64,000 nt of DNA from Gordonia sp. PP30 (lineage in GTDB: Bacteria; Actinomycetota; Actinomycetes; Mycobacteriales; Mycobacteriaceae): positions 3,100,001 to 3,164,000 of the forward strand of contig NZ_CP095864.1 in assembly GCF_023100845.1 (NCBI RefSeq), in the 5' to 3' direction. Shown here piece after piece: positions 1 through 64,000 of this stretch (the stretch's first letter is position 1; every line of letters starts with the position of its first letter). The notes below the pieces were generated by a model. That model was not told the DNA's origin and searched no databases. It saw only the letters and a list, made by a program, of their open reading frames with translations. The translations under genes were made by a program, and so were the position numbers.

Positions 1-186
1 ATTGCGCGCGACACGCGGTGCGCGCCTGCGCTTTTCGAAGACACCGAAGCCGGTGATCGTGACACTCTCGCCCTTGCTGACGGCGCGGACGATGGTGTCG
101 ATGAGGGTTTCCACGGCTTCGGTGGCGGTCTTGCGGTCGGCATCGAGGCGCTTGGTCAGCTCTTCGATGAGTTGGGCCTTGTTCAT
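1..186 (-). CDS. hupB: DNA-binding protein HU (HupB), N-terminal part
   Basis: Nucleoid-associated HU-family protein, cut by the left edge of the window after 62 residues. The visible part starts [19 protein letters not shown] and contains the family motif [17 protein letters not shown] followed by PRVARN. This is the arm-forming HU core, very close to mycobacterial HupB; the Lys/Ala-rich tail would lie outside. A strong Shine-Dalgarno GGAGGAA sits 5 nt before the ATG. In M. tuberculosis hupB lies directly downstream of leuD. Here an IS481-family element separates the two, so hupB probably depends on a promoter in 187-347. Confidence 0.95.
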
Positions 187-353
187 GCGTTCCTCCGCGT
201 GAGTTGAATCACCGGCCGCGCCGGTTAGTTCCACACGGTAAACGGCATACGCCCAAATCGTGGGCGCAACGCCGAATCCCTTACCACCCGAGCAAGTCTG
301 GGTAAATACCGGGGTTCACCGGCGGACCGGGATTCGGCGTCGCCACTGCTAGG
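187..353 (-). promoter_or_regulatory. hupB upstream region
   Basis: About 160 bp between the hupB start and the IS481 insertion. It holds the hupB ribosome binding site and an inverted repeat CGCCCA-aatcg-TGGGCG at 250-266, which could be an operator or a hairpin. No convincing -35/-10 pair could be fixed by eye. The last six bases (348-353, GCTAGG) are the left target-site duplication of the insertion element. Confidence 0.4.
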
Positions 354-1446
354 TGTACTTCCCCGACACGTTGTGAACATCTGAGGTGAAGTGAAGACCT
401 CCGGGCAGGATGTGGGTTACCACACTGACATCAAGCCACGGAGGTCTTCATGGTCCACGCTAACGCACCCTTGACGCCGGAGGGCAGACGACGCCTGGCG
501 GTGCTGATCGTCGAGGACGGTTGGCCGCTGCGGCGGGCAGCGCAACGGTTCCAGGTTTCCCTGGCCACGGCCAAGCGATGGGCCGACCGGTACCGCGCCG
601 GTCAGGAGTTGACCGACCGTAGTTCCCGTCCCCAGACCTGTCCGACGCGTCTGAACCGGCGCACCGAGCGGCGGATCATCGGTCTGCGGTTCACTCGCCG
701 CTGGGGACCACACCGCATCGCCTACCACCTGCGGCTTCCGCGTTCGACCGTGGGCAGGGTCCTGACTCGGTACCGGATGCCGCCGCTGGCGCACCTGGAC
801 CAGGCCACCGGGCTGCCGGTGCGCCGGCCCGCGCCCAAGAGGTACGAAGTCGACCGTCCCGGCCGGCTGGTCCATGTCGACATCAAGAAACTCGGCCGAA
901 TCCCTGACGGCGGCGGATGGCGGGTCCATGGACGCGGCTCGGCCCAGGACCTCAGAGCCGGGCGGCACCGTGACCAGGCTGCCCGCGGCGGCGCAGCAGG
1001 ATCGCGGGGCTACCGGTACCTGCACCACGCCGTCGATGACCACTCGCGCGTGGCGTATTCGGAGATCCTCGATGACGAACGCAAGGAGACCGCGGCAGGG
1101 TTCTGGGAACGGGCCAACGCGTTCTTCGCCGAGATCGGAGTCACCGTGACCGCGGTGATGACCGATAACGGATCCTGCTACCGCTCGCGTGTGTTCGCCG
1201 CGGCCCTGGGCCCGAGTATCAAGCACAAGCGGACCAGGCCGTACCGGCCCCAGACCAACGGGAAAGTCGAACGCTTCAACCGGACGCTGGCCGCCGAATG
1301 GGCCTACGCCGCCCCGTACACCAGTGACACCGAACGCGCAGCGGCCTACCAGCACTGGCTGCACCACTACAATCACCACCGACCCCACACCGGGATCGGC
1401 GGCCTCGTCCCCTCAGCCCGCGTTCACAACCTCACGGGGAAGTACA
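354..1446 (+). mobile_element. IS481-family insertion sequence, apparently intact
   Basis: A 1093-bp element inserted between leuD and hupB. Its ends are TGT...ACA with imperfect 25-bp terminal inverted repeats: TGTACTTCCCCG then three mismatches around GTTGTGAAC, at 354-378 and 1422-1446. It is flanked by a perfect 6-bp direct repeat GCTAGG (348-353 and 1447-1452), read as the target-site duplication. One transposase gene fills it. The preserved duplication and intact gene suggest a recent insertion. Confidence 0.9.
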
Positions 1447-1451
1447 GCTAG
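450..1451 (+). CDS. IS481-family transposase (DDE integrase)
   Basis: 333-residue transposase. An N-terminal helix-turn-helix (about residues 15-60, RRAAQRFQVSLATAKRWADRY) precedes an rve integrase core. The DDE acids are visible: D in LVHVDIKKLG, D in AVMTDNGSCYRS and E in TNGKVERFNRTL. The C-terminal HHYNHHRPHTGIGG is typical of IS481 and IS3 enzymes. The reading frame runs past the right inverted repeat, and its TAG stop (1449-1451) lies in the 6-bp target duplication. The C-terminus therefore depends on the insertion site. Confidence 0.93.
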   Translation: MVHANAPLTPEGRRRLAVLIVEDGWPLRRAAQRFQVSLATAKRWADRYRAGQELTDRSSRPQTCPTRLNRRTERRIIGLRFTRRWGPHRIAYHLRLPRSTVGRVLTRYRMPPLAHLDQATGLPVRRPAPKRYEVDRPGRLVHVDIKKLGRIPDGGGWRVHGRGSAQDLRAGRHRDQAARGGAAGSRGYRYLHHAVDDHSRVAYSEILDDERKETAAGFWERANAFFAEIGVTVTAVMTDNGSCYRSRVFAAALGPSIKHKRTRPYRPQTNGKVERFNRTLAAEWAYAAPYTSDTERAAAYQHWLHHYNHHRPHTGIGGLVPSARVHNLTGKYS

Positions 1452-1456
1452 GCCGC

Positions 1457-1608
1457 GTCTCCTGAGTCTTCTCCGTAGGCATCGGTGGAGCCGCTGGGCG
1501 GCCGGCAAGGCGGAGGAGGGAGGCATAGCGGAGCTATACCGACCGACGATGACGCCGCCAGGCGTTCAGCGAGCGGGCCGCCGAGGACCGGAAAGAGACT
1601 CAGGAGAC
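1457..1608. repeat. 152-bp imperfect palindromic element
   Basis: Between the IS481 copy and leuD. The outer 13-bp arms GTCTCCTGAGTCT (1457-1469) and AGACTCAGGAGAC (1596-1608) are perfect inverted repeats. The centre is ATAGC-gga-GCTAT (1525-1537), almost exactly midway, and the halves between are partly complementary. There is no coding potential. It could be a leuD terminator structure or a small non-autonomous element. Confidence 0.5.
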
Positions 1609-1613
1609 ACGGC

Positions 1614-2204
1614 TCAGGGCAGGGTGACCGGCTTGAACGAGGGCCGCTTGCTCTCGAACTCGGTGATCGCGTCGACCTCACGCAGGGTGAGCCCGATGTC
1701 GTCGAGCCCCTCCATCAGCCGCCAGCGGGTGTAGTCGTCGATCTGCAGCGGCACGACGAGGTCGCCCGCGGTGACCGTGCGCGATTCGAGGTCGACCGTC
1801 AGCTCGAGGCCGGGTTCGGCGTCGAGTCGCTTCCAGATCAGTTCGACATCGCTCTGATCCACCTGTGCCGCAACGAGTCCCGCCTTTCCGGAGTTGCCGC
1901 GGAAGATGTCGGCGAAGCGCGAGGAGATCACCACGCGGAAGCCGAAATCCATCAGCGCCCAGACGGCGTGCTCGCGCGACGAGCCGGTGCCGAAGTCCGG
2001 GCCGGCGACCAGCACCGACCCCGAGTTCCACGGCTCGTTGTTCAGGATGAAGTCCGGATCGGTGCGCCAACCGGCGAAGAGGCCGTCCTCGAAACCGGTG
2101 CGCGTGACGCGCTTGAGGTAGACGGCGGGGATGATCTGGTCGGTGTCGACGTTGCTGCGCTGCAACGGGACTCCGATACCGGTGTGGGAGATGAAGGGTT
2201 CCAT
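1614..2204 (-). CDS. leuD: 3-isopropylmalate dehydratase small subunit
   Basis: Swivel subunit of isopropylmalate isomerase, the cytosolic enzyme that interconverts 2- and 3-isopropylmalate in leucine synthesis. 196 residues, normal for actinobacterial LeuD. Motifs include [24 protein letters not shown] near the N-terminus, [17 protein letters not shown] (about 68-84) and the C-terminal [17 protein letters not shown]. It follows leuC after a 22-bp gap on the same strand, so the two are co-transcribed. The downstream side is now an IS element rather than hupB. Confidence 0.97.
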
Positions 2205-2226
2205 GATCGTCTTTCTTCGGTCGGTG

Positions 2227-3669
2227 TCAGGCGAGATCGGCGGGCGAGGAGAGTGTGCCGCGCACCGCGGTCGCGGCCGCGACGGCCGGCGACACGAGGT
2301 GGGTGCGGCCGCCCTTGCCCTGGCGTCCCTCGAAGTTTCGGTTCGACGTCGACGCGCAGCGGTCGCCCGGCGCCAGCTGATCCGGGTTCATCCCGAGACA
2401 CATCGAGCATCCGGCCATCCGCCATTCGGCGCCGGCCTCGGTGAAGACCTCGCCGAGACCCTCCTCCTCCGCCTGCGCCCGGACCTTCATCGAGCCCGGC
2501 ACCACCAGCATCCGCACCCCGTCGGCCACCTTCCGGCCGCGCAGCACCTCGGCGACGGCGCGCAGGTCCTCGATCCGGCCGTTGGTGCACGAACCGATGA
2601 ACACGGTGTCGACCGCCACCTCACGCAGCGGCGTGCCCGGGGTCAGATCCATGTACTCGAGCGCTCGCGTCGCGGCCAGCGCCTCGGTCTCGTCGAGCAT
2701 GTCGGCGGGGTCCGGCACGTCGGCGCCGAGCGGGAGGCCCTGTCCCGGATTGGTGCCCCAGGTGACGAACGGGGTGAGCGACGACGCGTCGATGTGCACC
2801 TCGCGGTCGAACACCGCGCCTTCGTCGGTGCGGAGGCTGTCCCAGTATTCGACGGCCGCATCCCAGTCGGCGCCCTTCGGGGCGTGCGAGCGGCCCTTGA
2901 GGTAGTCGTAGGTGACCTGGTCGGGGGCGATCATGCCGGCGCGGGCACCGGCCTCGATCGACATGTTGCAGATCGTCATCCGCGCCTCCATCGACAGCTT
3001 CTCGATGGCGGAGCCGCGGTACTCCAGGACGTGACCCTGGCCGCCGCCGGTGCCGATCTGGGCGATGATCGCCAGAATCAGGTCCTTGCCGGTGACGCCG
3101 GGCGGGAGCTCACCGTCGACGTTGATCGCCATGGTCTTGAACGGGCGCAGCGACAGGGTCTGGGTGGCCATCACGTGCTCCACCTCGGAGGTGCCGATGC
3201 CCATCGCGATGGCGCCGAAGGCGCCGTGGGTGGCGGTGTGGCTGTCGCCGCACACCACTGTCATCCCCGGCTGGGTGAGGCCCAGCTGCGGTCCGACGAC
3301 GTGCACGATGCCCTGGTCGGCGTCGCCCATCGGGTACAGCCGGACCCCGAACTCCGCGCAGTTGCGGCGGAGGGTCTCCACCTGCAGCGCGGACACCTGA
3401 TCGGCGATCGGGCTGAAGATGTCGACGGTCGGGACGTTGTGGTCCTCGGTCGCGATGGTCAGGTCGGGCCGGTGCACCGGGCGGCCGGCCACCCGGAGGC
3501 CGTCGAACGCCTGCGGGCTGGTCACCTCGTGCACCAGGTGCAGGTCGATGTAGATGAGGTCCGGTCCCACTTCGCCGTTGTCGTCGACCCGGCCGGGGAC
3601 CACCACGTGGTCGTCCCAGACCTTCTCGGCCAGCGTGCGGGGCGCGCGGCGTGCTTCCGACTCAGTCAT
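2227..3669 (-). CDS. leuC: 3-isopropylmalate dehydratase large subunit
   Basis: Catalytic [4Fe-4S] subunit of isopropylmalate isomerase, aconitase family, partner of LeuD. The cluster cysteines are visible in [14 protein letters not shown] and in [28 protein letters not shown] and [14 protein letters not shown] are also family motifs. The chosen ATG at 3669 ([23 protein letters not shown]) gives 480 residues; a GTG at 3690 would add seven. Transcription should start in the short gap shared with the divergent IclR gene, and no leucine-rich leader peptide is visible there. Confidence 0.96.
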
Positions 3670-3762
3670 GAGCTCACTCGACTTTCTCACCGGGTCCGAC
3701 GGCTTCGGGGCTGTCGCCGGCCGGACTGGCTATCTCAATATATGGACGGCTAATATCGCCGT
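3670..3762. promoter_or_regulatory. Divergent leuC / iclR promoter region
   Basis: 93 bp between divergent starts, with an unusually AT-rich patch at 3730-3756 in this GC-rich window. TAATAT at 3751-3756 lies 6 nt before the ATG of the regulator, which fits a -10 box for a leaderless transcript. The partly palindromic TCTCAATATATGGA (3733-3746) is the best candidate operator for an IclR-type (LtbR/NdgR-like) repressor. The operator assignment is inference. Confidence 0.5.
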
Positions 3763-4464
3763 ATGGGAAATACTAGCGGAATCGGCGTGCTAGACAAGTC
3801 GGTCCTCGTTCTGCACACCGTCGCGGCCCAGCCGTGCAATCTCGCGGAGCTCACCGAAGCCACCGGCCTGCCCCGCGCCACTGCGCACCGGCTGGCCGTC
3901 GGCCTGGAGACGCACCTGCTGCTGACCCGTGACGCCACCGGCCGCTGGATCCCCGGACCCGCCCTGCGTGAACTGGCGGCCGGCGCCCCCGACGCGGTCC
4001 GGGAGGCCGGCCTGCCGGTGCTCCCCGGCCTGCAGACCGCGACCGGCGAATCGGTGCAGCTTTACCGCCGCGAGGGCGCCGAACGCATCTGCATCGCCGC
4101 CGTCGAACCGCCGACCGGTCTGCGCGACACCGTCCCGGTCGGCACCCGCCTCCCGATGAGCGCGGGCTCGGCCGCGCGCGTACTCGCCGCCTTCGCCGAC
4201 CCGGCCGTGCGCGACGATCTCCTCGCCGACGCCGTCTACACCGAACGCCACCTCGCCGAGATCCGGCGCCGCGGCTGGGCCCAGAGCGCCGGCGAACGCG
4301 CCGACGGCGTCGCCAGCGTGTCCGCTCCGGTCTACGACCGGACCGGCGCCGTCGTCGCCGCGGTGAGCGTCTCCGGCCCGATCGACCGGATGGGCCGCCG
4401 CCCCGGCGAGCGCTGGGCCGCCGATCTCGTCGCCGCCGCCGAACGGATCGGCGCGCGACTGTAG
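3763..4464 (+). CDS. IclR-family regulator, LtbR/NdgR type
   Basis: 233 residues: an N-terminal winged helix (about 8-65, NLAELTEATGLPRATAHRLAVGLE) followed by an IclR effector domain (about 75-230, SVQLYRREGAERICIAAVEPPTGLRDTVPVG and SAGSAARVLAAF). It is divergent from leuCD, exactly where LtbR (Corynebacterium) and NdgR (Streptomyces) sit as regulators of leucine and other amino-acid genes. That role is inferred here from family and position. TAATAT 6 nt upstream and the lack of a Shine-Dalgarno suggest leaderless translation from the ATG. Confidence 0.88.
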   Translation: MGNTSGIGVLDKSVLVLHTVAAQPCNLAELTEATGLPRATAHRLAVGLETHLLLTRDATGRWIPGPALRELAAGAPDAVREAGLPVLPGLQTATGESVQLYRREGAERICIAAVEPPTGLRDTVPVGTRLPMSAGSAARVLAAFADPAVRDDLLADAVYTERHLAEIRRRGWAQSAGERADGVASVSAPVYDRTGAVVAAVSVSGPIDRMGRRPGERWAADLVAAAERIGARL

Positions 4465-4520
4465 TCCCCCGCGGGGGTGGTCCACGCCACTCTCCGCCGC
4501 CGCTGCGCTAGCGTCGGCCT

Positions 4521-5021
4521 ATGGGAACCAACCAGCGCAGCCAGATCGTCATGTCCGACGACGAGATCGCCCGCTTCATCGAGCAGAACCGCACCGCCAC
4601 CCTCGCCACCCTCGGCGCCGACGGCCGGCCGCACCTCGTCGCCATGTGGTACGGCGTGATCGACGGGGAACTCTGGTTCGAGACCAAGGCCAAGTCGCAG
4701 AAGGCCGTCAACCTGCGCCGCGACCCGCGCGTGACCGTGATGATCGAAGACGGCCTCACCTACGACCAGTTGCGCGGCGTCTCCCTCGAAGGCGTCGCCG
4801 AGATCTACGACGATCCCGACACCTGCCTCCGCGCCGGCATCAGCGTCTGGGAGCGCTACAACGGGCCGTACACCGACGACCTGCGGCCCGCCGTCGACGC
4901 GATGATGCACAAGCGCGTCGCCGTCCGTATCGTCACCGACCGCATCCGGTCGTGGGACCACCGCAAGCTGAACCTCCCGGAACTCCCGCTGTCCGGCTCT
5001 ACCGCGCCGTACTACTCCTGA
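4521..5021 (+). CDS. PPOX-class (probably F420-dependent) oxidoreductase
   Basis: 166-residue split-beta-barrel protein of the pyridoxamine-5'-phosphate oxidase-like family. The N-terminal half reads IARFIEQNRTATLATLGADGRPHLVAMWYGVIDGELWFETKAKSQK, the usual start of small actinobacterial F420- or flavin-binding PPOX proteins. An Rv2991-like gene lies at the same place in mycobacteria. The substrate is unknown. TAGCGT (4509-4514) lies 6 nt before the ATG and no Shine-Dalgarno is seen, so initiation is probably leaderless. Confidence 0.85.
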   Translation: MGTNQRSQIVMSDDEIARFIEQNRTATLATLGADGRPHLVAMWYGVIDGELWFETKAKSQKAVNLRRDPRVTVMIEDGLTYDQLRGVSLEGVAEIYDDPDTCLRAGISVWERYNGPYTDDLRPAVDAMMHKRVAVRIVTDRIRSWDHRKLNLPELPLSGSTAPYYS

Positions 5022-5541
5022 GCACCACTCCCGAGTCACGCTCCAGCGAAACTCGTCCTCCGCCGTAGACCGTCTTCGGTCCCCCACGGAGGACGAGTCC
5101 CGGTCGGCGATCCCGGCGGGGCCGCCACTCCTCGAGCCATTGCCGTCAGCGACAGCCGGAATGTACCCGCGACGATCGGAGAGGACGCGACAACCGCCCG
5201 TGTCGCTTCTCGACCGACTGTCGCGGCGCCCGACCGGGTGTCGCGTACGCGGGAGGCAGGGCTCGAATCACGGGCGGGCTCCGTCGCGGAACCTGTCCTG
5301 AGCACGCGTGACGGAACGGAGCGACGGCACGCGGTCGAAGGGCTCCTCCTCAAGACGGCACACTTCCCAAGGGCCCGACGGGACTCCGTCGCGGAGCCTG
5401 TCCTGAGCATGCGTGGCGGAGCGGAGCGACGACACACGGTCGAAGGGCTCCTCCTCAAATGCCCGTCTCTAGACGGCACACTTCCCAAGGGCCCGACGGG
5501 ATTCCGTCGCTTCGCTCCTCCTCAAATCGCGGTGTTCGATA
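5022..5541. repeat. Non-coding repeat field with two copies of a dispersed repeat
   Basis: Roughly 520 bp without a credible gene. Two imperfect direct copies start near 5279 and 5387. Each contains CCTGAGCA(C/T)GCGTG, then GGAGCGACG, then CGGTCGAAGGGCTCC, and ACTTCCCAAGGGCCCGACGG follows each copy. The same core recurs at 51303-51368 and 51590-51655, so this is a dispersed family. Open frames here are by-products of GC content. Confidence 0.7.
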
Positions 5542-5600
5542 TACGTAAAGGAATGTGGCCCCGGTTCGCTGTGCGAACCGGGGCCACATTCCTTTACGTA
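5542..5600 (-). terminator. Perfect 27-bp hairpin after the tRNA cluster
   Basis: Arms 5542-5568 and 5574-5600 are perfectly complementary over 27 bp with a 5-nt loop, and are rich in G+C (centre GGCCCCGGTTCG). It lies directly at the 3' end of the last tRNA-Glu and overlaps its final two bases. On the minus strand it would end the gltX/tRNA transcript. No U-tract follows, so it may be a processing or termination structure of the actinobacterial type. Confidence 0.7.
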
Positions 5601-5671
5601 CTCCCGACGGGATTTGAACCCGCGCTACCGCCTTGAGAGGGCGGCGTCCTAGGCCGCTAGACGACGGGAGC
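5599..5671 (-). tRNA. tRNA-Glu (CTC), copy 1
   Basis: 73-nt cloverleaf. Acceptor stem GCTCCCG/CGGGAGT, with a G1-U72 pair and discriminator A. Anticodon arm CCGCC-CTCTCAA-GGCGG gives anticodon CTC (reads GAG). The T arm contains GGTTCAAATCC. CCA is not encoded. The body is identical to the next tRNA; only acceptor pairs 2-71 and 3-70 differ. Confidence 0.95.
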
Positions 5672-5696
5672 CTGGACTGCATTTGTTCAATTATGG

Positions 5697-5769
5697 TAGC
5701 CCCGACGGGATTTGAACCCGCGCTACCGCCTTGAGAGGGCGGCGTCCTAGGCCGCTAGACGACGGGGCC
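5697..5769 (-). tRNA. tRNA-Glu (CTC), copy 2
   Basis: 73-nt tRNA with acceptor GGCCCCG/CGGGGCT, again G1-U72, discriminator A and anticodon CTC. It lies 25 bp upstream (in transcription) of copy 1. Two differences from copy 1 in the 5' acceptor strand are matched by compensatory changes in the 3' strand, which suggests a tandem duplication followed by paired substitutions. Confidence 0.95.
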
Positions 5770-5817
5770 CTAGAACAACTGCTCTGGTAAAGCTTCTCGC
5801 CGAAGCGATCCGCTTTG

Positions 5818-5889
5818 CTGGGGTACCAGGACTCGAACCTAGAATGGCGGTACCAGAAACCGCTGTGTTGCCAATTACACCATACCCCA
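5818..5889 (-). tRNA. tRNA-Gln (CTG)
   Basis: 72-nt tRNA with acceptor TGGGGTA/TACCCCA, discriminator G, and anticodon loop TTCTGGT giving CTG (reads CAG). First tRNA after gltX on the same strand. In actinobacteria it is normally charged first with Glu by GltX and then amidated by GatCAB; gatB is at 57238-58743 in this window. Confidence 0.95.
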
Positions 5890-5987
5890 AGGGGTTTCCC
5901 GGACTTCGCTTCGCTGGTGCTCCGCGCAGTTCCGGACAACGGAGAAGAGATTACCAACACCCTCCCCCTCCCTCGCAAATCGGCTGG
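5890..5987 (-). promoter_or_regulatory. gltX-tRNA spacer, possible tRNA promoter
   Basis: 98 bp between the gltX stop and tRNA-Gln. On the minus strand TTGCGA (5973-5978) and TAATCT (5948-5953), 19 bp apart, resemble -35/-10 boxes, so the tRNAs may have their own promoter in addition to read-through from gltX. Confidence 0.35.
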
Positions 5988-7460
5988 TCAGGACGCCGCG
6001 GCCGCGACCTCTCCGGCCTGTGCCAACCGTCGCAGCGTCCTCTCGCGGCCGAGGATCTCCATCGACTCGAAGAGCGGCGGGCTCACCGCCGCACCGGTCA
6101 CGCCGACCCGCACCGGACCGTAGGCCTTGCGCGGTTTGAGCTCCAGGCCGTCGATCAGCGCCGCCTTCAGCGCCTCCTCCAGCGCGGGCGTGGTCCACTC
6201 GGCGACGCCCTCGCACGCGGCGATCGTCGCGTCGAGCACCGGCACCGCATCGGCGGTCAGGTTTTTGGCGGCGGACTTCTCGTCGAACGTGAAGTCGTCG
6301 TCGGACACGTAGGCGAACTTGATCAGGCCCCAGGCATCGCCGAGCACCTGCACGCGGGTCTGCACCAGGTCGGCCAGCGGGCGGAACACGGCGTCGTCGA
6401 TCGGTTCGTCCAGGTGACCGTGCTCGACCAGGAAGTGCCGCAGCCGCCCGGCGAAGTCGGCCGGAGTGAGGCGCCGGATGTGCTCGGCGTTGATCGCGTC
6501 GGCCTTCTTCTGATCGAAGCGCGCCGGGTTGGAGTTGACGTTGCGCACGTCGAAGGCGGCGATCATCTCGTCGAGAGTGAAGATGTCGTCGTCGCCGGAG
6601 ATGCCCCAGCCGAGCAGCGCCAGGTAGTTGAGCAGCCCCTCCGGGATGAAGCCACGGTCGCGGTGATGGAAGAGGTTCGACTCGGGGTCACGCTTGGACA
6701 GCTTCTTGTTGCCCTCGCCCATCACGAACGGCAGATGCCCGAACTGCGGCACCGCGTCGGCCACACCGATCTCGATCAGCGCACGATAGAGCGCGATCTG
6801 CCGCGGCGTCGACGCGAGCAGATCCTCCCCGCGCAGCACGTGTGTGATCTTCATCATGGCGTCATCGACCGGGTTGACCAGCGTGTACAGCGGATCACCG
6901 TTGCCGCGGGTGAGCGCGAAGTCGGGCACCACACCGGCCTTGATCGTGGTCTCGCCGCGGACCAGGTCGGTCCAGGTGATGTCCTCGTCGGGCATGCGAA
7001 GCCGGATCACCGGGTTGCGGCCCTCGGCGCGGTGCGCGGCGCGCTGCTCGTCGGTCAGGGTCCGGTCGTAGTTGTCGTAACCGAGCTTCGGATCGCGGCC
7101 GGCCTCCCGATGCCGGGCCTCGACCTCCTCCGGCGTCGAATACGCCTCGTACGCGAAGCCGGCCTCCACCAGCCGGTCGACGACGTCGAGGTGCAGCTGC
7201 TTGCGCTCGGACTGCCGGTACGGACCGTACGGGCCGCCCACCTCGGGCCCCTCATCCCAGTTCAGGCCCAGCCAGCGCAGCGCGTCGAGGATCGCCTCGT
7301 AGCTCTCCTCGCTGTCCCGCGCGGCGTCGGTGTCCTCGATGCGGAAGACGAAGGTCCCGCCGTCGTGACGGGCCTGCGCGAAGTTGAACAAGGCGGTCCG
7401 GGCGAGCCCGACATGCGGGGTTCCGGTGGGCGAGGGACAGAAGCGAACACGGACGGTCAT
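5988..7460 (-). CDS. gltX: Glutamyl-tRNA synthetase (probably non-discriminating)
   Basis: 490-residue class Ib aminoacyl-tRNA synthetase that charges tRNA-Glu and, in bacteria using GatCAB, mischarges tRNA-Gln with Glu. The HIGH-type motif is in [20 protein letters not shown] and the KMSKS-type motif in [12 protein letters not shown] (about residue 250). The helical anticodon-binding C-terminal part is complete. It lies directly upstream of the tRNA-Gln and tRNA-Glu genes it serves. TACGCT 7 nt before the ATG suggests a leaderless start. Non-discriminating behaviour is inferred from the family and from gatB in the window. Confidence 0.96.
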
Positions 7461-7527
7461 GCAGGTCAGCGTAGTGGAACGGCGGAATCGCCGGACACCG
7501 GGGAGTGCCCGGCCGGAGCCCCCGATC

Positions 7528-7563
7528 TTGCCTAGTTGTTCTAGTTAAATTAGAATTAACGAC
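7528..7563 (+). promoter_or_regulatory. Promoter and palindromic operator of the YtrA-type operon
   Basis: TTGCCT (7528-7533), 17 bp, TAGAAT (7551-7556), then 7 nt to the ATG: a textbook promoter for a leaderless mRNA. TTCTA-gttaaat-TAGAA (7539-7555) is a perfect inverted repeat overlapping the -10 box and is a likely site for autoregulation by the GntR protein encoded next. Confidence 0.7.
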
Positions 7564-7923
7564 ATGTTGTTCCGTATCCGGCCGAACAGCGACGCGCCGA
7601 TCTTCGCGCAGATCGCCGATTCCGTCCGCACCGAGTCGTGCGCCGGCCGGCTGGCCCCCGGCGACCGGCTGCCACCGGCCCGCGAGGTGGCCGCCGCCCT
7701 GGAGGTGAACATGCACACCGTGCTTCGCGCCTATCAGGATCTCCGCGACGAGGGCCTGGTGGAGCTGCGCCGCGGACGAGGCGCGGTGATCACCGAGGCC
7801 GCCGACCGTCTGCGCTCACTCGACCGCGACATCCGCGCCCTCACCGCCAAGGCCGCGACGTTGCACATCAGCCCCGAAACCCTGTCCGCCCTCGTGAAGG
7901 AGGCCTCGCATGTCCCCGAATGA
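7564..7923 (+). CDS. GntR-family regulator, YtrA subfamily
   Basis: 119 residues. The N-terminal winged helix (about 10-75, PIFAQIADSVRTESCAGRLAPGDRLPPAREVAAALEVN) is followed only by a short helical tail, the hallmark of the YtrA subfamily, which usually controls an adjacent transporter or membrane-protein gene. It overlaps the next gene by 14 bp, so the two are translated together. The ATG coincides with the predicted transcription start. Confidence 0.88.
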   Translation: MLFRIRPNSDAPIFAQIADSVRTESCAGRLAPGDRLPPAREVAAALEVNMHTVLRAYQDLRDEGLVELRRGRGAVITEAADRLRSLDRDIRALTAKAATLHISPETLSALVKEASHVPE

Positions 7924-8947
7924 TCCGGCCCGGCGCACGCTGACCGACGACGAACTGGCACGACGACGACCGCTCATCGCGTTCGTCACCGTCGCCGTGG
8001 TGATCCCCGCCCTCATCGTCGGCGTGGCCACCATCGTGCAGATCTCACTGCTCGGTTCCCTGCCCGCCGACATCGCCGTGCACTGGAATCTGCACGGCGA
8101 TCCCGACCGCCGGCTGCCGGCCTGGTCGGCGCCGCTGGTCACCGCCCTGCTCGGCTTCGGCCTGATCGGCTTGACCGCGGGGCCCGCGGTCAAGCCGATC
8201 GCCGAGGGCGACGCGGGCGCCGTCTACCGGCTCCTGGGCGGGGTCTCCCTCGGATCGTCGATCCTGGTCGCGATCGCCTTGACGGGCAGCGTCTGGTACC
8301 AGACCGGCGACGACGCCTCGGTGCCGATCGTGACCGTCGTGGCGGTCGCCGGCCTGCTGGCGGTGGCCGTCGGCGCCCTCGCCGGCCTCCTGCTGCCGCA
8401 GGCGCCGCGATCCCACCGGTCGGTCGCGGTCGATCCGCTGCCGCTCGAGGCCGGGGAGAACACGGTCTGGCTGCGGACCACCACCGCGTCGCCCAGCCTC
8501 CTCGCCATCACCGTCGCCGGATTCGTCGTGGCGCTCCTGACCACCCTTTACAGCTGGGCCGACGGTCAGCGCGCCGCGATCGTCATCGGTGCCGCCGTGA
8601 TCGCCGTCGCCATCGTGGTGGCCGCGGTGGCGACCATCGCCTTCCGGGTCCGGGTCTCCGCCGACGGCCTGCAGGTCCGTTCCCTGGCCGGCTTCCCGCG
8701 CCTGCACGTACCGCTCGATGAGATCGTCGACGTCCGGGTGAACTCCGAGGTGCACCCGATCGGTGATTTCGGCGGCTACGGCATCCGGGTGACCGCGCGG
8801 CGCACCGGCGTGGTGCCGCGCGCGGGCGAGGGCATCGTCGTCGACCGCACCGGCGATCGGGAGTTCTGCGTCGTCGTCGACGACGCGGTGACCGGAGCGG
8901 CGCTACTGGCCGCTCTGGCCGACCATGCGAAGGAAGTCGATCAGTAG
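7910..8947 (+). CDS. DUF1648-type membrane protein
   Basis: 345 residues. The N-terminal domain (about 25-110) resembles DUF1648/SdpI-like membrane segments: a hydrophobic helix followed by ADIAVHWNLHGDPDRRLPAW. More transmembrane helices lie near 65-85, 105-125, 145-170 and 200-245. A C-terminal PH-like region includes DEIVDVRVNSEVHP and GDFGGYGIRV. It shares plan and the DFGG(Y/W)G motif with the protein at 22177-23055. The function is unknown; coupling to a YtrA-type regulator suggests a stress-responsive membrane role. Its 3' end overlaps the convergent hydrolase by 45 bp. Confidence 0.75.
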   Translation: MSPNDPARRTLTDDELARRRPLIAFVTVAVVIPALIVGVATIVQISLLGSLPADIAVHWNLHGDPDRRLPAWSAPLVTALLGFGLIGLTAGPAVKPIAEGDAGAVYRLLGGVSLGSSILVAIALTGSVWYQTGDDASVPIVTVVAVAGLLAVAVGALAGLLLPQAPRSHRSVAVDPLPLEAGENTVWLRTTTASPSLLAITVAGFVVALLTTLYSWADGQRAAIVIGAAVIAVAIVVAAVATIAFRVRVSADGLQVRSLAGFPRLHVPLDEIVDVRVNSEVHPIGDFGGYGIRVTARRTGVVPRAGEGIVVDRTGDREFCVVVDDAVTGAALLAALADHAKEVDQ

Positions 8948-9751
8948 CTCGTTGACGGTCTCCGGGCGCTCCAGGTAGCCGAAGTGACCGGTGCGCTCCA
9001 CCTCCTCGTAGCGCGCACCCGGGATCGCCTCGGCCACCTCGCGGGCCAGGAACACCGGCAGCGTCCGGTCGTCGGCGAACCCGACCACCATCGTCGGCCG
9101 GGTGATCTCCCGGTACGCCGCCAGCCGGTGCTCCTCGCGCTCGTGCAGGGCCAGCTGGGCCCGCACCCCGGCGCTGCGGGCCTGGCCGCCGAAGCCGATG
9201 ATGTCGAGCCAGTCGCGCGCGCTCCGGTCGTCGGCGAGGGTGGCCGGTGACAGATTCAGGTGCGCGGTGACCGCCGCGTAGTACTCCGGCGGCAGTTCGA
9301 TCCCGAGGTCGTAGAGGGCGCGCTCGCCGTGCGAGAAGGCGTCGAGCATCGGGGTGGACCGGCCGTAGGTCGCGAGCATCGCCGCCCCGCGCACCAGATC
9401 GGGGCGGGCCAACGTCAGCTCCTGGGTGATCCGCGCGCCGAGCGACGTGCCGACCACCAGCGCCGGCCCGGCGCCGAGATGCTCGATGAGCGCCGCGGTG
9501 TCGCCGACCATGTCGGCCAGGGTGAACCCCTCCGCGCATTCGCTGGTCGGCGCGATGCCGCGGTTGTCGAAGGTGACCACCCGGAAGCCGGCGGCCAGCA
9601 GCGCGGGCTGCTGGTGCGCGTGCCAGACCCGCCCGGGACTGCCGGTGCCCATCACCATCACGACCAGCGGGCCGGACCCGGCGTCGGTGTACGAGAGGGA
9701 GATGCCGTTCAGCGGCACCGACACCGGCCGGGCCTGCGCCGGCCGGGTCAC
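8903..9751 (-). CDS. Alpha/beta-fold hydrolase
   Basis: 282-residue hydrolase. VVGTSLGARITQEL carries the nucleophile elbow G-T-S-L-G, FADDRTLPVFLAR likely the acid, and ERTGHFGYLERPE the catalytic His. The oxyanion-hole strand is VVMVMGTGSPGRVW. The start is a GTG at 9751 that overlaps the stop of the upstream FAH gene (GTGA), so it is translationally coupled to it. The pair suggests degradation of an aromatic or keto-acid metabolite; the substrate is unknown. Its last 45 bp overlap the end of the convergent DUF1648 gene. Confidence 0.85.
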   Translation of the reverse strand: MTRPAQARPVSVPLNGISLSYTDAGSGPLVVMVMGTGSPGRVWHAHQQPALLAAGFRVVTFDNRGIAPTSECAEGFTLADMVGDTAALIEHLGAGPALVVGTSLGARITQELTLARPDLVRGAAMLATYGRSTPMLDAFSHGERALYDLGIELPPEYYAAVTAHLNLSPATLADDRSARDWLDIIGFGGQARSAGVRAQLALHEREEHRLAAYREITRPTMVVGFADDRTLPVFLAREVAEAIPGARYEEVERTGHFGYLERPETVNELLIDFLRMVGQSGQ

Positions 9752-10518
9752 TTGTCGACCACGGGGTTGCTGAGCGTCCCGATCCCCTCGACGGTCACCG
9801 CGACGGTCTGCCCCGCGGTCATCGGGCCGATCCCGGCCGGGGTGCCGGTGAGGATCACGTCGCCGGGCAGCAGCGTCATGACGCGCGAGATCCACTCGAC
9901 GATCTCGCCGACGCTGTGCAGCATCAGCGAGGTCCGCGACGACTGGCGGGTCTCACCGTCGAGTGTGGTGGAGATCGCCAGGTCGGACGGGTCGAGCGCG
10001 GTCTCGATCCAGGGACCGAGCGGGCAGAACGAGTCGTAGCCCTTGCCGCGCGTCCACTGCCCGTCGGCCTGCTGCTGGTCGCGCGCGGTCACGTCGTTCG
10101 CGACGGTGTACCCCAGGATCACGCTCGCCGCTTTGGCGGCGGACACGTCCTTGCAGGGCCGCCCGATCACGACCGCCAGCTCACCCTCGTAGTCGACCCG
10201 GTTCGACGACGGCGGGCACACGATCGGCGCCCCGGGACCGATGATCGACGTGTTCGGCTTCAGGAAGATCACCGGGTCGGCGGGCGGTTCCGAGCCCATC
10301 TCCGCGGCGTGATCGGCGTAGTTCTTGCCGATGCAGATCACCTTCGACGCGAGGATCGGCGCGAGCATCCGCGTCTCACCGAGCGGCCAGGTTCGCCCGG
10401 TGAACGTCGGTTCCCCGAAGGGATGCTCGGCGATCTCCCTGGCGACCTCGGCGCCCTCGTCACCTTCGATGGCGACGAACGCCACCCCGTCCCGGCTTGC
10501 GACACGCCCCAATCTCAT
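9748..10518 (-). CDS. Fumarylacetoacetate hydrolase-family protein
   Basis: 256 residues. An N-terminal cap is followed by the FAH fold: SKVICIGKNYADHAAEMG, then metal-binding acids in VDYEGELAVVIGRP, DVTARDQQ, and the C-terminal LLPGDVILTGTPAGIGPM. Rv2993c, annotated as a hydroxyheptadienedioate isomerase-like enzyme, occupies the same place in M. tuberculosis. Typical activities are acylpyruvate hydrolysis, oxaloacetate decarboxylation or homoprotocatechuate ring-fission steps; which applies here cannot be read from sequence. TAATCT 6 nt before the ATG suggests a leaderless start. Confidence 0.88.
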   Translation of the reverse strand: MRLGRVASRDGVAFVAIEGDEGAEVAREIAEHPFGEPTFTGRTWPLGETRMLAPILASKVICIGKNYADHAAEMGSEPPADPVIFLKPNTSIIGPGAPIVCPPSSNRVDYEGELAVVIGRPCKDVSAAKAASVILGYTVANDVTARDQQQADGQWTRGKGYDSFCPLGPWIETALDPSDLAISTTLDGETRQSSRTSLMLHSVGEIVEWISRVMTLLPGDVILTGTPAGIGPMTAGQTVAVTVEGIGTLSNPVVDK

Positions 10519-10614
10519 GGGGCCAGATTAGGGCATGTCGCCCGCTGCTTTCCCGAGGCACCGGCGGATCCGCCGGACCGTGCCCCTGCCTCGTCGGACC
10601 GTTCGCCACCTGTA

Positions 10615-10638
10615 CTACAATGTGAAACATTAGTTTCA
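10615..10638. promoter_or_regulatory. Perfect palindromic operator before the MFS gene
   Basis: TGAAAC-atta-GTTTCA (10623-10638) is a perfect 6-4-6 inverted repeat, just downstream of TACAAT (10616-10621), a good -10 box for the MFS gene. The layout fits a TetR- or MarR-type repressor blocking transcription. No such regulator is encoded next to it, so it would act from elsewhere. Confidence 0.6.
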
Positions 10639-10679
10639 TTATTTGAGATTCTGGCCGTGCCAGTGGAAGGAGCCAGGCC

Positions 10680-11906
10680 ATGACGATCGAGGCGGCGACG
10701 CTCTCCACCCGGCGCCGATGGGCCATTCTCGTGTGCGCACTGGTGGCCGCGATGACGACCACCGCCGCCACCAGTGGCTTCGCCTACGTGATCCCGGCCC
10801 TGCACGACGGCGGCATGTCGCTGAGCTCGGCGGCGACCCTCGCCGCGGTGCCCACGGTCGGCCTCACGGTGGCGATCATCGCGTGGGGTCTGGCGCTCGA
10901 CCGGTACGGCGAGCGGCGCATCCTGCTGGTGTCGATACTGATCACGCTGGCCGGCACCATCGGCGCGGTGGTCGCCGTCGCCACCGACGCGGGCACCGTG
11001 GCGCTGGGCGCGGCGCTGCTGGTCGGCGGTCTGGGATCGGGTGCCGCCAACGGCGCGAGCGGACGCATCGTGGTCGGGTTCTTCCCGGCCGATCAGCGCG
11101 GCACCGCGATGGGCGTGCGGCAGATGGCGCAGCCGCTCGGCATCGCGGTCCTGGCACTGACCGTGCCGGTCATCGCCGCGACGGCGGGCGTGGCTGCGGC
11201 GCTGGCGGTCCCGGTCGCGGTCACCGCGATCGGCCTGCTGGCGGTGTACTTCGGCATCGTGGATCCGACGCTGCCGACGTCTGGACCGGCCGCCGCCCCG
11301 GCCGGCAATCCGTACCGGTCGAGCGGATACCTCTGGCGGATTCACGGCTTCAGCGTGCTGCTGGTGATCGGTCAGTCCATGCTGTGGACCTTCGTCCCGG
11401 CCTGGCTGATCACCGGCCACGGCTGGACGCCGCTGAGCGCGGGCGTCCTGGTCACCGTGACCCAGGTGTTCGCGGCCGGCGGGCGGATCGCGGCCGGCCG
11501 CGCCTCCGATCTGTGGGGTTCCCGGATGCGGCCGGTGCGGGTGATCGCGGTGGCCGCGGCGCTCACCATGGCGGCACTCGCGGTCGCCGACCAGTTCGGC
11601 AGCGTCTTGGCCCCCGCGATCATGGTGCTCGCCACCATCGCGACCGTCGCCGACAACGGCCTGGCGTTCACCGCGATCGCCGAGTGGGCCGGACCGTCGT
11701 GGAGCGGCCGGGCGCTCGGCGTGCAGAACACCGCGCAGTACGTGACCATCGCGGTCACCACCCCGATTCTGGGCACGATGATCGAGCGCCTGGGCTATCC
11801 GGCGGTCTTCGGGATCGTCGCCGCCGCACCGATTCTGGCGCTGCCGCTGATCCCCCGCGACCCGCGGCCCCGTGAGGAGCCGGTCGACGTGCCGGGTGAG
11901 CGTTAA
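10680..11906 (+). CDS. MFS transporter
   Basis: 408-residue integral membrane protein with about 12 predicted helices in two six-helix halves. The loop between helices 2 and 3 has the MFS signature form WGLALDRYGERRIL, repeated in the second half as AGRASDLWGSRMRP. The Shine-Dalgarno GGAAGGAG precedes the ATG by about 9 nt. It matches the position of Rv2994. The substrate is unknown; a drug or metabolite efflux role is plausible given the palindromic operator upstream. Confidence 0.88.
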   Translation: MTIEAATLSTRRRWAILVCALVAAMTTTAATSGFAYVIPALHDGGMSLSSAATLAAVPTVGLTVAIIAWGLALDRYGERRILLVSILITLAGTIGAVVAVATDAGTVALGAALLVGGLGSGAANGASGRIVVGFFPADQRGTAMGVRQMAQPLGIAVLALTVPVIAATAGVAAALAVPVAVTAIGLLAVYFGIVDPTLPTSGPAAAPAGNPYRSSGYLWRIHGFSVLLVIGQSMLWTFVPAWLITGHGWTPLSAGVLVTVTQVFAAGGRIAAGRASDLWGSRMRPVRVIAVAAALTMAALAVADQFGSVLAPAIMVLATIATVADNGLAFTAIAEWAGPSWSGRALGVQNTAQYVTIAVTTPILGTMIERLGYPAVFGIVAAAPILALPLIPRDPRPREEPVDVPGER

Positions 11907-11984
11907 CCGACGGCGGAGCCTTCGAGGACGAGCCGACCAAGGGGTCGTTTCGACTCGGCACCTCGCCCTATCGGGCTCGGTGTC

Positions 11985-12016
11985 GGCTCAACGGGCTGGT
12001 ACCAGCCCGTTGAGCC
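11985..12016. terminator. 32-bp perfect palindrome
   Basis: GGCTCAACGGGCTGGT (11985-12000) is followed immediately by its exact reverse complement (12001-12016), with no spacer. It lies between the MFS gene and the left end of an IS110 element, within GC-rich sequence of the 'gggctcaacgggc' type seen elsewhere in the window. It may serve as the MFS terminator or be a REP-like unit. Confidence 0.5.
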
Positions 12017-12037
12017 GGTCAAGCCGCTAGGCGCAGA

Positions 12038-12091
12038 CCGTGTCTCTAATAGATCGTGGCCGGCGAGTGAGTCGGTTGAGGGATGCTGGTA
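12038..12091 (+). mobile_element. IS110-family copy A, remaining left tip
   Basis: The 54 bp CCGTGTCTCTAATAG...GGATGCTGGTA match the left end of IS110 copy B (54166-54219) with one base change. The sequence then breaks into an IS3-family element. Copy A resumes at 13389 with TTTGCGGTTGACC. Relative to copy B, the 171 bp at 54220-54390 are missing, so the IS3 insertion was accompanied by a deletion in the non-coding left end. Confidence 0.8.
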
Positions 12092-12124
12092 GGGACTGCT
12101 GCACGTTTAGGTGACAGGTTGTAG

Positions 12125-13012
12125 TCACGCTGCGAGAGCGACGCTGTTGGTCATGATGGTCTCGAATTCGATGGGCGTCAAACGGCCGAGGCGGGCTTGC
12201 CGGCGGCGGCGGTGGTAGGTCCGCTCGATCCAGGTGACGATCGCGGTGCGCAGCTGTTCTCGGGTGGTCCAGGAGCGGCGGTCGAGGACGTTCTTCTGCA
12301 GCAGCGCGAAGAAGCTTTCCATAGCGGCGTTGTCTCCGCTGGAGCCGACTCTTCCCATGCTTCCGACCATGCGATGACGGGTCAAAGCGCGCCGGAATTT
12401 GCGGCTTCGGAATTGAGACCCCCTGTCCGAATGCACCACACAGCCGGCGACATCGCCGCGCATCGCGACGGCGTTCTCGAGCGCTCGGACGGCCAATCGG
12501 GCCCTCATCCGAGAGTCGATCGAGTACCCGACGATCCGGCCACTGAACGCGTCCTTGATCGCGCAGAGGTACAGCTTGCCCTCCGCGGTCGGGTGCTCGG
12601 TGATGTCGGTCAGCCACAGCTGGTTCGGTGCGTCCGCGGCGAACACGTGCCGTGTCCGGCCGTGCTCGTCGACGACGGCGCAGAGGTCGTCGTGCACGGG
12701 CGGGCCGGGCTTGCGAGCCTTGCTGCGCTTGGGTTTGCCGAACGCGCTGAACCAGCCGTTCGTCGAGGCGATACGCCACGCAGTCCGGTCCGCCATCGCC
12801 TCGCCGTTGCCGCGGGCCTCGTCGGCCAGGAGCCGGTGCCCGAACTCAGGGTCGTCCCGGTGGGCGTCGAACAGAGCGTTCGCGCGATAGGCCTGCACCA
12901 CCTCGCTCGGGGTGATGGGGTTGGCCAGCCACCGGTAGTAGGGCTGGCGGGAGAGCTTCAATACCCGACACGTCACCGTCACAGGAACCCCTGCGGCGGC
13001 GAGCTCGGTCAC
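12125..13012 (-). CDS. IS3-family transposase OrfB (element 1)
   Basis: 295-residue integrase-like subunit with an rve domain. DDE motif: D in LWLTDITEHPTAEGKLYLCAIKD, D in CVVHSDRGSQFRSRKF and E in SGDNAAMESFFALLQKNVLD. The HTH_21-like N-terminal region is present (VVQAYRANALFDAHRDDPEFGHRLLADEARG). The GTG start overlaps the orfA stop as GTGA, suggesting termination-reinitiation or frameshifting between the two. It appears intact. Confidence 0.92.
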   Translation of the reverse strand: MTELAAAGVPVTVTCRVLKLSRQPYYRWLANPITPSEVVQAYRANALFDAHRDDPEFGHRLLADEARGNGEAMADRTAWRIASTNGWFSAFGKPKRSKARKPGPPVHDDLCAVVDEHGRTRHVFAADAPNQLWLTDITEHPTAEGKLYLCAIKDAFSGRIVGYSIDSRMRARLAVRALENAVAMRGDVAGCVVHSDRGSQFRSRKFRRALTRHRMVGSMGRVGSSGDNAAMESFFALLQKNVLDRRSWTTREQLRTAIVTWIERTYHRRRRQARLGRLTPIEFETIMTNSVALAA

Positions 13013-13326
13013 GAGCGGGTAGAGCCTTTTCCCAGCAGATTCGCCTGCGACAGATACGCCGCCGCACGGCGCAGCACCTCGTTCTCCTGCTCGAGGAGCC
13101 GGTTCCGTCGGCGCAGCTCACGGATCTCCGCGGACTCGGTCCGAGACTGACCCGGCCTGGCGCCCTCATCGATCTCGGCTCGACGCAACCACTTCTGCAA
13201 CGTCATCGGATGGACCCCGAAGTCTTTCGCGATCTGCTCGATCGTCACTCCAGGTTCACGGTTCTGAGCGACGCGAACCACGTCGTCACGAAACTCGGAC
13301 GGGTAGGGCTTGGGCACGATGGCCAT
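13009..13326 (-). CDS. IS3-family transposase OrfA (element 1)
   Basis: 105-residue DNA-binding subunit: an HTH (about 10-55, YPSEFRDDVVRVAQNREPGVTIEQIAKDFGVHPMTLQKWL) and a leucine-rich coiled coil (about 70-95, IRELRRRNRLLEQENEVLRRAAAYL). It pairs with OrfB downstream, with a 4-bp overlap. Confidence 0.92.
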   Translation of the reverse strand: MAIVPKPYPSEFRDDVVRVAQNREPGVTIEQIAKDFGVHPMTLQKWLRRAEIDEGARPGQSRTESAEIRELRRRNRLLEQENEVLRRAAAYLSQANLLGKGSTRS

Positions 13327-13469
13327 CCTTCCAGGCCCACCCTCCCAGGCAAGCCAGATCAGATGTCACCTAAACGTGCAGCAGTCCCTTTGCGGTTGAC
13401 CGGCACCGACCGATAGCGGACGACCCGTCCCTGTCGAAAGTGCTGGACATGAGTCAAGGGAGGTCCGCT

Positions 13470-14375
13470 GTGACCAGTATTTCAGAACGGTATGACTACG
13501 TTGTGGGCGTAGACACCCACGCCAAAAATCATCTGTACGCGATCATCGACGCCAGAACCGGTGCGGTGCTCGCCCGGCCGGAGAAGTTCACCGTCACCAG
13601 CGCCGGTTTCACCAAGGCGCTGGCCTGGATCGGCCGTCACACCGCCGGCGCCCGGGTGCTGGCCGCGATCGAGGGCACCAACTCCTACGGCCGTACCCTG
13701 GCGCAGGCCGCCGGCACCGCCGGCGTGGCGGTGACCGAGGCCCGGGCGTCATCGAAGAAGGCCCGCCGCGGCACCGGCAAGACCGACGGCCTCGACGCGA
13801 TACGCGCCGCCCGATCGGTCCTGGAACGCTCCCTCGCCGAACTCACCGAGCCACGCCAGGGAAAAACGCGTGCTGACCTGCAAGTTCTGCTGATCTCCCG
13901 GCGTCAGAAGTCCCGGCAGAAGACGGCGACGATCAACACGCTGAACGCGATCGTGCGGACCCTGGGCCTGGTGGCAGACACCGGCAAGAAGCTGACAATG
14001 ACCCAGATCCGAGCCATCGCCGACGGCGGCCTCACCGGCTCCGGGCACTCAGCGATCGCCGTGGCAGCGGCCACCGATCTGGCCGACGAGATCATCGAAT
14101 GCCACAAGGCCCTGGCGGCCAACGAGCGGCGTCTGCGCGCTGTCGTGGCCTCCTGGCGGCCCGAGCTGCTCGCCGTCGTCGGCGTCGGGCCAGTAACGGC
14201 CGCCCGCATCCTGACGGTCTGGTCGCACCCGGGCCGGTTCGCCAGCCAGGCCCACTTCGCCTCGATCGCCGGAGCCAGTCCCGTACCGATCGGCAGCGGC
14301 CAATCACTGGCGTGGCGACTGAACTACGGCGGCGACCTGAACCGCCCCGGCATGTCCGGAGACTTTCTAGTTTGA
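13470..14375 (+). pseudogene. IS110-family transposase, copy A, 3' truncated
   Basis: DEDD/RuvC-like transposase with N-terminal motif YDYVVGVDTHAKNHLYAI, the acids E in AAIEGTNSYGRTLAQ and D in KTDGLDAIRAA, and the C-terminal serine region ASIAGASPVPIGSGQS. The GTG at 13470 is chosen because AAGGGAGG lies 6 nt upstream. Homology to copy B stops at 14337, where IS3 element 2 begins; the last 12 codons read from that element. About 70 C-terminal residues are lost, so the protein is probably dead. Confidence 0.9.
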
Positions 14376-15317
14376 GACCTCGACGAGTGTCGGGGTCGGT
14401 TGTTGAGCGTAGTGCGCAGTCTCCATCTCTGCTGGCGGGATGTCGCCGCAGTACTCGTAGAGCCTTCGGTGGTTGAACCAGTCGACCCACTCCGCGGTGG
14501 CGACCTCGACCTGGTCGACGGTGCGCCACGGGCCTCTGGCTTTGATCAGCTCGGTCTTGTAGAGCCCGTTGATCGACTCGGCCAGCGCGTTGTCATAGGA
14601 CGATCCGACAACCCCCATCGAGGGACGGATTCCGTCAGCGGCGAGCCGCTCGCTGTAGGCCACAGAGGTGTACTGGCTGCCGTGGTCGTGATGCTGGACC
14701 ACCCCGGCCACCGGCCGGCCCTCCCGCTGCCGTGTCCACACAGCATGGTCGATGGCGTCCAACACCAGCTGAGAGGTCATCGATGTCGACGACCTCCAGC
14801 CAATGATCCGACGCGCGTAGGCATCGATCACGAACGCCACGTAGACCCAGCCGGCCCACGTCGACACGTAGGTGAAGTCGGCCACCCATAGCCGGTCCGG
14901 CGCCAACGGCGCGAACTGACGTCCCACGAGGTCACCGGGATGCTTCGCCTTCGGATCAGCGATCGTCGTGCGCTTGACCTTGCCCCGGATCGCGCCACGA
15001 AGACCGAGGTCGCTCATCAGCCGTTCCACCGTGCACCTAGCGATCGGCTCGGCATCAGCGGTGCGCTCCCGGTTGAGCTGAAGCCAAACCTTCCGGGCTC
15101 CGTAGACGCCGTAGTTCTCGGCATGAACCTTGGCCACCTTCGGCCTCAACTCCTCATCCCGCACTTCACGCTTGGACGGCTTGTGGGAGCGGTGCTCGTA
15201 GTAGGTCGCGGGGGCGATCTTGGCGCCCAGCTCGGTGAGCTGGTCACAGATCGACTCGACACCCCATCGCAGACCTTCCTCGTGCTGGTCACCGACGTGC
15301 TCGTCGATATACCGCAC
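14367..15317 (-). CDS. IS3-family transposase OrfB (element 2)
   Basis: 316 residues with rve core. The DDE acids are D in LWVADFTYVSTWAGWVYVAFVIDAY, D in VVQHHDHGSQYTSVAYSE and E in SSYDNALAESINGLYKTELI. The N-terminal HTH_21-like part (YGVYGARKVWLQLNRE) is present. It starts with GTG, 2 bp after the orfA stop. Apparently intact, and of a different IS3 subgroup from element 1. Confidence 0.92.
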   Translation of the reverse strand: MRYIDEHVGDQHEEGLRWGVESICDQLTELGAKIAPATYYEHRSHKPSKREVRDEELRPKVAKVHAENYGVYGARKVWLQLNRERTADAEPIARCTVERLMSDLGLRGAIRGKVKRTTIADPKAKHPGDLVGRQFAPLAPDRLWVADFTYVSTWAGWVYVAFVIDAYARRIIGWRSSTSMTSQLVLDAIDHAVWTRQREGRPVAGVVQHHDHGSQYTSVAYSERLAADGIRPSMGVVGSSYDNALAESINGLYKTELIKARGPWRTVDQVEVATAEWVDWFNHRRLYEYCGDIPPAEMETAHYAQQPTPTLVEVSN

Positions 15318-15319
15318 GA

Positions 15320-15646
15320 TCAGCGCTGTGGCCGGTCGAGTTCGGCCGCGAAGAAAGCCGATGCGCTCTTGAGGATCGCGTTGGCCCGCTTGAGCTCGGC
15401 ATTCTCGCGCTTCAACCGCTTCAGCTCCGCTGACTCCTCACTCGTCGTCCCAACCCGCTGCCCGGCATCAACCTCGGCCTGACGACACCACTTCCTCACC
15501 GTCTCAGGCGTCCCGATCCCGAGCAGCGTCGCGACCTGCCTCATCGCCGCCCAGTCCGACTCGTGGTCGGCCCGGATCTCGCCAACCATCCTGACCGCCC
15601 GCTCACGCAGCTCGGCCGTGTACCTCTTCGACGTACTCCCTGCCAT
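15320..15646 (-). CDS. IS3-family transposase OrfA (element 2)
   Basis: 108 residues. An HTH (about 8-55, YTAELRERAVRMVGEIRADHESDWAAMRQVATLLG) is followed by a coiled coil (about 72-98, SAELKRLKRENAELKRANAIL). First gene of element 2. Confidence 0.92.
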   Translation of the reverse strand: MAGSTSKRYTAELRERAVRMVGEIRADHESDWAAMRQVATLLGIGTPETVRKWCRQAEVDAGQRVGTTSEESAELKRLKRENAELKRANAILKSASAFFAAELDRPQR

Positions 15647-15715
15647 GACTCCATCCTTCCCAAGGAACGGAGTCTCCGGACATGCCGGGGCGGTTCACAC
15701 CCACGGAACCAGTAA

Positions 15716-15769
15716 CCAGTCTCCCTCGACCGACTCACTCGCCGATCACCACCTATTAGAGACTCGCCC
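15716..15769 (-). mobile_element. Inverted relic of an IS110-type left end
   Basis: Read on the minus strand, this starts GAGTCTCTAATAG and continues TCGGCGAGTGAGTCGG. It matches the left tip of IS110 copies A and B at most positions over some 50 bp. It lies just outside IS3 element 2 and points toward it, so a related, diverged IS110 element in opposite orientation once stood here and lost its interior. Confidence 0.65.
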
Positions 15770-15845
15770 CTCGCCCCTGCGGGGCTCGGGGCGGCTCAAC
15801 GGGCTATGGGCTCGGGGCGGCTCTACGGGCGGGGCTCGGGCCGGG
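15770..15845. repeat. GC-rich imperfect repeat
   Basis: Short imperfect repeats of GGCTCGGGGCGGCTCAACGG type, ending at the stop of the racemase gene. They belong to the same family of C/G-rich 'ctcaacgggcggg' repeats seen at 39765 and 11985. No gene. Confidence 0.5.
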
Positions 15846-16874
15846 TCACCGGAGGACGAAACCGGCGCCGAGCGGGTCGTCCGGGTCGAGTTCGAACTCG
15901 CTGCAGCCGGTCCGGTAGGCCATGCCGGTGACCTGCGGAATCACCGCGGAGAATCCCTCGGCCACGGTCTCCTCGACGATCGTCGCGTGGAAGCGGGTGC
16001 CGACGATCGAATCGTGCACCAGCGTCTGGCCCGGTGCCAGCGCGCCCTGCGCGGCCAGCACCGCGACGCGGGAGCAGGTGCCGGAGCCGCACGGTGAGCG
16101 GTCCACCTCCCCGTCGGCGAAGATCGTGACGTTCCGCTGGTGCGGATCGCCGGACTCCGTGGCGGGAAGGTCCTCGTAGATGATGGTCCCGTAGATGCCG
16201 CTCAGCCGCGGGTCGCCGGGGTGCCGGGCCAGCGGGGTGTCGTTCAGCTTCCACTTGATCTCACGGCCCAGCGCGATCAGATCCTGGTAGTGCTCCGGTG
16301 TCACAGCCAGGCCGACGCTCGCCGCATCGAGGTGCGCGTAGATCGCGCCGCCGAAGGCGATGTCGACGGTGAGCGGTCCGCGCGAGGTGTTCACCGTGAC
16401 GTCCGCGGCCAGGCGGTAGCTCGGGACGTTCACGAAGTCGACCGCCCCGATGCGGTCGCCGTCGGAGTGCACGCGGGCGGTCACCCGGCCGGACGGCACG
16501 TCCACCACCACGTCGGTCACTCCGGTCGGCGACGGCGCGACGAGCCCGGATTCGACCGCCCACACGCCGAGCGCGATGGTGCCGTGACCGCAGGCGGTGG
16601 AGAACCCGTCCTTGTGCCAGAACAGCACCCCGAGGTGCGCGCCGTCGTCGTCCGGCGGGGTGAGGAAGCCGCCGTACATGTCGGCGTGTCCGCGCGGCTC
16701 GAAGCACAGCAGCTTCCGGAGGCCGTCGACGCCGGCGTCGTCGACGGCGGAGACGCGGCGGTTCGCGACGGTGTCCCCGTCGATCGGCACGGGCGGCTCG
16801 GCGACGATCCGGAACGGCTCCCCCGCGGTGTGGTAGTCGACGGTGCGGACCGGGCGATTCGATGGTTCGGTCAT
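15846..16874 (-). CDS. Proline racemase-family enzyme (racemase or hydroxyproline epimerase)
   Basis: 342-residue two-domain enzyme that inverts C-alpha of proline or a hydroxyproline with a Cys/Cys acid-base pair. Both cysteines are visible: STACGHGTIALG (about residue 88) and DRSPCGSGTCSR (about 245). Cys at the second site argues against the trans-3-hydroxyproline dehydratase subgroup, which has Thr there. It begins 2 bp after the putA stop and is surely co-transcribed with it. A role feeding L-proline or an epimer into PutA catabolism is inferred. A second paralogue is at 34032-35033. Confidence 0.85.
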   Translation of the reverse strand: MTEPSNRPVRTVDYHTAGEPFRIVAEPPVPIDGDTVANRRVSAVDDAGVDGLRKLLCFEPRGHADMYGGFLTPPDDDGAHLGVLFWHKDGFSTACGHGTIALGVWAVESGLVAPSPTGVTDVVVDVPSGRVTARVHSDGDRIGAVDFVNVPSYRLAADVTVNTSRGPLTVDIAFGGAIYAHLDAASVGLAVTPEHYQDLIALGREIKWKLNDTPLARHPGDPRLSGIYGTIIYEDLPATESGDPHQRNVTIFADGEVDRSPCGSGTCSRVAVLAAQGALAPGQTLVHDSIVGTRFHATIVEETVAEGFSAVIPQVTGMAYRTGCSEFELDPDDPLGAGFVLR

Positions 16875-16876
16875 GA

Positions 16877-19800
16877 TCAGATCAGCCCGTCCGACAGGTG
16901 GTTCGGGGTGCCGAAGCGGTGCGCGGTGATCGAGACGGCCTGCTCGTGCAGGTGCGGCAGCATCTCGACGCGACCGGCCGAGACCACCTCGCCGCCGTAG
17001 ACGGCGATATCCGGCTTTCCGTCGGTGGCCTCGTACACCGCCGCCACCTGGGCCTCCCGCGAGGGACCGGCGACGATCCGGATCCGGGCGCTCGCGTCCG
17101 CGCCGTCCCGCGCAGCGAGGGCCCGCAGGTGATCGGCCCAGCCCGCCTCGTCCTGGTAGCGCAGTTCGACGCCCGCGGCGCGCAGCGCCGACTGGACCGC
17201 CTCCGGCAGGGCGAGCGGCGTGCTGACCGTCGGGCGCCCGCCCGCGGCCAGCCCCGCCCCGACGACGCGCAGCAACTGGTGCAGCGGCGCGTCGGCGGCG
17301 GCCCGGATGGTCACCGGCACCGGCAGGTAGCGCAGCAGATTCCGCTCGACGCCCAGCTGCGAGGCGTCGCGGGCGATGCCGAACTCGTCGATCCAGGCGG
17401 CGGCGTCGGAGGCCAGCGCCGACGACAGCCACGACATGTCGGCACCGGTCACCCCGGCCTGCTCGGCCGCGGCGAGAAACGGGGCCGCGGCCGGTCGCGG
17501 CGCGTTGGCCCCGGCGGTCACCGGAGCGTCGACCCAGTCGACCAGACCGTGCAGGTAGTTGGGCCCACCGGCCTTGGTGCCCGCGCCGATCGCCGACTTC
17601 TTCCAGCCGCCGAACGACTGGCGCCGCACGATGGCACCGGTGATGCCGCGGTTGACGTAGGCGTTGCCCGCCTGGATCCGCCGCAGCCAGGTCGCGAGCT
17701 CGTCGCGATCGAGCGAGTGCAGGCCGCTGGTGAGGCCGTAGTCGATCTCGTTGACGATGTCGATCGCCTCGTCGAGCGTCTCGGCGGTCATGATGCCCAG
17801 GATGGGACCGAAGTATTCGGTCTTGTGGTACTCCGAGCCGCGGCGCACTCCGTCGCGCACCCCCGGGCTCCACAGCCGGTTGCCGCCCTTCTTGTCCAGG
17901 GCGAGCGGGCTGTCGCTGTCGAGCGGTTCGGGCTTGAGCAGCCAGCTCTCCCCCGGGCCGAGCGTGGTGAGGCCGCGCAGCAGCTTGCCCGAGGGCGCGG
18001 TGATGATGGTGCCCATCTGCGTCTCGAGGTGCTCGGGGGTGCCGACCTTGAGCGAGGTCACGGCGTCGATCAGCTGGCCGCGGAAGCGCTTGGACCGCGC
18101 GACCGAGCCGACCAGGATCACCAGCGAGGCCGCCGAGCACTTCTGCCCGGCGTGCCCGAACGCGGAGAGCGCGACGTCCTTGGCGGCCAGGTCGAGGTCG
18201 GCCGACGGGGTGACGATGATCGCGTTCTTGCCGCTGGTCTCGGCGAGGATCGGCAGGTCACGGCGCAGCGCACGGAAGCTCTCGGCGGTCTCGTACGCAC
18301 CGGTGAGGATCAGCCGGTCCACGCGCGGGTCGGCGACCAGCTCGGAGCCGAGCGTGCGGTCGGCGAACTGCACGAACTGCAGCACCTCGCGCGGCACCCC
18401 GGCCTCCCACAGCGCCTCCACCATCACCGCGGCGCTGCGGGCCGAGTTCGACGCCGGCTTGATGATCACCGAGCTGCCCGCGGCGAGGCCGGCGAAGACG
18501 CCGCCGGCCGGGATCGCGACCGGGAAGTTCCACGGCGGGATCACCGCGACCAGCTTGCGCGGCCGCGGCGCGGCGCCGTCGGTCTGCTCCAGCAGCTGGC
18601 CGAGCATGGCGTAGTAGTTGGCGAAGTCGATCGCCTCGGAGACCTCCGGATCGCCCTGGTCCAGGGTCTTTCCGCACTCCGAGCCCATCACCTCGAGCAG
18701 ATCGGCGCGCCGGGCTTCCAGCCGTTCCCCGGCCCGGTACAGGATCCGGGCGCGCTCGTCGGCCGAGAGCGACTGCCAGTCGTCGGCGGCGGCCACACCC
18801 GCGGCGATCACCGCATCGAGAGCGGCCTCGTCGTCGACCATCGACGACGCGACGAGATCGGTGCCGAGCGTCGAGCCGACCATCCGGCCGGCGATGGCGC
18901 GTCCCCACGCCCGGTTGCCGGGCAGGTCGGGGTCGGTGTCGGGGGTGTTGTCGAACTCACCGCGGGCCCCGGCGGCGACCAGAGCGTCGGCGCGGGCCTG
19001 CGCCCCGTCGGCGTCGTAGTGGCCGCGGTCCTGGCGGCGGTTGGGCTCGGGGACCGCATAGTGCTGCCGGTCGCCGTCGGCGGTGATCGCCGCCAGGTCG
19101 TCGAGGGAGGCCAGGAAACGCGCCTTCTCCCGCGCGAACAGGCCGGCGTCGTCGCTCAGTTCGAAGACGGCCGACATGAAGTTCTCCTGGCTCGCGCCCT
19201 CCTCCAGGCGGCGGATCAGGTAGGCGATCGCGACGTCGAACTCCTGCGGATGCACCACCGGCGTGTACAGCAGCAGCGAGCCGACCTCGCGCTTGACCGC
19301 CTCGGCCTGCGCGGTCGCCATGCCGAGCAGCATCTCGACGTCGATCCCGTCCTGCGCGCCGCGCCGGGTGGCGAGCAGCCAGGCGAGGGCGACGTCGAAC
19401 AGGTTGTGCCCGGCCACCCCGATCCGCACGTTCGCGACCCGGGCCGGGTCGAGCGCGAAATCGAGCACCGCCTTGTAGCTGGTGTCCGACTCCTGCTTGG
19501 AGCCCCAGGTGGCCGACGGCCAGCCGTGGATCGCCGCGTCGACGTGCTCCATCGGGAGATTGGCGCCCTTCACCACGCGCACCTTGATCGGCGCACCGCC
19601 GGACGCGACGCGGGCGGCGGCCCAGTCCTGCAGATCCATCATCGCGCCGAGCGCGTCGGGCAGGTACGCCTGCAGGACGATGCCGGCCGAGAGGGACGCG
19701 AACTCGGGCCGGTCCAGGATCTTCTTGAAGACCGCGATGGTGAGGCCGAGGTCCTTGTACTCCTCCATGTCCAGGTTGATGAACTTGCTCGGCGACGCCG

Positions 19801-20449
19801 ATGCGGCACGCTCGAAGAGCGGGACCAGCTGTTCGGTGATCGACGCGACGGCCTCATCGAAGGCCCAGTGGTTGTGCGGCGCGACGGTCGAGGACACCTT
19901 GATGGAGACGTAGTCGACGTCCGGCCGGCCGAGGAGCTTGTGCGTCCCGGCGAGCCGGCGCTCCGCCTCGTGCTCGCCGAGGATCGCCTCGCCAAGGAGA
20001 TTGATGTTGAGGCGGACGTCGTCGCGCTTGATCTTCGCGATCGCCGGACCGAGCTTGTCGTCGGAGGCGTCGATGATGAGGTGGCTGACCATCTCGCGCA
20101 GCACGCGCCGCGCGGTCGGCACCACCACACCCGGCAGCGACTGCGCCATCACCCCGCCGAGCGAGACCGCGCCGCGCATCGGTGCGGGCAGGAACTTCGG
20201 GGTCAGCGGCGCGAGGTTCTTCAGCTTCTTCGCCGCGGCCCGGCGGTCCTCCGGCCGCACCACGCCGTCGACGAATCCGACGGTGAAGTCCAGGCCGTTC
20301 GGGTCGCTGAGGACGCCGGTCAGCCGCTTCGCGGAGGCGTCGACCGGATACCGCTCGGCCTCGGTCAGCCAGCGCTGCACCAGCGCGATGGCGTCGTCGG
20401 CCAGGTCCTGGGGCCGTACCCGCGGCTGCGCCTCGATCGCGTTCGTCAT
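16877..20449 (-). CDS. putA: Bifunctional proline dehydrogenase / glutamate semialdehyde dehydrogenase PutA
   Basis: Oxidises L-proline to glutamate in two channelled steps using FAD and NAD+. About 1190 residues from the ATG at 20449 (MTNAIEAQPRVRPQDLADDA), chosen for AGAGG 5-6 nt upstream; an in-frame ATG at 20473 would add eight. The proline dehydrogenase barrel is at about 130-450 (VSIKVSSTVAPHNHW, LDMEEYKDLGLT, LQAYLPDALG, VKGANLPMEH). The aldehyde dehydrogenase is at about 520-990, with the catalytic Glu in LAETSGKNAII and Cys in GHAGQKCSAASL. A C-terminal ALDH-like tail follows, as in long PutA forms. Divergent from a LysR regulator. Confidence 0.96.
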   Translation of the reverse strand: MTNAIEAQPRVRPQDLADDAIALVQRWLTEAERYPVDASAKRLTGVLSDPNGLDFTVGFVDGVVRPEDRRAAAKKLKNLAPLTPKFLPAPMRGAVSLGGVMAQSLPGVVVPTARRVLREMVSHLIIDASDDKLGPAIAKIKRDDVRLNINLLGEAILGEHEAERRLAGTHKLLGRPDVDYVSIKVSSTVAPHNHWAFDEAVASITEQLVPLFERAASASPSKFINLDMEEYKDLGLTIAVFKKILDRPEFASLSAGIVLQAYLPDALGAMMDLQDWAAARVASGGAPIKVRVVKGANLPMEHVDAAIHGWPSATWGSKQESDTSYKAVLDFALDPARVANVRIGVAGHNLFDVALAWLLATRRGAQDGIDVEMLLGMATAQAEAVKREVGSLLLYTPVVHPQEFDVAIAYLIRRLEEGASQENFMSAVFELSDDAGLFAREKARFLASLDDLAAITADGDRQHYAVPEPNRRQDRGHYDADGAQARADALVAAGARGEFDNTPDTDPDLPGNRAWGRAIAGRMVGSTLGTDLVASSMVDDEAALDAVIAAGVAAADDWQSLSADERARILYRAGERLEARRADLLEVMGSECGKTLDQGDPEVSEAIDFANYYAMLGQLLEQTDGAAPRPRKLVAVIPPWNFPVAIPAGGVFAGLAAGSSVIIKPASNSARSAAVMVEALWEAGVPREVLQFVQFADRTLGSELVADPRVDRLILTGAYETAESFRALRRDLPILAETSGKNAIIVTPSADLDLAAKDVALSAFGHAGQKCSAASLVILVGSVARSKRFRGQLIDAVTSLKVGTPEHLETQMGTIITAPSGKLLRGLTTLGPGESWLLKPEPLDSDSPLALDKKGGNRLWSPGVRDGVRRGSEYHKTEYFGPILGIMTAETLDEAIDIVNEIDYGLTSGLHSLDRDELATWLRRIQAGNAYVNRGITGAIVRRQSFGGWKKSAIGAGTKAGGPNYLHGLVDWVDAPVTAGANAPRPAAAPFLAAAEQAGVTGADMSWLSSALASDAAAWIDEFGIARDASQLGVERNLLRYLPVPVTIRAAADAPLHQLLRVVGAGLAAGGRPTVSTPLALPEAVQSALRAAGVELRYQDEAGWADHLRALAARDGADASARIRIVAGPSREAQVAAVYEATDGKPDIAVYGGEVVSAGRVEMLPHLHEQAVSITAHRFGTPNHLSDGLI

Positions 20450-20603
20450 GTCGTCCTCTTCTGTGCTCGGCATGTGCTCCCGCACACGTCCATCGGCCTG
20501 ATGAAGCCATGGTCACCCCTGCCGCCAATGAAGCACAGCGGAATTATCTGTGCAATATCGTTAAGGAGAACCGAATGGTGAGACGACGATCGGAAGGCCG
20601 CCG
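20450..20603. promoter_or_regulatory. Divergent putA / lysR regulatory region
   Basis: About 150 bp with an AT-rich centre. On the minus strand GATAAT (around 20535-20540) is a fair -10 box for putA. The LysR gene has GGAAGG 7 nt before its ATG. LysR proteins usually bind such divergent gaps, but no clear T-N11-A site could be fixed. Confidence 0.4.
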
Positions 20604-21506
20604 ATGCTGGAAGTGAAGAGGCTGCGTCTGCTGCGCGAGCTGTCGTCGCGGGGCACCGTGATCGCCGTCGCCGAGGCGCTCAACTACAGCCCGTCCGCGG
20701 TGTCCCAGCAGCTCTCACAGCTGGAGCGGGAAGTGGGCGTCCCGCTGTTCCAGCGCAGCGGGCGCCACCTGGCGCTGACCGCGACCGCCAAGTACCTCGC
20801 CGCCGAGGCCGACGATCTGCTCAGCCACATCGAACGCATCGAGTCGGGCATCCGGCGGCACCAGGGCACGGTGAGCGGCACCGTCCGGGTGGCCGCGTTC
20901 CAGACCGTGATGCTGGCGCTGCTGCCGCAGGTACTCGATCGGCTCCGCACCGAGCACCCGAACCTGCGCATCGACGTGGTGCAGCACGAGCCGGAGACCG
21001 CGCACTTCGAGACCTGGGCGCGCGGCTTCGATCTGGTGATCGCCGAGGAGTATCCGGGGCACGCCACGGTGCAGTTCAGCGGCCTCGACCGTCAGCCGCT
21101 GACCCGCGACCGGATTCAGCTCGCGGTGCCCGCCGGCCGACCCGAATTCGACGCGGTCGCCACGCTGGCCGATGCGGCCGGGCTGCCGTGGGTGATGGAG
21201 CCGCGGCGAGCGGCCTCCCGGCACTGGGCCGAACAACTGTGCCGCAGTGCGGGTTTCGAGCCCGACGTCCGGTTCGAGACGGCCGACCTGCAGGCCCATG
21301 TCCGGCTGATCGAGTCGGGGAACGCCGTCGCCCTCCTGCCCGGCCTGGTGCATGCCGGCCGCCGGCCGGAACTCCGGCTGGTGGACCTTCCGGGCGATCC
21401 CCTGCGGTCGGTGTTCACCGCGGCGCGGTCGTCCCAGGGCGACGACCCCGCGCTGTCCGCGGTCCGCGCCGCTCTCGCCGCCGAGGCCGCCGTCCTCGCC
21501 CCGTGA
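20604..21506 (+). CDS. LysR-family transcriptional regulator
   Basis: 300 residues. An N-terminal winged HTH (about 1-60, LSSRGTVIAVAEALNYSPSAVSQQLSQLEREVGVPLFQR) precedes a type-2 periplasmic-binding-like effector domain (about 88-295). It is divergent from putA and is the likely regulator of the putA-racemase operon, with proline or a derivative as inducer; this is inference from position. It converges with a membrane-protein gene 15 bp downstream. Confidence 0.9.
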   Translation: MLEVKRLRLLRELSSRGTVIAVAEALNYSPSAVSQQLSQLEREVGVPLFQRSGRHLALTATAKYLAAEADDLLSHIERIESGIRRHQGTVSGTVRVAAFQTVMLALLPQVLDRLRTEHPNLRIDVVQHEPETAHFETWARGFDLVIAEEYPGHATVQFSGLDRQPLTRDRIQLAVPAGRPEFDAVATLADAAGLPWVMEPRRAASRHWAEQLCRSAGFEPDVRFETADLQAHVRLIESGNAVALLPGLVHAGRRPELRLVDLPGDPLRSVFTAARSSQGDDPALSAVRAALAAEAAVLAP

Positions 21507-21521
21507 GGCCGGGCGTCCGCG

Positions 21522-22088
21522 CTACTTCTGTGCGTCCAGCGCCGCCCGCGCCTCCGCCAGCTGCTCGCCCCGGCGGACGTAGCGCACGAGGTAGAAGCAG
21601 ACCACCAGGCCGATGACCGCCCCGATGATCACAACCCAGACGCTCGCGGCGCGGAACGCGGGTGCCTGGACGTCGAAGATCCGCTCACCGGCGTGCGCGG
21701 CGTTGCTGTCGCCCACCACCACCGACAGGGTCAGCAGATTGGGAATCGCCGCGAGCAGGCCCAGCACGGCGAAGATGATCGCCGGGATCTTGCTGCGCTT
21801 GACCAGACTGAGCCCGGCCAAGCCGAGGAAGATCAGCGTGAGCGCCATGCCGAAGGCGCCGATGAGCAGGCCGGTCGACGTCCCCCGCGCGAACGAACCG
21901 TCGACGGCATCGCCGATCCGGCCCGCCCACCAGCGCGGCAGGAACGCGGCCAGGATGAAGTAGAGCGCGACCAGCACCGCCAGGGCGATTCCCCACAGCA
22001 GCGCCACGTGCAGGCGATCGCGGGCCCGCTCGGCGAAGCCGGGCTCCGGATCCGGCGGCGTCACCGCCGTAGGTTCGTCCTGCGCCAT
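21522..22088 (-). CDS. Hypothetical membrane protein
   Basis: 188 residues from the ATG at 22088 (MAQDEPTAVTPPDPEPGFAER). A short acidic cytoplasmic head is followed by about four transmembrane helices (about 35-57, 75-95, 103-125 and 150-172), ending in a charged tail RRGEQLAEARAALDAQK. I do not recognise the family. It reads toward LysR and is probably alone or the last gene after the PH-like membrane protein upstream. Confidence 0.7.
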   Translation of the reverse strand: MAQDEPTAVTPPDPEPGFAERARDRLHVALLWGIALAVLVALYFILAAFLPRWWAGRIGDAVDGSFARGTSTGLLIGAFGMALTLIFLGLAGLSLVKRSKIPAIIFAVLGLLAAIPNLLTLSVVVGDSNAAHAGERIFDVQAPAFRAASVWVVIIGAVIGLVVCFYLVRYVRRGEQLAEARAALDAQK

Positions 22089-22176
22089 CGGCGTATCCCT
22101 CCCCTTGACCTGCCCGGCCCGCGGCCCGCGTCGGGCATGAGGCGAGCGTATCGGATCGGAGCCGGGACCGGCGGTC

Positions 22177-23055
22177 TCACTCCGTACGGTGCGGTGGCCG
22201 GCGGCGGCCGCGAATCGTCGCATTGATGGCGGCCGCGGCGACGGGCGCGGCCTCGCGCAGTACCGCGATCTCCCGGCGCTGCGAGTCCGGGCCACCGTCG
22301 TCGGAATAGACGACGAGCAGGGCGTCGCCGCCGCGCCAGACGAAACCCTTGGCGCCCTTCAGCTTTCCGAACGACGCGACTCGATACCCCCAGCCGCCGA
22401 AGTCGCGGAACGGGTCGACCGGCACCACCTCGGCGCGCACCACGCGGTCCAGCGGGACCGTGATCCGCACCAGGCCCCACAGTCCGCGGAAGACGACTCC
22501 CGACGAATCCAGCCGCACCTCGACGCCGCCGCCGGACCAGCGCGCGGGCAGCGGCGGCGGATCGTCGCCGGCCGGCACGCTGCCGACCGGATCGAACGAT
22601 CTGCCCGTCGGCCGCGAGGGCACCGACCACGCGGCGGCCGCGCCGAGCAGCAGACCGGCGATCAACGACGGCGCGATCACCCAGAACGGCATGTGCTCGC
22701 CCGCCGCGTCGGCCACCCCGCGCTGCGATCCCGCCACGAAGGTCATCAGGATCAGGACGAAGGCGGCGGTACCGCAACCGATCCCGGCGAGGAGACGCTG
22801 CGCGATCGACGGCACCGCGCGGATCAGGGTGACGAGGCAGAGCAGCACGCCCACCGCGGTGATCACGGCGTACGTCCACAACATGCCGGTCACCGAGGTG
22901 AAACCGTTCGGGGTGCGGCCGCTCCAGTGGGTGGCCACCGGGTCGGGGAGGTCGTGCCGCCAGGCCATGAGACAGCCGATCCCGGCGCCGCCGACCACGA
23001 GGGTCAGCAGCGCCGGGATCAGGACGCGAATCCGTTGTGCCACAGCTTCTCTCAT
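22177..23055 (-). CDS. DUF1648-like membrane protein with PH-like tail
   Basis: 292 residues. Transmembrane helices are at about 10-30, 57-78, 88-110 and 125-147. The first extracytoplasmic loop DPVATHWSGRTPNGFT matches the DUF1648 pattern, and the soluble C-terminal part (about 180-285) contains PFRDFGGWGYRVASFGKLKG. It is a paralogue of the protein at 7910-8947 (DFGGYGIRV there) but lacks a linked YtrA-type regulator. Function unknown. Confidence 0.7.
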   Translation of the reverse strand: MREAVAQRIRVLIPALLTLVVGGAGIGCLMAWRHDLPDPVATHWSGRTPNGFTSVTGMLWTYAVITAVGVLLCLVTLIRAVPSIAQRLLAGIGCGTAAFVLILMTFVAGSQRGVADAAGEHMPFWVIAPSLIAGLLLGAAAAWSVPSRPTGRSFDPVGSVPAGDDPPPLPARWSGGGVEVRLDSSGVVFRGLWGLVRITVPLDRVVRAEVVPVDPFRDFGGWGYRVASFGKLKGAKGFVWRGGDALLVVYSDDGGPDSQRREIAVLREAAPVAAAAINATIRGRRRPPHRTE

Positions 23056-23096
23056 CCGGGGGCCGACCCTTCGACTCGGGCCTCGGCTATCGCCTC

Positions 23097-23168
23097 GCCC
23101 CGGCTCAGGGAGCGGCGGTCACGCCCGGCTCAGGGAGCGGCGGTCACGCCCGGCTCAGGGAGCGACGA
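23097..23168. repeat. 25-bp tandem repeat at the leuB 3' end
   Basis: Nearly three copies of GGCTCAGGGAGCGGCGGTCA + CGCCC run directly into the leuB stop codon at 23169. The two complete copies are identical, so the array is young or actively homogenised. It contains no gene. Confidence 0.8.
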
Positions 23169-24179
23169 TCAGACGAGGGCGAGGATCCGTTCGCCGACCT
23201 CGGTGGTCGAGCCGCGCTCGTCGCCGCGGGCGGCGACGTCGCGGGCGACCGCCGCCTCGATGCGGGCGGCACCGTCGTCGTCGCCCAGATGACGCAGCAG
23301 CAGGGCGACCGAGAGGATCGCCGCGGTCGGGTCCGCCAGGTTCTGCCCGGCGATGTCCGGGGCGCTGCCGTGGACCGGCTCGAACATCGACGGGTTGGCG
23401 CGGGTGGCATCGATGTTGCCCGACGCCGCCAGGCCGATACCGCCGGTGACCGCCGCCGCCAGGTCGGTGATGATGTCGCCGAACAGGTTGTCGGTGACGA
23501 TCACGTCGAAGCGGCCCGGGTCGGTCACCAGGTAGATGGTGGCCGCGTCCACGTGGCAGTAGTCGGTGGCGACCTCGGGGAACTCGGCGGCCACCTCCTC
23601 GACGGTGCGAGCCCACAGCGAGCCGGCGAAGGTGAGCACGTTGGTCTTGTGCACCAGGGTCAGCTTCTTACCGCGCGCCTGGGCGCGGGCGAAGGCGTCG
23701 CGCACCACGCGCTCCACCCCGAACCGGGTGTTGACGCTGACCTCGGTGGCCACCTCGTGCGGGGTGTCCACGCGGATCGCGCCGCCGTTGCCGGTGTACG
23801 GGCCCTCGGTGCCCTCGCGGACCACGACGAAGTCGATCTTCGGGTCGCCGGCCAGCGGCGAGGCGACGCCCTCGAAGAGCGTCGACGGCCGCAGATTGAC
23901 GTGATGGTCCAGGATGAACCGCAGCTTCAGCAGGAAACCGCGCTCCAGGACACCCGACGGCACCGACGGATCACCGATGGCGCCGAGCAGGATGGCGTCG
24001 TGCTCGCGGAGCGAGGCCACGTCGTCGTCGGTCAGCAACTCGCCGGTCGCGTGGTAGCGGCGGGCGCCGAAGTCGTACTCGGTGGTCTCCACCTCCGGGT
24101 GCAGCTTGCGGAGCACGGTCAGGGCCTGTCCGACGACCTCCGGGCCGATGCCGTCGCCGGGAATCACCGCGAGCTTCAC
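23169..24179 (-). CDS. leuB: 3-isopropylmalate dehydrogenase
   Basis: 336 residues from a GTG at 24179 ([20 protein letters not shown]). NAD-dependent oxidative decarboxylation of 3-isopropylmalate to 2-oxoisocaproate in leucine synthesis. Visible motifs: [35 protein letters not shown], the catalytic Lys in VHKTNVL, the metal-binding [28 protein letters not shown], and [13 protein letters not shown]. The start overlaps the serA stop (GTGA), as in the mycobacterial serA1-leuB pair, giving translational coupling. The 3' end abuts a tandem repeat. Confidence 0.97.
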
Positions 24180-25771
24180 GAGAAGTCCACCTGCTTGATC
24201 AGGGTGGCCGACACGGCCTGGCCCACGGCCTCGACCACCTCGGGATCCACGGTGCGGTCGACGCGCAGGATGGTGGTGGCGCCGGGGCCTTCCAGGTCCT
24301 GGGCCAGCGCGGCGGCGACGATGTCGACACCGGCGTTGCCCAGCAGGGTGCCGATCTTGCCGAGGCTGCCCGGCTGGTCGGTGTAGCTGATGATGAGGTT
24401 CTTGCCCTCGGCGCGCAGATCGAAGTTGCGGCCGTTGATGTTCACGATCTTCTCGACCTCGCGCGGCTCGGTCAGGGTGCCGGCCACGTTCACCTGGCTC
24501 CCGTCGGCGAAGACGGCCTTGACGTCGATCATGCTGCGGTGGTTCGGGCTCTCGCTCGCGGTGACCACGTCGTAGCTGACGCCGCGTTCGGCGGCGACGC
24601 TCGGCGCGTTGACGAAGGTGACCGGCTCGTCGACGACGGCGGAGAACAGGCCGCGGACCGCCGAGAGGCCGAGCACGTCGACCGGGCGGGCCGCGAGCTC
24701 GCCGCGGATCTCGACGATGATGTTGGTCGGCTGGCCGTCGGCGACGACGCCGACCAGCTGGCCGAGCTTGCGCGACAGGTCGAGCCAGGGGGCCACCTCG
24801 TCGTCCACCGGGCCGCCGGTGATGTTGACGGCGTCGGGCACGAACTGCCCGGACAGCGCCAGCTGCACGCTCTTGGCGACGTCGGTGCCCGCGCGGTCCT
24901 GGGCCTCGGCGGTGGAAGCGCCCAGGTGCGGGGTCACCACGACCTGATCCAGGTCGAACAGCGGCGAGTCGGTGCACGGTTCGGTCGCGAAGACGTCCAG
25001 GCCGGCGGCGCGCACGTGCCCGGAGGTGATCGCCTCGGCCAGCGCGGCCTCGTCGATCAGGCCGCCGCGCGCGGCGTTGACGATGATCACGCCTTCCTTG
25101 GTGCGCTTCAGCTGCTCGGCGCCGATCAGGCCGGCGGTCTCCTTGGTCTTGGGGAGGTGCACGGTGATGAAGTCGGCGCGCTCGAGGAGCTCGTCGAGGC
25201 TCACCAGCTCGATACCCAGCTGCGCGGCGCGGGCGGCCGACACGTAGGGGTCGTAGGCGATGAGGTGGGTCTCGAAGGCGCCGAGGCGGGCGGCGACCAG
25301 CTGGCCGATACGGCCGAGGCCGACCACGCCGACGGTCTTGTCGAAGAGCTCGACGCCGCTGAACGACGACCGCTTCCAGGTCTTCGCCTTCAGGGTCGCG
25401 TCGGCGGCGGGCACCTGACGGGCGGCCGACATCAGCAGCGCGACGGCGTGCTCGGCGGCGGAGTGGATGTTCGACGTCGGGGCGTTGACCACCATGACGC
25501 CGCGCTCGGTGGCGGCGGGGACGTCGACGTTGTCCAGGCCCACACCGGCGCGGGCGATGATCTTCAGCTTCGGCCCGGCGTCGAGCACCTCGGCGTCGAC
25601 GGTGGTGGCCGAGCGGACCAGGATCGCGTCGGCGTCGACAACGGCCTCCAGCAGCTTCGGGCGGTCCGGACCGTCCACCCAGCGGACCTCGACGTCGCCG
25701 CCGAGTGCCTCCACGGTCGACGGGGCGAGCTTGTCGGCGATCAGAACAACAGGACGGCCGGGTGCGGTCAC
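24176..25771 (-). CDS. serA: D-3-phosphoglycerate dehydrogenase
   Basis: 531 residues from the GTG at 25771 ([23 protein letters not shown]), chosen because GGAGAA lies about 7 nt upstream and the length fits actinobacterial SerA. First step of serine synthesis. Substrate and NAD domains: [39 protein letters not shown], and the catalytic His in [14 protein letters not shown]. An intervening (ASB) domain at about 315-450 and a C-terminal ACT domain (about 455-531, [26 protein letters not shown]) for serine feedback complete the long form. It is the first gene of serA-leuB. Confidence 0.97.
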
Positions 25772-26061
25772 TATGGTTTCTCCAGATTCATCGGGTTCTT
25801 CGGTCCGGATGACGGCGGCGCGCAGAGACACGCGTCTGTCGGGACCACTTTAGGCGGCGCCACCTGTGCGGGCACACCCGCCCACCTGCGACTGTGGTGT
25901 GCGACACGGCGTGCCAGGTATATTGACCGCGGTGTCTCATTTCTGTCACAGCCCGATAGCGCTGTGCTTTCCGATGACGGGGATCGGCGAGACCTTCACA
26001 TAGAGTGAGGCAGTCCCATGCTCCGGCCGCTGTGCCGGGGACAAGCGAGCGGAGTAGTTAC
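25772..26061. other. serA-protease divergent gap
   Basis: 290 bp carrying the serA ribosome site and the protease promoter. TTGACC (25923-25928) and the CATAGAGT stretch (about 25999-26006) are possible promoter pieces, but no well-spaced pair could be fixed. I see nothing else in it. Confidence 0.4.
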
Positions 26062-26739
26062 ATGAAGAAGACCATCCTGGTCTTCGCGGCGGTTTTCGCC
26101 GCGATCATCGCCCTGGTGGGCGTCGGACAGGGCACCGCGCAGGCCGCACCCCCGAAGACGGCGGTCGGCGGCGGTACGCCCATCCTGATCCTCAAGGGCG
26201 GCAACAACGCGGCGGCGTGCACCGTCACCGCCGTGGGCCGGCCCACCTCGGGCAAGCACCGCGGCGAGCTGATCGCCCTGACCGCAGGCCACTGCGGCAA
26301 GGTGGGCCAGCGCGTGCTGTCCGAGCAGTACCCGAACCGCGGTGACATCGGCAAGTTCGTCGTGAGCGACGACGACCTGGACATCGCCGTCATCCAGCTC
26401 TACCCGGACAAGGTCCGCCCGGTCCGCACCGTCGGCGGCGTCACCATCACCGGCATCAGCACCGCACCGGTCAACTTCCCGACCGTCATCTGCAAGGAGG
26501 GCCGCACCACCGGTCACACCTGCGGTGTCACCTGGTTCTCCGACAACGTCGCGCACTTCTCGCAGATGTGCGTGATCGAGGGCGACTCGGGCAGCCCGGT
26601 GGTCGTGGGCACCAAGCTGGTCGGCATGGTCAACGCCTACTACTTCGTCTCCTGCCTCGGCCCGGAGACCGGTACCAACATGAACGTCATCATGAAGCGC
26701 CTGAACCAGCACGGCTACGGCAACTTCCGCGTCGTCTGA
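26062..26739 (+). CDS. Secreted chymotrypsin-like serine protease
   Basis: 225 residues from the ATG at 26062. A Sec signal peptide (KK then a hydrophobic core, AIIALVGVGQGTAQAAP) has a likely cut after AQA. The mature part has the S1 triad: His in LTAGHCGK, Asp in DDDLDIAVIQL and Ser in IEGDSGSPVVV. Cysteines around ICKEGRTTGHTCG and MCVIEGDSG could form disulphides. About 195 mature residues is small but complete for actinobacterial S1E-like proteases. It acts outside the cell; the substrate is unknown. A strong terminator follows. Confidence 0.88.
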   Translation: MKKTILVFAAVFAAIIALVGVGQGTAQAAPPKTAVGGGTPILILKGGNNAAACTVTAVGRPTSGKHRGELIALTAGHCGKVGQRVLSEQYPNRGDIGKFVVSDDDLDIAVIQLYPDKVRPVRTVGGVTITGISTAPVNFPTVICKEGRTTGHTCGVTWFSDNVAHFSQMCVIEGDSGSPVVVGTKLVGMVNAYYFVSCLGPETGTNMNVIMKRLNQHGYGNFRVV

Positions 26740-26756
26740 CCGACGCCGCACAGCAG

Positions 26757-26802
26757 ACGACGAAGGGCGGTCCGGGGCTCCCCGGCCGCCCTTCGTCGTT
26801 TG
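26757..26802 (+). terminator. Protease gene terminator
   Basis: A 14-bp stem, ACGACGAAGGGCGG (26757-26770) and CCGCCCTTCGTCGT (26786-26799), with a smaller CCGGGG/CCCCGG stem in its loop, followed by TTT. It is only 18 bp after the protease stop. Confidence 0.85.
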
Positions 26803-26858
26803 CGTATCCGGTCACGGAGTTCTGCCGCGTCCCGCGGTCCGGGGCTCGAGGGCGGCGG

Positions 26859-27467
26859 TCAGCCGAGGAGGGCCTTCTCGGCGCCGATGGTGGTGTCGTC
26901 GCCGTGGCCCGTGTGCACGACGGTCTCGTCCGGGAGGCCGTAGAGACGATCGCGGATCGACTCCTCGAGCACCTCGCGGCTGGAGAACGACCGGCCGGTG
27001 GCGCCCGGGCCGCCGTGGAACAGGGTGTCGCCGGTGAACACGGCGCCCAGGTCCGGCGCGTAGAGGCACACCCCGCCCGGCGCGTGGCCGGGGGTGTGGA
27101 TCACCGTCAGCGTGGTGCCGCCGACTTCGATCTCCTGCCCGTCGGCCAGGTCCGCGTCCCACGACCGGCCCGGGTGGGTGAGTTCCCACAGCGGCGCGTC
27201 GTCGGGATGCAGCCAGATCGGGGCGCCGGTCGCCTCGGCCAGCTCCGGCGCGTAGCGGACGTGGTCGTCGTGCGCGTGGGTGCAGACGATGGCGAGCACC
27301 TTCCGGTCGCCGACGACGTCCAGGATCTCGGAGACCGAGTGCGGGGCATCGAGCACGATGCACTCGGTGTCGTCGCCGATCACCCAGACGTTGTTGTCGA
27401 CGTCGAAGGTCTCCCCGTCCAGGCTGAAGGTGCCGGACGTCACCGCGTGGTCGACGCGTGCCGGCAT
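26859..27467 (-). CDS. MBL-fold metallo-hydrolase
   Basis: 202 residues. The zinc motif is CTHAHDDHVRYAPEL (HxHxDH), with further ligands in HTPGHAPGG and FTGDTLFHGGPG and a C-terminal HTGHGDDTTIG. It overlaps the stop of the mycothiol-dependent dehydrogenase by one base (TGATG). The same pair, Rv2259-Rv2260, occurs in mycobacteria. A glyoxalase II-like role, hydrolysing the S-formylmycothiol made by the partner, is inferred from the pairing. Confidence 0.88.
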   Translation of the reverse strand: MPARVDHAVTSGTFSLDGETFDVDNNVWVIGDDTECIVLDAPHSVSEILDVVGDRKVLAIVCTHAHDDHVRYAPELAEATGAPIWLHPDDAPLWELTHPGRSWDADLADGQEIEVGGTTLTVIHTPGHAPGGVCLYAPDLGAVFTGDTLFHGGPGATGRSFSSREVLEESIRDRLYGLPDETVVHTGHGDDTTIGAEKALLG

Positions 27468-28582
27468 CAGAGGACCACCACCGAGCGCAGCACATCGCCG
27501 TGATGCATCTTCTCGAACGCGGCCTCGACGTCGCCGATGCCGATCTCCTCGGTGACGAAAGCGTCCAGGTCGAGCCGGCCGTTCCGGTACAGGTCGACGA
27601 GCATCGGGAAGTCCTTGCTGGGCAGGCAGTCGCCGTACCAGCTGGACTTGAGCTGCCCGCCGCGGCCGAAGACGTCGATCAGCGGGATCTCCGGGACCTT
27701 CATCTCCGGGTTCGGCACGCCGACCAGCACCACGGTGCCGGCCAGGTCGCGGGCGTAGAAGGCCTGCTTCCAGGTCTCCGGGCGGCCCACCGCGTCGACG
27801 ACGACGTCGGCGCCCTCGGCGCCCGGGTAGTACTTGTCGCAGATCTCGGCGATGGCCTCGACCGGATCGACCTTCGACGAGTCGACGGTGTGGGTGGCGC
27901 CGAGTTCCTTGGCCTTCTCCAGCTTCTTGGCGTCGATGTCGACCGCGATGATCGGCATCGAACCGGCCAGCGAAGCACCGGCGATCGCGGCGACACCGAC
28001 GCCGCCGCAGCCGATCACTGCGACGGACTTGCCGCGTCCGGCCTCACCGGTGTTGATCGCCGCGCCGAGGCCGGCCATCACGCCGCAGCCGAGCAGCCCG
28101 GCCGCGGCCGGGCTGGCCTCCGGGTCGACCTTGGTGCACTGTCCGGCGGCGACCAGCGTCTTCTCGATGAACGCGCCGATGCCGAGCGCCGGGCTCAGCT
28201 CGGTGCCCGCACCCTCGCCGTCGGCGATGGTCATCTTCTGCTCGGCGTTCTTCGAGTTGAAGCAGTACTTCGGCTCGCCGCGGCGGCAGGCGCGGCACTC
28301 ACCGCAGACGGCGCGCCAGTTGAGGACGACGAAGTCGCCCGGCTCCACCTCGGTCACGCCCTCGCCGACGGTCTCCACGATGCCCGCGGCCTCGTGGCCG
28401 AGCAGGAACGGGAACTCGTCGTTGATGCCGCCCTCGCGGTAGTGCAGATCGGTGTGGCAGACACCGCAGGTCAGGATCTTCACGACGGCCTCGCCCGGCC
28501 CGGGGTCGGGCACGGTGATGTTGACGAGTTCCACCGGTGCACCCTTGGCGCGGGCGATGACTCCCTGGACGACCTGGCTCAT
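27467..28582 (-). CDS. mscR: S-(hydroxymethyl)mycothiol dehydrogenase / nitrosomycothiol reductase
   Basis: 371-residue zinc-dependent MDR dehydrogenase that oxidises the formaldehyde-mycothiol adduct and reduces S-nitrosomycothiol. Catalytic zinc ligands are in [14 protein letters not shown] and [12 protein letters not shown]. The structural zinc cysteines are [15 protein letters not shown] (about 95-110). The NAD site is [17 protein letters not shown]. It indicates a mycothiol-producing host. It leads the two-gene unit with the MBL hydrolase. GAGAGG lies about 6 nt before the ATG. Confidence 0.93.
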
Positions 28583-28617
28583 AGATACCTCTCCTTCATG
28601 TGGTCATGGTTCATGAT

Positions 28618-28653
28618 GTTGCATTATGTGATGCCTAGTTGCAGTATGTGCTG
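28618..28653. promoter_or_regulatory. Direct repeat upstream of mscR
   Basis: GTTGCATTATGTGATG (28618-28633) and GTTGCAGTATGTGCTG (28638-28653) are 16-bp direct repeats with two mismatches, two helix turns apart, in the 102 bp upstream of mscR. The AT-rich composition and phase suggest tandem binding sites for a regulator, or two overlapping promoters; the minus strand holds CATAAT and CATACT. Confidence 0.5.
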
Positions 28654-28684
28654 CCACCGGCGGTCTGTGCGGGAAACGGTCCGG

Positions 28685-30382
28685 TCAGCGTTTACCCGGC
28701 CGTAGCCCGCCGGGCAGTCGCACCTTCTTCTCCGGCTTCTTGTCGGCCGCCGCGACGGCGGCCGGCGCGGGCGAGGTGACCGGCGGCTTCCCGGCCGGCT
28801 TGCCCTGATCGGCCAGGGCCTGACCGGAGACCATGTGCGCCACCCGGCCCATGTGCCGCTGCACGGTGGCGATCTCCCGGACCGTCTGCTCGATGACGCT
28901 GCGCTCAATGGGGGTCAGCTCATCGAGGTCGATCAGGTCGTCCGGCGTCCGGCCCTCCTCGGTCTGCCGCAGCTGATGCTCGAGGCGGAGCAGCTGGAGC
29001 TCGTCGAACGCCTCGACGAGGCGGCGGGCGGACCGGTCGGACAGCACCTTGGACCCGGCGGCGACACGCAGCCGGTTCGTGGTGTGCAGTTCGGCCGAGC
29101 CGACGCTCAGGGCCGCCCAGCGTGCGACGTTCACGATGGGCAGCAGGCCGCGGGCCTTGATGTCGAAGGTCTCGCCGCGGCCGGTGATCCGGTCGCGCAC
29201 CGACATCAGCCGGGCACGGCGCGAGAGCGAATCGATCAGCAGCAGTTCGACGGTCGCCGGGTGACTGTTGAAGTCGCTGAACACGCGGGCCGGTTCCGGC
29301 AGGCTCGGATCGCCGAAGATGGGCCGGGCGTCGACCATCAGGCACGCCATGATGGTGCCCTGGTTGGCCTGCGGGTTGGCCAGCCAGCCCTGCGCCGCCG
29401 CCCGCCACTGCGAATGCGTGCGGGAGAAGCCCTTGTGCGACGGGAACGCGCGATTGGCATCGATACTGATCCCGCACTCGGTGAGCACCTCACCCACCGC
29501 CGCGAACGCCTCCCGGTAGCTCGGGATCTCGTCTTCGTACTCGTCGGCGAAGGTGACCGCCGCATCGACGTCGGACGAGATCACCGCCTCGCGACGGCCG
29601 TTGCTGCCGAGGGAGAGCCACGTGAACGCATCGACGGACAGGTCGTCGCGCTCGGCGAAGACCAGGGTGATGGCGCGCCGGATGATCGAGTCGACGATCG
29701 CCGAGTTCACGGTGATCACACGATCGGCGGCCAGACCGCGCGCGAGCAGGTCGCCGAGCATCGCCGGCACCCGCCGGGCGTGGCGGATCAGGTCGGCGAC
29801 GGTGTGGGACTGGCGGATCTGCTCGTTGATGCTGACGCCCGCGGTGGTGGGCGCGAGCATGAAGTCACGCTCCCCGACCGCGCCGACCAGCCGGCCGTCG
29901 TCGCCCTTCACCAGGAGGAATTCGACGTCGCGGTCGAGCATCTCGATCAGCGCGTCGCCGGTGGGCATGATGCGGGGCACCGTGGCGGCGGGGAACGCCA
30001 TCACCTCGCCGGCCGGGGTCTGCCGGGACAGGCCCTCGGCGAGGACCCGGCGGCGCAGCGCCTCGTCGGTCACCAGACCGAATCCGCGATCCCCGGCATG
30101 CACCGCGGCGTACGGGAGCGCCCGTTCGGTCATCCGCCGCGCCACCTCGGTGACCGGCGTCGCCTCCCCCACCACCAGCGGCTCCTGCTGCACCAGGTCG
30201 GCGACGAGTGTGTAGATCGGCTGCGCGGCCTTGAGTCCGCGCACCCGCGTGATGTGCTCGGACAGGAACCGGGCGCCACCGCGCGAGGTGAACGCACCGA
30301 TCGCCACATCGACCGGCAACCGCACCACGGTCGTCGCGGTGTCGGCGACCGCTCGCGGGCCGACCGGCTCCTCGGCGAGCAC
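28685..30382 (-). CDS. DUF294 nucleotidyltransferase-like protein with CBS domains
   Basis: 565 residues from a GTG at 30382. Two CBS domains (about 60-180) are followed by a DUF294 nucleotidyltransferase domain with the motif SLGSNGRREAVISSDVDAAVTF (GS..GR.E, D-x-D) at about 255, a DUF294 C-terminal helical domain (about 370-510), and a Pro/Ala/Lys tail. The first 50 residues look like the C-terminal half of a cyclic-nucleotide-binding domain. That similarity continues about 20 codons upstream (WVAEGPADRYRRGAALGF), where no start codon is in frame, so the N-terminus may be eroded. The role is unknown, probably signalling. Confidence 0.82.
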   Translation of the reverse strand: MLAEEPVGPRAVADTATTVVRLPVDVAIGAFTSRGGARFLSEHITRVRGLKAAQPIYTLVADLVQQEPLVVGEATPVTEVARRMTERALPYAAVHAGDRGFGLVTDEALRRRVLAEGLSRQTPAGEVMAFPAATVPRIMPTGDALIEMLDRDVEFLLVKGDDGRLVGAVGERDFMLAPTTAGVSINEQIRQSHTVADLIRHARRVPAMLGDLLARGLAADRVITVNSAIVDSIIRRAITLVFAERDDLSVDAFTWLSLGSNGRREAVISSDVDAAVTFADEYEDEIPSYREAFAAVGEVLTECGISIDANRAFPSHKGFSRTHSQWRAAAQGWLANPQANQGTIMACLMVDARPIFGDPSLPEPARVFSDFNSHPATVELLLIDSLSRRARLMSVRDRITGRGETFDIKARGLLPIVNVARWAALSVGSAELHTTNRLRVAAGSKVLSDRSARRLVEAFDELQLLRLEHQLRQTEEGRTPDDLIDLDELTPIERSVIEQTVREIATVQRHMGRVAHMVSGQALADQGKPAGKPPVTSPAPAAVAAADKKPEKKVRLPGGLRPGKR

Positions 30383-30473
30383 CGCGGTGAACCCCAGCGC
30401 CGCACCGCGCCGGTAGCGGTCGGCGGGTCCCTCGGCGACCCACCGAGTCAGCGGGCGAGAATCCGCCCGCCGC

Positions 30474-31151
30474 CTACGACGTGGCCCAGCGGCCGCGGGT
30501 CTGGCTGATGTGCTCGCGCAGCAGCACCTCGACGGCCGCCGGGTCGTGGGCCGCCAGCGCGTCGACGATGGCGTAGTGCTCGCGCGCCGACTCGGTCAGC
30601 TGGCCCGATTCGGCCAGACCCGCCAGGCCGAACAGCCGGGTGTTGGCGCGCAGTTCGGAGATCACCGCGACCGCGCGCTCATTGCCGGCGTACCCGAGGA
30701 TGCGCAGGTGGAACGCGCGGTCGGCCTCGGTGTAGGCGACCAGGTCACCGGCCGCGGCGTTCTCCACGATCGCGTCGGCCAGCGCACGCAGCTCCGGGAA
30801 GTCCTCGTCCGGGATGGCGAGCGCGGCCTGCGCGGTGAGCACCGGCTCGATCAGCATCCGGAGTTCGGTGATGTCGTCGAGTTCGGCCTCGCCCACCTCG
30901 GTGACCCGATAGCCCTTGTTGGGCACGGTGGTGACCAGGTTCTCGCGCACCAGATCGAGCATCGCCTCCCGGACCGGTGTCGCCGACACGCCGAACCGCT
31001 CCCCCAGCGCCGGGGCCGAGTAGACCTCGCCCGGGGCCAGTTCACCGGAGACGATGGCCGCCCGCAGCGCGCGGGTCACCTGCTCGCGAAGACTGAGCGT
31101 CGCGAACTGGCGCAGATTGGTGATGTTCACCGTCGCCTCCGCCCCGCTCAT
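30474..31151 (-). CDS. GntR/FCD-family regulator of the hydroxyproline operon
   Basis: 225 residues. N-terminal winged helix (about 18-80, SLREQVTRALRAAIVSGELAPGEVYSAPALGERFGVSATPVREAML) and a C-terminal FCD metal-binding helical domain (about 95-220, with DRAFHLRILGYAGN and REHYAIVDALAAHD). It is the last gene of an overlapping eight-gene operon; its ATG overlaps the stop of the FAD subunit gene (ATGA). It probably represses this operon through the inverted TGTGACA sites upstream of the first gene, with hydroxyproline or a pathway intermediate as effector (inference). Confidence 0.9.
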   Translation of the reverse strand: MSGAEATVNITNLRQFATLSLREQVTRALRAAIVSGELAPGEVYSAPALGERFGVSATPVREAMLDLVRENLVTTVPNKGYRVTEVGEAELDDITELRMLIEPVLTAQAALAIPDEDFPELRALADAIVENAAAGDLVAYTEADRAFHLRILGYAGNERAVAVISELRANTRLFGLAGLAESGQLTESAREHYAIVDALAAHDPAAVEVLLREHISQTRGRWATS

Positions 31152-32605
31152 TCGCTCGCCCCGGCCAGTTCGCCGACCGTGATCGGCGCGGCGATGGTGC
31201 GCTTGGCGACCGACGCCAGCTCCGGCGCGCCGGGCACACCGTCGCGGGCGGTGATGCAGGCGGTCGCGAAGCCGCAGACCCGGCCCTGGCACCAGCCCAT
31301 CCCGGGCCGCGCGACGAGCTTGGCCAGGCGCGGGTCGTCGGCGCCGAGGTCGTCGTGCGCCGTGCACAGGTCGCCGTAGCTCACCTCCTCGCAGCGGCAG
31401 ACGACGGTGTCGGACCGCAGCAGTTCGGGCCAGTGACCGGGCACCGGGTGCGCGGTGTGCATGGCGGCGGCGAAGCGCCGTCCGTTGCCGATCTTCCGGG
31501 TCAGCCGCCGCACCGCGCGGGCATCCGGCGCGGCGAATCCGAGGTCGTCGGCGACGGTCAGACCGGCCAGCTCCCCCTCGGCGAGGGCGAGGGCGGCGCC
31601 ACCGACACCGGTGGCCTCACCCGCCACGTAGACGCCGTCGACGCCGGTCCGCTGCCGGTGATCCACGACGGCCACCAGCGATCCGTCGACGTCGACCCGG
31701 GTCGACGCACCGGCCGCGAGCACCAGCTCCATCGACGGGGTGAAACCCCAGCCGAAGGCGACCAGGTCGGCCTCGACGGTGCGCGCCGATCCGGGGATCA
31801 CCCGGCCGGCGGCGTCCACCCGCGCCAGGCGGGCCGCGGTGACCCGATCGTCGCCGGTGATCTCGGTGACCACCGTTCGTGTCTTGTAGGGGATGCGGTG
31901 ACGCGCGAGGTGATACGCGTATTCGACGCCCTCGAGGGCCTTGCTCGGCACGGCCGCCGCGTCGAGCGGCCGGCGGGACCAGCCGCGCACCACCCCGGCG
32001 GCCTCGCAGACCGCGACCACGTCCGCGCCGGCCTGGGCGAGCCCGGCCGCCACCGGAAGCAGGAAGGGCCCGGTCCCGGCCACCACCGCGCGGGTGCCCG
32101 CCAGGCTGCGGTTGGCCTTCAGCAGCGCTTGCACGCCGCCGGCGGCCATCACGCCGGGCAGGTCCCAGCCGGGCACCGGCAGCTGCCGGTCGTACCCGCC
32201 CGGGCACAGGATCACCGCGCACGCCGCGACGCACTCACCGCGTCCGGCACCGGCGAACGACCCGGTCAGGTGCAGGGCGAACCTCGACCGGTCCGCGGTC
32301 GGCGGCTCCAGGAACCAGACCTGCCGGGAGAAGTGCTCGTCGATCCGGCCGCGGCCCGGACCGTCGGTGTGCTGGGCGCGCAGCCGCGCGCGCAGCGCGG
32401 TGAACCGCGTCCACAGATGCTGTCCACGGCCCTCGTCGGCGACCGGAACGTTCTCATCGGGGTGCCGCCAGAACTGACCGCCCGGCTGGGCGGCGGCATC
32501 GATCAGCGCCACCCGCATGCCGGCCTCGGCGGCCGCGACCGCCGCCGCCAGTCCGGCGGGCCCGGCGCCGACGACCGCGACGTCGTACGTCTGCTGTTCA
32601 GTCAC
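31148..32605 (-). CDS. Hydroxyproline dehydrogenase-type FAD/NAD oxidoreductase, alpha subunit
   Basis: 485 residues with an N-terminal FAD motif VAVVGAGPAGLAAAVAAAEAG, a second dinucleotide site (AVVAGTGPFLLPVAAGLAQAG) and a C-terminal BFD-like [2Fe-2S] segment with VCRCEEVSYGDL and GMGWCQGRVCG. This is the HcnB/OoxA plan found in heterotrimeric D-hydroxyproline and opine dehydrogenases. It works with the small ferredoxin-like subunit (8-bp overlap) and the DAO-type beta subunit encoded just upstream. Confidence 0.88.
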   Translation of the reverse strand: MTEQQTYDVAVVGAGPAGLAAAVAAAEAGMRVALIDAAAQPGGQFWRHPDENVPVADEGRGQHLWTRFTALRARLRAQHTDGPGRGRIDEHFSRQVWFLEPPTADRSRFALHLTGSFAGAGRGECVAACAVILCPGGYDRQLPVPGWDLPGVMAAGGVQALLKANRSLAGTRAVVAGTGPFLLPVAAGLAQAGADVVAVCEAAGVVRGWSRRPLDAAAVPSKALEGVEYAYHLARHRIPYKTRTVVTEITGDDRVTAARLARVDAAGRVIPGSARTVEADLVAFGWGFTPSMELVLAAGASTRVDVDGSLVAVVDHRQRTGVDGVYVAGEATGVGGAALALAEGELAGLTVADDLGFAAPDARAVRRLTRKIGNGRRFAAAMHTAHPVPGHWPELLRSDTVVCRCEEVSYGDLCTAHDDLGADDPRLAKLVARPGMGWCQGRVCGFATACITARDGVPGAPELASVAKRTIAAPITVGELAGASE

Positions 32606-32873
32606 GCGAATCCACCTCCCGGATACCGCCGCTCTCGCAGGTCATGCCCGCACGCGCCGGAACCATGCACGCGCGCTGATTCGGCGCGCCGTCGACCGTC
32701 AACAGGCAATCGAAGCACACCCCGATACCGCAGAACAGGCCGCGGGGCGCATCGCCGAACCGGGTGTTGCGCCACGACCGGACACCGGCGTCGATGAGCG
32801 CCGCGCCGACGGTCTGGCCGGGACGCGCGTCGATCGGCCGGCCGTCGAATGTGAAACGGGCGGTCTCAGGCAT
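32598..32873 (-). CDS. (2Fe-2S)-binding subunit of the hydroxyproline dehydrogenase
   Basis: 91-residue HcnA/SoxA-like protein. Cluster cysteines: FCGIGVCFDCLLTVDG plus RACMV about 15 residues later. It would pass electrons between the FAD subunits. Its ends overlap both neighbours by 8 bp, which shows tight coupling of the three subunits. Confidence 0.88.
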   Translation of the reverse strand: MPETARFTFDGRPIDARPGQTVGAALIDAGVRSWRNTRFGDAPRGLFCGIGVCFDCLLTVDGAPNQRACMVPARAGMTCESGGIREVDSRD

Positions 32874-34035
32874 GTGCCACCTCCTGCAGGGTCGCCCGGT
32901 CGGCGGCGAACGGGGTCAGGTCGAGATCGGTCGGCGCGCCGGTCATCGCCTGGACCAGCAGCTTCGCCGTACCGACGGACAGGCCGATGCCCGCACCCTC
33001 GTGTCCGGCGGCGTGCCAGAGGCCCGGCGCGCGCGGATCGTCGCCGATCACCGGCAGATGGTCCAGGCAGTACGGCCGGAAGCCGAGGTACGAGCGCATC
33101 ACCGACACCTCGCGTAGCGCCGGGTACAGGCGCAGCGCCTTGGCCGCGATCTCCCGGATCGCCGGGAGCGACGGCGCGCGGTCGAAACCGACGCGTTCCC
33201 GCGACGAACCGATCAGGACGGTGCCGCCGCGCGTGCTCTCGATCACCGTGGACGTCTGGAGTCCGGCGTCGCTGCTCTGTGTGCTGGCGACGTATTCGCC
33301 CGCGTACACCTTGTGGAACACGGTGGGCGGAAGCGGTTCGGTGACCAGCACGAACCCGCGGCGCGGGAACACCGGCATCGAGATGCCGGCCAGCGCCGCC
33401 ACCTCGCCGGCCCACGCGCCTGCGCAGTTCACGACGATCGGCGCGGCGATCGTGCCGCGGCCGGTGACCACGCCGGTCGCGGCGTCGCCGGAGCGGACCA
33501 GACCGGTCACCGGGGTGTCGGTCAGCACCGTCGCCCCGCCCTCGCGCGCCATCCGCAGCAGGTGGGCGGCCAGCAGCACCGGCTGCACCTGGCAGTCCTG
33601 CGGGTAGTAGGCGGCGCCGGCGATGTCCCTGGTCAGATGGGGTTCCAGCGTCGGCACCTCGGTGAGCGGGACGTCGTCGACGACGACCCCGGCAGCCCGC
33701 TGCCGGACCGTCAGCTCGGCCAGTCCGGCCTGTCCCGCGTCGGTCGACGCGACCACCAGACCGCCCTTGAAGTCGAACTCCCACAGTTCCCGGTACTCCA
33801 GCAGTTCACCGGCCCACAGGTCGTGCGAGTAGAGCGCCAGATCGAGCTCCGGACCGGCCTCCTTGTCGGAGACCAGCAGGTTGCCCTCGCAGGCGCTCGA
33901 CGAGCCGGAGACGATGGCCCCGCGCTCCACGACGGTCACCGACAGCCCGGCACGCGTCGCGTACCAGGCGACGGCCGCGCCGACCGCACCCGCCCCGATC
34001 ACCACGACATCGGCGGCGACGCGGGCGGCGCTCAC
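32866..34035 (-). CDS. FAD-dependent D-amino-acid/hydroxyproline dehydrogenase, beta subunit
   Basis: 389 residues from a GTG at 34035 that overlaps the epimerase stop (GTGA). The DAO-family FAD motif VVVIGAGAVGAAVAWYATRAGLS is followed by the substrate domain and the C-terminal GLWHAAGHEGAGIGLSVGTAKL. With the alpha and ferredoxin-like subunits it should oxidise cis-4-hydroxy-D-proline to pyrroline-4-hydroxy-2-carboxylate. Related SoxB-type enzymes act on sarcosine or opines; the operon makes hydroxyproline the best guess. Confidence 0.88.
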   Translation of the reverse strand: MSAARVAADVVVIGAGAVGAAVAWYATRAGLSVTVVERGAIVSGSSSACEGNLLVSDKEAGPELDLALYSHDLWAGELLEYRELWEFDFKGGLVVASTDAGQAGLAELTVRQRAAGVVVDDVPLTEVPTLEPHLTRDIAGAAYYPQDCQVQPVLLAAHLLRMAREGGATVLTDTPVTGLVRSGDAATGVVTGRGTIAAPIVVNCAGAWAGEVAALAGISMPVFPRRGFVLVTEPLPPTVFHKVYAGEYVASTQSSDAGLQTSTVIESTRGGTVLIGSSRERVGFDRAPSLPAIREIAAKALRLYPALREVSVMRSYLGFRPYCLDHLPVIGDDPRAPGLWHAAGHEGAGIGLSVGTAKLLVQAMTGAPTDLDLTPFAADRATLQEVAHA

Positions 34036-35033
34036 AGCTCGAATCCCGTCGGGAAGGGGTCGGTCGGGTCGAGCATGTACTGCGCGGTGCCGGTGATCCA
34101 GGCGCGGCCGGTGATGGTCGGAATCACCGCCTCGAAGTCGCCGACGGTGGTGGTGTCGACCAGCCGACCGGTGAACCGGCTGCCGATGTACGACTCGTTC
34201 AGGAAGTCGGTGTGCAGCGGAAGTTCGCCGCGGGCGTGCAGCTGCGCCATCCGGCCGCTGGTCCCGGTGCCGCAGGGTGAACGGTCGAACCAGCCGGGAT
34301 AGATCGCCATCGCGTGCCGCGAGTGCTTCGCGTCGCTGCCCGGTGCCTTCAGGTAGACGTGGTGGCAGCCGACGATGTCGGGCCGCTCCGGATGCACCGG
34401 CCGGTCCTGTTCGTTGATCGCGTCCATGATCGCCAGACCGGCGTCGAGGAGCCGCTGCTTGGCGGCGCGCTCGAAGGGCAGGCCGAGCGAGTCGAGGTCG
34501 ACGATCGCGTAGAAGTTGCCGCCGAAGGCCATGTCGTAGCCGACCTCGCCGTAACCCGGAACGTCGACCGTGCGGTCGAGCCCGTACGCGAACGACGGCA
34601 CGTTGCGGATCGTCACCGATTCGGCGCGGCCGTCGGTCACCGCCACCTCGCACACCACCAGCCCGGCCGGAGTGTCGAGACGGATGGTGGTGACCGGCTC
34701 GGTCACCTCGACCATCCCGGTCTCCACCAGCACCGTCGCGGTGCCGATGGTGCCGTGACCACACATCGGCAGCAGTCCGGAGACCTCGATGTAGAGGACG
34801 CCGTAGTCGGCGTCCGGCCGGGTCGGCGGCTGCAGGATGGTGCCGCTCATCGCCGAGTGGCCGCGCGGCTCGCGCATCAGGAGCAGGCGCAGGTCGTCGT
34901 TGTTCTCCATGAACCACGTGCGGCGCTCGGCCATCGTCGCGCCGGGGAACACGCCGACCCCGCCGGTGATGACGCGGGTCGGCATGCCCTCGGTGTGCGA
35001 GTCCACCGCGTGGTAGACGTGCGACGTCCTCAC
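34032..35033 (-). CDS. 4-hydroxyproline 2-epimerase
   Basis: 333-residue proline racemase-family enzyme converting trans-4-hydroxy-L-proline to cis-4-hydroxy-D-proline. The two catalytic cysteines are in LLPMCGHGTIGTA (about 90) and FDRSPCGTGTSGRM (about 237), the pattern of bacterial 4HypE. HAVDSHTEGMPTRVI at the N-terminus is also typical. The GTG at 35033 overlaps the dehydrogenase stop. It sits with the dehydrogenase subunits, deaminase and semialdehyde dehydrogenase, a complete pathway. Confidence 0.92.
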   Translation of the reverse strand: MRTSHVYHAVDSHTEGMPTRVITGGVGVFPGATMAERRTWFMENNDDLRLLLMREPRGHSAMSGTILQPPTRPDADYGVLYIEVSGLLPMCGHGTIGTATVLVETGMVEVTEPVTTIRLDTPAGLVVCEVAVTDGRAESVTIRNVPSFAYGLDRTVDVPGYGEVGYDMAFGGNFYAIVDLDSLGLPFERAAKQRLLDAGLAIMDAINEQDRPVHPERPDIVGCHHVYLKAPGSDAKHSRHAMAIYPGWFDRSPCGTGTSGRMAQLHARGELPLHTDFLNESYIGSRFTGRLVDTTTVGDFEAVIPTITGRAWITGTAQYMLDPTDPFPTGFEL

Positions 35034-36490
35034 TGCCCCGGACCCGCCTGGAGCACGCCGTCGATGCGGCGCGGAGCCGGCACGGTTTGATCGTCGCGCA
35101 GTTCCCCGGGCAGCAACTGCTGCGGGAAGCCCTGCCAGGCGACCGGCCGGACGAAGCGGGTGAGGGCGGCCGTGCCGACCGAGGTGGTGCCCGATGCGGT
35201 GCTGGCCGGGTACGGCCCGCCGTGCTGCTGCGCGTAGGTCACCGAGACGCCGGTGGGCCACTGGTTCCAGAGCAGGCGGCCGGCCTTGCGGGCCAGGATG
35301 TTCGCGAGCGGGCCGACGATCGCGTCGTCGTCCTGCGCGGCGAGGGTGGCGGTGAGCTGACCGTCGAGCGCGCGGGCCACGTCGAGCAGCTGGGCCTCGT
35401 CGTCGTAGTCGACGACGACGGCGGTGGGCCCGAAGCACTCGACGAAGATCTCCTCGAAGTGCGCGAGCAGGTCGGCGGCGGCGGTGGCCAGCAGGGTGGC
35501 CGAAGGCGGGTCGACCTCGCCGCCGCCACCGGCGAGCACGGAGACGTCGTCGCGGGCGGCGAGTTCCTCGCGGGACTCGTGGTGACCGTCGGCGATACCC
35601 GGGTTGAGCAGGCGGTGCCCCTCGGGAAGAACGGCCGCGCCGAGCTTGGCGGCCAGACCGGAACCGGCAGGCACCAGGAACAGGCCGGGCTTGGTGCAGA
35701 ACTGGCCCTGGCCCATGGTGAAGGAGGCGACGAAGCCGTCGACGATCTCCTGGCCGCGCGCCGCCGCGGCGGCCGCGGTGACGAAGACCGGGTTGACGCT
35801 GCCGAGTTCGCCGTAGAACGGGATCGGCTCGGGGCGCGACTGCGCGAGGTCGAACAGCGCGCGGCCACCGGGGATGCCGCCGGTGAAGGCGCCGGCCTTG
35901 ACGGCCGGATGGGTCAGGGCGGCGCGGCCCTCGTCCTGGGTGTGGATCACGCTGAACAGACCCGCGGGCGCACCCGCGGCGGCGAGGGCGTCGACCACGA
36001 TCGCGGCGGTCGCATCGGACAGATCCGGGTGGCCGCGGTGGGCCTTGTAGATCACCGGGCAGCCGGCGGCGAGGGCCGAGGCGGTGTCGCCGCCGGCGAC
36101 GCTGAACGCGAACGGGAAGTTCGACGCGCCCCAGACCACGACCGGTCCGAGCGGCACGCAGGTGCGGCGCAGGTCCGGGCGCGGGGCCCCCATCGGCCAG
36201 TCGGCGTCGGCGTGGTCGACGCGGACGTCGAGGTGCTCCCCCGCCGCGGCGACATCGGCCAGCAGACGCAGCTGGAAGGTGGTGCGCTTGAGCTCGCCGC
36301 GCAGGCGGCCCTCGGGGAGGTTGGTCTCGCGCTGGGCGATCGGGACGAGCGTGTCGCCGGCCGCATCGAGCGCATCCGCCACGCCGTGCAGGACGCGGGC
36401 GCGGCCGGCCGGGTCGTAACCGGCCCATTCGTCCCCGGCCGCGACGGCGGCGGCGACCAGGTCGTCGATCTGCGTGGAGGTGGTGCTCAT
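35030..36490 (-). CDS. 2-oxoglutarate semialdehyde (2,5-dioxovalerate) dehydrogenase
   Basis: 486-residue aldehyde dehydrogenase, the last step of hydroxyproline degradation to 2-oxoglutarate. The catalytic Cys is in MGQGQFCTKPGLFL and the general-base Glu in PFYGELGSVNPVFV. The N-terminal half has the NADP-type WGASNFPFAFSVAGGDTASALAAG. Sequence character is that of the KGSADH group rather than succinate-semialdehyde enzymes. It overlaps the epimerase gene by 4 bp and follows the OCD-family gene by 28 bp. Confidence 0.9.
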   Translation of the reverse strand: MSTTSTQIDDLVAAAVAAGDEWAGYDPAGRARVLHGVADALDAAGDTLVPIAQRETNLPEGRLRGELKRTTFQLRLLADVAAAGEHLDVRVDHADADWPMGAPRPDLRRTCVPLGPVVVWGASNFPFAFSVAGGDTASALAAGCPVIYKAHRGHPDLSDATAAIVVDALAAAGAPAGLFSVIHTQDEGRAALTHPAVKAGAFTGGIPGGRALFDLAQSRPEPIPFYGELGSVNPVFVTAAAAAARGQEIVDGFVASFTMGQGQFCTKPGLFLVPAGSGLAAKLGAAVLPEGHRLLNPGIADGHHESREELAARDDVSVLAGGGGEVDPPSATLLATAAADLLAHFEEIFVECFGPTAVVVDYDDEAQLLDVARALDGQLTATLAAQDDDAIVGPLANILARKAGRLLWNQWPTGVSVTYAQQHGGPYPASTASGTTSVGTAALTRFVRPVAWQGFPQQLLPGELRDDQTVPAPRRIDGVLQAGPGQ

Positions 36491-36518
36491 GAGCTTGGGT
36501 CTCCTACTCGAAAGGGGA

Positions 36519-37517
36519 TCAGGATGGATCAGCGGGCGGGACGTCGCGACCGGCGCGGCCGGCGTGATGGCGCTGATAGATCGCGGAGGCGACGACCAGG
36601 TCTTCCCACGACATGCCGACGCCGGAGAACACGGCGGGGGCGCCCGGGCGGCGCCGGAAGTTCCCGGTCACCAGGTCAGCGAGGTTGGCGAGCGGTTGCC
36701 CGGCCCAGTCTTGGACCGAACGCGCCCGCAGCAGATTGCCGGACTCGCGCATGGCGGCCCCGCGTGCCTCGACGACGACGTCGGCGCGCAGCACCAGCTC
36801 GGGCGGCAGTTCGGCGTTGTCCGGGCCGTGCACGCCCATCGCCGCGATCACCGTGTCGGGGCCGACGAGGGCATCGTCGAGAACCGGCTCGGTCGAACTG
36901 GTGGCGGTGAGCACCACCTCGGCGGTGCGGACGTCGTCGGGCGTGCCCGCGCGGACGCGCAGGCCGTCACCGGTGGCCTGCGCGACGAGCTCGTCGACCC
37001 GGTCGGGGCGACGCCCGATCACCGCGGCGTCGATCGGGCCGAGCACCGTCCGCATCACATGCAGGTGGCGCAGCGCCTGCGGTCCGGTGCCGTACACGAC
37101 CACCCGCAGCGGCCGGTCGTACTCGCCGAAGCCCTCGCCCGGGCCGGCGTCCAGCAGCCCGCGGACGGCCAGGACGGTGACCGCGGGCGTCCGGAGCAGC
37201 GTGAGCTCCGGGCCGTCGAGCAGGATCAGCGGAGCGAGGTCGTCGCTGCTGAAGAGGGCGTAGACACCCTGGATCTTCGGCTTGCCGCGCGCCGGATTGT
37301 CCGGCGCGACGGTCAGCAGCTTGACGCCCGAGTACTCCGGGTCGCGGCCCGGCATGAGCAGGAACTCGCCACCCGGCGCGGGCGAGAACAACCGGGGGTC
37401 GTCCAGTTCGGGGTCGACGCGTCCCGACGCGAGTGCGTCGTAGAGGAAGTCGACCGCGTCGGCCTCGGACGCGAGCTCGGTGAGTCGCTCGGCGTTCAGG
37501 AAGTCCAGGGTGCCCAT
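36519..37517 (-). CDS. Ornithine cyclodeaminase/mu-crystallin-family protein
   Basis: 332 residues with a Rossmann core, VVVYGTGPQALRHLHVMRTVLG (about 138-160), and substrate residues in PEYSGVKLLTVAPDNPARGKPKIQGVYALF. In hydroxyproline clusters such proteins are usually pyrroline-2-carboxylate reductases, which save cyclic imines as L-proline. Classical ornithine cyclodeaminase activity is less likely here. It begins 4 bp after the deaminase stop and is co-transcribed. Confidence 0.82.
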   Translation of the reverse strand: MGTLDFLNAERLTELASEADAVDFLYDALASGRVDPELDDPRLFSPAPGGEFLLMPGRDPEYSGVKLLTVAPDNPARGKPKIQGVYALFSSDDLAPLILLDGPELTLLRTPAVTVLAVRGLLDAGPGEGFGEYDRPLRVVVYGTGPQALRHLHVMRTVLGPIDAAVIGRRPDRVDELVAQATGDGLRVRAGTPDDVRTAEVVLTATSSTEPVLDDALVGPDTVIAAMGVHGPDNAELPPELVLRADVVVEARGAAMRESGNLLRARSVQDWAGQPLANLADLVTGNFRRRPGAPAVFSGVGMSWEDLVVASAIYQRHHAGRAGRDVPPADPS

Positions 37518-37521
37518 TGCC

Positions 37522-38421
37522 TCAGTTGTACCCGGCCGCGAGGGCGTTCTCGGTCGCCTTGGTGACCTGCGCGGTGATCTCCGGCGACAGCGGGGTGCGC
37601 GGCGGGCGGCAGATGCCGCCCTTGCGGCCGACCATGTCCATCGACAGCTTGATGGCCTGGACGAACTCGGTCTTGGAGTCCCAGCGCAGCAGCGGGTGCA
37701 GGTCGCGGTACAGGCCGAGCGCCTCGACGGCGTCGGTCGGGTTCCCGGAGGTGGCGAGGTCGTACAGCTTCTTGCAGGCGTTCGGGAAGGCGTTGGTGTA
37801 GCCGGAGACCCAGCCCACCGCGCCGGCCAGGCCGACCTCGAGGAGCACGTCGTCGGTGCCGATCAGGACGTCCAGCTCGGGGGCCAGTTCCTTGATCTCG
37901 TAGACGCGGCGGACGTCGCCGGTGAACTCCTTGACGCCCTTGATGTAGCCGAGGCCGTGCAGCTCGGCGAGCAGGTCGGGCTTCATGTCGATCTTGGTGT
38001 CGAGCGGGTTGTTGTAGGCGACGATCGGCAGCCCGACCTCGGCGACGCGACGGTAGTGGTCGACGACGGCCTCGCGCTCGGCGCGGTAGGTGTTCGGCGG
38101 CAGCAGCATGATCGACTGCGCGCCGGCCTCGGCGGCCTGCTCGGCGGCGCGGACGGACTCGAGGGCGCCGTAGGCGCCGCAGCCGGCCATCACGCGGAAG
38201 CCCTCGGGGGCCACCTCGGTGGCGATGCTGACGACCTTGTAGCGCTCCTCCGGGGTCAGGGTCTGGTACTCGCCCAGCGAGCCGTTGGGGGTGACGCCGT
38301 CCATGCCGTTCGCGGCGAGCCAGGTGACCTCGTCGGCCCAGGCATCCCAGTCGATCGAGAGGTCGTCGTTGAAGGGCAGGGCGGTGGCGACGTGGATTCC
38401 GCGCCAGGGCTGCTGGGTCAT
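37522..38421 (-). CDS. Pyrroline-4-hydroxy-2-carboxylate deaminase (DHDPS family)
   Basis: 299 residues from the ATG at 38421, preceded by AGGAGG 7 nt upstream. A TIM-barrel aldolase-like enzyme: the Schiff-base Lys is in YIKGVKEFTGDVRR (about 165), the conserved GSLGEYQTLTPEERYKV replaces the GTTGE motif of DapA, and YNNPLDTKIDMKP follows. In hydroxyproline operons this member deaminates pyrroline-4-hydroxy-2-carboxylate to 2-oxoglutarate semialdehyde. It is the first gene of the operon. Confidence 0.9.
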   Translation of the reverse strand: MTQQPWRGIHVATALPFNDDLSIDWDAWADEVTWLAANGMDGVTPNGSLGEYQTLTPEERYKVVSIATEVAPEGFRVMAGCGAYGALESVRAAEQAAEAGAQSIMLLPPNTYRAEREAVVDHYRRVAEVGLPIVAYNNPLDTKIDMKPDLLAELHGLGYIKGVKEFTGDVRRVYEIKELAPELDVLIGTDDVLLEVGLAGAVGWVSGYTNAFPNACKKLYDLATSGNPTDAVEALGLYRDLHPLLRWDSKTEFVQAIKLSMDMVGRKGGICRPPRTPLSPEITAQVTKATENALAAGYN

Positions 38422-38456
38422 AGGTGGCCTCCTGAAATTCGGCGGGGCTTGATGTC

Positions 38457-38538
38457 TGTCATGTGACATTGCATATGTTGTGAACTGGCTCTTTCTTCGA
38501 GCGCATGCCCAATCTAACAATGCCATTGCACTGTCACA
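38457..38538. promoter_or_regulatory. Inverted 12-bp operator pair upstream of the hydroxyproline operon
   Basis: TGTGACATTGCA (38462-38473) and TGCACTGTCACA (38527-38538) are reverse complements apart from one base and flank a 53-bp AT-richer stretch that must contain the promoter. TGTCA-tg-TGACA (38457-38468) overlaps the first. The arrangement suggests two bound GntR/FCD dimers, possibly with looping. Confidence 0.6.
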
Positions 38539-38595
38539 AGACCTTTGCGGAATCTCCCCGCACCGCCGCCGAGCGCCGATGCCCCGGAGACGACG

Positions 38596-38640
38596 TTCGC
38601 CGTACCCCGGTGCGCGGCGTCGGCACCGGGATACGGCGAA
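38596..38640 (-). terminator. 18-bp-arm hairpin between SRPBCC gene and hydroxyproline operon
   Basis: Left arm TTCGCCGTACCCCGGTGC (38596-38613) pairs with 38623-38640 apart from one G-T position, around a 9-nt loop. It lies downstream of the SRPBCC gene on its strand and upstream of the hydroxyproline promoter, a good place for an insulating terminator. No U-tract. The rest of 38539-38723 holds only GC-rich short repeats. Confidence 0.65.
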
Positions 38641-38723
38641 TCATGCAGGTGACGGGCCCGAGGCCCGGGGTGTGGACGACCGCCGCGGAGGCGGCGGGGC
38701 CGTCGAGACTTTTGACTCGGGGA

Positions 38724-39164
38724 TCAGCCCTCGGTCTTCTCGCGCACCACCTTCTCGGTGTGCTTCACCGCCTGGTCGGCGAACGGTCCCATCAGCGGGC
38801 TGAGGATCTTGCCCGCCAGGCCGCCGGGCAGCGAGTACCGGAACACCACGTCGAGCTTGGTGGTCCCCTCCTCGTCGCCGTCGCTGAAGCTCCACCGGGT
38901 CGCCGAGCTGAGTCCGGAGACCGACTCGAGGCTGATCAGCTCGTTCTCCACCCACTCGGTGCACTTGGTTCGCGACTTCAGCTCCTTCGGACCGATCTTG
39001 ATCGCGGTGTCGAAGACCGCGCCGAGTCCTTCGGTCTGGTCGGTGACCGGCCGGAACTTGCTGATGCCGAAGAAGTAGTCGGGCACATTCTGGTAGTCGT
39101 TCACGTACGCGAACACGGTCTCGCGCGGCGCCTTGACGACGGCGGAATGGCTGACTTCGCCCAC
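38724..39164 (-). CDS. SRPBCC-family protein
   Basis: 146 residues from a GTG at 39164 with AAGGAG 7 nt upstream. START/SRPBCC fold (polyketide cyclase-like): VSHSAVVKAPRETVFAYVNDYQNVPDYF at the N-terminus, a beta-rich middle and a long C-terminal helix FADQAVKHTEKVVREKTEG. A cytosolic small-hydrophobic-ligand binder of unknown ligand. Apparently a single-gene unit. Confidence 0.82.
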   Translation of the reverse strand: MGEVSHSAVVKAPRETVFAYVNDYQNVPDYFFGISKFRPVTDQTEGLGAVFDTAIKIGPKELKSRTKCTEWVENELISLESVSGLSSATRWSFSDGDEEGTTKLDVVFRYSLPGGLAGKILSPLMGPFADQAVKHTEKVVREKTEG

Positions 39165-39330
39165 TGGAAACTCCTTGACTCGGATGTGCCGCCGCAGATC
39201 ACGGAGGCCGGACTGCCATGGTAACGGTCGTTGTCACATGCCTGGGCTCCCACCGGCATCAGACACCGTTGCCGACCACCCTGTGACGAAGAGCTAGAAT
39301 ATCTACATCCTTGATTCGTGAGGTACTTCT

Positions 39331-39597
39331 ATGACGATCCGGATCAGTGTCGCGCAGCTGCGCCAGCATCCGACCGCCGCTTTCGACGCCGTCGAGCATG
39401 GCGAGGAAGTGCTCATCACGCGAAATCGGCGAATAGTCGGCAAACTCGTCCCTATCGGCGAGCCACGGGCACGAGTCACCGCCGAGCAGGCCAAGGCCGT
39501 GTACGCGGACGCCCCGCTCAGCGATGACTCCTGGGTCTCCGAGGTAGACACGGCGCGCGCAGAGTCCACCTCGCGAGATCCGTGGGCTCCCGGGTGA
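39331..39597 (+). CDS. Phd/YefM-family antitoxin
   Basis: 88 residues. The N-terminal Phd/YefM dimerisation domain reads ISVAQLRQHPTAAFDAVEHGEEVLITRNRRIVGKLVPI, and the acidic tail would bind a toxin. GTGAGG lies about 9 nt upstream. Its stop overlaps the GTG of a PIN-type toxin gene that is truncated, so the antitoxin now seems to be an orphan. It lies in a repeat-rich accessory pocket between the SRPBCC gene and ilvC. Confidence 0.85.
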   Translation: MTIRISVAQLRQHPTAAFDAVEHGEEVLITRNRRIVGKLVPIGEPRARVTAEQAKAVYADAPLSDDSWVSEVDTARAESTSRDPWAPG

Positions 39598-39866
39598 TCG
39601 GCCTGTTCGACACCAACATCGTGACTACAGCGGCGGCTCGGCCACTGCCCGAGTTGACCGGCTTTGATGATCTCGTCATCAGCTCCCCGACCTGCTTCGA
39701 GCTACGGGTGTCACCTCCCGACTCGAAAGCGGCGTTTCGACACCGGCTCGGCTGGCGCCTCGCCGGGCTCAACGGGCGGGCCGGGCTCAACGGGCGGGCC
39801 GGGCTCAACGGGCGGGCCGGGCCGGGCTCAGCGGGCGGGCCGCCGCGATCCCCGGCCTCGAGGTGA
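39594..39866 (+). pseudogene. Truncated VapC-like PIN-domain toxin
   Basis: Begins VIGLFDTNIVTTAAARPLPELT, the first PIN acidic motif (DTN), and has SSPTCFELRVS with the second acid. After about 55 codons the sequence runs into an 18-bp GC-rich tandem repeat encoding LNGRAG units, and the later catalytic acids are missing. VapC proteins are normally about 130 residues. The GTG start overlaps the antitoxin stop. Disruption by repeat insertion or expansion is the simplest reading. Confidence 0.75.
39765..39843. repeat. 18-bp tandem repeat within the broken vapC
   Basis: Three perfect units of GGGCTCAACGGGCGGGCC and a fourth, altered unit. In frame they read LNGRAG. The same motif recurs, less regularly, at 15770-15845 and 11985-12016. 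Confidence 0.85.
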
Positions 39867-39883
39867 TCGAGCGCTGATGCGAA

Positions 39884-39920
39884 CGGCCCCCGGGTCCACA
39901 TGTCGTGGACGCGGGGGCCG
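39884..39920 (-). terminator. ilvBNC operon terminator
   Basis: 16-bp arms CGGCCCCCGGGTCCAC (39884-39899) and GTGGACGCGGGGGCCG (39905-39920) with one mismatch and a 5-nt loop. It lies downstream of ilvC on the minus strand, after a short tandem repeat, and may also end the vapC remnant on the plus strand. Confidence 0.75.
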
Positions 39921-39935
39921 GGGGATCTCGACTCC

Positions 39936-40002
39936 GCTCGATCAGCGGGGGTGCCGCTCGATCAGCGGGTGCCGCTCGATCGGCGGGTGCCGCTCGATCA
40001 GC
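39936..40002. repeat. 18-bp tandem repeat downstream of ilvC
   Basis: About 3.5 copies of GTGCCGCTCGATCAGCGG with minor changes, between the terminator hairpin and the ilvC stop. Non-coding. Confidence 0.8.
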
Positions 40003-40008
40003 AGATGA

Positions 40009-41592
<1,584 letters not shown>

Positions 41593-41593
<1 letters not shown>

Positions 41594-43515
41594 TACGAGT
41601 CGCTCCCTTCGGATGCCTCGTCGCGCGGACGGGCGATGGTGTCGTGGATGTCCGCCGGGGTGTCCCCGGCCGACTCGTCCTCGTCGAACAGCGGCCGGAT
41701 GTCCCGGGCCGCCATGATCTCGTCGTTGCCGCAGCCGGCGGCGACCATCGGCCACACCTGGGCGTCCTTGCCGACGATGAAGTCGATCAGGACGGGGCGG
41801 TCGTTGATCTCGCGCGCCTTGGCGATCGCCTCGGCGACGTCCTCCTCGCGGTCGACGCGCATCGCGACGCAGCCGAGGGCCTCGCCGAGCTTGACGAAGT
41901 CCGGGATCATCCGGGAGTGCGTCGCCAGATCGGTGTTGGAGTAGCGCTCGTCGTAGAACAGGGTCTGCCACTGGCGGACCATGCCGAGGTTGCCGTTGTT
42001 GATCAGCGCGACCTTGATCGGGATGCCCTCGATCGCGCAGGTGGCCAGCTCCTGATTGGTCATCTGGAAACAGCCGTCACCGTCGATGGCCCACACCTCC
42101 TTCTCCGGCGCGGCGGCCTTGGCCCCCATCGCGGCGGGGACGGAGTAGCCCATGGTGCCCAGTCCCCCGGAGTTGAGCCAGGTGCGCGGCTTCTCGTACT
42201 TGACGAACTGCGCGGCCCACATCTGGTGCTGACCGACGCCGGCGACGTACACCGCGTCCGGGCCGGCGGCCTTGCCGAGCTGCTCGATGACGAACTCCGG
42301 CGACATGGAGCCGTCGGACTGGCCGTCGTAGCTGAGCGGGTAGGTCTTGCGGATGTCGTCCAGGTACGTCCACCAGGCGGTGAGGTCGGCACGGGTGCCG
42401 CCGGCCGCGCCGTCGTTCCGCAGCTCCTCGATGAGGTCGACGATGACGTTGCGGACGTCGCCGACGATCGGGACGTCGACCGGCCGGTTCTTGCCGATCT
42501 CGGCGGGGTCGATGTCGGCGTGGATCACCTTGGCGTCCGGCGCGAACGAGTCGAGGCGGCCGGTGACGCGGTCGTCGAACCGGGCACCGAGCGTGATCAG
42601 CAGGTCGCTGCGCTGCAGGGCGGCGACGGCGCCGACGCTGCCGTGCATGCCGGGCATGCCCATGTGCAGGTCGTGGCTGTCCGGGAAGGCACCGCGCGCC
42701 ATCAGCGTGGTGACCACCGGGATCCCGGTCAGCTCGGCGAGTTCGAGCAGTTCCGGCGCGGCGTCGGCCTTGATCACGCCGCCGCCGACGTACAGGACCG
42801 GCTGGCGGGCCTGGGAGATCAGGCGCGCGGCCTCGCGGACCTGCTTGCCGTGCGGCTTGGTGACCGGACGGTAGCCGGGCAGGTCGATCTGCGGCGGCCA
42901 GGAGAAGGTGGTCTGGGCCTGCAGGATGTCCTTCGGGATGTCGACGAGGACGGCGCCGGGGCGGCCGCTCTCCGCGATGTAGAAGGCCTCGGCGATGACG
43001 CGCGGGATGTCCGCGGCGACGCTCACCAGGAAGTTGTGCTTGGTGATCGGCATCGTGATGCCGGAGATGTCGGCCTCCTGGAAGGCGTCGGTGCCGATCA
43101 GCGCGCGGCCGACCTGACCGGTGATGGCGACCACCGGGACCGAGTCCATCTGGGCGTCGGCCAGCGGGGTCACCAGATTGGTGGCGCCCGGGCCGGAGGT
43201 GGCCATCATGACGCCGGCCCGACCGGCGACCTGCGCGTAGCCGGTCGCGGCGTGTCCGGCGCCCTGCTCGTGGCGGACGAGGACGTGGCGCACCTTCTGC
43301 GAGTCGAGGAGCGGGTCGTAGACGGGGAGTACAGCACCGCCGGGAATGCCGAACACGGTGTCGACACCGAGCTCTTCGAGAGTCCGAACGACGGACTGGG
43401 CGCCGGTCACGCGCTCGGGGGCCACGGTGCGGCCGGAGCGCAGGGATTCGGTCGACGGCGACTGCGGCCGCGCCGACCCGCGGGCTGTTGGAGTGCTCAC
43501 TGCTGGAGTCCTCAT
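41593..43515 (-). CDS. ilvB: Acetolactate synthase large (catalytic) subunit
   Basis: 640 residues from the ATG at 43515; a GTG at 43500 (VSTPTARGS) is an alternative resembling the mycobacterial start. ThDP-, FAD- and Mg-dependent condensation of pyruvate to acetolactate. The catalytic Glu lies in [16 protein letters not shown], with FAD-region [28 protein letters not shown] and the ThDP motif [18 protein letters not shown]. An approximately 35-residue N-terminal extension is typical of actinobacteria. Upstream lies a leader peptide and attenuator, so transcription should respond to branched-chain amino-acid supply. Confidence 0.97.
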
Positions 43516-43533
43516 CCTCTTGGTCCTGACAAG

Positions 43534-43569
43534 AAAAAACCCCCGACAGCTACAGGCTGTGCGAGGGGC
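43534..43569 (-). terminator. ilvB attenuator terminator
   Basis: On the minus strand a hairpin (CCCC...ACAGC loop GCTGT...GGGGG, 43540-43568) is followed directly by TTTTTT (43534-43539), then by the ilvB start 19 bp further on. It is the only hairpin with a clear U-tract in the window, and it sits between the leader peptide and ilvB as in amino-acid attenuators. Confidence 0.85.
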
Positions 43570-43606
43570 GCGTCGATGAAGTTCGAAAGGTCTGCGAAGT
43601 GACCGA

Positions 43607-43654
43607 TCAGGCGTAGACGCGCCGACCGATTACTACGAGAAGGTTCGTATTCAT
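43607..43654 (-). CDS. ilvBNC leader peptide
   Basis: 15-codon reading frame [15 protein letters not shown], with a run of Leu-Leu-Val-Val-Ile codons, the three amino acids made by this pathway. It is followed about 40 nt later by a U-tailed terminator hairpin and then ilvB. Stalling of ribosomes at the LLVVI codons would favour an antiterminator. The known C. glutamicum ilvBNC leader is similar in size and composition. No strong Shine-Dalgarno is visible. Confidence 0.85.
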
Positions 43655-43663
43655 CACGGTCAC

Positions 43664-43693
43664 AAGGTAAGGCAGCGGTCCGCGCCGCGTCAA
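43664..43693 (-). promoter_or_regulatory. ilvBNC promoter
   Basis: On the minus strand TTGACG (43688-43693), 18 bp, TACCTT (43664-43669), with the leader-peptide ATG 9 nt after the -10 box. This places transcription start right at the leader peptide. Confidence 0.65.
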
Positions 43694-43797
43694 ATCCCCG
43701 GCGAGGGACACGGCGGGAGGTCGTCACCGGGGAGAGGGAGGCCGTCGCCGGGCGAGCGGGACGACGGGGGAACTTCGTCAAGTGACACAATGGAGTC

Positions 43798-44238
43798 GTG
43801 CCTGATCCCGCTTCCGCCCGTGCCACGACGGCCGCCGACACCGCGACCTTCGCGATCTCCCGGCTCGCGTACCTGACGATCCTGGTGACCATTCTGCTCG
43901 CCATCATGATGATGGGCGTGTCGGTCGCCGGCTTCGGCTGGATGCTGGCGCTGCCGGTGCTGCAGATCTGGTGGATCCACCGGATCAAGACCGTGGCCGA
44001 TCGCGACGGCCTGACCGCGGTGCACACCGTCGGCACGAGCCGCCTGGAATGGTCGGAGATCGACGGCCTGCGTTTCCCCAAGTGGGGCGCGGCCCGCGCT
44101 GTCCGGCCGGACGGCTCCGCTGTACGACTGCCCGCCGTCACCTTCGACGATCTCCCGGTCCTGTCGAAGATCTCCGGCGGTGCGCTTCCCGATCCGTTCG
44201 CCGCCGAGCGCGAGGCCCGGCTCGCCGCGCAGGACTGA
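43798..44238 (+). CDS. PH-domain membrane protein (Cfp6-like)
   Basis: 146 residues from a GTG at 43798. Two close transmembrane segments (about 22-42 and 44-60) precede a PH-like domain (RLEWSEIDGLRFPKWGAARAVRPDGSAVRLPAVTFDDLP). It matches the position and plan of Rv3004 (low-molecular-weight antigen Cfp6), next to ilvB in mycobacteria. Function unknown. CACAAT 6 nt before the GTG and no Shine-Dalgarno suggest a leaderless mRNA. Confidence 0.85.
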   Translation: MPDPASARATTAADTATFAISRLAYLTILVTILLAIMMMGVSVAGFGWMLALPVLQIWWIHRIKTVADRDGLTAVHTVGTSRLEWSEIDGLRFPKWGAARAVRPDGSAVRLPAVTFDDLPVLSKISGGALPDPFAAEREARLAAQD

Positions 44239-44248
44239 CCCCGCAGCG

Positions 44249-44603
44249 ATGACCGCCGCTCCCCACCCGGCGCCGCCCGCGCCGGGCGCTCCGGGTGATG
44301 CCGAGTCGCCGGGGACCGCCCCGCTGAATCCCTGGTCCGTCGCGGCGGCGGTGGTCACGACCACCGGGATCGCGTCGACCTTGCTCGGCGCGCTCGGCGG
44401 CACCTTGGTCCTGCTGGTGATCCCGGGCCTGTTCCTCGGCATCCAGGGACTCGGGGCCCGATCGGGCCGGTCGCCGTCGCCACCGCGCCACCACACCGCT
44501 CTCGGGGTTCGCGATCGTCGCGGGCGCGCTGATTCTGCTCGCTCCCCTGCTGTGGCTTCTCTGCGTGATCGCCTACATCGGAGTCTTGGCCGTCGCCGCG
44601 TAA
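44249..44603 (+). pseudogene. Small membrane protein gene with a frameshift
   Basis: The ATG at 44249 opens MTAAPHPAPPAPGAPGDAES and a helix VAAAVVTTTGIASTLLGALGG continuing into LVLLVIPGLFLGIQGLGA. Near 44460-44500 the natural continuation shifts to another frame, TPLSGFAIVAGALILLAPLL, then WLLCVIAYIGVLAVAA and TAA at 44601. Together they would make a protein of about 117 residues with two to three helices. Either a real frameshift mutation or a sequencing error in GC-rich DNA. Confidence 0.7.
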
Positions 44604-44672
44604 CCGGTCGGCCCCGGGACGTTCACCCCGCGGCCACGGTTCCTTCCACCGGCGTACGCGACAATCGACGGC

Positions 44673-46013
44673 ATGTCCGCCGCCACGACGCTCCGCTCGC
44701 TCGACGACGCCCTCCGGGAACGCGATCTCACCGCCGCGTCGTCGATCCTTCTCCCGCTGGCCCCGCAGGAGGCCGCGGCGCTCCTCGAACAACTCGCCCC
44801 ACGCCGCCGCTCCATCGGCTTCCGGCTGCTGGCGAAGGAGCAGGCCCTCGCCGTGTTCGACGACCTCGACGCCGACACCCAGGCCGTGCTGATCCACGAG
44901 CTCGGGACGACCGAGGTGGCCGCGGCCTTCGACATCCTCGAACCCGAGGACCGCGCCGCGCTCCTCGACGAGCTGCCGGCGTCGGTCGCCAAGCAGCTGA
45001 TCCGCGGCCTCTCCCCCGAGGAGCGTGAACTGACCGCGGTGGTCCTCGGCTTCCCGCGCGGCAGCGTCGGCCGCCGGATGAGCCCGGAGTTCATCCACGC
45101 GTTCGCCGACGACACCGCCGCGACCGTGCTCGACCGGGTCCGGGCGCGCGGCCACGAGGTGCAGTCGATCTACATCGTGCCCGTCGTCGACCGGTCCCGG
45201 CGGCTGCTGGGTGTCGTGAGCCTGCGCGACCTGCTGCTCGCCGACCCCGGCGCGCCCGTCGGGCCGATCGCGAAGCCGCCGATCTACGCGCACGCCGACG
45301 ACGAGGCCGAGCCCACCGCCGAGCGCTGCGTGGACCGCGGGATCTCCGCCATGCCGGTCGTCGACGCCGAGAAGCGGCTGGTCGGCATCCTCACCCTCGA
45401 CGACGCGATCGAGATCGTCGACTCCGCCCGCGACGTCGACGAGGCACGCGCCGGTGCACGCGAACCGCTGCGCGAGTCGTACCTGTACGCGTCGATCTTC
45501 GCGATCACCCGCTCGCGAGTGGTGTGGCTGTTCGTGCTGGCCGTCTCGGCGATCCTGACCGTCAACGTGCTGGAGATCTTCGAGGGCACACTGGAGCAGA
45601 AGGTGGCCCTGGCCCTGTTCATCCCGCTGCTCACCGGGATCGGCGGCAACACCGGATCGCAGGCCGCGACCACGGTGACCCGCGCGCTGGCCGTCGGCGA
45701 GGTGGCCCCGCGGGATGCGTTCCGGGTGGCCGGCAAGGAGATCCGGGTCGGTCTGACGATGGGCGCCGCGCTGGGTGTCGTGGGCTTCGGCGTCGCCTGG
45801 CTGGCCTACGAGTTCGAGATCGGCGCCGTGATCGGCCTGACCATCGTGTCGGTGTGCACCATGGCCGCCACCGTCGGCGGCCTGATGCCGCTGGTCGCGA
45901 AGACCATCCGCGTCGACCCGGCCGTCTTCTCCACCCCGTTCATCTCCACCTTCTGCGACGCCACCGGCCTGATCATCTACTTCATGATCGCCAAGGCCGT
46001 GCTGGGCATCTGA
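44673..46013 (+). CDS. mgtE: Magnesium transporter MgtE
   Basis: 446 residues. MgtE N domain (about 20-125, superhelical), a CBS pair (about 130-250, ending SAMPVVDAEKRLVGILTLDDAIEIV) that senses Mg2+, a plug helix, and five transmembrane helices (about 285-445). The pore signature is LFIPLLTGIGGNTGSQAATTVTRALAVGEV, and TPFISTFCDATGLIIYF marks the last helix. GACAAT (44660-44665) lies 7 nt before the ATG, suggesting a leaderless transcript. Confidence 0.95.
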   Translation: MSAATTLRSLDDALRERDLTAASSILLPLAPQEAAALLEQLAPRRRSIGFRLLAKEQALAVFDDLDADTQAVLIHELGTTEVAAAFDILEPEDRAALLDELPASVAKQLIRGLSPEERELTAVVLGFPRGSVGRRMSPEFIHAFADDTAATVLDRVRARGHEVQSIYIVPVVDRSRRLLGVVSLRDLLLADPGAPVGPIAKPPIYAHADDEAEPTAERCVDRGISAMPVVDAEKRLVGILTLDDAIEIVDSARDVDEARAGAREPLRESYLYASIFAITRSRVVWLFVLAVSAILTVNVLEIFEGTLEQKVALALFIPLLTGIGGNTGSQAATTVTRALAVGEVAPRDAFRVAGKEIRVGLTMGAALGVVGFGVAWLAYEFEIGAVIGLTIVSVCTMAATVGGLMPLVAKTIRVDPAVFSTPFISTFCDATGLIIYFMIAKAVLGI

Positions 46014-46033
46014 CCGCGCCGCGTGACGCCGAT

Positions 46034-46069
46034 TCACAGCCGCGTCGACCGCGACCACCGCGGCTGTGA
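46034..46069 (+). terminator. mgtE terminator hairpin
   Basis: 11-bp arms TCACAGCCGCG (46034-46044) and CGCGGCTGTGA (46059-46069), 20 bp after the mgtE stop. No U-tract. Confidence 0.65.
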
Positions 46070-46137
46070 TCGAGTGCCTCACCTATGCCAGCTCGAGGCG
46101 AGACCGGGACAACAGCGACACTTCACCAGGTGATATT

Positions 46138-46171
46138 GCTTCATATGTTCCAATAAGAGAAGATATGAAGC
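46138..46171 (+). promoter_or_regulatory. Inverted repeat operator abutting the HTH gene start
   Basis: GCTTCATAT (46138-46146) and ATATGAAGC (46163-46171) are perfect 9-bp inverted arms, 16 nt apart. The right arm ends at the base before the ATG at 46172. The segment is notably AT-rich. This is the usual look of an autoregulatory site for a toxin-antitoxin operon. Confidence 0.65.
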
Positions 46172-46870
46172 ATGACCCGGATGACCCTTGATGAGGCCGC
46201 CGAGGCACTCGGCGTCGGGCGGCGGCGTGTCGCGCAACTCGCGCACGCCGACCGGCTCGGTCCCGTTCACAGGGTCGGCCGCAATCTGCTCCTCGACGCG
46301 GTGGCGGTGCAGCGATTCGCCCAGACACCTCGTGCTCACGGCCGGGTCTTCACCGCGCCCGCCGCATGGGGGGCGCTCGACCTGCTGTCCGGTGGACGTG
46401 CACCGTGGCTGGCGGCGGACCGTCGCTCCCGGGTCCGCACCGTCCTGCGCAAGTCCTCGGCCGACGATGTCGTGCGATTGGTCGCCGACCGAGCACGGGC
46501 GCATCGCTTCCGCGCCGTCGGTGAGATCGCCGACGACCTGCGTGCGGCCGTCGTACCGACCGGAACGTCCGTCGACGCCGATCGGCTGTACCGTCTCGGC
46601 CTGTCGGCCGTCTCCGACGGAACGGTCGACGGCTATCTGACCGCGGACCGCCTGCCCCGCTATGTCGCCGAATTCGGCCTCATTCCAGACGAGTCGGGTG
46701 CCGTCACCCTCCGGGCCGTCGTCTTCGGCGAGCCGTTCGCCGATGGCCGACTCCGCGATGCCGCGATCGCGGTCGATCTCGCGGAAAGCCTCGATCCCCG
46801 GGTGCGTCGTTCCGGACTCGGCTGGCTGGCACGACTACTGGCCGATTTCGAGACCGGCGATGACCGCTGA
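46172..46870 (+). CDS. HTH-domain protein, likely antitoxin of an AbiE-like pair
   Basis: 232 residues. The N-terminal HTH (about 3-50, MTLDEAAEALGVGRRRVAQLAHADRLGPVHRVGRNLLLDAVAVQRF) resembles excisionase/MerR-type helices. The rest (about 60-230) is an uncharacterised alpha-beta domain ending in DFETGDDR. It overlaps the nucleotidyltransferase gene by 11 bp. Order, overlap and HTH match the antitoxin of AbiEi/AbiEii-type type IV systems, but the N-terminal HTH is not the usual AbiEi winged helix, so the call is tentative. Confidence 0.65.
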   Translation: MTRMTLDEAAEALGVGRRRVAQLAHADRLGPVHRVGRNLLLDAVAVQRFAQTPRAHGRVFTAPAAWGALDLLSGGRAPWLAADRRSRVRTVLRKSSADDVVRLVADRARAHRFRAVGEIADDLRAAVVPTGTSVDADRLYRLGLSAVSDGTVDGYLTADRLPRYVAEFGLIPDESGAVTLRAVVFGEPFADGRLRDAAIAVDLAESLDPRVRRSGLGWLARLLADFETGDDR

Positions 46871-47651
46871 TCGCGAGACCTGGACGGTCCCCACCCCGGC
46901 CGGCGGTTGGGATCAGACATGGCGGCTCGTGTCCGAAGTGCTGTCGGTCTCTCCCCACACCGACTGGACGATGATCGGCGGGCTGATGGTGCAGGTCCAT
47001 GCCGCGCATGCCGGTCTGCCGTTGATCAGACCGACCAACGACGTCGACATGCTGCTGCACATCGAGACGGGGGCGACGACGTTCAGCCGCACTCGCTTCG
47101 CGGTCGAGTCCATCGGTTTCGCCCTCCAGCCTCCCTCGCTCGGAGACTCGGTTCATCGGTTCGCGCGCGTCGACCCGTCGACCGGAGCCCGTGACCAGAT
47201 CGACGTGATGGTCGCCGACCATGCCGCTCCACGGGTGCTGCCGCCACCGGTCCGCGGATTCCCGGTATTCGCCGTACCCGGAGGCACCGCGGCTCTGCGC
47301 CGCACGGTGAATTGCGTCGTGCACGTCGACGGGAGAGCCCAGACGATCAGCGTCCCGGACTCGCTCGCGGCACTCGTCCTCAAAGGGGCCGCGTATATCG
47401 CCGATCATCGCGACGGTGACCGCCATCTGACCGACGCAGCGATCCTCGCCGCGGCGATACGAAACCCTCGTCGAGAGCGGTCACGCATGCGCGGCAGCGA
47501 CGGCCGACGGATCGCGGCGCTCGCCGGCGCGCTCTCCGACAGCCGCCACATAGCGTGGCGCGCGCTGGATCCCACTGTCGCGCGCCACGGCCACGACGTC
47601 ATCGAAATCCTTGCCCGGCCCGTAGAGCCCGGACCTGTGTCTCCCTTCTGA
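46860..47651 (+). CDS. Nucleotidyltransferase-like protein, AbiEii-type toxin candidate
   Basis: 263 residues from the ATG at 46860. The nucleotidyltransferase signature is visible: MIGGLMVQVHAAHAG (GG motif) followed by RPTNDVDMLLHIE (D-x-D). Further conserved-looking parts are RDQIDVMVAD (third acid) and SLAALVLKGAAYIADHRDGDRHLTDAAIL, typical of AbiEii/DUF1814-like toxins with KxxA and HxxD elements. It would transfer a nucleotide to tRNA or another target; the substrate is unknown. It is the second gene of a two-gene module inserted between mgtE and ilvD. Confidence 0.72.
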   Translation: MTADRETWTVPTPAGGWDQTWRLVSEVLSVSPHTDWTMIGGLMVQVHAAHAGLPLIRPTNDVDMLLHIETGATTFSRTRFAVESIGFALQPPSLGDSVHRFARVDPSTGARDQIDVMVADHAAPRVLPPPVRGFPVFAVPGGTAALRRTVNCVVHVDGRAQTISVPDSLAALVLKGAAYIADHRDGDRHLTDAAILAAAIRNPRRERSRMRGSDGRRIAALAGALSDSRHIAWRALDPTVARHGHDVIEILARPVEPGPVSPF

Positions 47652-47695
47652 GCACCACCCAGCCGGGACGCGAAATCATCATCGCGGTGGGCGCG

Positions 47696-47768
47696 TAAAC
47701 TGGACCGGTACCGGATTTCTCGGTCCAGCCCGACCGGAGACCTCACCACCGAACCTCTGAGGACACCA
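47696..47768 (+). promoter_or_regulatory. ilvD promoter and 5' UTR hairpin
   Basis: TAAACT (47696-47701) is a possible -10 box. TGGACCG (47701-47707) and CGGTCCA (47721-47727) form a 7-bp stem just after it. GAGGA lies 6 nt before the ilvD ATG. No leader peptide rich in branched-chain codons is present, unlike ilvB. Confidence 0.45.
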
Positions 47769-49613
47769 ATGCCAGCCTTGCGGTCCCGCACCACCACCGT
47801 CGGCCGGGAGGCCGCCGGCGCCCGCGCCCTGTGGCGCGCCACCGGAATGACCGACGACGATTTCGGCAAGCCGATCGTCGCGATCGCCAACTCGTATACC
47901 CAGTTCGTGCCGGGTCACGTGCACCTGAAGAACGTCGGCGAGATCGTCGCCGAGGCCATCGTGGCCGCGGGCGGCGTGGCCAAGGAGTTCCACACCATCG
48001 CCGTCGACGACGGCATCGCGATGGGTCACGGCGGCATGCTGTACTCGCTGCCGAGCCGGGAGATCATCGCCGATTCGGTCGAGTACATGGTGAACGCGCA
48101 TACCGCCGACGCCCTGGTCTGCATCTCGAACTGCGACAAGATCACCCCCGGCATGCTCAACGCCGCCATGCGGCTGAACATCCCGACCGTGTTCGTCTCC
48201 GGCGGCCCGATGGAGGCCGGTACCTCGGTCGTGATCAACGGTGTCGTGCGCCCCGGCACCGACCTGATCGACGCGATCTCGGCCTCCGCCGACAGCAACG
48301 TGAACGACGCCGAGCTCCTCGAGGTCGAACGCTCGGCATGCCCGACCTGCGGGTCGTGCTCGGGCATGTTCACCGCCAACTCGATGAACTGCCTCACCGA
48401 GGCGCTCGGCCTCTCGCTGCCCGGCAACGGGTCGACGCTGGCCACCCAGACCGCACGGCGCGACCTGTTCAGCCGGGCCGGCAAGCTGATCGTCGACCTG
48501 GCCACCCGGTACTACAAGAACGACGACGAGTCGGTGCTGCCGCGCAGCGTCGCCACCCGCGAGGCCTTCGAGAACGCGATGGCGCTCGACGTCGCGATGG
48601 GCGGCTCCACCAACACGGTGCTGCACATCCTGGCCGCGGCGCAGGAGGGAGAGGTCGACTTCGACCTGCACGCCATCGACGCGATCTCCCGGAAGGTGCC
48701 GTGTCTGGCGAAGGTCGCCCCGAACTCGCCGAACTACTACATGGAGCACGTCCACCGGGCGGGCGGCATCCCGGCCATCCTCGGTGAGCTGAATCGCGCG
48801 GGCCTGCTGAACAAGAACGTGCACCCGGTGCACGCCCCGTCACTCGACGCTTACCTCGCCGACTGGGACATCCGCAGCGGCACCGCCACCGACGAGGCGC
48901 TCGAGCTGTTCCACGCCGCGCCGGGCGGGGTGCGCACCACCGAGCCGTTCTCCACGTCGAACCGCTGGGAATCGCTCGACACCGACGCCGCCGGAGGCTG
49001 CATCCGCGACAAGGAGCACGCGTACACCGTCGAGGGCGGCCTGTGCGTGCTGCACGGCAACCTCGCCGAGGACGGCGCGATCCTGAAGACCGCGGGCGTC
49101 GATGAATCGCTGTGGCACTTCCAGGGCCCGGCCCGCGTGGTCGAGAGCCAGGAGGACGCGGTGCACGCGATCCTCTCGAAGGAACTGCAGAAGGGCGAGG
49201 TGCTGGTGATCCGCTACGAGGGTCCGGCGGGCGGGCCCGGCATGCAGGAGATGCTGCACCCGACGGCCTTCATGAAGGGTACCGGGATGGGCAAGTTCTG
49301 CGGTCTGGTGACCGACGGCCGGTTCTCCGGCGGTTCGTCGGGCCTGGTGATCGGCCACGCCTCCCCCGAGGCGGCCGCCGGCGGCATCATCGGCCTGGTG
49401 GAGGACGGCGACGAGATCCTGATCGACGTCCACAGTCGCACTCTGAAGGTGCTGGTCGACGACGAGACGCTCGCCGACCGCCGCGCCAAGATGGAGGCCT
49501 CCGAGCACCCCTGGCAGCCCAAGGACCGGCAGCGCACCGTCTCGAAGGCGCTGCGCGCCTACGCGAAGCTCGCCAGCTCCGCCGACAAGGGCGCCGTCCG
49601 CGTCGTCGACTGA
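47769..49613 (+). CDS. ilvD: Dihydroxy-acid dehydratase
   Basis: 614 residues. Fe-S dehydratase converting dihydroxyisovalerate and dihydroxymethylvalerate to 2-oxo acids. Cluster-binding cysteines are in [13 protein letters not shown] and [21 protein letters not shown]. Other family motifs: [39 protein letters not shown] and the C-terminal [21 protein letters not shown]. In many relatives ilvD lies away from ilvBNC; here it is 4 kb away on the opposite strand. A strong hairpin follows. Confidence 0.97.
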
Positions 49614-49626
49614 TCAATCGGTGATC

Positions 49627-49659
49627 CGGCCCCGATCCGCGCACCGCGGGTCGGGGCCG
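49627..49659. terminator. Bidirectional terminator between ilvD and the hydrolase gene
   Basis: 15-bp arms CGGCCCCGATCCGCG (49627-49641) and CGCGGGTCGGGGCCG (49645-49659), with one G-T pair and a 3-nt loop, between convergent genes. Confidence 0.8.
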
Positions 49660-49680
49660 TGCGCATCGGGCGCCGCGCCG

Positions 49681-50484
49681 CTACTCGCCGCGCAGGAAGT
49701 CCGCGATCGCCGTCTGGGCCGCCGCCGAGTTGGTCACCGCGATGTGCCCCTTGCCCGCGACGATCAGCAGGCGGGCGCCGGGGATGAGTGCGGCGGTCTC
49801 CTCGAACATGGCGCGGTCGTAGAACTTGTCCTTCCCGCCGCCGACGACCAGCGTCGGCACGGAGATCGGCGGCGCGAGTCGGGCCAGGTCGAACCGGTCC
49901 TCGGCTTCGAGCGTCGTCGCCAGATCGGCCGCGGCGTCGTCGTCGGGAACCAGCCGGCGCGCGGTGATCCACCCGGTGGCCCGGCCGAGGGGTCCGAGCC
50001 CGCGCGGCATGAACTCCATGATCGCCACGCCCATCGCCGCGCGGGTGCGGCCCCGGCGAAGGAGACGCCCGGTCTGGGCCTGGTAGTGCTTGGTTTCCGG
50101 TCCGAGCCGGCAGGCGGTGCTGATCAGGACCAGCCGCCGCACCGCATCGGGATGGTCGACGGCCAGCTGCTGGACGATGCTGCCGCCGGTGGAGGTGCCG
50201 AGCACGTCCGCCCGGCCCCCGAACTCCTCGCGGATCAGTTCCGCGTACTCGGCGGCGATCCCGCGCATTCCGAGGTCCGCGGGCATGCCGCCTCGCCGGT
50301 TGACGACGACCAGGGTGCGCTCGCCCGCGAGCGTCTTCAGCGGGCCGATCGCGCCGCTGACCATGGCCTCGCTGCCGACGCCGGTCGTCGGCCACAGTCC
50401 GGCGCTGACCAGCACCGGTGGACCCGACCCGATCGCCGCGTAGGGAACGCCCGCGGCCACGCCTCGTCGGATGTCCATCGTCAC
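49681..50484 (-). CDS. Alpha/beta-fold hydrolase
   Basis: 267 residues from a GTG at 50484 that overlaps the stop of the upstream gene; an ATG at 50478 is two codons in. The nucleophile elbow is in DVLGTSTGGSIVQQLAV (G-T-S-T-G), the acid probably in VGGGKDKFYDRAMF, and the His in IVAGKGHIAVTNS. A cytosolic esterase/lipase-like enzyme of unknown substrate, coupled to the small membrane protein. Confidence 0.85.
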   Translation of the reverse strand: MTMDIRRGVAAGVPYAAIGSGPPVLVSAGLWPTTGVGSEAMVSGAIGPLKTLAGERTLVVVNRRGGMPADLGMRGIAAEYAELIREEFGGRADVLGTSTGGSIVQQLAVDHPDAVRRLVLISTACRLGPETKHYQAQTGRLLRRGRTRAAMGVAIMEFMPRGLGPLGRATGWITARRLVPDDDAAADLATTLEAEDRFDLARLAPPISVPTLVVGGGKDKFYDRAMFEETAALIPGARLLIVAGKGHIAVTNSAAAQTAIADFLRGE

Positions 50485-50903
50485 TCCTCCGTCTCCCGTC
50501 TGCCCAGCAACTCCTCGCGGTGCCGCCACGGCCAGCTCAGAACGGTCAGGGAGAACGCCCACGTCAGTATGACGATGACGAGCTCGAACGCGCCGCCCCC
50601 GCCGGTGGTGAAGATCCCGTTCTCCAGGTCGTAAAGCAGGTCCATGCTGCCGAGGTAGACGCCCGCCGACCCGGCGGCGATCAGCCAGAACAGCGCCCGC
50701 TCGCTACCGCGCAGCAGCGTCACCAGCGCCATCACGCAGGTCAGACCCAGCCATGCGTCGGCCAGCGGGAAGGCGTTCTCGAACTGGTAGTAGGCCTGGG
50801 TGTCCAGGCTCGCGATCGCCGACCGGTCGGCGAACCACAGCGTCCAGTAGACGGCGTCGAGCAGTATCGCCGCCGCCAGCATGCTCACGATGAACCGCCG
50901 CAT
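50481..50903 (-). CDS. Small membrane protein of unknown function
   Basis: 140 residues with four predicted transmembrane helices (about 5-26, 48-66, 72-90 and 103-125). MRRFIVSMLAAAILLDAVYWTLWFADRSA begins it, and the tail WPWRHREELLGRRETEE is charged. I do not recognise the family. Its stop overlaps the hydrolase start by 4 bp, forming a two-gene operon. Confidence 0.7.
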   Translation of the reverse strand: MRRFIVSMLAAAILLDAVYWTLWFADRSAIASLDTQAYYQFENAFPLADAWLGLTCVMALVTLLRGSERALFWLIAAGSAGVYLGSMDLLYDLENGIFTTGGGGAFELVIVILTWAFSLTVLSWPWRHREELLGRRETEE

Positions 50904-50989
50904 GCTGGCCAATCTAGTCCTGCCGCAGCCGCGCGCGTCCTTCTCCACCGGCACGGCGTCAACAGCCTCGGCGCATAGGTCTCGAAAGT

Positions 50990-51044
50990 GCCGAATCGGT
51001 GTTCCACACGAGCACCGATTCGGCCTTCTGGCGGCCAGAAGGCC
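50990..51044. terminator. Two adjacent perfect hairpins
   Basis: GCCGAATCGGTG (50990-51001) pairs with CACCGATTCGGC (51013-51024), and GGCCTTCTGG (51022-51031) pairs with CCAGAAGGCC (51035-51044). They mark the end of the repeat field, on the doxX-downstream side, and could stop doxX transcription before the small-membrane-protein operon. Confidence 0.6.
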
Positions 51045-51696
51045 CGACGAGCCGGCCCAACGTCCGCATCGGTCGCGGTTCGGAGCCCGCCGCACGCTTG
51101 ACCGATAGCGAGCGAGCGGGCGCGTCGGGCATGGTTTCGAGCCCTCCGCAGCCCTACTCGAGTCACGGCCACCTCGCCCAGGCCAGCCAAACGAGTGCCC
51201 TTCGCCCACGCCTGACCCACGACGAGCGAGCGGGTGCGAGGGGCGTTGTTCTGAGCCCTTCGCAGCCCTACCTAGAGGTCAGCGCGCCGTCTCGAGACAA
51301 GCAGCGAGGACTGGCCCCTCCTGAGCATGCGTGGCGGAGCTTGCGACGACACGCGGTCGAAGGGCCGAAGAACAACGCCTCTCGCACTCGCGCCCACAAA
51401 CAAAGCTCAGGCGTGAGGGAGTTGTTCTGGCCCGCCACAGCCCTCTCGAGTCACGGCCACCTCGCCAGGCCAGCCAAACGAGTGCCCTTCGCCCACGCCT
51501 GACCCACGACGAGCGAGCAGGCGCGTCGGGCATGGTTTCGAGCCCTCCGCAGCCCATTCTGGGCGCTGGCGCGCTCGCTCGAATCAAGGAGCGAGGACTG
51601 GCCCCTCCTGAGCATGCGTGGCGGAGCTTGCGACGACACGCGGTCGAAGGGCCGAGAAACCATGCCCGACGCGCCTGCGCCCACACAAAACCGAGG
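51045..51696. repeat. Repeat field with two hairpin-forming copies of a dispersed repeat
   Basis: About 650 bp, no gene. A 66-bp core is identical at 51303-51368 (copy X) and 51590-51655 (copy Y); parts of it recur at about 5290-5450. Each core lies inside its own inverted repeat: copy X arms GTGCGAGGGGCGTTGTTCT (51234-51252) and 51369-51387 (one mismatch); copy Y arms of 23 bp at 51517-51539 and 51656-51678 (perfect). The arm sequences differ between X and Y. Another about 75-bp segment (TCACGGCCACCTCGCC..., near 51160 and 51450) is also duplicated. Confidence 0.8.
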
Positions 51697-52857
51697 TCAG
51701 GCGCGAGCGAGCGGATTGGCCCCATTGAACACGATCCACAACGCCACGCTCGCCGCGATCGCGATGATCAGCCACGCGAACGACCCCCAGGCCGGGCGGC
51801 GGGCCCAGCCCCAGCGCCGGTCGAAGGAGTAGGTGCCGGGACCGCACAGGATGATCGCGATCGACGTCGCCGCCAGCACCAGTTCGTATTCGATGCCGTT
51901 GCCGTTGCCCTGCGCGGCGAAGAACCAGAGGCCACCGGCGAGGGTCACCTTGTAGGTCATGGCCACGATGATCACGCCGAGCACGGCGGATCCGGCGATC
52001 GGGGTGAGCAGGCCGAGGACCAGGAGGGCGCCGCCGATCGACTCGGAGAGGCCGGCGACGAGCGCGAGCGTGTGTGCCGCGTCGGAGTTGAAGCCGAGCG
52101 ACGGCTGCGGGCTGTTGGTCAGATAGGCCGCGAAGCCGTCGACCCCGAAGCCGCCGCGCCAGGTCGTCAGTTTCTGCAGGCCGTGGAAGAAGAACACCAG
52201 TCCGACGACGACCCGCAGGATCAGCAGACCGAGGTCGAGGGTTCCACGGCCAGGCACCGTCACCGGCACGGCCAGGTCGTCGTCGTACCGGTCGGCGGGC
52301 ACCTCGGAGTAGGCGGCGGGCGGTCCGGCGACGTCGGCCTCGTCGTCGGGGATCACGAGCGGCGCCGTGTGGGTCGGCTCGATGTACGGCAGCGGGTCCT
52401 CGGTCAGATGTGCCGGGGCACGACGTTCCCGCGCGTCGGCGTCGTCACCGTCCGCGGCATCGGTGAAGGGCTCGGTGACGACGGCGTCGCCGGCGGACCG
52501 GACGTCGATCCGGGTCGCGGAGACGCGCTCGGTGACCGGCGGCGCGTCGTCGGCGAGCGGCGCTGGAACGTTCTCGGCGGCGGGCAGAGCGTCGTCCGGT
52601 CCCTCGCTTCCGGAGTGATCGGGCGCACTCGCGCGCTTTCCGGCTTCGCCGGCGGGGTCGGCGGGGTCGGCGGCCGTCGAGGTGAACTCGACGGTCGGCA
52701 GTTCCGCGGCGGACGAGCCGTCGATGATGATCGTTTCGGGGAGTTCGCCACCGCTGTCCGCGACGACCCGCGACGCGCTGCGCGCGTGCTTGTCGTAGAA
52801 GGAGTCCCGATCGGGCTGCGGTCTCCGCGGCGGCCGGGTGTCGTCTGAACTACTCAC
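51697..52857 (-). CDS. DoxX-family membrane protein with long acidic N-terminal region
   Basis: 386 residues from a GTG at 52857. About 190 residues of acidic, Pro/Ala-rich, probably disordered sequence precede a DoxX domain with four helices (LGLLILRVVVGLVFFFHGLQKL, HTLALVAGLSESIGGALLVLGLL, AVLGVIIVAMTYKV, VLAATSIAIILCG) and a fifth hydrophobic stretch at the end. It is the positional counterpart of Rv3005c, whose product forms a membrane oxidoreductase complex with SodA and SseA in M. tuberculosis. The stop lies at the edge of the repeat field. Confidence 0.87.
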   Translation of the reverse strand: MSSSDDTRPPRRPQPDRDSFYDKHARSASRVVADSGGELPETIIIDGSSAAELPTVEFTSTAADPADPAGEAGKRASAPDHSGSEGPDDALPAAENVPAPLADDAPPVTERVSATRIDVRSAGDAVVTEPFTDAADGDDADARERRAPAHLTEDPLPYIEPTHTAPLVIPDDEADVAGPPAAYSEVPADRYDDDLAVPVTVPGRGTLDLGLLILRVVVGLVFFFHGLQKLTTWRGGFGVDGFAAYLTNSPQPSLGFNSDAAHTLALVAGLSESIGGALLVLGLLTPIAGSAVLGVIIVAMTYKVTLAGGLWFFAAQGNGNGIEYELVLAATSIAIILCGPGTYSFDRRWGWARRPAWGSFAWLIIAIAASVALWIVFNGANPLARA

Positions 52858-52938
52858 TCCTCCGACTGTAGGGCCGCGCGAGCGCAGGTCGAGCCATCGC
52901 CACCCGACGATTTGGTAACGATCGCATACTGTTGTCTC

Positions 52939-54078
52939 ATGCCCCTGTCGTTCCCCGGCGCCGCGCGCGCCGCCGCGCTCGTCGCTGCCGCCACCCTGGC
53001 CGCGGCGACGCTCGCCGGCTGCGCCGACTTCAGCGAGCAGGATCACACCGCGAACGCCGGCCCGTTCAGTTCGATCCCCGAGGGGGGCGGCGGCGCGCCG
53101 GAGACTCCGCGGACGCCCGACCCGACGGAGACCGGCCCCGCCCCGACCGGTCCGTGCGTCGACCCGAATCCGGCGGTGATCGCGACGTGTCTCGGTACGA
53201 CGGGCGGGGTCCGCCCGGCCGATCCGGAGGGCCGGTCGACGTATGTCGCCGAGCGCGTGACCGGCAAGATCATCATTTCCAAGCGGTACGGTCCGCAGCG
53301 CACCATCGCGACGGTGCCGGTCGACGGCAGCGGTGACGGCGGACTGATCGACTTCGAGCTGTCCCCCACCTACCAGCAGGACCAGTTGATCTACGCGCTG
53401 ATCTCCACGGGTTCGGACAACCGGATCGTGCGGATCGCGCCCGGCAACGCGGTGAAGGCGATCCTCACCGGCATCCCGAAGGGCGCCACCGGCAACATGG
53501 GGTCGATCAGTTTCGCGTCGCCCACCGAGCTGCGCGTGGCGACCGGCAACGCCGGGAACCCCGGTGCGGCCGGCGATCCGGGATCGCTCGCCGGCAAGGT
53601 CTTCACCATCGACCCGAATCTGACCAACCCGCGGCCGAAGATCCTGGCGTCGGGGCTCGGCGCGAATGTGGCGCTCTGCCCGGATCCGGAGAGCGGCAAG
53701 CTCTACGTCGCCGACAGCGGCGCCGCGGGTGACCGCCTCCAGCAGGTGGAGCCCGCCGGCCTCCGCACACTGTGGACGTGGGCGGACCGGCCCGGTATCA
53801 CCGGCTGCGCGGTCTCCGCCGGGATCATCTCGGTGTCGATGGCCCGCGCATTCCGGATCGACAGCCTCGCCGCGCCGACCAACGCGAGCCCGTCGGTCGG
53901 TCAGCCGCAGACGTCCGACGTCAAGGAGCAGTACGGCGCGGTCGGCCGGATGACCAGCACCGGGTCTGCGGTCCAGCTGGCGACCATCAACAAGACGGTG
54001 TCCGGTGCTCCGGCCAAGACCACGAACGACGTCGTCGCCCTCTACGCTCCGCAGTCGCAGAGCGACGACAGGCGCTGA
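52939..54078 (+). CDS. LppZ-like lipoprotein, sorbosone dehydrogenase-type beta-propeller
   Basis: 379 residues from the ATG at 52939. Signal peptide with lipobox TLAAATLAGCADFS (Cys about residue 27), a Pro/Thr-rich linker, then a six-bladed propeller of the glucose/sorbosone dehydrogenase type (YVAERVTGKIIISKRYGPQRTIATVPVDG, GGLIDFELSPTYQQDQLIYALI, LRVATGNAGNPGAAGDPGSLAGKVFTID). Anchored outside the membrane. Position and plan match Rv3006 (LppZ). The catalytic role is uncertain. CATACT 8 nt before the ATG suggests a leaderless start. Confidence 0.88.
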   Translation: MPLSFPGAARAAALVAAATLAAATLAGCADFSEQDHTANAGPFSSIPEGGGGAPETPRTPDPTETGPAPTGPCVDPNPAVIATCLGTTGGVRPADPEGRSTYVAERVTGKIIISKRYGPQRTIATVPVDGSGDGGLIDFELSPTYQQDQLIYALISTGSDNRIVRIAPGNAVKAILTGIPKGATGNMGSISFASPTELRVATGNAGNPGAAGDPGSLAGKVFTIDPNLTNPRPKILASGLGANVALCPDPESGKLYVADSGAAGDRLQQVEPAGLRTLWTWADRPGITGCAVSAGIISVSMARAFRIDSLAAPTNASPSVGQPQTSDVKEQYGAVGRMTSTGSAVQLATINKTVSGAPAKTTNDVVALYAPQSQSDDRR

Positions 54079-54139
54079 TCCATCGACATCCGCCGCGAGC
54101 CCGACTGGCCGGGCAGTGGACGTAGCAGCGTGCGCGCAC

Positions 54140-54167
54140 GGAAGCAGCGCTCGCGAACGCTGCTTCC
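54140..54167 (+). terminator. lppZ terminator hairpin at the IS110 boundary
   Basis: Perfect 10-bp stem GGAAGCAGCG (54140-54149) and CGCTGCTTCC (54158-54167). Its last two bases are also the first shared bases of the IS110 left end, so the element appears to have inserted right beside a hairpin. Confidence 0.75.
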
Positions 54168-54471
54168 GTGTCTCTAATAGATCGTGGTCGGCGAGTGAGT
54201 CGGTTGAGGGATGCTGGTACCGGCCTGGCCGGGTGTGGCTACTCCGTGTCTTGCCGTCTGGCTTTGGTGCTGGGCTGGCTGGGTTTCGACTTGTCCACCC
54301 GGCGGGGCCGGTGCCGGTCGCCCTCTGCGGCGATGACTGAATAGAAGCCCGTCCAGCGTGACTCCTTAGAGACCTGTCTCGCCGCAGCCGTTTGCGGTTG
54401 ACCGGCACCGACCGATAGCGGACGACCCGTCCCTGTCGAAAGTGCTGGACATGAGTCAAGGGAGGTCCGCT
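54168..54471 (+). ncRNA. Candidate IS110 bridge-RNA locus (left end)
   Basis: Non-coding left end of copy B. In IS621 and other IS110-group elements this region encodes a structured bridge RNA that pairs with target and donor DNA. Here it has inverted motifs such as CCGGCCTGGCCGG and several G-rich stems. In copy A, 171 bp of it (equivalent to 54220-54390) are missing. Assignment rests on family knowledge and position; no fold was computed. Confidence 0.4.
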
Positions 54472-54817
54472 GTGACCAGTATTTCAGAACAGTATGACTA
54501 CGTTGTGGGCGTAGACACCCACGCCAAAAATCATCTGTACGCGATCATCGACGCCAGAACCGGTGCGGTGCTCGCCCGGCCGGAGAAGTTCGCCGTCACC
54601 AGCGCCGGTTTCACCAAGGCGCTGGCCTGGATCGGCCGTCACACCGCCGGCGCCCGGGTGCTGGCCGCGATCGAGGGCACCAACTCCTACGGCCGTACCC
54701 TGGCGCAGGCCGCCGGCACCGCCGGCGTGGCGGTGACCGAGGCCCGGGCGTCATCGAAGAAGGCCCGCCGCGGCACCGGCAAGACCGACGGCCTCGACGC
54801 GATACGCGCCGCCCGAT
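54472..54817 (+). pseudogene. IS110 transposase copy B, 5' part
   Basis: First 115 codons from a GTG at 54472 with AAGGGAGG 6 nt upstream. It differs from copy A at few positions (for example EQYDY for ERYDY and KFAVTSAG for KFTVTSAG). It contains the first catalytic acids (GVDTHAKNHLYAI, AAIEGTNSYG, KTDGLDAI) and is cut by the IS256 insertion. Confidence 0.9.
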
Positions 54818-56278
54818 GAGCCTGTCAAGTTTTCTGTGTATGTCGTTCGGGTGTTCGGGTTAGAGGTGATGGTTGATTCGTTCGGGGTAGATCAGGGAGA
54901 GTTGTTCCAATGCTCGTTTCCAGTTCGTGGTGACTTGGCCTTCGACGAGTCGGCCGGGGGCTCGGCGTTGATCGGCGGGTAGTCCTTTCTCCTTCTCGCG
55001 TTCACGGGCGCGTTTGTCCTCGATGTTGCCGATCGCCATCCACAGCAGCTTCACGGCGGCTGCGTCGTTCGGGAAGTGCCCGCGGTTCTTGATGACCTTG
55101 CGCAACTGGTAGTTCAACGATTCGATGCTGTTGGTCGTGTAGATCACCCGGCGCAGCTCCGGCGGGAACGCCAGGAACGGGGTGAACCGTTCCCAGGCGT
55201 CGCGGAAACTGCGCACCGTCGACTGGTAGCGGCGCCCGAGTTCGGAGGCGTCGAACTCCTCCAGGGCCTGGAGAGCAGCGTCGGCGCTGGAGGCCTGGTA
55301 GACCGGTTTGAGGGCGGCAGCGACGGCTTTGCGGTCACCGTAGGACACGAACCGCATCGACGCCCGGATCAGGTGGACCACGCACGTCTGCACGGTAGCC
55401 TGCGGCCAGGTCGCCTCGACCGCGTCGGCGAACCCGGTCAGCCCGTCACAGCACACGATCAGCACGTCCTGCACGCCGCGATTACGGAGTTCAGCGCACA
55501 CCGACGCCCAGAATTTGGCGCCCTCGGTCTGCGCGATCCAGATCCCCAGGACGTGCTTGATACCGTCCACGTCGACACCGACGGCCAGGTGCGCGGACTT
55601 GTTGATCACGTGCCCGCCGTCACGGACCTTGACCACGATCGCGTCGAGGTACATCACCGGGTACAGCGGTTCGAGGTCACGTTGCTGCCACTTGATCACC
55701 TCGTCGGCGACCTCTTCGGTGATTTTCGAGATCGTCTCGTGCGACAGGTCCGTGCCGATCGTGGAGGCCAGATGGTGCTGGATATCGCGGATCGTCATCC
55801 CGCCGGCGTAGAGCGAGACGATCATCGCGTCCAGACCGTCCAGACGGCGCTGGCCCTTGCGGACCAGCATCGGGATGAACGAGCCGTCGCGGTCACGCGG
55901 GATACGTAACTCCACGTCCCCGACCTCGGTGGCGACAGTCTTGGTGCCGTAACCGTTACGGGAGTTGGGAAACGACGACGCCTCCGGGTCGCCGGCCTCG
56001 TACCCGAGGTGATCGCTCAACTCGGCGTTCAAACCACGCTCCAGGGCCGCCTTCATCAGCGACCCGAGCAGACCGCCCTCGCCGGTCAACGGCTCGCCGC
56101 CATCGATCTTGGCAAGGACATCATCGAGCGCACCCGAGGCGATGAGCGCATCGGTGGCCTCGTTCTGGCGGCGACGCCGCTCTTCTCGTGACTGATCCAC
56201 AGTCACATCATCGATGGTCACAGTGAGAGTTCCTTTCAGGACTCACCCTCCCGACTTACACAGACCATCTGACACGCC
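54818..56278 (-). mobile_element. IS256-family insertion sequence, intact
   Basis: 1461 bp inside the IS110 transposase gene, flanked by a 9-bp direct repeat CCGCCCGAT (54809-54817 and 56279-56287). The ends share an imperfect inverted repeat with TGTCA and TCTGTGTA in common (left GAGCCTGTCAAGTTTTCTGT, right ends ...CTGACACGCC). Removing the element and one repeat restores the IS110 frame exactly. Confidence 0.92.
54860..56221 (-). CDS. IS256-family (mutator-type) transposase
   Basis: 453 residues. An N-terminal region with GLLGSLMKAALERGLNAELSDHLGYE is followed by the DDE core: first Asp in YPVMYLDAIVVKVRDGG, second in VLIVCCDGLTGFADAVEATWP, and the Glu in RRVIYTTNSIESLNYQLRK. The signature TCVVHLIRASMRFVSYGDRK is also typical. 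It is full length and apparently active. Confidence 0.95.
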   Translation of the reverse strand: MTIDDVTVDQSREERRRRQNEATDALIASGALDDVLAKIDGGEPLTGEGGLLGSLMKAALERGLNAELSDHLGYEAGDPEASSFPNSRNGYGTKTVATEVGDVELRIPRDRDGSFIPMLVRKGQRRLDGLDAMIVSLYAGGMTIRDIQHHLASTIGTDLSHETISKITEEVADEVIKWQQRDLEPLYPVMYLDAIVVKVRDGGHVINKSAHLAVGVDVDGIKHVLGIWIAQTEGAKFWASVCAELRNRGVQDVLIVCCDGLTGFADAVEATWPQATVQTCVVHLIRASMRFVSYGDRKAVAAALKPVYQASSADAALQALEEFDASELGRRYQSTVRSFRDAWERFTPFLAFPPELRRVIYTTNSIESLNYQLRKVIKNRGHFPNDAAAVKLLWMAIGNIEDKRAREREKEKGLPADQRRAPGRLVEGQVTTNWKRALEQLSLIYPERINHHL

Positions 56279-57033
56279 CCGCCCGATCGGTCCTGGAACG
56301 CTCCCTCGCCGAACTCACCGAGCCACGCCAGGGAAAAACGCGTGCTGACCTGCAAGTTCTGCTGATCTCCCGGCGTCAGAAGTCCCGGCAGAAGACGGCG
56401 ATGATCAACACGCTGAACGCGATCGTGCGGACCCTGGGCCTGGTGGCAGACACCGGCAAGAAGCTGACAATGACCCAGATCCGAGCCATCGCCGACGGCG
56501 GCCTCACCGGCTCCGGGCACTCAGCGATCGCCGTGGCAGCGGCCACCGATCTGGCCGACGAGATCATCGAATGCCACAAGGCCCTGGCGGCCAACGAGCG
56601 GCGCCTGCGCGCTGTCGTGGCCTCCTGGCGGCCCGAGCTGCTCGCCGTCGTCGGCGTCGGGCCAGTAACGGCCGCCCGCATCCTGACGGTCTGGTCGCAC
56701 CCGGGCCGGTTCGCCAGCCAGGCCCACTTCGCCTCGATCGCCGGAGCCAGTCCCGTACCGATCGGCAGCGGCCAATCACTGGCGTGGCGACTGAACTACG
56801 GCGGCGACCGACAACTCAATTCCGCCCTGCACACCATCGCCCTGACCCGCAAACGTCACGATCAACGCACCAAGGACTACATCACCAAACGCACCACCGA
56901 CGGCAAGACCCCACGCGCGATCGATCGACTCCTCAAACGCTACATCGCCCGCGAGATCTTCAAACTCCTCGAACACGGCCCCACACACGCAATCAGCGGC
57001 ACCCACGACCACCAGCTCCCCGCTGCCGCTTGA
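56279..57033 (+). pseudogene. IS110 transposase copy B, 3' part
   Basis: Remaining codons (RSVLERSLAELTEPRQGKTR to DHQLPAAA). It contains the Tnp_2 region with SIAGASPVPIGSGQSLAWRLNYGGD and the C-terminal RQLNSALHTIALTRKRHDQR, which copy A lacks. Joined to the 5' part without the insertion it would give a 363-residue protein from the GTG start. Confidence 0.9.
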
Positions 57034-57237
57034 CAACGAACATAGAAGCGTCGACTCGCTGCTACGCGGCCGAGGCCTGGTGAGAGCCGGGCACTAGAAG
57101 GGTGGCTTCGACACCTCGCCTCGCCCTGGCGGGCTCGTCGACGGCTCAGCCGGCGATGGACAGTCGGCGTCGAACAGTCGGTGGCCGACTGGGATGCTGC
57201 GAGGCGCGCATGGCGGACCTGCTCGACCCAGGGGCGC
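57034..57237. other. IS110 right end and gatB downstream spacer
   Basis: About 200 bp between the IS110 transposase stop and the gatB stop. The first 30-60 bp should be the element's right end; the rest contains the common CTTCGACACCTCGCC...GGCTCG repeat motif (57107-57145). No gene or clear terminator. Confidence 0.5.
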
Positions 57238-58743
57238 TTACTGGCAAGCGGCCAGGACCAGTTCCTTGACCCGGGCGGGGTCGGCCTGGCCGCGAGTCGC
57301 CTTCATGACGTCACCGACGATCTTGCCCGCGGCCTGGACCTTGCCGCTGCGGATCTTGTCGGCGATGTCCGGGTTGGCGGCGAGGGCGTCGTCGACGGCC
57401 TTCTGCAACGCGGAGTCGTCACGCACCACTTCGAGTCCGCGGTCGGCGACGATCTGGGCGGGCTCGCCCTCGCCGTCGAGCACCGCGACCACGACCTGCT
57501 GCGCGAGCTTGTTGGTCAGCTTGCCCTCGTCGACCAGACCGATCACCTCGGCGACCTGCGCCGGGGTGATGGCGAGCTGGTCGAGTTCCACGCCGCGCGT
57601 GTTCGCCTGCTGCGCCAGGAACGACACCCACCAGCTACGTGCGGCGTCGGGCTTCGCACCGGCGTCGGCGGTGGCGATGATGAGGTCGACGGCGCCGACG
57701 TTCACCAGGTCGCGCATCACCTCGTCGGACACGCCCCACTCGGCCTGGATGCGAGCGCGGCGCACCCACGGCAGTTCGGGCAGCGTGCCGCGCAGGTCCT
57801 CGACCCAGGCGGGTTCGCAGATCACCGGCGGCAGGTCGGGCTCGGGGAAGTAGCGGTAGTCCTCGGCGGTCTCCTTGCGGCGGCCGGCCGAGGTGGTGCC
57901 GTCGGTCTCGTGGAAGTGCCGGGTCTCCTGGATCACCTCGCCACCCGCGGTGAGCACCGCGCCCTGGCGGCGCATCTCGTAGGTGACGGCGGCGGCGACG
58001 CTCTTGAGCGAGTTGACGTTCTTGGTCTCGGTGCGGGTGCCGAATTCGCTCGCGCCCTTGGGCATCAGCGACAGGTTCACGTCGCACCGCATGGAGCCCT
58101 GGTCCATCCGGACGTCGGAGACCTCGAGCGAGCGCAGCAGATCGCGCAGCGCGGTCACATAGGCGCGCGCGACCTCGGGGGCCCGCTCCCCGGCCCCGAC
58201 GATCGGCTTGGAGACGATCTCGACCAGCGGCACACCCGCGCGGTTGTAGTCGAGCAGCGAGTGGCTGGCCCCGTGGATCCGGCCGGTGGCGCCGCCGACG
58301 TGCAGCGACTTTCCGGTGTCCTCCTCCATATGGGCGCGCTCGATCTCCACGCGCCACGGCGTGCCGTCGTCGAGGACCACGTCGAGGTAGCCCTCGTACG
58401 AGGTGGGCTCGTCGTACTGGCTGATCTGGTAGTTCTTCGGCTGGTCCGGATAGAAGTAGTTCTTCCGGGCGAAGACGCTCGACTCGCGGATCGAGCAGTT
58501 CAGCGCCAGCCCGATGCGCACGGCCGACTCGACGGCCTTGGCGTTGGCCACCGGCAGCGAGCCCGGCAGGCCGAGGCACGCCGGACAGACCTGCGAGTTC
58601 GGCTCGCCGCCGAACGTGGTCGGGCAGCCGCAGAACATCTTGGTCGCGGTGCCCAGTTCCACGTGCACCTCCATGCCCATCACCGGGTCGAAGCGCTCGA
58701 GAACCTCGTCGAAGTCCATCAGTTCGTCGGTAGCCACACTCAT
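57238..58743 (-). CDS. gatB: Aspartyl/glutamyl-tRNA amidotransferase subunit B
   Basis: 501 residues. The GatCAB subunit that binds misacylated tRNA and activates Glu/Asp before transamidation. N-terminal cradle domain: [20 protein letters not shown], four zinc-type cysteines (FCGCP...[13 protein letters not shown]), [16 protein letters not shown], and [16 protein letters not shown]. The C-terminal helical and YqeY-like tail domain (about 350-501) is complete. Its pairing with GltX and tRNA-Gln in this window fits indirect Gln-tRNA synthesis. TACGAT 7 nt before the ATG suggests a leaderless mRNA. gatA and gatC are not in the window. Confidence 0.96.
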
Positions 58744-58869
58744 GCGGTCCATCGTATCTGGGGGACGATCTCCGGGATTCTCCCGATCCCACCGCGGCCG
58801 CGCGGCCGTAGTTTCGAGGTCGACAGCTTCGCCGAGACACGGCGGACGACGATCCCCAGGAGGGCCGCC

Positions 58870-59361
58870 ATGTCCCATCCCCCGCTCCCCGACGACAGCA
58901 ACGACAGCAACGACAACGACGCAGCGCCCGAATCCGCGCCGGTGTCCGATTCCACCGAGCACGGAGCCGCCGAGCCCGATTCCACCGAGCCCGGCGACGC
59001 ACCTGTTCCCGCGGCCGATCCCTCCGGCCCGCCGGCCGCCGACGTTCCGCGGGCCGGCGGTGAGTTCACGGCCGCCGATGTGCCGGCCGCCGGCGAGGTG
59101 CCGCCGTCCGAGGAGGTGCCGCCCCTCGGTGCGGCCGGGGCCGACGGGACGAACGGCGCCGGAGTCGCGGCCGCCAGTCGTCCGCGCCGCCTCACCCGGT
59201 CCCGGACCGATCGCATGCTGGGCGGCGTCTGCGGCGGCATCGCCGAGTACTTCGGCCTCGACGCCACCTGGGTGCGCGTGGCGTTCGTGGTGTCGATCAT
59301 CCTGCCGGGCCCCCAGTTCCTGCTGTATCTGCTGTTGTGGATCGTCATTCCCCGGAACTGA
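58870..59361 (+). CDS. PspC-domain protein
   Basis: 163 residues from the ATG at 58870, with AGGAGG 6 nt upstream. About 105 residues of low-complexity acidic Ser/Asp/Pro/Ala sequence precede a PspC domain ([25 protein letters not shown], then two hydrophobic helices ending [10 protein letters not shown]). PspC proteins sit in the membrane and take part in envelope stress responses. Divergent from gatB; a minisatellite follows. Confidence 0.87.
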
Positions 59362-59479
59362 GATACCGGGCCGGACACCCTGGTCGAGATCGTCGAGAAT
59401 CACGGGGTCGCTCGGGCACATGGTCCGGGACACCCCAGAATTCCTGCATCTCGACTCGAAGAGGTGGGGTTTCGACAAG

Positions 59480-59765
59480 CTCAACCGGCGGGACGACTCA
59501 ACCGGCGGGACCGCCCAGTCCGCGGGACCACTCAATCCGCGGGACCGCTCAATCCACACGGCCACTCAATCCGTGGGACCGCTCGACCGGCGGAACGACT
59601 CAACAGGCGGGACCGCTCGACCGGCGGGACCGCTCGACCGGGCAAGGACCGCTCAGTCCGCGGGATCACTCAGTCCGCGGAACCGCTCGACCGGCGGGGA
59701 CCGCTCGACCGGCGGCGCCACTCAGTCCGCGGGATCGCTCAGCCGACGGAAGGATTCGACCGGCA
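59480..59765. repeat. Degenerate 17-bp minisatellite
   Basis: About 17 imperfect copies of GGGACCGCTCGACCGGC, including variants with CTCAATCCGC and CTCAGTCCGC. It begins after the motif TTTCGACAAGCTCAACCGGC, a common actinobacterial repeat start. Frames through it stay open but give only repetitive Arg/Asp/Ser/Thr/Gly peptides. The remaining 59362-59479 holds no gene. Confidence 0.8.
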
Positions 59766-59786
59766 AGAGCCGGGTACTCGACAGGA

Positions 59787-60476
59787 TCAGGGAATGACCG
59801 CGGCGAACTGGCCGGTCTCGACCGCGAAGTCGCCGCGGCGGCGGGCCGCCGAGGCGATCCCGAGCCCCGGATGCCCGGCACCGGCCGGGAACCAGCCGAC
59901 CTGCGGCGCCGCCGGACGTCCGCCGCCGTCGCGCCCGGGGCCGCCGGTGATCCAGACCGCGGGGACACGGGCGTCGTACCGGCCGTCCGCGGTGACCCGT
60001 CGCGAACCGGCGGCCAGGAAGCAGTGCCCCATCTCCAGCACGGCCGGGCTTTGCAGCACCCAGGCGATCCCCTCGTTCAGCAGCAACGGCGACCGGCCAC
60101 TGGTACCGATCACCGGCACCGCGTCGTTCGGCGAGTCGTCGGTGAACTCATCGCCGCGGTCAGGCGCGATGACGGCGTAGAGCGGGCAGGCCGGAATCTC
60201 GATCGGCGGCACCGGCGCGAAGGCGTCGAGGTCGGCCATGCCGTCGCCGACCACCCCGGGCGCACCGGATCCGGGTAAGCGCATCAGTGGCACGAGACGG
60301 GACGGCGGCAGCATCGCGGGATCGATCGCCAGGAGCGTTTCGGGACCACCGGGTTGCTCCAGTTCGCTGGCGCGCGACACGAACTCGGCCGCACGCATGC
60401 CCAGCATGTCGTGCACGCCGAGGTCGACGAGGCGCACGGCCTGGTCGGTCGGTGAGGGCAGCGGCGGTCGGGACAT
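59787..60476 (-). CDS. Conserved hypothetical protein (possibly DUF5701-like)
   Basis: 229 residues beginning MSRPPLPSPTDQAVRLVDLGVHD and ending GDFAVETGQFAAVIP. No signal peptide or membrane segment. Distinct motifs include PACPLYAVIAPDRGDEFTDDSPN, SPLLLNEGIAWVLQSPAVLEMGHCFLAAGSR and VPAVWITGGPGRDGGGRPAAPQVGW. I recall similar actinobacterial proteins described only as a domain of unknown function. It starts 3 bp after the pfkA stop, so it is co-transcribed with pfkA. Confidence 0.75.
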   Translation of the reverse strand: MSRPPLPSPTDQAVRLVDLGVHDMLGMRAAEFVSRASELEQPGGPETLLAIDPAMLPPSRLVPLMRLPGSGAPGVVGDGMADLDAFAPVPPIEIPACPLYAVIAPDRGDEFTDDSPNDAVPVIGTSGRSPLLLNEGIAWVLQSPAVLEMGHCFLAAGSRRVTADGRYDARVPAVWITGGPGRDGGGRPAAPQVGWFPAGAGHPGLGIASAARRRGDFAVETGQFAAVIP

Positions 60477-60479
60477 GGA

Positions 60480-61511
60480 TCAGCCGTACAGCGCCCGCGC
60501 CCCGTTGTAGAAGTCCAGCGGGACCCTCTTGGTATGACCGACGGCCTCGGCGAACGGCACCCGCACGATCTGGGTGCCGCGCAGCGCCACCATCTTGCCC
60601 CAGTCGCCGTCGGCCAGGACATCGCTGATCGCCTGCCCGAACCGGGTGCCCAGGACGCGGTCGTAGGCGGTGGGGACGCCGCCGCGCTGGATGTGGCCGA
60701 GGACGGTCGCGCGGCTGGTGATGCCGGTGCGCTCCTCGATGAGCGGCGCCAGGATCTCCCCGATGCCGCCCAGTCGCGGCCGGTTGAACTCGTCGAGGCC
60801 GCGATCGGAGAACGCCTCGTCCATGTCCGGAAGCGTGAACCCCTCTGCCACGATCACCAGTGGTGCGCGCCGCCGGTCCTTGACGTGCACCACCCACTCG
60901 CAGATCTGGTCGAGGGTCTCCGGGGCCTCCGGGATCAGAATGGAATGAGCGCCGGCGGCGATGCCGGCGTACATCGCGATCCATCCGGCGTGCCGGCCCA
61001 TCACTTCGAGGACCATGCAGCGCATGTGCGAGTCGCCGGTGGTGCGCAGCCGGTCGGCGGCCTCGGTGGCGATCTCCACCGCGGTGGAGAAACCGAAGGT
61101 GAAATCGGTGGCTTCGAGGTCGTTGTCGATCGTCTTGGGAACGCCGACCATGGGGACGCCGTCGTTCAGGAGCCGGTTGGCGGCGGCCATCGTGCCGTCG
61201 CCGCCGACCGCGACCACGCCGTCGATCTCCAGTTCTTCGAGGACCCGCTTGATCGCGTCCGGTCCGCCGTCGGGCTGCGTGTACGGGCCGAACCTGCTGG
61301 TGCGGAGGATGGTTCCGCCGTTCTTGGAGATCCCGCGGACCGCCGAACGGGTGAGCAGCTTGATGTCGCCGTAGACCAGACCCTTGTAGCCGTCGAGGAA
61401 ACCCACGAACTCCTGGCCGTGTACCGCCGTGCCTTGCAGAACCATGCCGCGGATCACCGCGTTGAGGCCGGGGCAGTCGCCACCCGAGGTGAGAATTCCG
61501 TATCGAGCCAT
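60480..61511 (-). CDS. pfkA: 6-phosphofructokinase (ATP-dependent type by key residue)
   Basis: 343 residues. Phosphorylates fructose 6-phosphate in glycolysis. Motifs: GILTSGGDCPGLNAVIRG at the N-terminus, AVGGDGTMAAANRL (Gly in the GGDG position, which favours ATP over PPi), GVPKTIDNDLEATDFTFGF and the C-terminal VLGHIQRGGVPTAYDRVLGTRFG. The GGDG plus PKTIDND combination is that of actinobacterial group III ATP-PFKs. In mycobacteria pfkA lies beside gatB, as here, but here two genes and a minisatellite separate them. Confidence 0.95.
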   Translation of the reverse strand: MARYGILTSGGDCPGLNAVIRGMVLQGTAVHGQEFVGFLDGYKGLVYGDIKLLTRSAVRGISKNGGTILRTSRFGPYTQPDGGPDAIKRVLEELEIDGVVAVGGDGTMAAANRLLNDGVPMVGVPKTIDNDLEATDFTFGFSTAVEIATEAADRLRTTGDSHMRCMVLEVMGRHAGWIAMYAGIAAGAHSILIPEAPETLDQICEWVVHVKDRRRAPLVIVAEGFTLPDMDEAFSDRGLDEFNRPRLGGIGEILAPLIEERTGITSRATVLGHIQRGGVPTAYDRVLGTRFGQAISDVLADGDWGKMVALRGTQIVRVPFAEAVGHTKRVPLDFYNGARALYG

Positions 61512-61624
61512 CTGCGTCGCCCCTCGATCGCTATCGCTTGCGGGTAGGAAGAACCGGTCCGCCCCATTCGATCAGATCGACGGGCCCTGGGCCACCGGGC
61601 CGGAAGATTTGGTCACTACTCGAA

Positions 61625-62266
61625 CTATTTGAGGCCGTTCTCGTAGGCGAAGACCACCGCCTGGGCCCGGTCGCGCAGACCCAGCTTGGCCAGCACCCGG
61701 CTGACGTGCGTCTTGACGGTCTCCTCGGACACGAACAGTTCGGCGGCGATCTCGGCGTTCGACTTGCCGTCGGCGACGACGATCAGCACCTCCCGCTCGC
61801 GGGGCGTCAGCACGTCCGCGGCGGCGGTCGGCGTCCGCGTGCGCCGGGAGGTCACCTCGGTGATGAGACGCCGGGTGACCGACGGAGCCAGCAGAGCGTC
61901 GCCCGCGGCGACGACGCGCACGGCGCGCACCAGTTCGTCGGCCGGTGCGTCCTTGAGGAGGAAGCCGGAGGCGCCGATCGAGAGCGCGGTGTAGACGTAG
62001 TCGTCGATGTCGAAGGTGGTCAGCATCAGCACCCGAGTCGGCAGTCCGGCCTCGATGATCCGACGGGCCGCCCACAGCCCGTCCTTGCGCGGCATGCGAA
62101 CGTCCATCAGCACCACGTCGGGCCGGAGCCTGCGCACCAGGTCGACGCCGTCGATCCCGTCGGCGGCGTCGCCGAGGACGGAGATGTCCGGCGCGGCGTT
62201 CAGCAGCGCCGCGAATCCGGCGCGCACCATGGCCTGGTCGTCGACGATCACCACGGTTGTCGGCAC
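61625..62266 (-). CDS. NarL/LuxR-type response regulator
   Basis: 213 residues from a GTG. Receiver domain (about 1-120: VVIVDDQAMVRAGF, phospho-acceptor Asp in DVVLMDVRMPRKDG, LMLTTFDIDDY) and a C-terminal LuxR HTH (about 148-205: LTPREREVLIVVADGKSNAEIAAELFVSEETVKTHVSRVLAKLGLRDR). It follows its histidine kinase gene by 11 bp. Targets unknown. Confidence 0.95.
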   Translation of the reverse strand: MPTTVVIVDDQAMVRAGFAALLNAAPDISVLGDAADGIDGVDLVRRLRPDVVLMDVRMPRKDGLWAARRIIEAGLPTRVLMLTTFDIDDYVYTALSIGASGFLLKDAPADELVRAVRVVAAGDALLAPSVTRRLITEVTSRRTRTPTAAADVLTPREREVLIVVADGKSNAEIAAELFVSEETVKTHVSRVLAKLGLRDRAQAVVFAYENGLK

Positions 62267-62277
62267 GTCTGCAGACT

Positions 62278-63555
62278 CTACGTGTGCTTCTCGGGGCCGA
62301 CGGGCACGACGGCGGTCACCGCGAAGCCGCCTTCCGCGGTCGGTGCCGCGGTCAGGGTGCCGCCGAGCGCGGTGGCCCGCTCGGTCATACCGGCGATCCC
62401 CAGGCCGGGCGCGTCGGCGGTCGGCGCCGGCTGTGTGTCGTCACCGGGCGGGTCGTTCAGCACCAATGCCCGCACCGCGGCTCGATCGTCGGCCTCGGCC
62501 GGTTCGAGGGTCACCAGGATCGGCGCGCCCGGCGCGTGCCGGAGCGCGTTGCTGAGCGACTCCTGGACGATCCGGTAGAGCACCAGCCCGGCCGCGCCAC
62601 CGACCGAATCGGCGTCGATCCGCGAGTCGACGTCGACCTGCGCGCCGGCGGCACGCACCGAGCCGATCAAATCGTCGAGGTCGGTGAGTTCCGGCGCGGG
62701 CGCGAGGGGTGCGGCATCGTCGCCGGGCACCCGGGTGTCGTCCGTGCGCAGCACCCCGAGCAGGCCGCGGACCTCGTCGAGCGCATCCCGGGCGGCCACG
62801 GCGATCGACTCGAACTCGGTCACGACGGCCGGCGACATCGGGACCTCCGGGTCGGCGACGGCCAGCCGGTACCGCGCGGTCTGCGCCATCACGACCACCA
62901 TCGACATCCGGTGCGCGACGATGTCGTGCAGTTCGCGGGCGATCCGCGCCCGCTCGGCGAGCACCTCCTCCCGGGCCTGCGCCAGTTCGGTCTGCTCGGC
63001 CTGCGCGGCGATCTCCCGGCGCGAACGCACCGAATAGCGGAGAAACGCCACGCCGATCGCCAGCACCGTCAGCCCGAAGATCCAGCCCAGCGCCAGGTGC
63101 CACGGCACCGCGAACAGCAGGGTGACGGCGGTGACCGCCCAGATCACCGGTACCCGGCCGAGCGGCTGGGTCACCAGCGCCGCGAAGGTCACCGCAATGA
63201 GCACGAGGAACTGCGGTACCGCGACGCGCAGATCGTCGTGCCCGGCCTCGCGCGGCAGCAGCGAGGTGAACAGGCAGACGACGACGATCAGGACCCAGCC
63301 GAACCGGACGGCGGCGCGACCGGCCGCGATCGTGGCGACCGGCAGCACCGTGGCCAGCGCCAGCACCGGCAGCACGTACGCCGGGATGGCCAGGGTCTCG
63401 CCGAGCACCGGCCAGGTGCTCGCGAACATGATCACCGCGGCCAGCAGGGTGAGCCGGTTCCAGCGGTTCGCGGCATAGGTCCGCAGCTGCGGATCGGCGA
63501 TCCGCTGCGGGTCCAGGCGGCGGCGCGCGGACCGGTATCTCGTTCGTATTCCCAC
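62278..63555 (-). CDS. NarL-type sensor histidine kinase
   Basis: 425 residues from a GTG at 63555 (VGIRTRYRSARRR). Several transmembrane helices lie at about 30-175 with no large sensor domain, followed by a HisKA_3 dimerisation helix with the phospho-His in RIARELHDIVAHRMSMVVVMAQ. The ATPase domain has YRIVQESLSNALRHAPG and APGLGIAGMTERATALGG. TACCGT 7 nt before the GTG suggests a leaderless start. It forms an operon with the response regulator. The signal is unknown; it may act on the divergent exported-protein gene. Confidence 0.92.
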   Translation of the reverse strand: MGIRTRYRSARRRLDPQRIADPQLRTYAANRWNRLTLLAAVIMFASTWPVLGETLAIPAYVLPVLALATVLPVATIAAGRAAVRFGWVLIVVVCLFTSLLPREAGHDDLRVAVPQFLVLIAVTFAALVTQPLGRVPVIWAVTAVTLLFAVPWHLALGWIFGLTVLAIGVAFLRYSVRSRREIAAQAEQTELAQAREEVLAERARIARELHDIVAHRMSMVVVMAQTARYRLAVADPEVPMSPAVVTEFESIAVAARDALDEVRGLLGVLRTDDTRVPGDDAAPLAPAPELTDLDDLIGSVRAAGAQVDVDSRIDADSVGGAAGLVLYRIVQESLSNALRHAPGAPILVTLEPAEADDRAAVRALVLNDPPGDDTQPAPTADAPGLGIAGMTERATALGGTLTAAPTAEGGFAVTAVVPVGPEKHT

Positions 63556-63721
63556 GCCCTCCACGGTAGGGACTTCCGGCCTGAGCGACGTCCCTCCGCA
63601 GGGGGATTCCGGGGTCCCCCGCGGGGGTGAACCCGGCCCGGCGCGGCCCCTTCGCGAGCACGTCCGGATTCCCTCTCGTGCGGGATCCGTGCAGGTGAAC
63701 GGCATTCCTAGCGTCGACGAC
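63556..63721. promoter_or_regulatory. Divergent kinase / exported-protein promoter region
   Basis: 166 bp between divergent starts. Minus strand TACCGT (63563-63568) and plus strand TAGCGT (63709-63714) each lie 7 nt before a start codon, so both genes look leaderless. CCCCCGCGGGGG (63616-63627) is a perfect GC palindrome midway, also part of CCTCCGCAGGGGGATTCC-type symmetry, and may be a regulator site. Confidence 0.5.
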
Positions 63722-64000
63722 ATGTCCGGATCACCTCGCCCCCGCCCGTTCGACCGACCCCTTGCCGCCCTGGCCCTCCTCGGCCTCGCGGCCGTCTTCT
63801 TCCTCTCCGGCCACGAGTCGGCCCGGCCGCCGACCGCACCGCCACCGGCGACCGGGCGACCGGTGGCCGTCGCCGCGGTCACGACCCTGCCTGGTGCCGG
63901 GGCGTCGTCGGCGCTGGAGGCCCTCGTCGGGTCCCGTCCGGCGAGTGCTCTCGCGCTGATCCCCGCCGACTTCCCCGCCCGGCTCGGTTACCGCCCGGCG
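63722..64000 (+). CDS. Exported protein, N-terminal part
   Basis: 93 codons from the ATG at 63722 run to the window edge without a stop. A hydrophobic segment LAALALLGLAAVFFLSG (about 12-28) near the N-terminus is a signal peptide or anchor, followed by a Pro/Thr linker (ARPPTAPPPATGRP) and VAVAAVTTLPGAG. Family not recognised. TAGCGT 7 nt before the start suggests a leaderless mRNA. Divergent from the histidine kinase operon, so possibly controlled by it. Confidence 0.65.
   Translation, partial: MSGSPRPRPFDRPLAALALLGLAAVFFLSGHESARPPTAPPPATGRPVAVAAVTTLPGAGASSALEALVGSRPASALALIPADFPARLGYRPA

Follow-up and report, generated by a model that had tools for sequence, protein, structure and literature searches.

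Does the non-coding left end of an IS110-family element of Gordonia sp. PP30 encode a bridge RNA, with one loop reading the target and another reading the ends of the element itself? The element in question, here termed copy B, spans positions 54172-57051 of the window (i.e., the stretch of 64,000 nucleotides that was analysed) and comprises about 300 bp of non-coding DNA on its left side (54172-54471) versus only 18 bp to the right of the stop codon of its recombinase gene. That gene is split by an IS256-family element bordered by an 8-bp duplication, CGCCCGAT, as read by eye. Of the Pfam domains DEDD_Tnp_IS110 (PF01548) and Transposase_20 (PF02371), both were detected in the recombinase of a second copy in the window, copy A, with PF01548 also being detected in the first piece of the copy B gene. 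Copy B very probably encodes an IS110-type bridge RNA in its left end, and the explanation as a whole, namely that this left end supplies both the target and the donor loops, is assigned a probability of about 0.95. The features of copy B and its surroundings are listed below.

54129..54171, + strand: palindromic target repeat, left half, including the inner hairpin (54140-54167) and the left target TTCCGTGT
54172..57051: IS110 copy B, whole element
54172..54180, + strand: start of the copy B left end, CT-CTAATAG, with TCTAAT (54173-54178) as a -10-like hexamer in the circle
54183..54398, + strand: probable bridge RNA, matched by covariance model R1 (96.1 bits, a match by construction because copy B was among the 18 training sequences of that model)
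54186..54204, + strand: 5' stem-loop of the RNA, from the consensus fold
54242..54251, + strand: predicted left target guide, CTCCGTGTCT
54284..54290, + strand: predicted right target guide, TTTCGAC, its last two bases being the handshake guide
54341..54348, + strand: predicted left donor guide, ATAGAAGC, identical in letters to the right end
54366..54373, + strand: predicted right donor guide, TTAGAGAC, with complementarity to GTCTCTAA (54170-54177) of the left junction
54459..54465, + strand: Shine-Dalgarno-like AGGGAGG ahead of the GTG start at 54472, read by eye
54472..54817, + strand: recombinase gene of copy B, 5' part, interrupted
54818..56279 (about), - strand: IS256-family element within copy B, ends read by eye
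56280..57033, + strand: recombinase gene of copy B, 3' part
57030..57051, + strand: right end of copy B, with TTGACA (57030-57035; -35-like) and the left donor ATAGAAGC-GT, which runs to 57051
57052..57073, + strand: right half of the target repeat, C-GACTCGCTGCTACG

The insertion site of copy B

The original prediction placed a perfect hairpin at 54140-54167, and a perfect 10-bp stem closed by an 8-base loop was indeed found there. The hairpin occupies the interior of a palindromic repeat, dispersed in the genome, in which copy B is inserted, the repeat letters GTGGCAGCG...CGCTGCTAC lying around the hairpin. A search of the genome with one intact copy of the repeat returned 19 matches, corresponding to 13 other places and the surroundings of copy B, with some places being matched on both strands, as expected of a palindrome. 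Two of the 19 matches are the halves that flank copy B, found at 54129-54168 (L080) and 57048-57073 (L089) of the window. At 12 of the 13 other places, the empty site could be aligned with the joined flanks of copy B, as in L073, which reads CTGCTTCTGTGTCGGCTCGCTGCTACG. From this alignment, the ends of the element can be placed up to the ambiguity of the GTC common to the target and to both junctions. As for the proposal that the hairpin itself is the target, it does adjoin copy B, yet the predicted guides pair across its 3' edge (...TTCCGTGT-C-GACTC...) and not with the stem, apart from the last bases of the latter.

Could the recombinase nonetheless recognize such a hairpin, be it a terminator or a repeat, as a DNA structure? 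Copy B does lie beside a perfect hairpin in a dispersed repeat, and six copies of a relative in Arthrobacter sp. NtRootA1 lie in another palindromic repeat. Copy C, found elsewhere in the PP30 genome, is, however, located beside what appears by eye to be a ribosome-binding site and without that hairpin, and its flanks fit the same guides better than do those of copy B. Given how copy C fits in the absence of the hairpin, repeats would then simply be frequent places of the guide sequence. Recognition of the hairpin as a structure is considered unlikely.

Two further insertion sites in relatives were noted. In Arthrobacter sp. NtRootA1 (L099-L128), the repeat is a REP-like palindrome that is matched 55 times in the genome, and six places are filled by the IS110 relative at the same point. 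In another genome, containing both L054 and L060, L054 is preceded by a direct duplicate of its own left-end start, cut within the left target guide, apparently the result of an insertion that took place within the guide sequence of another copy.

Fold and guides among relatives

At strict E values, the searches yielded no close relatives of the recombinase beyond the PP30 genome itself, either in the 59 genomes of the genus (1/59 at 1e-60, its own) or in the 401 genomes of the family (1/401 at 1e-70, again its own). Therefore, relatives at about 40% protein identity were used. At 1e-40, the recombinase was detected in eight of 401 family genomes and eight of 394 class genomes, its own included. 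Genome contigs contributed 14 loci and plasmids 15 records, all below 60% identity, with 10 of the 15 plasmid records being retrieved; a search of viral contigs yielded no relatives of the recombinase. In total, 42 recombinase loci from genomes, genome contigs, and plasmids were considered, and 38 of these were given a left end, the exceptions being L030, L051, L058, and L070. Together with copies B and C and a relative in the same genome, D, these amounted to 41 entries, which fell into 22 clusters by RNA similarity. One entry per cluster was compared with its own versus swapped flanks, with the representatives being picked by hand (L048, L060, and copy C stood for the clusters of L045, L054, and copy B, respectively). 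No right end was found for five of the 22 clusters and for nine of the 41 entries, two of these lying at contig ends.

Among 18 aligned sequences (trimmed alignment A2, which took the place of a first alignment, A1, of 21 sequences), the conserved two-loop fold expected of a bridge RNA was present. The consensus consists of a 5' stem-loop, a stem containing the target-guide internal loop, and a stem containing the donor-guide internal loop, and includes 39 pairs, 27 of which show compensatory changes on both sides. In this fold, 95.1% of cells were paired, versus 80.0% in shuffled alignments, with none of 500 shuffles reaching the former value; controls in which partners were slid gave at most 47.3%. 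The four predicted guides of copy B fall in unpaired loop strands of the consensus. In the minimum-energy fold of copy B, there is partial pairing between the two strands within each guide loop, such that the open guide loops are a prediction of the consensus model.

Scanning the PP30 genome with the covariance model identified copies B and C, D, and a distant copy, F (290536-290754, upstream of a distant IS110 gene), all four matches lying upstream of the gene, as well as one further match at chance level (E 3.4). The model also recovered 11 of 14 held-out loci. As six of these (L064, L061, L045, L049, L065, and L069) are near training sequences, the remaining five, i.e., L031, L043, L050, L057, and L030, are more telling. 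A search of 53900-54900 against Rfam yielded two matches, both below the gathering score and on the other strand within the gene, and no curated family.

Matches between the predicted loops and the target and donor junctions held when compared with swapped controls. Across the 22 clusters (B/C and D included), the left target guide matched its own left flank at 157 of 198 positions; with swapped flanks, the permutation mean was 77.8 and the maximum 108, with 0 of 50,000 permutations reaching 157. When the whole RNA was scanned without fixing the position of the guide, the score with own flanks was 169, versus no more than 150 among 20,000 permutations. The best match to the left flank then lay 65-78 bases into the RNA in every cluster apart from L043 and D (20 of 22). 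At least six of nine positions matched in 19 of 22 clusters and in 36 of 41 entries, as compared to 17 of 462 swapped pairs of the 22 clusters. In the fixed register, L043, L055, and L067 scored just 3/9, as did L056 when all 41 entries were considered, with L065 scoring 2.

For the 17 clusters with a right end, the right target guide matched the right flank at 74 of 85 positions (permutation maximum 49; 0 of 50,000 reached the observed value), with weak matches in L033 and L038 (2/5 each) and in L055 (3/5). The last two bases of this guide match the two donor bases ahead of the core C, and the handshake base, i.e., the varying one of these, agreed in all 17 clusters, versus a permutation maximum of 15. 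Turning to the donor loop, the right donor guide matched the left end at 85 of 88 positions over 22 clusters (permutation maximum 79), being partly missed by L043 and L050, and the left donor guide matched the right end at both positions considered in each of 17 clusters (34/34), a value reached by one of 50,000 permutations.

The left end could, alternatively, be nothing other than the 5' leader of the transposase mRNA, acting as an attenuator that limits transposase and containing no guide. It immediately precedes the start codon and also folds well (z -4.6). A leader would, however, have no reason to track flanking host DNA, yet the loop letters vary with the flanks over the 22 clusters, and this explanation is deemed very unlikely. 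Beside its guide function, the left end may still play a second, regulatory role.

It could also be argued that the match to the left flank is a piece of a former target that was carried off by the element, with the RNA not reading the target at all. The duplicate that precedes L054 reveals that local copying or insertion into another copy does occur. In 20 of 22 clusters, however, the matching segment is positioned 65-78 bases inside the element, in a loop of the conserved fold, while the other flank has a matching segment of its own, on the opposite strand. A carried-off target is, as such, highly improbable.

Returning to a guide-bearing RNA, the fold and the guide-DNA matches are demonstrated at the level of sequence, where the four guide segments of copy B are readable against its insertion site and its own ends. 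That copy B carries the full bridge RNA locus, as originally proposed, is in agreement with the fold, the four guides, and the swap controls alike. The left target guide common to copies B and C fits the sites of B (7/9) and C (8/9), with a score of 4 at the site of D, whereas that of D fits its own site (7) better than those of B (4) or C (5). At the same time, B/C and D do not differ in the right target guide or in either donor guide. Judging by these scores, the B/C lineage and D represent a natural change of address, in which left target guides differ and each fits its own sites. The right target of copy B fits less well than does that of copy C, reading GACTC after the C where the guide asks for GAAAC.

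Other copies in the PP30 genome

The original prediction drew on a comparison of copies A and B, which was reproduced. The two share a left tip (12038-12091 and 54166-54219, respectively) with one mismatch. Copy B then contains 171 bp (54220-54390) that are absent from copy A, which resumes at 13389, equivalent to 54391 in copy B, and an IS3-family element (12092-13388; NCBIfam IS3) sits exactly at the gap. The relevant features are as follows.

12044..12091, + strand: left end of copy A, cut ahead of the guides
12092..13388, - strand: IS3-family element occupying the site of the 171 bp missing from copy A
13470..14338, + strand: recombinase gene of copy A, C-terminal end missing
14338..15698, - strand: second IS3-family element, which ends copy A, ends read by eye
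15695..15766, - strand: element E, the left tip of a D-type IS110, inverted and cut short

The 171 bp were also found in other copies in the genome, namely, in copy C (99% identity to copy B) and in D (about 75% identity), as expected of a part of the element; because both carry the stretch, it was lost from copy A. The converse, that the 171 bp are an insertion in copy B, found no support and is scarcely credible given their presence in C and D and the position of the IS3 element exactly there in A.

Copy A was accordingly described as a natural loss-of-guide mutant. This is true in that all four guides are gone, and the RNA model gave no match to copy A in scans of the window or the genome. 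The transposase of copy A is, however, cut by the second IS3 element, beyond which its tail and the right end are gone as well. With the C-terminus of the transposase and the right end also lost, the description holds yet is not informative, and copy A reads as a wreck rather than a clean guide mutant. Within 14338-15766, the truncated transposase of copy A and element E, the inverted D-type left tip, are joined through the second IS3 element, an arrangement that points to a past deletion or to recombination between two IS3 copies.

The copy C gene lacks its 5' part and adjoins the same IS3 element as is found in copy A, the IS3 copies being 99.6% identical. By eye, the IS3 elements in A (12092-13388) and C (L021, about 1038-2335) are oppositely oriented relative to IS110, with a neighbouring deletion of IS110 sequence each time. 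Also by eye, copy C (L021, about 2644-2665) is situated just upstream of an apparent ribosome-binding site and start codon, belonging to an oppositely oriented gene that copy C would therefore part from its upstream region. In D, the recombinase gene is open over 363 codons, and an IS256-family element lies between the left tip and the RNA. The B and C transposases are broken and that of D is intact; the D recombinase passes the NCBIfam cut-off for 'IS110 family RNA-guided transposase'. The left end of the distant copy F (L030 1216-1250, genome from 290531) contains the inverted repeat GTCGTATCTGTTGGTCG-C-CGACCAACAGATACGAC. Its match to the bridge RNA model scored 57.6 bits, and examination of L030 by eye gave no convincing target match.

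Recombination core, junction promoter, and known systems

In IS621, target and donor both show a strong preference for CT at their cores (PMC11208160), which the available text gives as a property of IS621 without setting it out as a rule for the family. Copy B alone cannot separate GT, TC, and C, because its target reads GTC. A GT core was rejected, since homology among left ends puts the core at the C of CT. CT is found at the left junction of all entries but L049, which has AT (40 of 41), although left ends were set by typed 12-letter strings and right ends by a pattern demanding TC after the donor bases, so that the constancy of those letters is partly by construction; the base after the C on the right was unconstrained. 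In targets of the 17 clusters, the base following the core C is A in six, C in seven, G in four, and T in none, while on the right side it is T in only one of 32 entries (L040). In 30 NtRootA1 loci of the 55 matches, uninterrupted repeat arms read CC in 27 and CT in three, and at the six filled sites the left junction is CT and the right one CC. A CT core of the IS621 type, common to donor and target, was hence not seen here; only the C is common.

The target guides behave similarly. The left guide bears the T that follows the C in the donor in 19 of 22 clusters, while the right guide agrees with whichever base comes after the C in the target in 17 of 17 and matches the two donor bases before the C, again in 17 of 17. 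It is tentatively proposed, at somewhat less than even odds, that the actinobacterial elements of this branch have a recombination core of only one common base, the donor being T-C-T and the target x-C-N, with the products being x-C-T on the left and T-C-N on the right and the target guides matching the products. Were this true, handshake pairing, as described in PMC11208158, would reach across the core, and a single fixed base, in place of CT, would be required of targets. A literature search on IS110, bridge RNA, and the core dinucleotide, with preprints and most subscription journals outside its scope, returned only the founding papers.

IS621 is also reported to rebuild a promoter at the circle junction (PMC11208160). 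When the right end was joined to the left end, as in a circle, TTGACA-17-TCTAAT was obtained in copies B and C and in D. Matches to the -35 and -10 hexamers at the junction were good (10 or 11 of 12) in five of 17 clusters (C, D, L057, L067, and L068), while the remaining 12 gave 7-9 of 12, the worst being those where the left end starts CTGTGAG; in L046 and L047, the -35 lay outside the segment scored.

The following mechanism is envisaged. Positions 54172-54471 form an IS110-group left end that very probably encodes a bridge RNA of some 200 nt. In the circular element, whose junction would read ...ATAGAAGCGT-CTCTAATAG..., TTGACA from the right end and TCTAAT from the left end would form a promoter at 17-bp spacing, from which RNA would start near 54185. 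The first internal loop would read the target, with CTCCGTGTCT pairing with the left half and TTTCGAC with the right half, and the second would read the element's own junction, with ATAGAAGC serving for the right end and TTAGAGAC for the left end. The DEDD recombinase would then join circle and target at the common C. For transcription, binding, and recombination, we infer these steps from IS621.

The locus would offer, in an actinobacterium, a natural bridge RNA that is legible throughout and that can be checked against empty sites. Moreover, one genome presents two guide programs with common donor guides and a common right target guide, plus an intact recombinase gene (D), the natural evidence within a single genome being unusually complete. 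As such, it lends itself to testing whether guides can be transferred between related elements and how strictly the IS621 CT core is required.

Of known systems, the IS1111 group is set apart by an RNA downstream of the gene and subterminal inverted repeats (PMC11187229); here, the RNA is upstream and the right end, at 18 bp, is too short, arguing against membership. The seekRNAs of IS1111/IS110 elements (PMC11187229) do resemble the present case in their natural re-programming among relatives. ISKrh6, an IS110 element of Kocuria rhizophila (PMC12500396), is likewise actinobacterial and has an upstream non-coding region assigned to a seekRNA, although no guides are given in the available text of that report, which states that the ends need experiment. 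When the recombinase was compared with the PDB at E values up to 0.01, only ISCro4 and IS621 matched.

It is IS621 that offers the closest parallels, according to the available portions of PMC11208160 and PMC11208158. In both cases, the RNA lies in the left end and contains a 5' stem-loop followed by two stem-loops with internal loops; the target loop comes first and the donor loop second; the 5' loop strand reads the bottom strand and the 3' loop strand the top strand; and a junction promoter, handshake bases, palindromic-repeat targets, and a recombinase with the same two Pfam domains are found. Differences were also noted. The proteins are only remotely similar (phmmer E 1.7e-06). The right target guide here reaches up to 7-8 bases, as compared to the four of IS621, with longer ones being reported in some orthologues in the same paper, as available. 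Finally, C alone is common to the donor (T-C-T) and target (x-C-N) here, whereas IS621 prefers CT in both. The sequence features of the IS110 group are otherwise recognizable, namely, a recombinase with both domains, a long left and a short right end, three stem-loops, a first loop that fits both target halves, a second loop that fits both element ends, and, in B, C, and D, a promoter across the circle junction. The predicted bridge RNA of copy B is, as such, well supported and ordinary for its family, belonging to a system already known from the IS621 bridge RNA and from seekRNA.
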